A stretch of DNA of 32,807 bases, from assembly GCA_027297745.1 (NCBI GenBank), contig JAPUHK010000184.1, positions 1 through 32,807 on the forward strand, in the 5' to 3' direction. A model generated the notes under the pieces. That model did no database searches, was not told where the DNA came from, and saw only the letters and a program-made list of their open reading frames with translations. Shown here piece after piece: positions 1 through 32,807 of this stretch. The number at the start of each line of letters is the position of its first letter. Within the stretch, counting starts at the first letter, position 1. The translations under genes and the position numbers were made by a program. The stretch is from Planctomycetota bacterium. GTDB taxonomy: Bacteria > Planctomycetota > PLA2.

Positions 1-216
1 TACTACAAGAACAGCTACACGGTCAAGCTGAAGAAGTCGGCGCGCCTGCCGTTCATGGAGGAGCCCGAGAAGTGGGACTATTTCCTGCGCAAGTTCGTGG
101 ACGACAAGCTCGTCCCGCGCATGCTCAAGGACCAGGCGAAGGCAGCCAAGGCGCGCAAGAAGGCCGCCGGCAAGCAGGAAGGCAAGACCGCGAAGAATGA
201 CGAAGAGGCCAAATAA
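1..216 (+). CDS. C-terminal fragment of an unrecognised protein
   Basis: The window opens inside a gene read in frame 1, with 71 residues before a TAA stop. I do not recognise the family. The visible part begins YYKNSYTVKLKKSARLPF, has a tryptophan/aromatic-containing stretch (EKWDYFLRKFVDDKLVP) and ends in a low-complexity Lys/Ala/Glu tail (KAAKARKKAAGKQEGK) that is probably disordered and could contact nucleic acid or ribosomes. The codon pattern (G/C in third positions) matches the neighbouring genes, and a terminator hairpin follows 28 nt after the stop, so this looks like the true end of a transcription unit. The start and most of the protein lie outside the window. No function is assigned. 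Confidence 0.75.
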   Translation, partial: YYKNSYTVKLKKSARLPFMEEPEKWDYFLRKFVDDKLVPRMLKDQAKAAKARKKAAGKQEGKTAKNDEEAK

Positions 217-244
217 TCCTGCGCCTGACCGGTTTTGAAACCAG

Positions 245-275
245 CCCCGGTACGCCTCGCGTGCCGGGGTTTTCT
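245..275 (+). terminator. Rho-independent terminator after the first gene
   Basis: A 10-bp stem (CCCCGGTACG paired with CGTGCCGGGG, one G-U pair) closes a 5-nt loop and is followed directly by TTTTCTCTT. It lies 28 nt after the TAA of the partial gene and 30 nt before the ruvC start, so it separates the two transcripts. Confidence 0.8.
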
Positions 276-304
276 CTTGCGGCCGATCTCTTCCGGGAGA
301 CGCT

Positions 305-799
305 TTGATCATCCTCGGCATCGACCCCGGCACGCGTACGGTGGGCTACGGCCTGATCCGCAGCCAAGGGTCCGCCCTGAGCTACGTGGATGCGGGCGCC
401 ATCCAGCTGCGTGCGAGCGACCCGCTGCCCAAGCGCCTCGCGGGGGCCGCCGCCGGCTTGCGGGAGATCCTGCAGCAGCACGAGGTAGACGAGGCCGCCG
501 TGGAAGACGTTTTCGTGAGGGAAAACCCTCGGACCGCGCTGAAGATCGGGCAGGGGCGCGGGGCGCTGCTGGCGGTGCTCGGCGAAGCCGGCATCGAGGT
601 CGCGTCCTACCCGCCGGCCACGGTCAAGCGGGCGGTGGCGGGGCGCGGGGACGCCGCCAAGGCCCAACTGGGGACCATGGTGGCCCGGATTCTGGGGCTT
701 TCCGAGCCCCCGGAGCCGGCCGACGTCTCGGACGCGCTGGCCGTGGCGCTGACCCACGCGCTCCGGCGGAATCATCCCGAGGGGCGGCCCGCCCGATAG
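305..799 (+). CDS. ruvC: Crossover junction endodeoxyribonuclease RuvC
   Basis: Holliday-junction resolvase that cuts four-way junctions after RuvAB branch migration in homologous recombination; cytoplasmic dimer in known members. The 164-residue protein has the normal length. It opens with the RNase H-like strand IILGIDPGTRTVGYG and keeps all four expected acidic catalytic positions: D7, E67 (in AAVEDVFVREN), D140 and D143 (in ADVSDALAVAL). The start is a TTG at 305 with GGGAG about 6 nt upstream; no better ATG exists in frame. Unlike the common ruvCAB order, ruvA and ruvB do not follow, so the branch-migration genes must lie elsewhere. A terminator lies just upstream, so ruvC begins a new unit, possibly with the membrane protein gene 68 nt downstream. 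Confidence 0.96.
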   Translation: MIILGIDPGTRTVGYGLIRSQGSALSYVDAGAIQLRASDPLPKRLAGAAAGLREILQQHEVDEAAVEDVFVRENPRTALKIGQGRGALLAVLGEAGIEVASYPPATVKRAVAGRGDAAKAQLGTMVARILGLSEPPEPADVSDALAVALTHALRRNHPEGRPAR

Positions 800-867
800 G
801 GGAGAGGCCTCGGCGCGAGGCGCAGGGCCACGAACTTGGTCCCGGGACCCTTCCAGCGCTACGATGG

Positions 868-2247
868 ATGGTTGCTTTGACAGAGAGAGACGAACCCGGC
901 CCGGCCGACGAACCGGGCGGATGTAGAACCACCTTTTTCGAGGGGAGCGGCGCCCTTCTGCTAGTGGGGCTGCTGCTGGGAGCATTGACCGCAGCGGGCC
1001 TGCTGTGGGTCGCCGGCGGCCTGCTTACCCTCGCCTTCTGCTTCAGCCTCATCGAAAACGCGCTGCAGCACCACAGCAGCGTGCGCTTGATGGACGAGGC
1101 CCGTAAACGCGGCATGGAGCAACGCATCAAGGATACGCTGCGCAACGAAGAGCAGCTCTACGTCGGCGCGCGGCTTGGGCGGGCGTTGTTTCAATTGTGC
1201 GGAGTAGCGACCCTCGCCGTGGGTCTGGTGCAGGCCACGTACGAGAGCGGCACGCTGCTCTGGTGGGCGCTCGGCACAGGTATCGCGTACCTGCTGTTTC
1301 TGGTCACGCTCCCCTACGTGATCGCTTGCCGCATCGGCCACACCATCCTGCTGCGTTCGCTGACGGGGCCCGGTAGCATCGTGTCCCCCTTCATTCCCGC
1401 CGCGGCGCTGTTGCAGCGCGTGCTCGCGCGCCTGATGCGCACCCCGTCCCGCCCGGTGGACCCCGCCGAGGAGCTCGAAGAGGACATCCTGTCCGCCGTC
1501 GAGGAAGGCGGCCGTCAGGGGCTGCTCGGCGAAGACGAGAAGCAGATGATCGAAGGGGTCATCGACCTGCGCGACGTCACGGCCGACCACGTCATGACGC
1601 CGCGCACGGAGATGGTCTCGCTCGACGTGAACGCGTCCCTCGAGGAGGTCATTGAGAAGGCGGTCGGGAGCGGGCACTCGCGCTTGCCGGTCTACCGCGA
1701 GTCGCCGGACCAGGTGATCGGCGTGCTCTACATCAAGGACCTGCTCCCCTACCTCGGCAAGAGCGACAAGCTGCCGAGCGTGCGGAAGCTGCTGCGCCCC
1801 CCGCTGTTCATCCCCCAGAGCAAGAACGTGCGCGACCTGCTGCGCGAGATGAAGGGACACCGCGTGCACATGGCCATCGTGCTCGACGAGTACGGCGGCA
1901 CCGCGGGCGTCGTCACCATCGAGGACGTGCTGGAGGAGATCGTCGGCGAGATCGTGGACGAGCACGAAAAGGCAGCCGGCGAAGAGGTCGTGCGTCTCGG
2001 CAAGAACGTCGCCACGGTGGAGGCCCGCACGCACATCGACGAGCTCAACCGCGTGCTTGACATCGAGCTGCCGGAGGACGGGGACTACGAGACCGTGGGT
2101 GGCCTGCTCTTCACGCAGATGGGCCGCGTCCCGGCCGCGGGCGAGCAGCACCAATACGACGGCGTGCGCTTCACGGTCCTCGAAGCGGACGCACGGCACA
2201 TCAGCCGCATCAAGGTGACCGTCCTGCGGCGCGCCGCCCCGGAGTAA
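868..2247 (+). CDS. Hemolysin/CorC-family membrane protein with paired CBS domains
   Basis: Membrane protein of the HlyC/CorC (CNNM-like) family, whose members are linked to Mg2+/Co2+ efflux or resistance; the ion is not readable here. About 459 residues. The N-terminal third has hydrophobic segments (around residues 32-65 and 105-165, including ALLLVGLLLGALTAAGLLW and LLFLVTLPYVIAC). A cytoplasmic part follows with two CBS motifs (DVTADHVMTPRTEMVSLD to VIGVLYIKDLLPYLG, and the second ending VHMAIVLDEYGGTAGVVTIE), then a C-terminal CorC/HlyC domain (EDGDYETVGGLLFTQMG). The start is uncertain: ATG 868 is used here because the open frame upstream is not coding-like, but it has no clear ribosome-binding site. 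TTG 877 is an alternative, 11 nt after a TACGAT hexamer. It sits between ruvC and recO. Confidence 0.87.
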   Translation: MVALTERDEPGPADEPGGCRTTFFEGSGALLLVGLLLGALTAAGLLWVAGGLLTLAFCFSLIENALQHHSSVRLMDEARKRGMEQRIKDTLRNEEQLYVGARLGRALFQLCGVATLAVGLVQATYESGTLLWWALGTGIAYLLFLVTLPYVIACRIGHTILLRSLTGPGSIVSPFIPAAALLQRVLARLMRTPSRPVDPAEELEEDILSAVEEGGRQGLLGEDEKQMIEGVIDLRDVTADHVMTPRTEMVSLDVNASLEEVIEKAVGSGHSRLPVYRESPDQVIGVLYIKDLLPYLGKSDKLPSVRKLLRPPLFIPQSKNVRDLLREMKGHRVHMAIVLDEYGGTAGVVTIEDVLEEIVGEIVDEHEKAAGEEVVRLGKNVATVEARTHIDELNRVLDIELPEDGDYETVGGLLFTQMGRVPAAGEQHQYDGVRFTVLEADARHISRIKVTVLRRAAPE

Positions 2248-2270
2248 GGGGGTCTTCTTCCGGGCTGCTG

Positions 2271-2362
2271 CCCTTACCCCTACCTCTGCCCATGCCCTTA
2301 CCTTTTCCCCCTACCCCTTCTCCTTCACGGGAAGGGGAAGGGGGCAACGGTAGGGGTAGGGG
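2271..2362 (+). repeat. Pyrimidine/purine hairpin with G-run cluster before recO
   Basis: The left half is almost all pyrimidine, built of degenerate CCCTTA/CCCCTA units; the right half is almost all purine. The inner stem is 13 bp (CCCCTTCTCCTTC, 2314-2326, with GAAGGGGAAGGGG, 2331-2343, one G-U) around an ACGG tetraloop. An outer pair TACCCCTACC (2275-2284) / GGTAGGGGTA (2349-2358) extends it. The purine half carries four runs of four or more G (2334-2337, 2340-2344, 2353-2356, 2359-2362), ending 18 nt before the recO start codon. No T-tract follows, so it is not a standard terminator. It fills most of the 133-nt gap between two co-oriented genes. Confidence 0.75.
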
Positions 2363-2380
2363 TGGAAGACAATCTGCAGC

Positions 2381-3154
2381 GTGAACACCGACGCACTGGT
2401 AGCCAGGATCCACGAGTTCGGCGAGACCTCGGCGGTCGTCTCGCTGCTCACCGCGGAGTGCGGCTGCGTGCGCGTGATGGCCAAGGGCGCCAAGCGCCTC
2501 AAGAACAGCTTTCTGGGCCCCCTCGACAAGGGTGTGCTGTATCGGGTGCGCCTGGGCCGGCGCTCCGGCGACGGCCTCGTGCCGCTGCACTCCTCCCGCG
2601 CACGCGAGACCTTCTCCCGCTTGCGGAGCGATCCGGCGCGTTTCGCGGCGGCGAACGTAATCCTGGAGGTGGCCTCGCTCTTGTTGCGCGACAACGAGCC
2701 GCAACCGGAGTTGTTCCGGTTGAGCGTGTTCAGCCTCAAGGTGATCGACCGCGCGCCGGAGCCGCGTCTCGACACCGGGGTCGTGCTGTTCCTGGCGCGC
2801 GCGGTCGGATTGAGCGGGCATGGGCCGGTGCTCGACGCGTGCGCCGCCTGCGGGGAGCTCGTGGGAGATGGCGACGACGCGCTTCTGAGCCCTGCCCGCG
2901 GGGGATTGTTGCACCGCGCCTGCGGACGCGGCGAGCCGGCCTCCCGTCCCCTCTCCGCAGACGGTCTGTCGCTCTTGCGCCACGTTTCGAGCGTGCCAGC
3001 TGCGGAAGTGCTGGAATCGAGTGCGCCGCCCAGGGCGGCCCGTGAGGTACAGGGCCTCTTGGCAGGGTGGCTCGAATACGTGCTCGAGTGCCGGATTCGC
3101 AGCCTGAGACCGCTGCGTTACGGGGAAGTTCCCCATTCGCGGCCCGCCGGTTAG
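2381..3154 (+). CDS. recO: DNA repair protein RecO
   Basis: Recombination mediator that, with RecR, loads RecA onto SSB-coated single-stranded DNA in the RecF pathway and anneals complementary strands. The 257-residue length is usual. The N-terminal OB-fold region is recognisable (ALVARIHEFGETSAVVSLLTAECG, then GAKRLKNSFLGPLDKG), followed by the helical region. A zinc-binding-like cluster has C154-x-x-C157 (DACAACGEL) and H178/C181 (HRACGRG). The start is a GTG; there is no Shine-Dalgarno sequence, but a GACAAT hexamer lies 7 nt upstream. The G-rich hairpin repeat ends 18 nt before the start and could influence expression. The stop is 32 nt before the next gene, so cotranscription with the envelope lipoprotein genes is possible. 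Confidence 0.9.
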   Translation: MNTDALVARIHEFGETSAVVSLLTAECGCVRVMAKGAKRLKNSFLGPLDKGVLYRVRLGRRSGDGLVPLHSSRARETFSRLRSDPARFAAANVILEVASLLLRDNEPQPELFRLSVFSLKVIDRAPEPRLDTGVVLFLARAVGLSGHGPVLDACAACGELVGDGDDALLSPARGGLLHRACGRGEPASRPLSADGLSLLRHVSSVPAAEVLESSAPPRAAREVQGLLAGWLEYVLECRIRSLRPLRYGEVPHSRPAG

Positions 3155-3186
3155 GATCGGTCCGTTTCTTGCTTTCAAGGATCTAC

Positions 3187-4143
3187 GTGCTCTTAGCCCG
3201 CATTTCGCAGCCCCTAGTGTGCCTTTTCGGCATGCTGCTTTTTGCGGCCGGCTGCCGCGGAGTCCCGGACGGGACCCCCGACCAGCTGCTGCGCCGCGGC
3301 AACGAGCTCATGGCCGGAAAGCGCTACAAGGACGCGCGCCGGCACTACGACGCGATCGTGAAGCGCTACCCCTCGGCCCCCGAGCTCGAGGAGGCCATGC
3401 TGCGCATCGCCGAGGCGCGTCGTTACCGCCGCGAGGGCTCGTCGTCCTTCGAGGCCTACAAGCGCTTCGTGGAGCGCTATCCGACCAGCCGCTTGGGGCT
3501 CGAGGCGGCCCAGGGCGAGTATGAGTTGGGCGTGGAATACCTGGGCGGCAAGATGGGCGGCTTCTTCCTGTTCGGCAAGGACGAGAGCCGCGGCGTGCTC
3601 GTGCTCGAGCACATGCAGACCCACTTCCCGAACTACTCGCTGGCGGCCGACGCGCTGCTGCACGTCGGCGACTGGCAGCTCAAGGAACTGGACTACGCCG
3701 ACGCCGCGAAGACCTACCGGCGGCTGCTCGGAGAGTACCCGCGCAGCGTGTACCAGCTGAAGGTGCGCTTCCAGCTGGCGCGCGCTATCTGGCTGCGCAG
3801 CGAGGGCGCCGACTACGACGAGCGCATCCTGTTCGAGGCGAAGCGGGCCTTTGGCAACTTCGAGGCGGCCGCGAGGCGCGTCCCCGACGGCGAGGCGCTC
3901 TACACGGACCAGATCGCTCACGCGCAGAAGCGCATTCATGACGTGCGCGAGAGGCTGGCCGAAAAGCAACTCATCGTCGCGCGCTTCTACGACCGCCGCG
4001 ATGCCCCGGAAGCGGCGCTGATCTACTACCGCTACTGCGCGCAGACGTACGCCGATACGAACGGGGGCAAGCGCGCCGCGGCGATCCTCGCGGAACGCAC
4101 GAAGACCGCGCAGGACGAGGGGAACGAGAAGGAGGGCGCGTGA
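3187..4143 (+). CDS. BamD-like outer-membrane assembly lipoprotein
   Basis: Predicted lipoprotein of the BamD/YfiO type, a TPR scaffold that in known systems works with BamA to insert outer-membrane beta-barrels. The signal peptide (hydrophobic LVCLFGMLLFAAGC) ends in a lipobox with the acylated Cys at residue 23. TPR-like repeats follow: LLRRGNELMAGKRYKDARRHYDAI, then SSFEAYKRFVERYPTS, and DYADAAKTYRRLLGEYPRS, ending AALIYYRYCAQTYADT. The protein has 318 residues, longer than the roughly 245 of E. coli BamD. The GTG start at 3187 was chosen because AAGGA lies 5 nt upstream and it gives a compact lipoprotein signal. The open frame extends upstream inside recO, but that part is not signal-like. 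It overlaps the lptE start by 4 nt, indicating translational coupling. It could alternatively be a generic TPR lipoprotein outside the Bam complex. Confidence 0.8.
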   Translation: MLLARISQPLVCLFGMLLFAAGCRGVPDGTPDQLLRRGNELMAGKRYKDARRHYDAIVKRYPSAPELEEAMLRIAEARRYRREGSSSFEAYKRFVERYPTSRLGLEAAQGEYELGVEYLGGKMGGFFLFGKDESRGVLVLEHMQTHFPNYSLAADALLHVGDWQLKELDYADAAKTYRRLLGEYPRSVYQLKVRFQLARAIWLRSEGADYDERILFEAKRAFGNFEAAARRVPDGEALYTDQIAHAQKRIHDVRERLAEKQLIVARFYDRRDAPEAALIYYRYCAQTYADTNGGKRAAAILAERTKTAQDEGNEKEGA

Positions 4144-4670
4144 CGCACGCTCTCGGTCCTGTGCTCCTGCTCCTGCTCGCCGCGGGATGCAAGTACCAGC
4201 TCGGCCCGGAGGGGCTGGAGCGGCCGCAGACGCGACACGCGGAGCTCCCCCAACTGGCCGTGGAACCCTTCGACAACGTGACCTATCGCCGCGGGCTCGA
4301 GATCCTGCTCACGCAATTCCTCAACGACGAGGTGCGCGGGCGCACCGGTTTCGCGCCGGTGCGGGCCGGCGAAGCCGACCTGATCCTGCGCGGTAAGATC
4401 GTCAAGGCGGACGAGGTCGTGCTCTCAGACGACGTCCAGGACCGTGTTGCGGAGTCCATGGTCGTGATCGTGGTCCAGGTGGACGTTTGGGACCCGGCAG
4501 CCCAAAAGACGGTCCGGTCGTATTCTCTTAGGGAGCGCGAGCCGTTCTCCCCCGCCGTGGGGCGGATCCGGACGTTCGACCAGGCCGCTGAGGAGGCCCT
4601 CCGAGACCTCGCCGAGCAGATCGTCTACGGCCTGGAGACCGACGGTCCGAAATTAAAGAAGGCACCATGA
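4140..4670 (+). CDS. lptE: LPS-assembly lipoprotein LptE-like
   Basis: Predicted outer-membrane lipoprotein of the LptE family, which plugs the LptD barrel during delivery of lipopolysaccharide to the cell surface. It has 176 residues. A short signal ([14 protein letters not shown]) ends in a lipobox with Cys at residue 17. The body shows the family pattern: [27 protein letters not shown], then [20 protein letters not shown], and the closing helix [21 protein letters not shown]. The GTG start overlaps the upstream TGA (GTGA), and its own stop overlaps the ftsH ATG (ATGA), so three genes are coupled. This family diverges strongly, so the assignment rests on lipobox, length and pattern rather than on strict motifs. 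Confidence 0.8.
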
Positions 4671-6733
4671 ACGACCAAGACAAGAAAAAGCCCACGGAAC
4701 GCAAGGCGCGCGTGGGGCGCAACATGCCCCTCGTGTTGCTGCTCGTCGGACTGGCTCTGCTGGCTTTCATCGGTTTCCCGCCCGACGCGGGCAAGACGGC
4801 GACGATCACCTTCCCGATGTTCCAGTACCTGGGGGAGAGCGGCGCCCTGACCGAGATCGAGCTGCTGCACTCGCTGGAGAAAGCGGACCTGCGCGGCAAG
4901 CTCGACAAGGCCAAGATCGAGGAGCTCAAGGGAGACGGGCCCGGGCTCGGCGGCCTCGAAGAGGATGAGTTCAAGCTCCTGCGCGGCAAGGAGTCGTACC
5001 GCGTCGAAGGCGTGATGCGCGAGCGTTTCGAGGACCCGCAACTGTTCCGCGACATGCAGACCTGGGTGCCGCGCCTGCAGTTCAAGCAGCGCGAGGCGAC
5101 GCAGCTGCTGCCGCACTTCCTGCTCTCCATCGCGCCCTGGTTCCTGATCATTGCATTTTTCTGGTTCTTCATCCTGCGGCCTATGCGCCAGGCGGGCGGC
5201 AGCGGCGGCGTGCTCAGCTTCGGCCGCAGCCGCGCGCGCATGTTCAACCCGGAGATGACCACGGTCACCTTCGACGACGTGGCGGGCATCGAAGAAGCGA
5301 AGGAAGAGGTCCAGGAGATCATCCAGTTCCTGCGCAAGCCGCAGCGTTTCCAGCGCCTCGGCGGGCGCATCCCGCGCGGCGCGCTGCTGATCGGCCCTCC
5401 GGGCTCCGGCAAGACGCTGCTGGCCAAGGCCATCGCCGGTGAGGCGGACGTCCCCTTCTTCTCCATCAGCGGCAGCGACTTCGTCGAGATGTTCGTGGGC
5501 GTGGGCGCCTCGCGCGTGCGCGACCTGTTCAACCAGGCGAAGGAAAAGTCGCCCTGCCTGATCTTTCTGGACGAGATCGACGCCGTCGGCCGCCGCCGCG
5601 GCGCCGGCCTCGGCGGCGGACACGACGAGCGCGAGCAGACGCTCAACCAGATCCTGGTCGAGATGGACGGCTTCGAGACGGACAAGGGCATCATCGTGGT
5701 CGCCGCCACGAACCGCCCCGACGTGCTCGACCCGGCGCTCCTGCGCCCGGGCCGCTTCGACCGGCAGATCACGATCGACATGCCGGACGTGAAAGGCCGC
5801 AAGGCGATCCTCGACGTCCACGCGCGCGGGGTGCGCATGGCGGAGGACGTCGACCTGAACCTGATCGCGCGCGGAACGCCCGGTTTTTCGGGCGCCGAGC
5901 TCGAGGCGGTGATCAACGAAGGCGCCATCGGCGCGGTGATGAAGGACCGCGAGGCGGTGTTGCAGGAGGACCTCGAGGAAGCGCGCGACCGCGTGCGCTG
6001 GGGCCGCAGCCGCACCTCGCGCGTGATCACGGAGAAGGAAAAGGAGGCGATGGCCTACCACGAGGCGGGCCATGCGCTGATGCACATGCTCTTGCCCGAC
6101 GCCGAGCCGCTGCACAAGGTGACGATCATTCCGCGCGGGCCTTCGCTCGGCGCGACGATGTTCCTGCCGGAGCACGACAAGTACATCTACGGCAAAAAGG
6201 CGCTGACGGCACAGATCATCACGCTCTATGCGGGCCGGGTAGCCGAGAAGATGGCCACCGGCGATCTCTCCACCGGCGCTGCCGACGACATCAAGCGCGC
6301 CACGGAGATGGCGCGCCGCATGGTGACGCAGTTCGGGATGAGCGAGACCCTCGGCCCGCTCTATTTCCTCGACGACGAGGAGACCATCTTCCTGGGCCGC
6401 GAGATCACGCGTTCGCACCACCACAGCGACCGCACGATCGAGCAGATCGACGCGGAGATCACCAGCATCGCGCAGAACGCACACCGCAAGGCGGAGGAGC
6501 TGTTACGGGAGCACCGCGACAAGCTGGAGCTGTTGGCGAGCGCGCTCATCCGTTACGAGTCGCTGAGCGCGAAAGAGGTGCGGATGGCGCTGGCCAGCGA
6601 GGACATCGAGGCCTACCGGCGCGGCAAGGAGCATCAGCCCCCGGCGGACAAGGTGGTGGAGCAGGAGGAGCCGAAGCCGGACAGTCTGCCCGGCCTCGAT
6701 CGCGGTCCCGCACCGGGTTTCGCGGGAACGTGA
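4667..6733 (+). CDS. ftsH: ATP-dependent zinc metalloprotease FtsH
   Basis: Membrane-anchored AAA+ protease that extracts and degrades membrane and short-lived cytosolic proteins; in E. coli it controls LPS synthesis through LpxC. It has 688 residues. The cytoplasmic N-tail is followed by TM1 (about 20-37), a periplasmic domain of about 110 residues, and TM2 (about 151-171). The AAA module has Walker A GPPGSGKT (243-250), Walker [10 protein letters not shown] (297-305) and the second region of homology ([19 protein letters not shown]). The protease domain has HEAGH (465-469) and the later [14 protein letters not shown] acidic ligand region. The C-terminus ends in a proline- and acid-rich tail. 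Its ATG overlaps the lptE stop, tying the protease to two outer-membrane assembly lipoproteins, an arrangement that suggests coordinated envelope quality control (inference). Confidence 0.97.
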
Positions 6734-6752
6734 TCCCCGCCCCGCTCGAGCC

Positions 6753-6794
6753 CGTCCGCACCGGCGCCCGCTCCTGTGCGGGACGGCGCGGACG
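6753..6794 (+). promoter_or_regulatory. Two-tier hairpin abutting the folP start codon
   Basis: CGTCCGC (6753-6759) pairs perfectly with GCGGACG (6788-6794), and inside it CCCGC (6767-6771) pairs with GCGGG (6778-6782). The outer right arm ends at the base immediately before the folP ATG, so the structure covers the place where a ribosome-binding site should be. No T-tract follows, so it is not a classical terminator. Confidence 0.5.
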
Positions 6795-7625
6795 ATGATG
6801 CCCGAAGCGGCCTTCTTCGAGGGGCTGCGCGCGCGCAAGCACGCGCTCGTCATGGGCGTGCTCAACGTGACCCCGGATTCATTCTCCGACGGGGGCCTGT
6901 TCCTGGAGCCGGCGGCCGCGGAAGAGGCCGCTCGGCGCATGGTGGCCGAGGGTGCCGGGATCGTCGACGTGGGCGGCGAGTCCACACGGCCTGGCGCGGA
7001 CCCGATCAGCCCCGCCGAGGAGCGGAAGCGCGTGCTGCCGGTGCTCGAGCGGCTACGCGGCGTCCCCGTCAGCGTCGACACGCGCCACACAGAGACGGCC
7101 GAGGAGGCGCTGCGCGCCGGGGCCGTGCTGATCAACGACGTCACCGCCGGCGAGTCGCCGGGGATGTTCGAGGCTGTGGCCTCCCACGCCGCCGGCCTCG
7201 TGCTGATGCACAAGCGCGGCGAGCCCGGGACGATGCAACGAGACCCCCACTACGACGACGTCGTGGGCGAGGTCGAGGCCTACCTGCTCGACCGGGCGGC
7301 GGCCGCCGAGCGCGCCGGCGTGCCCCGCAAGCGCATCTTCCTGGACCCGGGCATCGGTTTCGGCAAGACGGTCGACCACAGCCTCGCCCTGCTGCACGCC
7401 CTGCCGCGTCTGGTCGCCTGCGGCTACCCGGTCCTGGTCGGCACCTCGCGCAAGAGCTTCCTGGAAACGATCACCCGGCGCCCTGTCGACGAACGACGCG
7501 ACGCGACCACAGCCACGGTCGCGCTGTCGGCCTACCTGGGCGCGGCGGTCGTGCGCGTCCACGACGTCGCACCCGCGCTCGACGCCGTCCGCATCGCTGC
7601 GGGTTGGGTGGGCGGAAAGTTATAG
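6795..7625 (+). CDS. folP: Dihydropteroate synthase FolP
   Basis: Condenses p-aminobenzoate with hydroxymethyl-dihydropterin diphosphate to make dihydropteroate in folate synthesis; target of sulfonamides in known members. The 276-residue TIM barrel has all usual signatures: MGVLNVTPDSFSDGG (pterin/diphosphate loop, about 20-34), GAGIVDVGGESTRPGAD, VSVDTRHTETAEEAL, LINDVTAGE, LVLMHKRGEPGTMQ, IFLDPGIGFGKT, LVGTSRKSFL and VRVHDV at the end. The start is ATG 6795; ATG 6798 is equally possible. No good Shine-Dalgarno is visible; the space is filled by a hairpin. It lies 61 nt after ftsH and 13 nt before cdaA. The ftsH-folP-cdaA order is a known conserved arrangement. Confidence 0.96.
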   Translation: MMPEAAFFEGLRARKHALVMGVLNVTPDSFSDGGLFLEPAAAEEAARRMVAEGAGIVDVGGESTRPGADPISPAEERKRVLPVLERLRGVPVSVDTRHTETAEEALRAGAVLINDVTAGESPGMFEAVASHAAGLVLMHKRGEPGTMQRDPHYDDVVGEVEAYLLDRAAAAERAGVPRKRIFLDPGIGFGKTVDHSLALLHALPRLVACGYPVLVGTSRKSFLETITRRPVDERRDATTATVALSAYLGAAVVRVHDVAPALDAVRIAAGWVGGKL

Positions 7626-7638
7626 TGGTGCCCGGCTC

Positions 7639-8439
7639 GTGCTCAACCTCCCCGATCTCCTGTCCCCCGCCGCGCTGATCCAGATCGCGTTCCTGTTCGT
7701 GATCCTGTACTGGACCCTGCGCTACCTGGAGACGACCGTTGCCGGCGGCTTCCTGCGCAGCATCGGGCTGCTGAGCGTGATCGGGGTGCTCGCCGCGATC
7801 TGGCTCTTCGAGGAGTTCGAGCTGGAGACGCTCAGCGCGATCTTCAACTACTTCATTATTTTCGCGACCGTGTCGTTGGTGATCATCTTCCAGCCGGAGC
7901 TGCGCCACGGCCTGACGCGGCTCGGCCGCTCCCCGCTGGCGCGGCTCTTGCGCCGCATGGGCGTCTCGCCGGAACAGGAAGGCCACACGCTCTCGGGCGA
8001 GATACTCAAGGCGGCCCGCCGCTTCAGCCGCAACCGCGTCGGCTCACTGGTCGTGATCGAGCGCGAGGTCTCGCTGCAGCCCTACATCGACCGCGCGGTG
8101 CGCCTCGACGCGCAAGTGCGCGCCGAGCTGTTGGACACGATCTTCGCCACGCCCACGCTCCTGCACGACGGCGCGGTCGTCGTGCGCAACGACCGCCTCG
8201 AGGCCGCGGGCGTGGTCCTGCCGCTGACCCAGAACCCGGACATCCCGAAGGGCTACGGCACGCGCCATCGCGCGGCGATCGGAATCACCGAAGAGGCCGA
8301 CGCCGTGGTCGTGATCACCTCCGAGGAGACCGGCGCGATCTCCGTCGCGCTCAATGGGCGTCTCGCGCAGCAAGAGGACATCGTCAAGACCGAGGAGCTT
8401 CTGGACCGGTTGCTGGCGGGCGAGGAGGTCGAGCTATGA
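7639..8439 (+). CDS. cdaA: Diadenylate cyclase CdaA (DisA_N domain)
   Basis: Makes cyclic di-AMP from two ATP; c-di-AMP controls osmotic balance and cell-wall homeostasis. The 266-residue protein has three N-terminal membrane segments (IQIAFLFVILYWTLRYL, FLRSIGLLSVIGVLAAIWLF, LSAIFNYFIIFATVSLVIIF), then the cyclase domain. The catalytic DGA motif is at 177-179 (LLHDGAVVVRN), the RHR motif at 209-211 (GTRHRAAIGITEEADAVVVITSEETG). The start is GTG 7639 with no Shine-Dalgarno, but TATAGT (7621-7626, overlapping the folP stop) ends 12 nt upstream. The ATG of the YbbR gene overlaps its stop. GlmM, the usual third member of this locus, is absent here. Confidence 0.93.
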   Translation: MLNLPDLLSPAALIQIAFLFVILYWTLRYLETTVAGGFLRSIGLLSVIGVLAAIWLFEEFELETLSAIFNYFIIFATVSLVIIFQPELRHGLTRLGRSPLARLLRRMGVSPEQEGHTLSGEILKAARRFSRNRVGSLVVIEREVSLQPYIDRAVRLDAQVRAELLDTIFATPTLLHDGAVVVRNDRLEAAGVVLPLTQNPDIPKGYGTRHRAAIGITEEADAVVVITSEETGAISVALNGRLAQQEDIVKTEELLDRLLAGEEVEL

Positions 8440-9698
8440 AGTGGCTCCTGGGGCTGCTCACCAGCCACCTCGGCACCAAGCTAATGGCCTTGGTGCTGGC
8501 CGTCGTGCTCTACGCCTTCGTCCACCAGGGCCTGAGCGCGGAGCGGGAGTTCGACCTGCGGCTGCGCTTCGTGCTGGATCCGAGCCTCGACAAGGACTAC
8601 GTGCTGATGACCCCGCGCGTGGACGTGACCGGCCTCGTGCTGCAGGGCCTGCGCGAGAAGCTGGACGCGTGGGAGGACGGCCAGTCCAAGCCGCCCGAGA
8701 TCGAGATCAGCGTCGACAAGACCTTCATCGGCCGCTACCGGCGCGGCGACGCCGCCATCATCGTGCCGATGACGACGGGTTTCTTTGAAGACAACAAGAT
8801 CTTCGCGCGGGCGGAGATCACCGCGAAGAGCGTCCCGCCCGCCGGCGCCGATCTGGAGATCGACCTGCGGCGGGTGATCACCTTCGACCTGACCATCGGC
8901 GACAAGGAGCTACCCAACCTGGATCTCGCCGACGGAAGCGCCTTCTCCCCCGTAGGCGGTGGCGGCCGGCGCGTGAATCCCAAGTTCAGGTCTCCCGACA
9001 ATGGCAAGGTGATCCTCTCCGGACCGGCGCAGAGGCTCCGCGGCGTCCGCGACCAAAACCCGAAGCTGTACGTGATGCTGCGGGACGTCAACGACGTCAT
9101 CGAGGAAGAACGCGCGACACTGATCAAGCCCGAGGCGACGATACGGACGAATCCGTTCCGTATCGACTGGCGCGGAAGCGGCCTGCCCGACAACAAGGGA
9201 GACCGCGAGTTGTTGCGCGTCGAGCAACCGCAGGAAGCGACGGTCGAAGACCTCCACAAGGAGATCTGGATCGAATTCCAGATCCAGCAGGCCAAGGAGA
9301 AGGTGACCGTCAAGACCATGCGGCTCCACGTAGACGTGCCGGGCAACGTGCTGCTCGGCGCGCAGCTAAAGGGGTTCCTGGACAAATACGAGCTGCAGAG
9401 AGAGAGCATCGCGCTCACACCGAGCCCCGACTGGACGACCTGCGAGGTGCACCTGCGCGTGCCCAAGAGCCTGAGCGACAAGGGGGAGTTCGTGCGCAGC
9501 GACCGCTTCAAGGTCGTGATCGAGTTGCCGGACCCGGCAGGGTGGAAGGACGGCAACGACATCGAGGCCCTGGTCAGGCTGGCCCCGATCGACCCGGCCG
9601 ACTTCGAATCCGCACGGATCCTGCAGCAGATCGAGATCGCCCTGAACGAGGGCGAGCAGGCGCCGCCCAGGGTCCGCTTCAGGTCGAAGGCGGGCTGA
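8436..9698 (+). CDS. YbbR/CdaR-like protein, probable CdaA partner
   Basis: Extracytoplasmic protein anchored by one N-terminal membrane helix (LMALVLAVVLYAFVHQ, about residues 16-31); the start MKWLLGLLTSHLGTKLMALVLAV closely follows the usual YbbR opening (N-W-x-LK-hhSLxxA-like pattern). The remaining roughly 385 residues are beta-rich, with repeated blocks compatible with YbbR domains (for example VILSGPAQRLRGVRDQN), but the repeats are weakly conserved. CdaR proteins bind and modulate CdaA. The ATG overlaps the cdaA stop (ATGA), strong support for joint function. It is longer than the minimal YbbR protein. The function call rests on position plus N-terminal pattern; the C-terminal half is not recognised. 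Confidence 0.75.
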   Translation: MKWLLGLLTSHLGTKLMALVLAVVLYAFVHQGLSAEREFDLRLRFVLDPSLDKDYVLMTPRVDVTGLVLQGLREKLDAWEDGQSKPPEIEISVDKTFIGRYRRGDAAIIVPMTTGFFEDNKIFARAEITAKSVPPAGADLEIDLRRVITFDLTIGDKELPNLDLADGSAFSPVGGGGRRVNPKFRSPDNGKVILSGPAQRLRGVRDQNPKLYVMLRDVNDVIEEERATLIKPEATIRTNPFRIDWRGSGLPDNKGDRELLRVEQPQEATVEDLHKEIWIEFQIQQAKEKVTVKTMRLHVDVPGNVLLGAQLKGFLDKYELQRESIALTPSPDWTTCEVHLRVPKSLSDKGEFVRSDRFKVVIELPDPAGWKDGNDIEALVRLAPIDPADFESARILQQIEIALNEGEQAPPRVRFRSKAG

Positions 9699-9724
9699 CC
9701 GCCGGCGTGGCCGTCCGCGATCCG

Positions 9725-9760
9725 CCCCGGGCTCGCTCCGTAGTGCGGGTCCGCCCGGGG
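9725..9760 (+). other. Inverted repeat between the YbbR gene and tsaB
   Basis: An 8-bp perfect inverted repeat, CCCCGGGC (9725-9732) and GCCCGGGG (9753-9760), flanks a 20-nt loop in the 105-nt gap before tsaB. No T-run follows, so termination would have to be of a non-standard type. The rest of the gap shows no recognised motif. Confidence 0.4.
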
Positions 9761-9803
9761 CCGACGGGGCCGGCCAGCGGGTAGCTGATAGCCTCTCCTT
9801 CGC

Positions 9804-10466
9804 ATGCGTGTCCTGGCCATCGATCTGTCCGGCGCCGGCGGTGGTGCGGCCCTGCTGACGCCGGAGGGCGTACAGAGCGCCGTGCTCCCCGTCGAAGTGC
9901 GGCGCGGGCGCGACCTGCTGCTGGCGGTGAAGGGCCTGCTCGGCGGACAGGGCGTGGACGACCTCGACCTCGTGGCCTGCGGCATCGGCCCCGGGTCTTT
10001 CACCGGGATTCGTATCGCCGTCTCTACGGTCGCCACCCTGGCCTACGCAGCGGAGCTGCCCGTGCTCGGCGTGGGCTCGCTGCACGGGGTGGCCACAAAC
10101 GCGCCGGCGGAGGCCGAGTGGGTGCTCGCCGCGCTCGACGCCCGCCGCGATCACGTTTTCTGCGCGCTTTTCCGGCGCACAACGGAAGGGCTCGAGCTGC
10201 AGGGCGACTACCGGCACGTCCCGGCCGCCGAAGCCGCGGCCGGCTTGCCCGGGGACGCGTTCATCGTCGGCGACGCGTACTCACGCTATGCGGAGGTGTT
10301 CGGAGGCTTCGGCGGCACGCCGGAAGCGCATCCCCGCCCGGGGGTCATCGCCAGCGTCGCGGCCGCGCGTTTCGAAGCCGGCGAGCGTGAGGACCCGGTC
10401 GATCTGCGCCCGCTGTACTTGCGTCTGTCCGATCCGGAAGTGCGCCGGAGCGGGCGGGAGTCCTAG
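9804..10466 (+). CDS. tsaB: tRNA threonylcarbamoyladenosine modification protein TsaB
   Basis: Inactive paralogue of TsaD that forms the TsaBDE complex needed to place threonylcarbamoyl on A37 of ANN-decoding tRNAs. The 220-residue ASKHA-fold protein has the typical N-terminus (MRVLAIDLSGAGGGAALL), the family hallmark GPGSFTGIRI (about 62-71) and LPVLGVGSLHGVA; LDARRDHVFCALF matches the later strand of the fold. The C-terminus ends VDLRPLYLRLSDPEVRR, the usual P-x-Y-L-R ending. No Shine-Dalgarno sequence is seen before ATG 9804. It follows the YbbR gene by 105 nt in a position where glmM is often found, and precedes alr. Confidence 0.92.
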   Translation: MRVLAIDLSGAGGGAALLTPEGVQSAVLPVEVRRGRDLLLAVKGLLGGQGVDDLDLVACGIGPGSFTGIRIAVSTVATLAYAAELPVLGVGSLHGVATNAPAEAEWVLAALDARRDHVFCALFRRTTEGLELQGDYRHVPAAEAAAGLPGDAFIVGDAYSRYAEVFGGFGGTPEAHPRPGVIASVAAARFEAGEREDPVDLRPLYLRLSDPEVRRSGRES

Positions 10467-10499
10467 CCGAACGCAACGCACGCGAGCTTCAGGGTCGCG

Positions 10500-10505
10500 T
10501 ATAAT
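10500..10505 (+). promoter_or_regulatory. Candidate -10 box for alr
   Basis: TATAAT, a perfect -10 match and rare in such GC-rich sequence, sits 34 nt after tsaB and about 95 nt before the alr ATG. No good -35 is seen 16-18 nt upstream. A small hairpin (GTCCG TCCG CGGAC) lies in the presumed leader. Confidence 0.4.
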
Positions 10506-10599
10506 TCACACGCGCCGCCCACGCACCCATTCACGTCCGTCCGCGGACCTAATCTAAGATGCGACCTGCACGGTCTTGCGCATTTACGGTGAGGGAACA

Positions 10600-11814
10600 A
10601 TGCCCCACGAACGTGTCTGGGCTGAGATCGATCTCGACGCGATCACGCACAACCTGAGCTACATCCGTTCCATCGTCGGCCAGCAGCGAGGCCTGATCGC
10701 CATCGTCAAGGCCAACGCTTACGGGCACGGGGCGGTGCCGGTCGCCTGGCACCTGGCCTCGTTGGGGGCCAGCATGCTGGGCGTCGGGGACTCCCAGGAG
10801 GCCATCGAGCTGCGCCGTGCGGGGATCTCCATCCCCACGCTCGTGCTGGGCGCCATCGTGCGCGGCGAGCTCGGCGACGTGGTGGCGCACGACATTGCCG
10901 TGACCGTGCACAGCGCGGAGCGCATCCGCCTGCTGGAGCGGGAGGCGCGCCGCATCGGGCGGCAGGTCTCCGTGCATCTGAAGATCGACACCGGCATGGC
11001 CCGCCTCGGCTGCCGCCCGAGCCGCGCTCTCGACCTGGCGCGGCTGATCCACGAGGCCGGGCACCTGCGGCTCGACGGCCTGTGCTCGCACTTCAGCTCC
11101 GTGGGTCCGCCGGACGCCGGCAACGACGCCTTCACGCAGCAGCAGGTCAAGCTGTTCGACCGGGTCTGCGGCGAGATCCGCGACGCCGGCATCTCGCTGC
11201 CGCGGCGCCATGCGGCGGCGTCGAGCGCGATCCTCGGGCGCATCGCCGACCACCTCGACGACGTGCGCCCCGGACTGGTGTTGTACGGCTATGCTCCCGG
11301 TTGGGAGGCGGAGAAGGATCTCCGGCCCGCCTTGAGCCTGAAGACCCAGGTGATCTTCCTGAAAGACCTGCCGCGCGGGACCCCCATCGGCTATGGCCGC
11401 GAACACACGACCGCGAAGCGCACGCGCATAGCCACGTTGCCCGTCGGCTACAACGACGGGTACGCGTTCCGGCTCGGTGGCCGCGCGGACGTGCTGATCC
11501 GCGGACACCGTGCGCCCGTCGTCGGCCGCGTATCCATGGACTACCTGACGGTCGACGTCGGCGGTATTCCCGGCGTCAGCGTCGGAGACGAGGTCGTGCT
11601 GATCGGGAGATCGGGCGACGAGCAGGTGACCGCGCCCGATCTGGCGCGGCGCGCGGAGACGATCGTCTACGAGATCCTGACCCGGCTGGGCAAGCGGGTG
11701 CAGCGCATCTACCGCGGCGGCGCGGGGCCCTCCCAGCACTCAGATCCCCAAGAACGGGGCTTTGGCATCCTCCGCAGGCCGGACCTTGAGGAGATTTCTC
11801 GAACCACCCGATAA
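10600..11814 (+). CDS. alr: Alanine racemase
   Basis: PLP-dependent racemase that makes D-alanine for peptidoglycan. The N-terminal barrel carries the PLP-binding KANAYGHG with the Schiff-base lysine at residue 37; KIDTGMARLGC and the catalytic-tyrosine region (VGYNDGYAFRLGG, then GRVSMDYLTVDV) are present. ATG 10600 was chosen because AGGG lies about 5 nt upstream; an in-frame TTG at 10576 has no such site. The 404 residues are about 30 more than usual, the excess being a C-terminal tail after VQRIYRGG (SQHSDPQERGFGILRRPD) that is not part of the known fold. It is followed after 54 nt by the AsmA-like gene. Confidence 0.95.
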   Translation: MPHERVWAEIDLDAITHNLSYIRSIVGQQRGLIAIVKANAYGHGAVPVAWHLASLGASMLGVGDSQEAIELRRAGISIPTLVLGAIVRGELGDVVAHDIAVTVHSAERIRLLEREARRIGRQVSVHLKIDTGMARLGCRPSRALDLARLIHEAGHLRLDGLCSHFSSVGPPDAGNDAFTQQQVKLFDRVCGEIRDAGISLPRRHAAASSAILGRIADHLDDVRPGLVLYGYAPGWEAEKDLRPALSLKTQVIFLKDLPRGTPIGYGREHTTAKRTRIATLPVGYNDGYAFRLGGRADVLIRGHRAPVVGRVSMDYLTVDVGGIPGVSVGDEVVLIGRSGDEQVTAPDLARRAETIVYEILTRLGKRVQRIYRGGAGPSQHSDPQERGFGILRRPDLEEISRTTR

Positions 11815-11868
11815 TGGGAACGGAGCCCCGGACTCCGGCTGCGGCGTCGGGGCCGCTGAGGTCAACCT

Positions 11869-14800
11869 GTGCGCCGCAAACGTCTGATCCTAGGCCGGGC
11901 CGTCGTGCTCCTGATCGTGGGGGGCGTGATCGGCCTGACGCTCTTCCTGGCCCGCCATCTCAGCCCGGCCAATCTTCAACGCCAGGTGCGCGACGCGCTC
12001 GGGCAGGTGTTCAGCGCCGAGATCAACATGCAAGTGGAGCTGGCCTTGGAGAGCGGCATCGAGCTGCGCAAGCTGCGTGTGTTGTACAAGGACGGCGAGC
12101 CTGCCATCGAGATCGAGCGCGCGGTCTTGTACGTGGACAAGGAGCGGCTGCTGCAGGGCGTGGTCGAGATCCCGCAAGTCGACGTGTACGGCCTGACGGT
12201 GCGCCTGCGCCCGGATCCTGACCTGGACGGCATGCCCGGCCTGCCGGGCATCCTGCGTCCGCCGGAAGGACCGATGAAACGCAGCGAGCTGCCCATCATC
12301 CGCGTCCGGAAAGGGACCGAGCACAGCCGCATCGAGATCACGGACGCGCCCTTTGTGCAGTCACAGCGGCGGCTCGACTTCCGCATCAAGAGCTTCGAGG
12401 GGCGGCAGGACGGCGCGCAGTACATCGTCTACGTGGAGCTCGAAGAGCCCAACCTCGGCAACATCTCCGTCACGCTCTCGTACGACCACGCGGAAGACAC
12501 GATCGCCAGCCGCACGCAGTTGCACGGCGTGGACCTCCCCACCGTCCTGAGGCTGGCCGGCGTGGACGTGCTGCGCTCGCCGGCCGTCGACGTCCAGCTG
12601 GAGGAGGGCCAGGCTACGGGCCTGATCGAGTGGACCTTCGCGTTGCAGAGCCACGACGACGACCGTTTCCGCGCCTGGGCCGACCTCAGCGGGATCGCGG
12701 GCCGCATCGGGGACGCCTCGCGAGCCCCGAACATGGACGCCCTGCCGCGCCTCAAGAACGGCAAGGCCCACCTGGTGCTCGAAGAGGGCATGCTGCTCCT
12801 GCACCGCTTCGAGGCCGACTACGAAAGCCCGCGAGGAGAGCGCGGGCTATTGCGCCTCGCCCTGGACGAACAGGGGGAGCCGGAGACCGGCCGCATCCCG
12901 CTGCGCGACGGCGCAGGGCGGCAGCGGTTGCACTTTGTCGGCAAGAACATCACCGCGACTACGGACGATTTGAGGCTGCTGCTCGCGCCCGAGTCCGGAC
13001 CGCAGATCCTCGACCGCTACAACCCGGCCGGAACCTTCGACTTCGACCTGCTATTGGGTGAGTCGCCGCAGGGCGAGGCGGTGCTCGAGGCCGTGCTGGA
13101 ATTCCGCAACGGCTACTTGCGCTACGACGGCCGCCTGCTGGACCCGGCCACGGGCAAGCGCGAGGGCTTCCCCTACCCCCTCGACCGCTGCCGCGGAAAG
13201 CTCGAGGTGCGCACGAACGTGCCGACCGAGTACGGACCCGCGCGCGAGCTGATCTTCACCGGCATCCGCGGCTATCACGCCATCCGCGACCCGGCGCCGG
13301 ACGGCCCCAAGGATGCGCTGTTCGTGATGAACGGACACATCACCACGTATCAGTTCGACCCCTCCGAGCCCGAGACCGTCGACCTCACGATCGTGGGCCG
13401 CAACCTCCCCATCGACCAGGACCTGCACGCAGCGTTCGCCAAGAACGTGAACGGCGTCCCTTACGAGGACTTCGAGTTCTCGGGCATGGCGACGCGGGTC
13501 GGGGTGCACATCCTGCGCAGCGCGCACGAGGACGACACGACCTACGCGCACTACGACATCACGCTGAAGGACTGCTCGATCGCCTACAAGCCCTTCCCCC
13601 TTCATGTGGTGCGCGTGTCGGGCAACGTCCGCGAGGACACGCTGCCGCTGGACCCGCAGGGCAAGCGCCTGAGCCGATTGGTCATCAAGAACATGACCGG
13701 CGAGCTGCAGGACGGCGGCACGCTCGAGGCCCACGGCGTGCTGCTGGAGCAACCGGACGGCACGTCCGAGCCGGACCTGCACGTCACCGGCCACGATCTG
13801 GAGCTCGGAGCGGACCTGCGGCGCGCGTTGCGCAGCACGGCCGGCGCCGGCGCGACGGTCACGCGCTTGTGGAATCAGCTGCGGCCGTCCGGGCGCGTCT
13901 ACGTCGAAGCGCGCATCCGCGACCTGAGCAGTCCGGAGCTGAACATCGATCTGGGCGGCCAAGTGCGGATCGCGGGCTACGGCGACGCGGAATGCCCGAT
14001 CGAGAAGCTGCGTGGACGCCTCATGCTCCAGAACGGCGTCTTCGTGCTCGAGGACGTGAGCGGGGAGCTCGGCTCCTCCTCCCTCAGCCTGAAGGGCGAG
14101 ATGGACCCGAACGGGGCCAGCCGCATGGAGGCATCGGTGCGCGGGCTCGTGTTCGACCCGCCCGTGCGCGACCTGATGGGCGCGCTCTTTCCGGGGGATG
14201 TCGCCGCGCTGGGGTTGCTCGAGCCGGGCGCGGAGTCGCGCGTGGACCTGGATTTCAAGGCGCAGCGCGCCACCGCCGACGAGCCCATGGTCTACACCGC
14301 CACCGCGCAAAACCTCCTGCTACGCCTGAGGATCGGGGACCGGCGCGTGGTCTTGCGCGGGGGCAGCGTCCACTTCGCGCAGGACCGCATAACGCTGCAC
14401 GACCTGGACCTGCGCGAGGGCAAGTCCTGGGTGCGCATCGAGCACGGCGTGCTCAACCTGCCGTGGAGGCGGGGCGGAAAGCTGCTGCTGGACGCCCGCG
14501 ACCTCAAACCCGAGGGCCACCTCTCCCAGATCTTCGCGGACAGCGCCCGCGAGGCGCTCGGAGACGAGGTGCGTGTCGATCTCGAGGACTTCGAGATCAG
14601 CATGCGCCCCGCGTCGCGGCGCCTGGTGCTGGCGGGCGGCATAGACGTGCGGCGGATCCGGCTCCCCCGGGGCGGCGAGCCCGAGGCGATCGAGCCGACC
14701 GGCGCCTACGAGCTGTCTCCCCTCACCATTGCGCTGCCGGAGCAGCCGGGCGACCCCGTTCAGTTCTTCGGCCTGATCCGTTTCCGCGGAGTGCGGCCGC

Positions 14801-15669
14801 GCACGACTCTGGAGCTCACCGACCTCTCGGGCCTGATGTTCGTGGCCCAGGGGACGGTAGGTGATGGGGGCGTGTACATCCGAGGCGCGATGCGCGAGAC
14901 GAGCATGCTGTTCCGCGGCCGGCGCATCGAGCAGGCATCCTTGGACCTCACGGTCGACAAAGACTACATCCGCCTGGACGACATCGAGGCCCGCTTCTAC
15001 GACGGGACGCTGACGGGGACCGTCGAGGCGAACATCGCGGACCCCTTCGCCTACGAGGTGGACGTGCAGCTGCGCGACGTGGACCTGGGCCTGCTGACGC
15101 GTGGGGACATGCCGCGCACCGAGCGCATCTCGGGCGTGCTCGACGCGGACCTGCTGCTCGCGGCTCCCAGCGGCGACCCGCGCCACTTGTCGGGGCGCGG
15201 ACACATCAGCGTGCGCGACGGCGCGCTGCTCGACGTGCCCTTGTTGCGCCCGCTCTTCGCGGTCCTGAGGCGGGTCACGCCGATCAAGAGCCGCCCGCGC
15301 TTCAACAAGGGCATAGTGGAATTCACCATGACCGGGGAGCAGATCGAGATCACCCGGCTGCACCTCTCGAGCGGAGTCAACGACATCAAGGCCTCCGGCA
15401 CGATCTCGGTGTACGGCGACCTCGACCTGCAGATCAAGCCGCAGGTCACGCGCATCATCGATATGCCCGGGCTCTTGCAGACGCCGCTCTTCGCATGGGT
15501 CGGCAAGCTGTGGAACAAGGCCGTGTACGAGATCCGCCTGGAGGGAACGCTGAGCAACCCCGAGCTGATCACCCGCGGCCTGCCGTTCATGGCGCGCGAG
15601 CGCAGGAAGTACACGGAATCCAGCCATCCATTGAAAGCGCAACGGATGGGGCTGGGGCTGTTGCCTTAG
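11869..15669 (+). CDS. Large AsmA-like membrane-anchored protein
   Basis: A 1,266-residue protein with one N-terminal membrane helix (about 8-28, RAVVLLIVGGVIGLTLFLAR) and a very long periplasmic beta-rich body. The AsmA/TamB/YhdP superfamily forms long grooves that carry phospholipid between the membranes. Supporting pattern: the anchor leads into a chorein-like start (LESGIELRKLRVLYKDGEPAIEIERAVLYVD), repeated 'LRGRLMLQNGVFVLEDVSGELG' and 'LTGTVEANIADPFAYEVDVQLRDVDL' type strands, and the C-terminal AsmA region (FNKGIVEFTMTGEQIEITRLHLSS, then GDLDLQIKPQVTRI, and IRLEGTLSNPELI). The GTG start has GAGGT about 7 nt upstream. Earlier in-frame starts are not coding-like. Lipid transport is inferred from family; substrate is unknown. 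Confidence 0.82.
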   Translation: MRRKRLILGRAVVLLIVGGVIGLTLFLARHLSPANLQRQVRDALGQVFSAEINMQVELALESGIELRKLRVLYKDGEPAIEIERAVLYVDKERLLQGVVEIPQVDVYGLTVRLRPDPDLDGMPGLPGILRPPEGPMKRSELPIIRVRKGTEHSRIEITDAPFVQSQRRLDFRIKSFEGRQDGAQYIVYVELEEPNLGNISVTLSYDHAEDTIASRTQLHGVDLPTVLRLAGVDVLRSPAVDVQLEEGQATGLIEWTFALQSHDDDRFRAWADLSGIAGRIGDASRAPNMDALPRLKNGKAHLVLEEGMLLLHRFEADYESPRGERGLLRLALDEQGEPETGRIPLRDGAGRQRLHFVGKNITATTDDLRLLLAPESGPQILDRYNPAGTFDFDLLLGESPQGEAVLEAVLEFRNGYLRYDGRLLDPATGKREGFPYPLDRCRGKLEVRTNVPTEYGPARELIFTGIRGYHAIRDPAPDGPKDALFVMNGHITTYQFDPSEPETVDLTIVGRNLPIDQDLHAAFAKNVNGVPYEDFEFSGMATRVGVHILRSAHEDDTTYAHYDITLKDCSIAYKPFPLHVVRVSGNVREDTLPLDPQGKRLSRLVIKNMTGELQDGGTLEAHGVLLEQPDGTSEPDLHVTGHDLELGADLRRALRSTAGAGATVTRLWNQLRPSGRVYVEARIRDLSSPELNIDLGGQVRIAGYGDAECPIEKLRGRLMLQNGVFVLEDVSGELGSSSLSLKGEMDPNGASRMEASVRGLVFDPPVRDLMGALFPGDVAALGLLEPGAESRVDLDFKAQRATADEPMVYTATAQNLLLRLRIGDRRVVLRGGSVHFAQDRITLHDLDLREGKSWVRIEHGVLNLPWRRGGKLLLDARDLKPEGHLSQIFADSAREALGDEVRVDLEDFEISMRPASRRLVLAGGIDVRRIRLPRGGEPEAIEPTGAYELSPLTIALPEQPGDPVQFFGLIRFRGVRPRTTLELTDLSGLMFVAQGTVGDGGVYIRGAMRETSMLFRGRRIEQASLDLTVDKDYIRLDDIEARFYDGTLTGTVEANIADPFAYEVDVQLRDVDLGLLTRGDMPRTERISGVLDADLLLAAPSGDPRHLSGRGHISVRDGALLDVPLLRPLFAVLRRVTPIKSRPRFNKGIVEFTMTGEQIEITRLHLSSGVNDIKASGTISVYGDLDLQIKPQVTRIIDMPGLLQTPLFAWVGKLWNKAVYEIRLEGTLSNPELITRGLPFMARERRKYTESSHPLKAQRMGLGLLP

Positions 15670-15700
15670 CCGGCGTTGTGCCGCCACCGTCGTCCGGAAC

Positions 15701-15781
15701 GGAGGGCGGCCACACAGGGCCGCCCCTACAGGCAATCGGGCCCGTATCCTTGTAGGGGCGCCCCTAATATGGGCGCCCTCC
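15701..15781. repeat. Intergenic multi-hairpin repeat element
   Basis: An 81-bp compact palindromic element. GGAGGGCG (15701-15708) pairs with CGCCCTCC (15774-15781) at the ends. Inside are GGGCGGCC/GGCCGCCC (15704-15711 with 15718-15725), CCCCTACA/TGTAGGGG (15723-15730 with 15751-15758) and GGGCGCCC/GGGCGCCC (15756-15763 with 15771-15778). The arms overlap, so alternative folds compete. From memory, elements of the GTAGGGGCG...GGGCGCCC type recur between genes in many uncultured bacterial genomes; I cannot check copies here. It lies 32 nt after the AsmA-like gene and may act as its terminator. Confidence 0.8.
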
Positions 15782-15839
15782 CGCTCGACGACCCGTTGCG
15801 TCGCCTCCGTGCCGTTCGCTACACGCTCTTCCGGATCGC

Positions 15840-15845
15840 TATAAT
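15840..15845 (+). promoter_or_regulatory. Candidate -10 box immediately before manC
   Basis: A perfect TATAAT ends 9 nt before the GTG start of manC, with no Shine-Dalgarno sequence between them. Initiation 6-8 nt after the box would give a transcript with almost no leader. No clear -35 is seen. Confidence 0.5.
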
Positions 15846-15854
15846 CCTCGACGC

Positions 15855-16937
15855 GTGTCGGAAACCAACATCTTCGCGGTCGTGTTGGCGGGTGGGCGCG
15901 GCAAGCGCTTCTGGCCCGCCGGGCGCCACAGCCGGCCCAAGCAGCTGCTTGCCATCACAACCGAGCGGACCATGCTGGAGGAGACGCTGAGCCGCTGCTC
16001 CGGCTTGGCTCCGCCCGCGCAGATCCTCATCGTGACCAACAGCGCCCAGGCGGAGGCCGTCCGCAAGCTCTGCCCGGACATGGGCGAAGGCCAGGTCCTC
16101 GTCGAGCCGGCGATGCGCAATACGGCGGCCGCGATCGGGCTGGCCGCGCTGCACGTGCGCCGCGCGGATCCGGACGGGATCATGGTGATCCTGGCCGCCG
16201 ACCACGCCATCGAGCCGCGTGAGCGCTTCCTGGCCACCTTCCGGGCGGCCGCACGGCGCGCCGGCGAGGCGGACACGATTCTCGTCATCGGCATCCCGCC
16301 GACGGGTCCCGCCACCGGATACGGGTACATCGAGGCGGGCGAAGCCACGACCGAGATCGACGGCTATACCGTGCACCGCGTGTCGCGCTTCAAGGAGAAA
16401 CCGGACGCCGCCACCGCACACGCGCTCCTGGAGCAAAGCAGCACGTTTTGGAACTCGGGCACTTTCGTGGGCCGCGCCGCGACGCTGGTCGCGGCCTTCG
16501 AGGAGCATCTTCCCGACCACGCGCGCATCCTGGGCGAGATCGACGCCTGCCTGGCCAAGGGGGACCCGCCCCCGGCGGAGCTCTACGAGGCCTTCGAGAA
16601 CGTCCCGTTCGACGTAGGCATCGTGGAGAAGGCGCAGAACGTGGAGGTCATCCCCGCCGACTTCGAGTGGGACGACGTGGGCTCCTGGCTGGCGCTCGGC
16701 CGCATCCACCGCGCGGACCAGGAGGGCAACGTCGTGCGCGGCAAGCACGCGGGAATCGACACGCACAACTGCATCGTCGTGGGCGACGCGGACCACCTCG
16801 TCACGACGGTCGGGCTCGAGGACATGATCGTGATCCACACGCCGGACGCGACGCTGATCTGCCCGCGCGACCGGGCCGAGGACGTACGCCGGCTCGTGGA
16901 CCGGCTGGGCGAGCTGGGCCTCGATGACTACCTCTAG
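15855..16937 (+). CDS. manC: Mannose-1-phosphate guanylyltransferase
   Basis: Makes GDP-mannose from mannose-1-phosphate and GTP, feeding polysaccharide, O-antigen or glycan synthesis. The 360 residues correspond to the short, single-domain form without the C-terminal phosphomannose-isomerase domain. The nucleotidyltransferase start LAGGRGKRFWPAGRHSRPKQLL (about 11-32) has the family's FWP in place of the more general RLWP. Other signatures: VEPAMRNTAAAIGLAA, ILAADHAI, FKEKPD (sugar-binding), FWNSGTFVGRA and FDVGIVEKAQNVEVIPADFEWDDVGSW. The GTG start has no Shine-Dalgarno but a TATAAT 9 nt upstream. It follows the repeat element and probably starts its own unit, with ruvX 82 nt downstream. 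Confidence 0.93.
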   Translation: MSETNIFAVVLAGGRGKRFWPAGRHSRPKQLLAITTERTMLEETLSRCSGLAPPAQILIVTNSAQAEAVRKLCPDMGEGQVLVEPAMRNTAAAIGLAALHVRRADPDGIMVILAADHAIEPRERFLATFRAAARRAGEADTILVIGIPPTGPATGYGYIEAGEATTEIDGYTVHRVSRFKEKPDAATAHALLEQSSTFWNSGTFVGRAATLVAAFEEHLPDHARILGEIDACLAKGDPPPAELYEAFENVPFDVGIVEKAQNVEVIPADFEWDDVGSWLALGRIHRADQEGNVVRGKHAGIDTHNCIVVGDADHLVTTVGLEDMIVIHTPDATLICPRDRAEDVRRLVDRLGELGLDDYL

Positions 16938-17019
16938 TGACCGAATCCTCTCGGGTGCGCACCTATGCGTGCGCCCTCCCGCTCGACCGGCCGTTGGAAG
17001 CGCCGGAGGCTGAGCTCGG

Positions 17020-17451
17020 ATGCAGCGGATCCTCGTCGGTGTGGACTACGGCCGCAAGAAGATGGGCCTGGCCTTCAGCACGCAGATCGGCAGCGTCCAC
17101 CCGCGGCCGCGGCTGGAGCGCAGCACCCTGCCGGAGGACCTGCAGGCGCTCTACGCTTTCGCGCAGGAGGTGCACGCGCGCGCCTTCGTGCTGGGCCTCC
17201 CCCACAACATGGACGGGTCCGAGTCGGAGATGGAGGTCGAGGTGCGGGCCTTCGCCAAGCACCTGGCCGGCCATGGAGACCTGCCTGTCTACGGGGTCGA
17301 CGAGCGGCTGAGCACCGAAGCCGCGGAGGAGATGCTGCGCGACGCCCAGGTCGACGCGCGCAAGCGGAAGCTGTTGCGCGACTCGGCGGCGGCCTGCATC
17401 CTGCTCCAGGACGTCCTGCAGGGCGGGACCCAGATGGAGCCGCTTGGGTAG
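17020..17451 (+). CDS. ruvX: Putative pre-16S rRNA nuclease RuvX/YqgF
   Basis: RNase H-like nuclease thought to mature the 5' end of 16S rRNA (formerly a Holliday-junction resolvase candidate). The 143 residues are usual. Motifs: VGVDYGRKKMGLAFS (catalytic D9), LGLPHNMDGSESEM, VYGVDERLSTEAAEEML (second acidic position) and the closing RDSAAACILLQDVL with the final Asp. ATG 17020 has GGAGG about 10 nt upstream. It is followed by a 220-nt gap before rpsO. Confidence 0.93.
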   Translation: MQRILVGVDYGRKKMGLAFSTQIGSVHPRPRLERSTLPEDLQALYAFAQEVHARAFVLGLPHNMDGSESEMEVEVRAFAKHLAGHGDLPVYGVDERLSTEAAEEMLRDAQVDARKRKLLRDSAAACILLQDVLQGGTQMEPLG

Positions 17452-17575
17452 CCGCAGGTGCCCCGCCTCGGTCTGACCATGGATTTCTGAACGAACCCTA
17501 ACCAACTGTCCGATAAATACTTAGCGGTGATCGGCGCGAACCTGTTCGAAAGCAGGCCCCGCTAGCACCCTGGGT

Positions 17576-17581
17576 TACAAT
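17576..17581 (+). promoter_or_regulatory. Candidate -10 box for rpsO
   Basis: TACAAT lies 90 nt before the rpsO start within the 220-nt ruvX-rpsO gap; a small hairpin (CCTG...CAGG, around 17541-17556) precedes it. No convincing -35. The leader between here and the start is long enough to hold the S15 autoregulatory structure seen in other bacteria, but I cannot identify one. Confidence 0.35.
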
Positions 17582-17671
17582 CCGCCGATTCAAAGACCTC
17601 CCCCGGCTCGGTTGCTCGAGGTGTCGCGGCCTCGACTACTTGGCCGGGCGGATAGCTGAGGAAACCGCGAC

Positions 17672-17941
17672 ATGTCCATTTCGATCGAGAGCAAGAACAA
17701 GATCATCGGCGAGTACCGCACGCACGACAGCGACACGGGCTCGCCCGAGGTGCAAGTGGCCATTCTCACGGAGAAGATTCGCCACCTCACGGAGCACCTC
17801 AAACTGCACAAGAAGGATCACGCCTCGCGGCGCGGCCTCTTGCAAATGGTGGGGAAGCGGTCCAGTCTGCTCAAGTACGTGCGAAACAAGGATTGGCCCC
17901 GCTATCAGCAGCTCATCCAGCGATTGGGAATCCGCCGCTAG
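17672..17941 (+). CDS. rpsO: 30S ribosomal protein S15
   Basis: Primary-binding 16S rRNA protein that organises the central domain of the small subunit. The 89 residues are the normal length, and the sequence is canonical: [29 protein letters not shown], then [25 protein letters not shown], and [24 protein letters not shown]. The ATG has GAGGAAA upstream. As in most bacteria, pnp follows, 148 nt downstream, with a terminator-like hairpin and two more hairpins between them. Confidence 0.98.
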
Positions 17942-17952
17942 ATCCCACCCAC

Positions 17953-17988
17953 GCATCCGGATCCCGGTCCCGGGGCCCGGGTGCTTCT
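17953..17988 (+). terminator. Terminator-like hairpin after rpsO
   Basis: GCATCCGG (17953-17960) pairs with CCGGGTGC (17977-17984) in an 8-bp stem with one G-U; inner C/G runs can extend it. The tail is only TTCTC, so termination is likely partial, allowing readthrough to pnp. Confidence 0.5.
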
Positions 17989-18025
17989 CAAAGAGAAACG
18001 TTCACAAGGATTTGTAAATAGAACC

Positions 18026-18068
18026 TGCGCGGCATAGGGCCGCGCGACCCCGCCCGCAGACAGGGCGG
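18026..18068 (+). promoter_or_regulatory. Two tandem hairpins in the pnp leader
   Basis: GCGCGGC/GCCGCGC (18027-18033 with 18039-18045, loop ATAGG, extendable by one U-G pair) is followed at once by CCGCCC/GGGCGG (18050-18055 with 18063-18068, loop GCAGACA). They end 8 nt before the pnp TAAGGAG. In E. coli a pnp leader hairpin is cut by RNase III and PNPase then represses its own mRNA; position suggests a similar role (inference). Confidence 0.55.
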
Positions 18069-18089
18069 ATCTGATGTAAGGAGTCAAAG

Positions 18090-20318
18090 TTGTTCGTTAA
18101 AAAGACCACGGAGATCGACGGAAGGTCGCTCTCCATCGAGGTCGGGCGCATGGCGCGCCTAGCCCCCGGCGCCGCAGTCGTGCGGCTCGAGGACACGATC
18201 GTCCTCTGCACGGCATGCGAGGCCGATCCCCGTCCGGGGATCGATTTCTTTCCGTTGACCATCGACTACCGGGAAAAGACGTACGCCGCGGGGAAGATCC
18301 CCGGCGGCTTTTTCAAGCGCGAAGGCCGTCCCACAGGCAAGGAGATCCTGAGCTGCCGCCTGATCGACCGGCCCCTGCGCCCGTTGTTCAGCGAAGGCTA
18401 CAAGAACGAGGTTCAGGTCCTCTGTAACGTCCTGAGCTACGACGGCGAGAACGAGATGGACGTGCTCGCCGGCATCGGCAGCTCCATGGCGCTCATGCTG
18501 AGCGACATGCCGCTGCTGGGTCCCCTCGCCTGGGTCCGCGTGGGCCGCGTCGACGGCAAGCTCGTCGCTTTCCCCACCGAGAGCCAGCGGGAACAGTCCG
18601 ACATCGACCTCATCGTGGCAGGCACCAAGCACGCCGTCACCATGGTCGAGGCCGGCATGAACTGCGTGTCCGAGAAGGATGCGCTGGACGCCATCGACGT
18701 CGGCCACGAGATGATCAAGAGGATCTGCGCGCTGCAGGAGGAGGTCATGGCCGAGCTGGGCGTCACCCCGGCCCACGAGACCTACACGGCTCCCGAGGAC
18801 CCCAACGCCGCCCTCGCGCCGCTGCTGCGCGAAAAGTACTACCAGCGCATCCACGACGGGATCATTGCCGATTCCAAGCAGAAGCGCGCCCTGTTCCTGA
18901 AGGGTGTGCGCGACGAGGCGGTCGAGGAGTTCGGCGACCTCGAGGAGACCAAGGCCGAGGGCAAGTGGCCCCTCAAGGCCGTCAAAATGGGCATCCGCGA
19001 CCTGTCGGACGTGGCTCTGCGCTCCCTGATCATGGAGGGCAAGCGGGTCGACGGACGCGGTCCGAAAGACATCCGCGAGATCACCAGCGAAGTGGCGCTC
19101 TTGCCGCGCGCCCACGGCTCGGCGCTGTTCACGCGCGGGGAGACGCAGGCGCTCGTGTCCGCCACGCTCGGCACGTCGCGCGACGAGGCCATCATCGACG
19201 GGCTCAAGGACGAGTACCGCGAGAACTTCCTGCTGCACTACAACTTCCCGCCCTCGAGCGTCGGCGAGGTACGCCCCATGCGCGGCACCAGCCGGCGTGA
19301 GGTCGGCCACGGCAACCTGGCGGAGCGCGCGCTCAAGCCCGTGGTGCCGCTCGGAGAGGACTTCCCGTACACGCTGCGGATCGTCTCCGACGTGCTCATG
19401 AGCAACGGCTCGTCCTCCATGGCCACGGTCTGCGGCAGCAGCCTGGCGCTCATGGACGCGGGCGTGCAGGTCAGCGCCCCCGTGGCGGGCATCGCCATGG
19501 GACTCGTCCAGGAGAACGGCAAGCACGTGGTGCTGTCGGACATCCTCGGCGATGAGGACCACTCGGGCGACATGGACTTCAAGGTGGCCGGCACCCGCGA
19601 GGGCATCAACGCCCTGCAGATGGACATCAAGGCGACCGGCCTCAGCCGCGAGATCCTGGAGGCGGCGCTCGAGCAGGCGCGCGAAGGTCGCCTGCACATC
19701 CTGGACTGCATGAACAAGGTCATCGACACCCCGCGCGACGACTACTCGCCGTTCGCACCGCGGGTGACCGTGATCAAGATCAACCCCGAGAAGATCGGGG
19801 GGATCATCGGCCCGGGCGGCAAGATCATCCGGCAGATCCAGGAAGAGACCGGCACCACGATCGAGGTCGTCAACGACGGCACGGTCAAGATCTTCGCCAC
19901 CGAAGGCGAGGGCGCCCAGAAGGCCCGCGAGTGGATCGAGGGGCTGGTCGAGGAGGCCGAGATCGGCCGCGACTACGAGGGGCCGATCGTCTCCATGCTC
20001 GACTTCGGCGTGTTCGTGCAGATCACGCCCAACCTGGACGGACTGGTGCACGTGAGCGAGCTGGACGACAGCTACGTCGAACGGCCGCAGGACGTGGTCA
20101 AGATGGGCGAGGTGCTCAAGGTCAAGTGCATCGACGTGGATCCGACCAGCGGCAAGGTCAAGCTCAGCCGCAAGGCCGTGATCATGGAAGAGCGCGGAGA
20201 GACATACGTGCCGGCACCGCGCGGAGGCCGTGGCGGGCGTGATCGCGGCGGACGCGATCGCGGCAGGGGCCGCGGGGGCCGGGACAGAGAAAGAACGGGA
20301 GGCCGCGACCGGAGATAG
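18090..20318 (+). CDS. pnp: Polyribonucleotide nucleotidyltransferase (PNPase)
   Basis: Phosphorolytic 3'-5' exoribonuclease of mRNA decay, active as a ring-shaped trimer, often with RNase E. The 742 residues are arranged as RNase PH domain 1 (from FVKKTTEIDGRSLSIEVGRMARLA), a helical linker, RNase PH domain 2 (SEVALLPRAHGSALFTRGETQALVSATLG, and ILGDEDHSGDMDFKVAGT with active-site acids), KH (KIGGIIGPGGKIIRQIQ, GPGG at about 574-577), and S1 (from about 626, YEGPIVSMLDFGVFVQ). It ends in an RG/RD-rich tail (about 698-742: RGGRGGRDRGGRDRGRGRGG) that is longer than in E. coli and likely binds RNA. The start is TTG with a perfect TAAGGAG 6 nt upstream. Confidence 0.98.
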   Translation: MFVKKTTEIDGRSLSIEVGRMARLAPGAAVVRLEDTIVLCTACEADPRPGIDFFPLTIDYREKTYAAGKIPGGFFKREGRPTGKEILSCRLIDRPLRPLFSEGYKNEVQVLCNVLSYDGENEMDVLAGIGSSMALMLSDMPLLGPLAWVRVGRVDGKLVAFPTESQREQSDIDLIVAGTKHAVTMVEAGMNCVSEKDALDAIDVGHEMIKRICALQEEVMAELGVTPAHETYTAPEDPNAALAPLLREKYYQRIHDGIIADSKQKRALFLKGVRDEAVEEFGDLEETKAEGKWPLKAVKMGIRDLSDVALRSLIMEGKRVDGRGPKDIREITSEVALLPRAHGSALFTRGETQALVSATLGTSRDEAIIDGLKDEYRENFLLHYNFPPSSVGEVRPMRGTSRREVGHGNLAERALKPVVPLGEDFPYTLRIVSDVLMSNGSSSMATVCGSSLALMDAGVQVSAPVAGIAMGLVQENGKHVVLSDILGDEDHSGDMDFKVAGTREGINALQMDIKATGLSREILEAALEQAREGRLHILDCMNKVIDTPRDDYSPFAPRVTVIKINPEKIGGIIGPGGKIIRQIQEETGTTIEVVNDGTVKIFATEGEGAQKAREWIEGLVEEAEIGRDYEGPIVSMLDFGVFVQITPNLDGLVHVSELDDSYVERPQDVVKMGEVLKVKCIDVDPTSGKVKLSRKAVIMEERGETYVPAPRGGRGGRDRGGRDRGRGRGGRDRERTGGRDRR

Positions 20319-20360
20319 GCTGCTTCAGCCTGTCCTGAATCCGGCGGTGGACCGCGTAAG

Positions 20361-20376
20361 GGCCGCTTCGGCGGCC
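20361..20376 (+). promoter_or_regulatory. TTCG-loop hairpin in the cold-shock gene leader
   Basis: GGCCGC TTCG GCGGCC is a perfect 6-bp stem capped by the very stable UUCG tetraloop, 25 nt before the start codon and just before the GAGGAGA ribosome-binding site. No T-run follows, so it is more likely a leader or mRNA-stability element than a pnp terminator. Confidence 0.5.
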
Positions 20377-20401
20377 GCAGAAGCAACGAGGAGAGAACTC
20401 A

Positions 20402-20605
20402 ATGGCCAAGGGGCGAGTCAAGTGGTTCGACAACCGCAAGGGGTGGGGTTTCATCACTCAGGAGGACGGTGAGGACGTATTCGTCCACTACCGCAACCTC
20501 GACGGTGACGGCTTCCGTTCGCTCGAAGAGGGACAGGAAGTCGAGTTCGAGCTGGCCCAGGGCGACAAGGGGCCGTACGCGGAAAAGGTCCGGCCGGTCA
20601 CCTAG
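20402..20605 (+). CDS. Cold-shock-domain protein (CspA family)
   Basis: Small single-stranded RNA/DNA-binding protein that melts mRNA structure, induced by cold or expressed constitutively. The 67-residue OB-fold protein has VKWFDNRKGWGFIT (RNP1, KGWGFI) and DVFVHY (RNP2), then the family's GQEVEFELAQGDKGPYAEKV ending. The ATG has GAGGAGA a few nt upstream. It follows pnp by 83 nt on the same strand and may be cotranscribed; pnp is itself a cold-shock gene in E. coli. A strong terminator follows after 14 nt. Confidence 0.95.
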   Translation: MAKGRVKWFDNRKGWGFITQEDGEDVFVHYRNLDGDGFRSLEEGQEVEFELAQGDKGPYAEKVRPVT

Positions 20606-20619
20606 CCCGCAAGCGACGA

Positions 20620-20645
20620 AACCGGCCGCCCCGGCGCGGCCGGTT
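20620..20645. terminator. Shared terminator hairpin between convergent genes
   Basis: AACCGGCCGC (20620-20629) and GCGGCCGGTT (20636-20645) form a perfect 10-bp stem with a 6-nt loop. It sits in the 38-nt gap between the cold-shock gene (+) and the secretin gene (-) and overlaps the first two bases of the secretin stop codon. The T-tract is short on the + side; on the minus strand the stem is followed by TCGTC after TT. Confidence 0.65.
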
Positions 20646-21927
20646 ACTCCCTCCGCTTCTTCTTCTCTTCCTTCGCCTTGGCGAGGCGCAGCTTCTCCAT
20701 GGGCGGAGCGAAGACCGCCTGGTCCAAGCGTTGGCGGAGGATGTGCGGCGTGATGAAGAAGGAGAGTTCGGTCCTGACCTTCGACTTGCGCGTGCGGCTG
20801 AACAGCACCCCGAGCCCGGGGATGTCTCCGAGCAGCGGCACCTGAGACTTGGTGTTGATGTTGGAGGTCGCGTAGAGCCCGCCGATCACGAGCGTCATCC
20901 CGTCACGGATGATCACTACCGTCTCCGCGTTGCGCTGCGCGATGATGGGGGTCTGGGTCGTCACCTCGCCCGACTGCACTTCCACGAACCCGGTGATCGA
21001 CGACACCTCCGGACGCACGCGCAGCTTCACGAACTCGCGCCCGATGTGCAGCGGCGTGAAATCGAGCCGGATGCCCGTGTCCTTGAATCGGGTCACCACC
21101 GTGCTCGCCACGCCTACGAGCTGGATGTCCTGGATGGGGGTCTCCTGACCGGTGATGATCGTCGCCAACTGCCCCTGCATGGCCACGATGCTCGGCTCGG
21201 ACAGGATGTTGGCGAGGCCCCTCTCCTGCAGCGCCTCGATCTCGAGGGCCAACGTGCCCTCCTCCATCGGAAAGCCGCCGAAGCTGAGTCCGATGCCCGT
21301 GTTCGTCGGCGACAGGAAGGGGCCTGTGAAGCTCGAGGGACGGAACTGGCTGCGGAAGGCCTGGAAGAACGTGTTCGGGTTGGAGCCCGTCGCCGGTTGC
21401 TTGTCGAAGAAGGCCGAGACGCCGTATTCGAGGCTCGAGTCCAGCGTCACCTCCACCACCATGGCCTTGATGTAGACCTGCGGCACGGGCGTGTCGAAGC
21501 GCTCGAGGTAGAGATCCACGACCTCGTAGAACTCCGGCGGGAAGTTGAGGATCAGCAGGTTCTCGTCGGGGCCGGTCTGCTCCGTGGGCGGGTTCGGCGT
21601 GCTGCGGCTCTTCTTGGCGTCCCAAACGTAGTTGATGATGACGCGGCGCCGCTCGCGCACGGCCGTGCGCAGCCAGGTCAGTTTCAGGTTGTCGAGGGCC
21701 TTCTTGAGGTTCGAGGAGCCGACGTGGTTGGTCAGGTAGAACCAGGTTACGGTCCCGTCGGCGTTGCGCAGGAAGGCCTCGTCGTCGAAGGGGTCACGCG
21801 GCTTCAGCGTGGGCTGCGGCGCTTCGACGGCTTGCCCGGCCGCGGCCTTCGGCGCCGCATCCGCTTCGGCGGCCTGTAGCTCCGGTGCCCACAGCACGCT
21901 GCAGAGTGCCAGGATCAACGCGCGCAT
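20644..21927 (-). CDS. Short secretin (GspD/PilQ superfamily)
   Basis: Exported protein with a signal peptide (ALILALCSVLWAPELQAA) that should form an outer-membrane ring pore, as in type II secretion, type IV pili or related exporters. About 427 residues, much shorter than GspD or PilQ. It has one N-type domain (TWFYLTNHVGSSNLKKALDNL, then DENLLILNFPPEFYEVVDLYLERFDTPVPQVYIKAMVVEV), then the secretin domain, with LANILSEPSIVAMQGQLATIITGQETPI and the signature VPLLGDIPGLGVLFSRTRKSKVRTELSFFITPHIL. The C-terminus is basic/acidic (KLRLAKAKEEKKKRRE). ATG 21927 was chosen over ATG 21930 because AAGGAGG is 5 nt upstream of it. No ATPase or inner-membrane secretion genes lie nearby. The next upstream gene, 22 nt away, encodes a small exported protein and is probably in the same operon. 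Confidence 0.9.
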   Translation of the reverse strand: MRALILALCSVLWAPELQAAEADAAPKAAAGQAVEAPQPTLKPRDPFDDEAFLRNADGTVTWFYLTNHVGSSNLKKALDNLKLTWLRTAVRERRRVIINYVWDAKKSRSTPNPPTEQTGPDENLLILNFPPEFYEVVDLYLERFDTPVPQVYIKAMVVEVTLDSSLEYGVSAFFDKQPATGSNPNTFFQAFRSQFRPSSFTGPFLSPTNTGIGLSFGGFPMEEGTLALEIEALQERGLANILSEPSIVAMQGQLATIITGQETPIQDIQLVGVASTVVTRFKDTGIRLDFTPLHIGREFVKLRVRPEVSSITGFVEVQSGEVTTQTPIIAQRNAETVVIIRDGMTLVIGGLYATSNINTKSQVPLLGDIPGLGVLFSRTRKSKVRTELSFFITPHILRQRLDQAVFAPPMEKLRLAKAKEEKKKRRE

Positions 21928-21952
21928 CATTCCCTCCTTTGCGACGCGGAAC

Positions 21953-22366
21953 CTAGTCCCGCGAGACGAGCTCGATCATGCCGGCCGTGGCGCTGGGGAT
22001 CTTCTTCCCCTTCTTGAGCGCCTTGACCGCTCCCAGCTCGGCGATCAGGTCGTAGCTCTCGCGCTTGGCCTCCTTGACCAGCGCCTCTTCGAAGCGCCTG
22101 GTGGCCTTCTTCATGAGCAGGTGGTAGCGCGGGTCCTCGTCCGTCAGCCCCTCTTCGAGGACCGTCTTGTACTCGGGGATCTCGGCCCACACCTTGTCGG
22201 CGGAGATCACGGCCGGGCTCCCCGGGTGCTTGCCCGACCCCAGGTAGACGGCCGACGGGTCGGTCACTTCGTAGTCGTGGTCTTCCTTCTCGCCCCGCGC
22301 CGGCAAGACGGCGAGCGCCAGACACATAAGGATGCCTGCTCCGCTGATTCGCCTGGTGACTCTCAT
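21953..22366 (-). CDS. Small exported protein of unknown function, secretin neighbour
   Basis: A 137-residue protein with a signal peptide (ISGAGILMCLALAVLPARG, cleavage probably near residue 25). The mature part is highly charged and mainly helical: SADKVWAEIPEYKTVLEEGLTDEDPRYHLLMKKATRRFEEALVKEAKRESYDLIAELGAVKAL. I do not recognise the family. A helical, soluble periplasmic protein encoded 22-25 nt upstream of a secretin could be a pilotin- or chaperone-like partner, but it has no lipobox, so a classical pilotin is unlikely. The start ATG has only a weak GGGG upstream. The codon pattern is like the neighbours. Confidence 0.8.
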   Translation of the reverse strand: MRVTRRISGAGILMCLALAVLPARGEKEDHDYEVTDPSAVYLGSGKHPGSPAVISADKVWAEIPEYKTVLEEGLTDEDPRYHLLMKKATRRFEEALVKEAKRESYDLIAELGAVKALKKGKKIPSATAGMIELVSRD

Positions 22367-22692
22367 CTGTTAGCGCCCCTGGTCCTCTATCAATCGGCGT
22401 GCCCGTAGGGCGCTCGCCAGCCGTTTCGCGACCAAACGCATAACGTGTTTCCGAACAGCGGGTTGCGACCGCAGCGTCATTTGTAACGATGACCCCGCGC
22501 GGCTGTTAATCGGTCACATTCAGACGCGGGGAGTGAAAAACCTGCAATTCCGCCGCAGTAGCCAAGGAAGCCAAGATGGCCAAGAGAGCCAACGGCCGCC
22601 TCACGGGGCGCCGCACCGACGCCTCCTGGCCCCTTGGCTTCCTTGGCCTGCTTGGCTCTCTCGGCTGCTCGCTTGTGGGAGGATGACCGCAC
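22367..22692. other. Divergent intergenic region, 326 nt
   Basis: Separates the minus-strand secretin operon from the plus-strand phosphatase-like gene, so it should hold both promoters. The left part (22400-22540) is less GC-rich and contains TA-bearing stretches such as TGTTAATCGG, but no clear -35/-10 pair. The right part is occupied by the 9-bp-unit inverted repeat. A GGAGGA ribosome-binding site (about 22679-22684) precedes the ATG at 22693. Confidence 0.5.
22561..22665. repeat. Nine-base tandem units in inverted orientation
   Basis: Four 9-bp units run forward from 22561 (GCCAAGGAA, GCCAAGATG, GCCAAGAGA, GCCAACGGC). After about 35 nt the reverse complement units follow (TTCCTTGGC, CTGCTTGGC, TCTCTCGGC, preceded by CCCCTTGGC). 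GCCAAGGAAGCCAAG (22561-22575) has a perfect 15-bp partner at 22633-22647, and GCCAAGAGAGCC (22579-22590) a one-mismatch partner at 22654-22665. The order is A-B-A'-B', so both pairs cannot nest in one hairpin. Confidence 0.8.
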
Positions 22693-24738
22693 ATGCCGCG
22701 CCGCTTGCGCTCCCTGCTGCTGGTGCTGGGCACCGGCATGCTGCTGGTGCCCACCGCCACCGCCTGGCTGGACGCCGCACGCGAGGTCAGCGGACAGCGC
22801 TACTCGTTCGCCCAGGCCGGCCGCCGGGTATTCGTGCTCGGCTTCGACGGCGTGGACCCGGACATCCTGAAGGAGTTCATGGTGGAGCTGCCCACGGTGG
22901 CGGCCCTGGCCCGCCAGGGCACGCTCAGCGACTGCCGGACGACCAACCCGCCGGAGTCGCCCGTCGCCTGGGCCACGTTCGCCACCGGCCTGAACCCCGG
23001 CGACCACGGCATCTACGACTTCCTGCGCCGGGATCCGAAGGGCCCCCATCCGTACAGGCCGCTCAACGGCATGGTGGCCAAGCGCCTGCCCGAGTTCGGC
23101 CCGCTGGGCATTCCGGTGCGCCCGCCCGGCGCCCGCAACCTGCGCGGCGGCCGCGGCTTCTGGGAGCCGGTTGCCGACGCGGGATACCGCGTTTCTGTGC
23201 TGCGCATGCCGCTCACCTTCCCGCCCGTGCCCGCACGCGGCGGAGAGGTGCTGTGCGGCCTCGGCGTCCCCGACCTGCGCGGAACAGTCAGCTCCTACAC
23301 CGTCTTCGAGGCGGGCCGCGACGTCTCCCCGGGCTACACGATCTTCGGCGGACTGCGCGTGAAGATCTACCCGCGCGGCGGCCGCGCCACGGCCGAGCTC
23401 GACGGACCGCCGGATCCGCGCGCGCCGCGCTCCGGGCGACGCATGTCGGTCCCGATCGAGTTCAAGTTCGCCGGGGACGGCGCGGTCGTCACCGTCGGCG
23501 ACGAACCGCCCGTAGCCTTGCAGACCGGTCTGTTCAGCAACTGGGTGCGGGTACGCTTCAAGGCCGGACCCTTCGTGCGTCTGGACGGCCTGGTCCGCTT
23601 CGTCCTGCTGCACGGCGGCGACACGCCCGCCGTCTACGCCTCACCCATCCAGATTGCTCCCGGGTCCGCGCCGATCCCCATCTCGGCGCCGGCCTCGTTC
23701 GCGTCGCTGATCCGCGACCGGCTCGGTCCCATGAAGACGATGGGCTGGCCCGAGGACACCTTCGCCGCCAACGAACGCGTGCTGAGCGACGTGCTCATGT
23801 TCGAGGACGTGCGCGGCACGTACCTGAACCAGGAGCGGCTGCTGCTCGACCGCATCGACCACGCGAACGCCGATCTGGTTTCCATGGTCTTCACGGCGCA
23901 GGACCGCATCTCGCACCTCTTCTTCCGCTGGCGCGACCGGCAGCACCCGGCCTATGACGAGAAGGCGCGCAAGGTCTTCGCCCAGCGCACGGGCATCCAC
24001 GATCCGATCCTGGAGAGCTACCGCTGGATGGACCGCACGCTGGCGAAGGTCACCGAGCGCATGAAGCCTGGGGACGTGCTGATCGCCGTCTCGGACCACG
24101 GCTTCCACTCCTGGCGCATGGGCATTAACCTCAACACGTGGCTCGCGCGCGAGGGCTATCTCGTGCGGGCCGGCGAGGGCGTGGACTCCGCGAAGAGCGT
24201 CGAGGATCTTTTCCGCGACCGCTCGCCTACCGCGCACATCGACTGGTCGCGCACGCGTGCCTACGGGCTCGGCCTGGGCCAGATCTACCTGAACCTGAAG
24301 GGCCGCGAGGCCGACGGCGTGGTCGAGCCCGCGGAGCGGGAGGCGCTGCTGGAGGAGATCCGCTCGAAGCTGATGACCTTGGAGGATGAGCAGGGACAAC
24401 CCGTCTTCACGCGCATCTACCGCTCGGAGAAGATCTGGAAGGGCAGCCGCTTCGATGAGGCGCCGGACCTGCAATGCGCCTTCGCCACCGGCTTCCGCGT
24501 GTCGTGGCAGACCGCGCTGCTGGGAGTGCCCCCCGAGGTGTTCGAGGTCAACGACTACCCGTGGTCGGGCGACCACTGCAGCAACGACGTGACGGAAACG
24601 GCGGGCTTCTTCCTCAGCAACCGGCGGCTGAAAGACGGCGTTTCCCCCGGGCTCGAGAACATCGCGCCGACGGTGTGCCGCTTGTTCGGCGTTGATCCGC
24701 CTCCGGGGGCTACTGCGCCGCCGTTGCGCTTCGATTAG
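22693..24738 (+). CDS. Exported alkaline-phosphatase-superfamily phosphodiesterase/phosphatase
   Basis: A 681-residue enzyme of the type I phosphodiesterase/nucleotide-pyrophosphatase branch of the AlkP superfamily, which hydrolyses phosphate esters with two metal ions. An N-terminal hydrophobic segment (SLLLVLGTGMLLVPTATAW) indicates export or a membrane anchor. Probable metal ligands and nucleophile: D52 (FDGVDPD), S89 (PPESPVAWATFATG, by alignment to the NPP nucleophile threonine), D404/H408 (DRISHLFF), D468/H469 (SDHGFHSWR) and H628 (SGDHCSND). About 300 residues lie between S89 and D404 and include a beta-rich insert. The substrate is unknown; known relatives act on nucleotides, phospholipids or phosphonates. 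ATG 22693 has GGAGGA about 8 nt upstream. It is convergent with the next gene. Confidence 0.87.
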   Translation: MPRRLRSLLLVLGTGMLLVPTATAWLDAAREVSGQRYSFAQAGRRVFVLGFDGVDPDILKEFMVELPTVAALARQGTLSDCRTTNPPESPVAWATFATGLNPGDHGIYDFLRRDPKGPHPYRPLNGMVAKRLPEFGPLGIPVRPPGARNLRGGRGFWEPVADAGYRVSVLRMPLTFPPVPARGGEVLCGLGVPDLRGTVSSYTVFEAGRDVSPGYTIFGGLRVKIYPRGGRATAELDGPPDPRAPRSGRRMSVPIEFKFAGDGAVVTVGDEPPVALQTGLFSNWVRVRFKAGPFVRLDGLVRFVLLHGGDTPAVYASPIQIAPGSAPIPISAPASFASLIRDRLGPMKTMGWPEDTFAANERVLSDVLMFEDVRGTYLNQERLLLDRIDHANADLVSMVFTAQDRISHLFFRWRDRQHPAYDEKARKVFAQRTGIHDPILESYRWMDRTLAKVTERMKPGDVLIAVSDHGFHSWRMGINLNTWLAREGYLVRAGEGVDSAKSVEDLFRDRSPTAHIDWSRTRAYGLGLGQIYLNLKGREADGVVEPAEREALLEEIRSKLMTLEDEQGQPVFTRIYRSEKIWKGSRFDEAPDLQCAFATGFRVSWQTALLGVPPEVFEVNDYPWSGDHCSNDVTETAGFFLSNRRLKDGVSPGLENIAPTVCRLFGVDPPPGATAPPLRFD

Positions 24739-24815
24739 TCGGACCCTCTCATCTGCCGCAGAACCGCAGAAAGGGCAAGAAGAGACGTGTGGAGTCGGGC
24801 GGGCTCAGGCCGGGA
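24739..24815. other. Convergent gap with degenerate short repeat
   Basis: This 77-nt gap contains a short degenerate repeat (GCCGCAGAACCGCAGAAAGGG, about 24757-24777, CCGCAGAA twice). An inverted repeat GGGCTC (24801-24806) / GAGCCC (24820-24825) overlaps the stop codon of the minus-strand gene and may terminate transcription. Confidence 0.4.
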
Positions 24816-25559
24816 TCAGGAGCCCGACACGCTTTCGGAGGGAGACGGCTTCGAGCGCTCCGCGGCCTCGCGGGCGGCTTTCGACACGGCGTCGGCCGCG
24901 CGCCGCACGCGGTCCATGCCGAGCTGCAGCAGACGTCGGTTGCCCGCGTCGCGCAGATCCTCGGCCTCCGCGTAGCCTGCCAGCGCGCGTACATCGGCCG
25001 CCAGCAGATCTTCGAGCCTGGTCGCGATCCCGGTCGCACTCTCACGCCGCCGCGCGCGCTCGCGTTCTTGCAACCGCGCCTGCAGGGCACGCTCCGCCGC
25101 CGGGTGACCGACCACGGTGTCGCGGTCGCCCTTGCAGCCGATGCAGCGCTTGCCGCCGAAGCAGACCGGGCACTCCCGGCCCTCCTCGCCGCGCTCCACG
25201 ACCGCCCCGAGCCCGCCGCAGAAGGTGCAATCCCCCTCTTCGATGCTCAGCACGAACGCGGCGTACGGGGGCGTGGAGGCGGACGCCGGGTTGTCCGGCT
25301 TGGCCAGCGTGCGGTAGCGCTGGCGCAGCACTCTGGCCTCGTCCCGCTCGAGACACCAGCGGCAAGGCTCCGTGCGCGGCTCCCAGTCGAAGTTCTTGCC
25401 GCAGTCCTTGCAGGTGACCGCGTAGAAAGCCACGTCCACGCGGCAATACGGGCAATGGGGCACGCGCCCCTCCCAGACGACGTTGCGCTCGTCAACGGCG
25501 AGCACGCCCAGCGCGACAAGAGCGACCACACAGGCCGCGGTGAAGACCAACCACTTCAT
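24816..25559 (-). CDS. Membrane-anchored protein with six CXXC pairs (zinc-ribbon type)
   Basis: A 247-residue protein not matching a family I know. An N-terminal hydrophobic helix (about 4-22, LVFTAACVVALVALGVLAV) is a membrane anchor or signal. Six CXXC pairs follow: C36/C39 (CPYC), C50/C53 (CKDC), C66/C69 (CRWC), C111/C114 (CTFC), C130/C133 (CPVC) and C139/C142 (CIGC). The first two pairs are spaced like a zinc ribbon; the CTFCGGLG and CPVCFGG parts resemble the CXXCXGXG pattern of DnaJ. The C-terminal third is an Arg/Ala/Glu-rich predicted coiled coil. The ATG has no Shine-Dalgarno, but TATACT lies 11 nt upstream. It lies 170 nt downstream of hyuB on the same strand; no functional link is evident. 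Confidence 0.82.
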   Translation of the reverse strand: MKWLVFTAACVVALVALGVLAVDERNVVWEGRVPHCPYCRVDVAFYAVTCKDCGKNFDWEPRTEPCRWCLERDEARVLRQRYRTLAKPDNPASASTPPYAAFVLSIEEGDCTFCGGLGAVVERGEEGRECPVCFGGKRCIGCKGDRDTVVGHPAAERALQARLQERERARRRESATGIATRLEDLLAADVRALAGYAEAEDLRDAGNRRLLQLGMDRVRRAADAVSKAAREAAERSKPSPSESVSGS

Positions 25560-25570
25560 CGAAGCCGCGT

Positions 25571-25576
25571 AGTATA
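25571..25576 (-). promoter_or_regulatory. Candidate -10 box for the six-CXXC gene
   Basis: TATACT on the minus strand, 11 nt before the ATG at 25559, in otherwise GC-rich sequence. There is no Shine-Dalgarno between box and start. No clear -35. Confidence 0.4.
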
Positions 25577-25729
25577 CCGCGCCCCGCACGGGACTTACGG
25601 CGACCGCGGGGCAAGCGTCGCGGCCTGACTCAGGCGCGAGCGCGTACGAATCGGCGGCGGGTTCGGAGCGTTCAAGAGCGGCCTCAAGTGGGCAACGCCG
25701 CTCACCGCCTGGCCGGACCCGCCGCCGCT

Positions 25730-27265
25730 CTAAGAACGGCCGGAACCGGCTGCAGGTTCCACCGCTCCCCACCCACCGCCGCCGGGGGTTTCGATGCGCA
25801 GGCGATCGCCCGGCTGCGCTACCAGGCGCGCACGGCCTCCCAGCGGGCTCTCCTCCCCGTCGCGGATCAGCGTGTTGCGGCCCGGCCGTCCGCGCGCGCC
25901 CCCCTGCAGACCGTACGGTCCCTGCTCCCGGCGGTCGCTGAGCAGGTGCGCCACGCAAGGCTCGGTGAACTCGATCTCGCGCACGATACCGTCGCCGCCC
26001 GCATGGCGGCCCGCCCCACCGCTGCCGCGCGCGACCAGCAGCGTGCGCACGCGCAACGGAGTCTCGTTCTCCAACGCCTCGATGGGCGTGTTGCGCGTGT
26101 TCGTCATGTGTGTGTGCAGCGCAGACGCGCCGGGACCCGCGGGCCCCCCACCCGCGCCGCCCGCGATCGTCTCGTAGTAGGTGAAACCGCGGCCGCCGAC
26201 GGTCACGTTGTTCATCGTGCCCTGCGACGCGGCCGGGATGAGCCCAGGCGCCAACTCGCTCAGCGCTCCCAGCACGACGTCCACGATGCGCTGGCTGGTC
26301 TCGACGTTGCCGCCCGCGACCGCCGCCGGATAGCGGGCGTTCACGAGGCTGCCCTCCGGGGCGCGCACGTCGAGCACGTCGCGCACCCCCTCGTTCAGAG
26401 GGGTCTCCGCAGGCAGCAGCAGCGCCAGCACATAGCTCACGGCGCTCCAGGTCACGGCCAGGTTGCAGTTGATGGGCGCGTCGACCTGTTCGTGCGTGCC
26501 CTCGAAATCGACGACGAGCTTGTCGTCGCGCACTTGCAGCGTGGCACACAGCGTGAAGCCGCCGTCCATGGCGTCCTGCATGCGGCCCGTCCCCTGCGGT
26601 AGCGAGCGCAAGACCTCCACGGCCGCCTTGCGGGCTGCCGCGCGGAGGTCGCCCGCCGCCCGCAGGAGCGTCTCGCGCCCGTCTTGAGCCATGCGCTCTT
26701 CCAGGCGCGCGATGCCCCGCTTCAAGGTCGCCACCTGCGCGACCAGATCCTCGCGCCCCGCGCGCGGAGAGCGCACGTTGGCGCAGAACAGGTCGAGCAG
26801 GTCTTCGTCCAACACGCCGGCCTTGACGATGCGTACGGGCGGGATACGCAGCCCCTCGCCGTGAATGTCTGTGGCCAGTCCGAGCGAGCCCGGTGCGACG
26901 CCGCCCACGTCCGCGTGATGCGCGCGGTTCGCCACTATGAAGTCGCCCGCGTGTGCCACAGCCGTCAGGTCGGGCAGGTGCGTCCCGCCCGCCCACGGAT
27001 CGTTGAGCAAGACGACGTCGCCGGGTCCCGGCGGCCGGCGTTCCAAGACGGCGCGCACAGAGAGCGGCATGGCGCCCAGGTGCACGGGGATGTGCGCGGC
27101 TTGCGCGATCAGGTTGCCCTGAGCGTCGAAGACGGCGCAACTCAGATCGCGACGCTCCTTGATGTTGACCGAGGTCGCCGCACGCTCCAGCGCGGCACCC
27201 ATCTCCTCCGCCACGGAGCGGTAGAAGGCGTCGTAGACGGCCAGGTCGGCGGCGCCCGTGCTCAT
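25730..27265 (-). CDS. hyuB: Hydantoinase B/5-oxoprolinase subunit
   Basis: Partner subunit of HyuA; members hydrolyse N-carbamoyl, hydantoin or 5-oxoproline rings, some with ATP. The 511 residues are a usual length. Typical blocks: AVFDAQGNLIAQAAHIPVHLGAMP near the N-terminus, VVLLNDPWAGGTHLPDLTAV, VANRAHHADVGGVAPGS, INCNLAVTWSAVSYVL, ASQGTMNNVTVGG, TYYETIAGGAGGG, and the ending GDRLRIETPGGGGWG. The ATG at 27265 overlaps the hyuA stop by one base (TGATG), so the two are translated together; the frame upstream of it lies inside hyuA and is not real. The substrate cannot be predicted from sequence alone. Confidence 0.93.
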   Translation of the reverse strand: MSTGAADLAVYDAFYRSVAEEMGAALERAATSVNIKERRDLSCAVFDAQGNLIAQAAHIPVHLGAMPLSVRAVLERRPPGPGDVVLLNDPWAGGTHLPDLTAVAHAGDFIVANRAHHADVGGVAPGSLGLATDIHGEGLRIPPVRIVKAGVLDEDLLDLFCANVRSPRAGREDLVAQVATLKRGIARLEERMAQDGRETLLRAAGDLRAAARKAAVEVLRSLPQGTGRMQDAMDGGFTLCATLQVRDDKLVVDFEGTHEQVDAPINCNLAVTWSAVSYVLALLLPAETPLNEGVRDVLDVRAPEGSLVNARYPAAVAGGNVETSQRIVDVVLGALSELAPGLIPAASQGTMNNVTVGGRGFTYYETIAGGAGGGPAGPGASALHTHMTNTRNTPIEALENETPLRVRTLLVARGSGGAGRHAGGDGIVREIEFTEPCVAHLLSDRREQGPYGLQGGARGRPGRNTLIRDGEESPLGGRARLVAQPGDRLRIETPGGGGWGAVEPAAGSGRS

Positions 27266-29103
27266 CAGCAGCGCTCCAGCATCAGCGAGCCGTCCGCCCG
27301 CACGGTCGCTTGCCAACCTTCCTGCACCGCGGTCGTCGCCGTGCTCTCCGTGAGCACCGTCGGTCCGCGGATCGCGCCTTCCAGCTCGGCGCGCGCCATG
27401 CGCGCAGGTCCCACGGTCGCTTCGACCGGCACCGGCGCAGCCAGCGGCTCGCGCCGCTCCGCCGGATCTATCACGGCCAGCCGCAGATTCACGACCTCGA
27501 CCGCGCGCGCCGTGTCCGCGTAGCCGTAGGCCTGCTCGTGCGCGCGGTGGAAGGAGCCGCGCAGATCCCCGTCAACGCGTACCGCGAGCTCGTGCGACTG
27601 CCCTCTGTAGCGCACGTCCGCGTAGACGCGTTCCTGCGCCCAGCCCTCGCCCGCCTCCGCGCGCAGCGGCCCGAGCAGCTCCTGCATCCGTGCCGTGCAG
27701 TCGTCTACGTCCAGGAGCACCGTCCGCACGAAGTCGCGCCGCCGGTCGGCCAGCACCATGCCCAGCGCGCTGAAGGTGCCGGGCGCGGGCGGGATCAAGA
27801 CCGCGACCATGCCGAGCGCATCACACAAAGAGCAAGCGTGCAACGGGCCCGCGCCGCCGAACGCGATCAGCGTGCACGGGCGCGGATCGATGCCACGGCG
27901 CACGGTCACGTTGCGGATCGCGCGCTCCATGGCCGCGTCCGCGACGCGCAGGATATCGTGCGCACGATCGCCCACCGCCTTGTGGGCGCGGTCGGCGTGC
28001 AACTGCAGCGTGCCCGCCAGGCGATCGTCCTCGCTCAGGTGGCCCACGACCAGATGCGCGTCGGTCACGGTAGGCAGCTCACCGCTGCCGTAGCAGGCCG
28101 GGCCGGGATCGGCGCCGGCGCTCTCCGGACCGACGCGCAACGCGCCGAGCGCATCCAGCGCGGCGATCGAACCGCCGCCCGCGCCCACGGTATGCACGTC
28201 CAGCACCGGTACGCGCAGCGCGAGCCCCGCGATCGATACCTGCGGCAGCACTTCAGGCGCTCCGCGCAGCAGCGCGACGTCGGTCGACGTGCCGCCCATG
28301 TCGAAGCTCACCGCCGCCTCGATGCCGTGCCTGCGCGCGAGGTCGGCCGCGGCCACGACGCCGCCGGCGGGGCCGCTGAGCACGGTGCGCACCGGCAGTG
28401 CAGCGACGGCCTCCGGGCTCGCCGTTCCGCCGTTGGACTGCAGCACCTCGAGCTGGTGCGTGTGGAGGCCCTCGCGCAGCTTCGACAAGTAGGGCGCCAT
28501 GACGGGCATGAGCGCCGCGTTCGCGGCGGTGGTGGCCGCGCGCTCCACCTCGCGGAACTCGTTTGCCGTCTCGTGGCTCAACGCCACGGCCAGGCCTGCG
28601 CCCCGCAGCAATTTCCCGAGCCGGCGCTCGTGCTGCGCGTTGCGGTAGGCGTGCAACAGGCACACCGCAACGGCCTCCACGCCGGCGGCACGGATGCGCT
28701 CGAGCAGATCCTCTTCGTCGAGGGGGATCTCGACCGAACCGTCGGGGTGCAGCCGCTCCAGCACGCCGAAGCAGTCTTCGGGCGCGACGAGCGGCGCGCG
28801 CTTTCGGGGATGCAACGCGTAGACCTCGGGCCGATCCTGCCGCCCGATCTCCAACAGGTCCTCGAGCCCGCGCGTCGTGACGAACGCCGTGCGCGCGACG
28901 CTTCCGGTCAACAGCGCGTTCGTGCCGACGGTCGTGCCGTGCACGATGCGCAGATCGTCCTGCGGATCGCCGCCGCCGAGATCGCGTATGCCGGCCAGCA
29001 CAGCCTGCGCGGGATCGTCCGGCGTCGAGCGCAGCTTGAAGACGCGCCCCGCGACGACGAAGTCCGTGAAGGTGCCGCCCGTGTCCACTCCGACCGAAAG
29101 CAC
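27265..29103 (-). CDS. hyuA: Hydantoinase A/5-oxoprolinase subunit
   Basis: ASKHA-fold ATP-binding subunit that works with HyuB on a cyclic imide/amide. The 612 residues are a little short compared with about 690 for many members. It has the phosphate-binding start SVGVDTGGTFTDFVV, IVHGTTVGTNALLTG, the SNGGTASPEA and VLSGPAGGVVAAADLA blocks, FDMGGTSTDVAL (second phosphate motif), TVGAGGGSIA and AFGGAGPLHA. The start is GTG 29103. A TACCAT hexamer lies 8 nt upstream and no Shine-Dalgarno is seen. Its start is 8 nt from the plsY start on the opposite strand. Confidence 0.93.
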   Translation of the reverse strand: MLSVGVDTGGTFTDFVVAGRVFKLRSTPDDPAQAVLAGIRDLGGGDPQDDLRIVHGTTVGTNALLTGSVARTAFVTTRGLEDLLEIGRQDRPEVYALHPRKRAPLVAPEDCFGVLERLHPDGSVEIPLDEEDLLERIRAAGVEAVAVCLLHAYRNAQHERRLGKLLRGAGLAVALSHETANEFREVERAATTAANAALMPVMAPYLSKLREGLHTHQLEVLQSNGGTASPEAVAALPVRTVLSGPAGGVVAAADLARRHGIEAAVSFDMGGTSTDVALLRGAPEVLPQVSIAGLALRVPVLDVHTVGAGGGSIAALDALGALRVGPESAGADPGPACYGSGELPTVTDAHLVVGHLSEDDRLAGTLQLHADRAHKAVGDRAHDILRVADAAMERAIRNVTVRRGIDPRPCTLIAFGGAGPLHACSLCDALGMVAVLIPPAPGTFSALGMVLADRRRDFVRTVLLDVDDCTARMQELLGPLRAEAGEGWAQERVYADVRYRGQSHELAVRVDGDLRGSFHRAHEQAYGYADTARAVEVVNLRLAVIDPAERREPLAAPVPVEATVGPARMARAELEGAIRGPTVLTESTATTAVQEGWQATVRADGSLMLERC

Positions 29104-29111
29104 GGTGCGGT

Positions 29112-29720
29112 ATGGTATCCGAGGTGCTGGGGCTCCTGGGCCTGTTGGTCGCTTCCTATCTGTTGGGCGGAATTCCCTTCGGGTACCTGTACGCCCGCTT
29201 TGTGAAGGGCGTCGACATCCGCACCATCGGCAGCGGCAACGTCGGCGCCACCAACGTTGCGCGCCTGTATCCCCCCCGCGCCGGCATTCTGGTGTTCCTG
29301 ATCGTGTTCACCCTGGATGCCGGCAAGGGCTACGCGGCGGTGGAGTTGCTCGCGCCGCTGATCAAACCCGCCCCGGCCGTCGAGTACGTGCCGGTGTTGG
29401 CCGGTCTCGCTGCAGTGCTGGGCCATTCGTTCACCCCGTACCTCGGGTTTTCGGGCGGGAAGGCGGTGGCCACGACCTTCGGGGTGTTCATCGCGCTGGA
29501 GCCGGTCGCGACGCTGGTTGCGCTAGGCGTCTTCTTCATGGTCTACGCCATCACGCGCGCGGTGGGCGCCGGCTCCCTGGCCTTCGCCGTTGCCCTGCCT
29601 GTGGCGGTCTTCGTGCACGGCGAAGCGCACCAGTCGGTAGGCTATCTGGCGGTCGTGCTCGGAATCTTGATCGTCGTTCGCCACCGCGACAACATTAGCA
29701 AGATGCTGGGGAAGTCATGA
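29112..29720 (+). CDS. plsY: Acyl-phosphate glycerol-3-phosphate acyltransferase PlsY
   Basis: Inner-membrane enzyme that puts the first acyl chain on glycerol-3-phosphate from acyl-phosphate, starting phospholipid synthesis. The 202 residues contain several membrane segments and the three family motifs: SYLLGGIPFGYLYAR and IGSGNVGATNVAR (motif 1), ALGHSFTPYLGFSGGKAVATTFGV-type motif 2 (here VLGHSFTPYLGFSGGKAVA), and VRHRDNISKMLGK at the end. The ATG at 29112 may not be the true start: GTG 29124 also fits the alignment. It overlaps gpsA by 4 nt, which supplies its substrate. Confidence 0.95.
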   Translation: MVSEVLGLLGLLVASYLLGGIPFGYLYARFVKGVDIRTIGSGNVGATNVARLYPPRAGILVFLIVFTLDAGKGYAAVELLAPLIKPAPAVEYVPVLAGLAAVLGHSFTPYLGFSGGKAVATTFGVFIALEPVATLVALGVFFMVYAITRAVGAGSLAFAVALPVAVFVHGEAHQSVGYLAVVLGILIVVRHRDNISKMLGKS

Positions 29721-30688
29721 AGGTCCTGGTCTTCGGCGCCGGTGCGTGGGGCACCACTACGGCGATTCACCTGGCGCGCAAGGGTGCGCGCGTTGTGCTG
29801 TGGGTCTACGAGAACGACCTGGCCCACGAGATGGTCGAGGTCGGCGAAAACAGGCGCTATCTGCCGGGCTTCCCGATTCCCAAAGAGGTCGTGATCACGC
29901 ACGATCCCGTCGGCGAGTTCGACGTGATCGTCAACGCGGTGCCGACCCAGTACATCCGCCCCACCTGGATCGACTGGCGCGGCAAGCTCGCGGGCAATGC
30001 GCCCGTGGTCTCGCTCAGCAAGGGCATCGAGATCGGCAGCGGGCTGCGGCCGACCGAAGTGCTCGGGCAGGTGCTGGGGCAGGAGCGCGGCCTCGGCGTG
30101 CTCACGGGGCCGTGCATCGCGATCGAGATCGCCAAAGGGCTGCCGACCGCCGCCGTGTTGGCGGGCAAGGCCGTGGCCAAGTTCCAGCCGCTGTTCAACA
30201 GCAACCTGTTCCGCGTCTACACGAGCGACGACCTGGTCGGGGCGGAGCTCAGCGGCGCGGTCAAGAACATCATGGGCATCGCCGCCGGCATCGTGGACGG
30301 CCTCGAGCTCGGCGACAACGCCAAGGCGGCGCTGCTGACGCGCGCGGTGGTCGAGGTGGCGCGGCTCGGCGTGGCGTTCGGGGCGCAGCCCGAGACGTTC
30401 AACGGGTTGGCCGGGTTCGGCGACCTGCTGACCACGTGCGTGAGCCCGCATGGGCGCAACCGGAGCTTCGGCGAGCGGCTCGGCCGCGGGGAGAGCGTCG
30501 AGGAGATCCTGAACAGCCGCGCGTCGGTGACCGAAGGCGTGCCGACCACGAAGGCGGTCATGGAGATGGCCAAGAAGAAGGGGATCGAGATGCCGATCAC
30601 CGAGGTGATCTACCGCATCGTGTTCGACGGCCTCGACCCGCGCTCGGGCGTGAACGCCCTCATGACCCGCACCCTCCGCCCGGAGTAA
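29717..30688 (+). CDS. gpsA: Glycerol-3-phosphate dehydrogenase [NAD(P)+]
   Basis: Reduces dihydroxyacetone phosphate to sn-glycerol-3-phosphate for phospholipid synthesis. The 323 residues have the Rossmann start VLVFGAGAWGTTTAIHLARKG, VNAVPTQYIRP, VSLSKGIEIGSG (catalytic-region lysine), LSGAVKNIMGIAAGIVDGLELGDNAKAAL and GLAGFGDLLTTC. The segment at 131-137 reads GPCIAIE where most members read GPS/N-F/H-A-x-E, an unusual substitution of otherwise conserved residues. Its ATG overlaps the plsY stop (ATGA). After the stop lies a 345-nt non-coding region shared with the convergent gene on the minus strand. Confidence 0.96.
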   Translation: MKVLVFGAGAWGTTTAIHLARKGARVVLWVYENDLAHEMVEVGENRRYLPGFPIPKEVVITHDPVGEFDVIVNAVPTQYIRPTWIDWRGKLAGNAPVVSLSKGIEIGSGLRPTEVLGQVLGQERGLGVLTGPCIAIEIAKGLPTAAVLAGKAVAKFQPLFNSNLFRVYTSDDLVGAELSGAVKNIMGIAAGIVDGLELGDNAKAALLTRAVVEVARLGVAFGAQPETFNGLAGFGDLLTTCVSPHGRNRSFGERLGRGESVEEILNSRASVTEGVPTTKAVMEMAKKKGIEMPITEVIYRIVFDGLDPRSGVNALMTRTLRPE

Positions 30689-30724
30689 CTGTTGCCGGTT
30701 GTAACGACAAGTTGCGCGCATTTC

Positions 30725-30746
30725 ACTGCGGCACGCGTGCCGCAGT
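30725..30746. repeat. Perfect 22-bp palindrome after gpsA
   Basis: ACTGCGGCACG (30725-30735) is followed immediately by its exact reverse complement CGTGCCGCAGT (30736-30746), beginning 37 nt after the gpsA stop. It could fold as an RNA hairpin with a 4-base minimum loop, or be bound as DNA by a dimeric protein. No T-tract follows. Confidence 0.65.
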
Positions 30747-30853
30747 CAAGGACCGTATCGTTCCGTTTACGGCAACGTCTCCAGTACAGGACGGCTCGCT
30801 AGCGGGATCCCCGCGGATCGAACCACGCGCCCTTTCGTCCGTTCTCTAGTGCA

Positions 30854-30968
30854 AGCCGACGCGGAAACAAAGGCGGCTCAACAGGCAATACAAACAAAAC
30901 AAGCGGGCGTGGCAGGTTCACGGTCGCGGGAACCGGTCCGCCTTCCGCGTCGGTTCTCTTTTCTTGTT
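30854..30968 (+). terminator. Long inverted repeat with T-rich tail
   Basis: CCGACGCGGAA (30856-30866) pairs with TTCCGCGTCGG (30943-30953), extended by two outer pairs (to 30854 and 30955) and, after a 5-nt bulge, by GGCGG/CCGCC. TCTTTTCTTG follows the right arm. An alternative compact hairpin uses GAACCG (30930-30935) and CGGTTC (30951-30956) with the same T-rich tail. This resembles a terminator for + strand transcription, about 240 nt after gpsA. Confidence 0.5.
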
Positions 30969-30970
30969 TG

Positions 30971-31029
30971 CGAGCCCGAGCCCGAGCCCGAGTCCGAGTG
31001 CGAGCCCGACCCCCGAGCCCGCGCCCGAG
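30971..31029. repeat. Degenerate CGAGCC hexamer tandem repeat
   Basis: About ten units of the 6-bp motif CGAGCC/CCGAGC, four near-perfect at the left, then with substitutions (CGAGTC, CGAGTG) and loss of register. It lies just after the stop codon of the minus-strand gene ending at 31034. Confidence 0.75.
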
Positions 31030-31033
31030 AAAC

Positions 31034-32254
31034 CTACCGCACTCCGAACGTCAGCTTGCAGACGTACAAGAGGCGGGTGTCCCGGCGCTCGACGAAGTCT
31101 TCGAGCAGGTCGGCGACGTTCGGGAAGACCGCCTGCGCCTGCGGGTAGGGGCCGTTGATCGCCACGCGCACCGGCTTGTCCACGTCGATCAGCCGCGGAT
31201 CGATGTAGAGGTCGAAGGCGACCACGCGCTCGCAGCGCACGACCACCAGGTTGCCCTCGAGGATCTCCGCCTCGATCTTGCCGGGCTTGCGCATGGCCAC
31301 GGCCGTGCGGGTGCCCACCTTGGCACGGTACTTGGAGAGCCCCGCGGGGTGCGCACGCAGCCAGAAGGCGCGCATCGGCTCCGGCCGGTCCAGTACCAGC
31401 GTCAGCTTGCGCGGCGCATCCTCGCGCTTGGCGTAGCTGCGCCAATGGCGGATGTCCGACAGGAGGCTGCTTTCGTCGTTGCGGTCAAGCAGCCGGTGCA
31501 GCTCATTGTGCTTGCGCAAGGCGCTCATCAGCTGCTTCATGGCTGTGCTCGGCTCGCGCTTGTCGATGCCGAGCGCATAGAACGTGGCCGCGTTGGGCGC
31601 CAAGGGGGCCGCCCCCTTCCACGTCTCGAAGGCCGCCATCACCCCCCCGAAGCGATCGGGGTTGTGCAGCGCGATGTACCAGGCCAGGCGCGCGGTAGCC
31701 TTCTCACCCTGCAGAGTGACGCGCGCCGGGTCGATCGGGTACGTGCCGAGCATGTGACGCTGCAGACTGAGGATCAGCGACTCGACGCCTTGCGCCGTGC
31801 GCGGATAGCGCCGGTGGTTCACGTGCAGCGAGAATGCGCCGGGGTCGCGATGCCTACGCACGGTCGAGCCGAGGTCGATCGTGAGCGGATAGATCTTCTC
31901 GGGGTCGTAGTCGTCCGGCGGCAACAGCTGCGCGAGATGACCCGCGCTCTGCGAGACGTCCTGGAGGCGCACGTCTTTCTGGTCGAAGACCGGCGCCGGC
32001 AGCCGCTTCGAGAGCGCCGGCCGGCCGATGCGCGGGCGGTGCCGGCCCGCCCGCAGGGCGCGCACGACCGGCTCCGTCTTGCCGCCGGTGAGCAGCTCGA
32101 TGGCCTCGAGATAGTCCTCGCGGCGCGCGGGGCTCTCCTCGCCCAGATACCAGCGCAAGAGCTTGCTCAGGCGCTGCTCGATGGCGCCGGGGGCGGCGAT
32201 GGCTGGTGCAGCCTGAAGCCCGATGCAGCAAAGCGCCAGCAACCCCAGCCGCAT
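31034..32254 (-). CDS. Exported degenerate alpha/beta-hydrolase (esterase-like)
   Basis: A 406-residue protein with a signal peptide (LGLLALCCIGLQAAPAIAAP). The middle looks like an exported esterase/phospholipase-type alpha/beta-hydrolase: YPLTIDLGSTV (where active members have L-H-G-G), then YPIDPARVTLQGEKATARLAWYIALHNPDRFGGVMAAF, matching the nucleophile-elbow region. In the elbow the G-x-S-x-G consensus is replaced by G183-E-K185-A-T187, so the catalytic Ser is Lys, and the oxyanion His-Gly is lost. The C-terminal module (VRCERVVAFDLYIDPRLIDVDKPVRVAINGP) is typical of planctomycete hydrolases by my recollection. It is therefore probably a non-catalytic binding protein. The ATG overlaps the stop of the DUF488 gene (TGATG). 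Confidence 0.75.
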   Translation of the reverse strand: MRLGLLALCCIGLQAAPAIAAPGAIEQRLSKLLRWYLGEESPARREDYLEAIELLTGGKTEPVVRALRAGRHRPRIGRPALSKRLPAPVFDQKDVRLQDVSQSAGHLAQLLPPDDYDPEKIYPLTIDLGSTVRRHRDPGAFSLHVNHRRYPRTAQGVESLILSLQRHMLGTYPIDPARVTLQGEKATARLAWYIALHNPDRFGGVMAAFETWKGAAPLAPNAATFYALGIDKREPSTAMKQLMSALRKHNELHRLLDRNDESSLLSDIRHWRSYAKREDAPRKLTLVLDRPEPMRAFWLRAHPAGLSKYRAKVGTRTAVAMRKPGKIEAEILEGNLVVVRCERVVAFDLYIDPRLIDVDKPVRVAINGPYPQAQAVFPNVADLLEDFVERRDTRLLYVCKLTFGVR

Positions 32255-32601
32255 CACGCCTCCAACATCTTCTTCAGCAGCGACCGGTGGCAGCGCGTCT
32301 CGTCGGCGCAGTCGCACAGCACGGAGATCTTGCGCTTGCGGGCCTGGGCAGCCAGCTCGGAGATCTTCTGCTTGGGCACGGCGCTGCGCATTTGCTTCAC
32401 ATAGGAACGCGCGAAGTCGGCCCAGGGAATCGCACCCTGCTTGTAGCCGTGGATCAGCTCCTTGGTGGGCGCCAGGTCGCACCACCAGTCGTCGACCTGG
32501 TCCTTCTTGACGCCGCGCGGCCAGTAGCGCATCACCAGCACGCGCTTACCGTCGCGCGGCTTGCGGGGCTCGCGGACGCGCCGCATCCCGACCTTGGGCA
32601 T
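32254..32601 (-). CDS. DUF488 family protein
   Basis: A 115-residue protein of the DUF488 family, whose biochemical role is not established. Conserved blocks: RVLVMRYWPRGVKKDQVDDWWCDLAPTKEL near the N-terminus and ISVLCDCADETRCHRSLL at the end, where the Cys/His cluster is the usual family ending. ATG 32601 was chosen: it lies 7 nt after a TAGAAT hexamer and gives a family-like length. A GTG at 32625 in the same frame would add 8 residues. It is translationally coupled to the degenerate hydrolase by a one-base overlap. Confidence 0.85.
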   Translation of the reverse strand: MPKVGMRRVREPRKPRDGKRVLVMRYWPRGVKKDQVDDWWCDLAPTKELIHGYKQGAIPWADFARSYVKQMRSAVPKQKISELAAQARKRKISVLCDCADETRCHRSLLKKMLEA

Positions 32602-32608
32602 GGGGACG

Positions 32609-32614
32609 ATTCTA
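32609..32614 (-). promoter_or_regulatory. Candidate -10 box for the DUF488 operon
   Basis: TAGAAT on the minus strand ends 7 nt before the ATG at 32601, with no Shine-Dalgarno between. Initiation at the usual distance would fall on the start codon itself. Confidence 0.4.
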
Positions 32615-32650
32615 CGCGGGATCACTCGAGCGGCTTTTCGGTTGGCCTAT

Positions 32651-32676
32651 CGCTCCCGCTCCCCCTCCCGCTCCCG
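32651..32676. repeat. Short CGCTCC hexamer repeat
   Basis: CGCTCC occurs three times with one CCCTCC unit (CGCTCC CGCTCC CCCTCC CGCTCC), just upstream of the tRNA promoter and before a small hairpin, GGCGC GTA GCGCC (32677-32689). Confidence 0.65.
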
Positions 32677-32690
32677 GGCGCGTAGCGCCT

Positions 32691-32718
32691 TTGAACCGCC
32701 CCCACCGGGAGTTACACT
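32691..32718 (+). promoter_or_regulatory. Sigma-70-type promoter of tRNA-Pro
   Basis: TTGAAC (32691-32696) and TACACT (32713-32718) are separated by 16 nt. Transcription would start near 32725, about 5 nt before the tRNA. This is the clearest -35/-10 pair in the window. Confidence 0.65.
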
Positions 32719-32729
32719 CACTCCACTTC

Positions 32730-32807
32730 CGGGGCGTAGCGCAGCCTGGTTAGCGCGCTTGACTGGGGGTCAAGAGGTCGGAAGTTCGAATCTTCTCGCC
32801 CCGACCA
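32730..32807 (+). tRNA. tRNA-Pro, anticodon GGG
   Basis: A complete cloverleaf of 78 nt: acceptor stem CGGGGCG/CGCCCCG, D-stem GCGC/GCGC with loop AGCCTGGTTA, anticodon stem CTTGA/TCAAG with loop CTGGGGG (anticodon GGG), variable loop AGGTC, T-stem GGAAG/CTTCT with loop TTCGAAT, discriminator A and encoded CCA. It decodes CCC/CCU proline codons. The CCA forms the last three bases of the window. Confidence 0.97.

Follow-up and report, generated by a model that had tools for sequence, protein, structure and literature searches.

An apparently exported, elbow-less alpha/beta-hydrolase-fold protein of a Planctomycetota bacterium and its module-bearing relatives

Non-catalytic proteins with an alpha/beta-hydrolase fold are best known from animals. 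Neuroligins, neurotactin, gliotactin and glutactin have this fold without a functional catalytic triad, and neuroligin is a cell adhesion molecule (PMC5943944). In the NDRG family, which also has the alpha/beta-hydrolase fold, the entire triad is changed to non-reactive residues (PMC7022630). The protein described in this study differs from both groups, because it is bacterial, whereas the neuroligins and their relatives are animal cholinesterase-like proteins, with which its likeness rests on the fold and the loss of catalytic residues, and the NDRG family is eukaryotic. Neither a signal peptide nor a beta module of this kind is known from the NDRG family. CE1-type feruloyl esterases and related secreted esterases (for example LC-Est1C, PDB 3wyd; the XynZ feruloyl esterase, 1jjf and 1jt2) resemble it in the hydrolase domain, including the elbow region. 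These esterases are catalytic and have the elbow Ser, whereas the present protein lacks the Ser, the oxyanion His-Gly and the triad His, and has extra N-terminal helical and C-terminal parts. It is also distinct from the extracellular short-chain PHA depolymerases of type 1, because its score against the NCBIfam model of these enzymes (NF050058) is 16 bits, far below the curated cut-off of 150 bits.

The window, by which we mean the whole stretch of 32,807 nucleotides analysed, comes from a genome assembly of 312 contigs. The gene at 31034-32254 on the minus strand translates as one uninterrupted 406-codon frame, in agreement with the first-pass annotation, which had described it as open and of full length. 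The features of the locus are as follows.

31034..32254, minus strand: elbow-less alpha/beta-hydrolase-fold protein, coding sequence including the stop, 406 aa, with orthologues in four other genomes
32195..32254, minus strand: signal-peptide-like start, residues 1-20 (MRLGLLALCCIGLQAAPAIA), recognised by eye
32036..32191, minus strand: N-terminal helical segment, residues 22-73, from the model and the alignment
31415..31942, minus strand: alpha/beta-hydrolase-fold domain, residues 105-280, from the model, fold searches and alignments
31691..31708, minus strand: degenerate nucleophile elbow G-E-K-A-T-A, residues 183-188, with the K185 codon at 31700-31702, from alignments
31037..31414, minus strand: C-terminal beta-rich module, residues 281-406, from the profile search and the model
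32254..32625, minus strand: DUF488-N3a gene (Pfam E 2.5e-33), overlapping the start of the elbow-less gene by a single base (TGATG)
29717..30688, plus strand: gpsA, convergent downstream neighbour, identified by Pfam in the window and by likeness in L004 and L005

The N-terminus is hydrophobic in a similar manner in all four orthologues, and the window protein is apparently exported, as judged by eye from its signal-peptide-like start.

The window protein gives no Pfam match at E up to 1. One PDB sequence match is listed for it at E up to 1, which is LC-Est1C (E 0.048) in an alignment that spans the elbow region, and residues 22-104 match nothing when they are used for the PDB sequence search. 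The AF2 model of the protein, built from five sequences, is weak (mean pLDDT 64.8, pTM 0.55); nearly all of residues 208-279 are below pLDDT 50, and the latter half of the hydrolase domain is not well positioned. Foldseek ranks LC-Est1C first (E 2.3e-05), followed by a DPF-3 peptidase and feruloyl esterases, with eight matches at E 0.001 or better and with low TM-scores by query length (0.16-0.24). Among the best 50 of the 1000 chains compared by VIA-align, the top Z is 10.9 (rmsd 4.7, 154 aligned), and 3wyd_A is matched with Z 9.7 (rmsd 3.2, 131 aligned). Nearly all of the fold matches listed are, going by their names, what we take to be alpha/beta-hydrolase-type enzymes, and one is uncharacterised. 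The model, weak as it is, supports the assignment of the window protein to the alpha/beta-hydrolase fold superfamily. Among 17 members of the family searched against Pfam, the families matched by at least two members are hydrolase or peptidase families, and five further families either are hydrolase folds or are matched by a single member at E 0.0007-0.01; NF050058 matches 13 of the 17 aligned members at E up to 0.01. In the window protein, Pfam finds nothing in the C-terminal module. When modelled alone, it consists of beta strands and one helix (pLDDT 79.9, pTM 0.70), and its comparison with PDB structures gives nothing usable (best E 1.7 with Foldseek, best Z 3.7 with VIA). A new fold is not demonstrated by the absence of a usable PDB match.

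The first-pass annotation had proposed that the nucleophile Ser is replaced by Lys185, the following Gly by Thr187, and that the oxyanion His-Gly is gone. The family alignment bears out all three substitutions. The nucleophile column is occupied by K185 (in QGEKATA), followed by A186, T187 and A188, where most relatives have G-x-S-x-G-G, and the oxyanion column is occupied by G129 (in IDLGST) in place of H-G. The four orthologues, L004-L007, have A, A, A and G at the oxyanion column. At the triad-His column, the window protein has D260 and L004-L007 have Q, Q, A and R, so that His is absent from all five proteins. At the triad-Asp column, which lies in a poorly modelled region, the window protein has D231 and L004-L007 have V, V, H and G; what is left of the triad Asp in the window protein may be this D231. 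The sequences around the active site that define the fold (DPxR and ALHNPDRF) persist, and so does the C-terminal module, as had been noted before. The protein therefore has, the nuance of D231 aside, the fold of an alpha/beta-hydrolase in the absence of the catalytic residues, and the proposal of a pseudoenzyme is supported by the loss of the Ser, the oxyanion His and the triad His from a fold that is kept.

A search for homologues with the same Lys had been suggested as a check on this proposal, and none is found among the five family proteins: Lys is confined to the window protein, and the others have R, R, G and G. Since the nucleophile Ser is nevertheless lost in five of the five family proteins, the conserved feature of the family on this alignment is the loss of Ser, not the gain of Lys, and a conserved Lys chemistry is rejected. 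The elbows of the orthologues read AGEREEA and AGGREEA (longer by one residue), ADGAVA and ADGSRA. Chance or an assembly error is unlikely, because the loss is present in all five family genomes examined.

An intact triad elsewhere in the protein, named in the first-pass annotation as an observation that would speak against a pseudoenzyme, is not found, and the predicted structure, although weak, matches alpha/beta-hydrolases. The residues invariant in the five proteins among S, C, T, H, D and E are S41, D47, E53, H72, S163, D175, D200, D386 and D392. The hydrolase domain contains no invariant His, Cys or Thr across the five proteins, because the sole invariant His (H72) precedes the domain, and a search for G-x-S-x-G gives no match in any of the five. 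An alternative triad is rejected because of the lack of an invariant His in the domain and of G-x-S-x-G in the five proteins. Strings of the form S/A-x-S-x-G occur in three of the five, at position 101 of the window protein (SQSAG), position 133 of the G003 protein (ADSAG) and position 261 of the G002 protein (APSSG), none of them at the elbow. The first two share a column, but this column is C, C and V in the other three proteins, and these strings are rejected as an elbow. It is also improbable that the fold has been kept for an enzyme whose active site has moved to residues other than the classical triad. Alpha/beta-hydrolase folds do carry out non-hydrolytic chemistry elsewhere, and S163, D175 and D200 are invariant within the domain and could serve such an enzyme, but the absence of an invariant His, Cys or Thr from the domain and the variation of the elbow region among the orthologues argue against it.

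The gene is present with an open frame in five of the five genomes examined of its Planctomycetota family, and a search for orthologues at E up to 1e-20 finds none in 12 other genomes of the order. Across 392 genomes of the phylum, the bit score falls from 630 for the window protein itself to 107 for the next protein. The four orthologues are 42, 42, 41 and 34% identical to the window protein. The two closest to each other are 82% identical, with a dN of 0.107 and a dS of 0.303, which give a ratio of 0.36 for this one pair. For the same pair of genomes, the ratio is 0.34 for the HEAT-repeat gene and 0.13 for gpsA, which is more constrained. The comparison of this single orthologue pair shows purifying selection on the elbow-less protein. 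The possibility that the gene is a decaying esterase relic on its way to loss agrees with the low identity to the orthologues (34-42%) and with an elbow that drifts freely, but it is disfavoured as very improbable, because the frame is open in all five genomes, the dN/dS ratio of the one pair is 0.36, the N-terminal segment is well conserved and the third-position G+C of the gene is high.

The conservation of the N-terminal segment exceeds that of the rest of the protein. Invariant positions in the five proteins amount to 20 of 52 in residues 22-73, 31 of 176 in residues 105-280 and 22 of 126 in residues 281-406, and the difference of the N-terminal segment from the hydrolase domain (Fisher p 0.0024) and from the C-terminal module (Fisher p 0.0037) is to be read as that of a pattern spotted first and tested afterwards, on five sequences of which two are close. 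When one of the two close orthologues is omitted, the permutation p for the four remaining rows is 0.004, and the mean pairwise identity reaches 46% in the N-part (taken as at most 90 residues preceding the hydrolase domain), as against 37% in that domain and 38% in the module. In six other clades, picked by us and including active-looking and Ser-less ones, the hydrolase domain is conserved above the N-part, which is the reverse of the window's clade.

We consider that the window protein is probably an exported, non-catalytic member of an esterase-like family of Planctomycetota, which would bind its partner via the N-terminal helices. Its parts are arranged in the order of a signal-peptide-like start, a helical segment, an alpha/beta-hydrolase domain and a C-terminal beta module. 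Ser-His-Asp ester hydrolysis would have been given up, and the protein would act by binding. The working contact surface is placed on the N-terminal helices because these helices, and not the old active site, are best conserved, and the hydrolase and beta domains would then serve as a scaffold. Candidates for the partner are a polymer, a paralogue that is still active and some other protein of the envelope. The role in the envelope that the first-pass annotation suggested, by binding or as a structural part, would be plausible.

The genome of the window contains six module matches at E up to 0.001; that on contig C172 is the weakest, with an E-value of 1.1e-4 over half the profile. The elbow is intact in three of the six, on C47 (GFSDGG, with PDZ), C168 (GHSMGG) and C253 (GFSMGG), and the elbow Ser is absent from the other three, which are the window protein and those on C311 (FADGNDAA) and C172 (GAHDGG, in which Ser is replaced by His). 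Candidates for the active paralogues, a search for which the first-pass annotation had suggested, are the active-looking proteins on C47, C168 and C253, and a GHSAGG protein on C311. Inactive homologues often pair with active ones and regulate them. The window protein might likewise act as a regulatory pseudo-subunit, joined to an active paralogue of the same cell that bears the module, for which the three active-looking module proteins and the one without the module on C311 are available, but we regard this as unlikely, and the active-looking paralogues sit on contigs other than that of the window.

The Ser-less protein on C311 (G000:C311:2742-3053; L172, 1333-2967, minus strand) has a signal-peptide-like start, the module and an elbow without Ser. 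It is adjoined on the opposite strand by the active-looking GHSAGG esterase, in which no module is detected. The protein on C172 (G000; L173, 1189-3147, minus strand) has a weak module match and keeps the two Gly residues that follow the His. L015, from another family of the order, has GGHQAF at a place similar, by eye, to that of GAHDGG on C172.

The C-terminal module is detected at E up to 1e-6 in 250 of the 392 sampled genomes of the phylum, which is about two thirds. The 126 proteins read consist of 100 places chosen among the matches listed, 25 of the 31 loci L002-L032 and the window protein; the loci omitted are L003 (module not found), L017, L018 and L019 (fragments), L028 and L029. The nucleophile Ser is present in 103 of these proteins and absent from 21 (G in 16, R in 2, and K, A and P in 1 each), and 2 are unreadable (L015 and L083), in a sample that is biased to good scores against a profile which itself contained Ser-less rows. 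Among the 124 readable proteins, 18 of the 21 without Ser are also without His. A His lies at most two residues from its column in 99 of the 103 Ser-containing proteins, but in 3 of the 21 Ser-less ones. The corresponding numbers are 102 of 103 and 7 of 21 for an Asp at most one residue from its column, and 98 of 103 and 9 of 21 for an oxyanion His at most one residue from its column. The losses of Ser and His go together in this wider sample, with strong Fisher values that ignore relatedness; pair tests on the tree for the joint loss of these two residues find two starred pairs and have no power. The loci L033-L061, which are outside this count and partly overlap the places read, were given a rough look for the motif, and the Ser is replaced in L041 (GTGTGG), L058 (GHGTGG) and L059 (GHAMGG).

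In a quick maximum-likelihood tree, for which the elbow columns were removed, the five rows of the window's clade stand together (support 100) and join L008, L012 and L032 (support 96); the starred branches of this tree are less sure. L008, L012 and L032 keep the Ser (GYSRxG), but lack the oxyanion His and the triad His. This result fits a stepwise decay, in which the His and the oxyanion residue would have been lost first and the Ser later, on a tree without a known root. A second Ser-less group contains 13 rows, 12 with Gly and one with Ala, and one unread row (support 86). The losses of Ser need at least five changes on the best tree, two of which are forced by starred branches, and a single origin of all of them is not rejected on the quick tree (AU p 0.095). 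This second group lies in other families of the phylum (L022, L027, L072, L079, L139, L142, L152, L156, L158 and L167), which have Gly at the nucleophile position and often keep the next Gly.

We propose tentatively, and with somewhat more doubt than belief, that Planctomycetota possess a large undescribed family of secreted alpha/beta-hydrolases with a C-terminal beta domain of its own, that catalysis has been dropped more than once in this family, that selection has moved from the hydrolase domain to the N-terminal helices in the window's lineage, and that esterases have in this way given rise to a new class of binding proteins in the bacterial envelope. A literature search of titles and abstract openings, largely without subscription journals, finds no paper describing this family. 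The route to non-catalytic alpha/beta-hydrolase proteins would then be the same in a bacterial phylum as in animals, and this one family, with members that look active, half decayed or decayed, would provide a natural series from an esterase to a binding protein. Active-looking and decayed module proteins coexist in one genome, and the C-terminal domain, which Pfam does not match in the window protein, is spread over 250 of the 392 sampled genomes.

The first-pass annotation had also coupled the gene to DUF488. The TGATG overlap and the Pfam assignment of the neighbour to DUF488-N3a stand, but no DUF488 gene is seen within about 1.3-1.5 kb of the four orthologues. DUF488 is rejected as a general functional link, because it adjoins the gene in one of the five genomes over flanks of this length. 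Convergent gpsA is seen in three of the five genomes (the window, L004 and L005; ORFs within about 1.3-1.5 kb), and a HEAT-repeat gene lies upstream in L004 and L005, for one of which Pfam was run. The divergent neighbours in L006 and L007, recognised by eye, are presumably integrase-like and M28-peptidase-like, respectively. Hexamer arrays (CGAGCC and CGCTCC units) are located at 30971-31029 and 32651-32676, outside the elbow-less gene and its DUF488 neighbour. They may be due to chance in a G+C-rich genome; the genome has two copies of their 17-base core, as compared with five of a backward-read control. A tRNA-Pro (GGG) is located at 32730-32807, at the extreme end of the contig.
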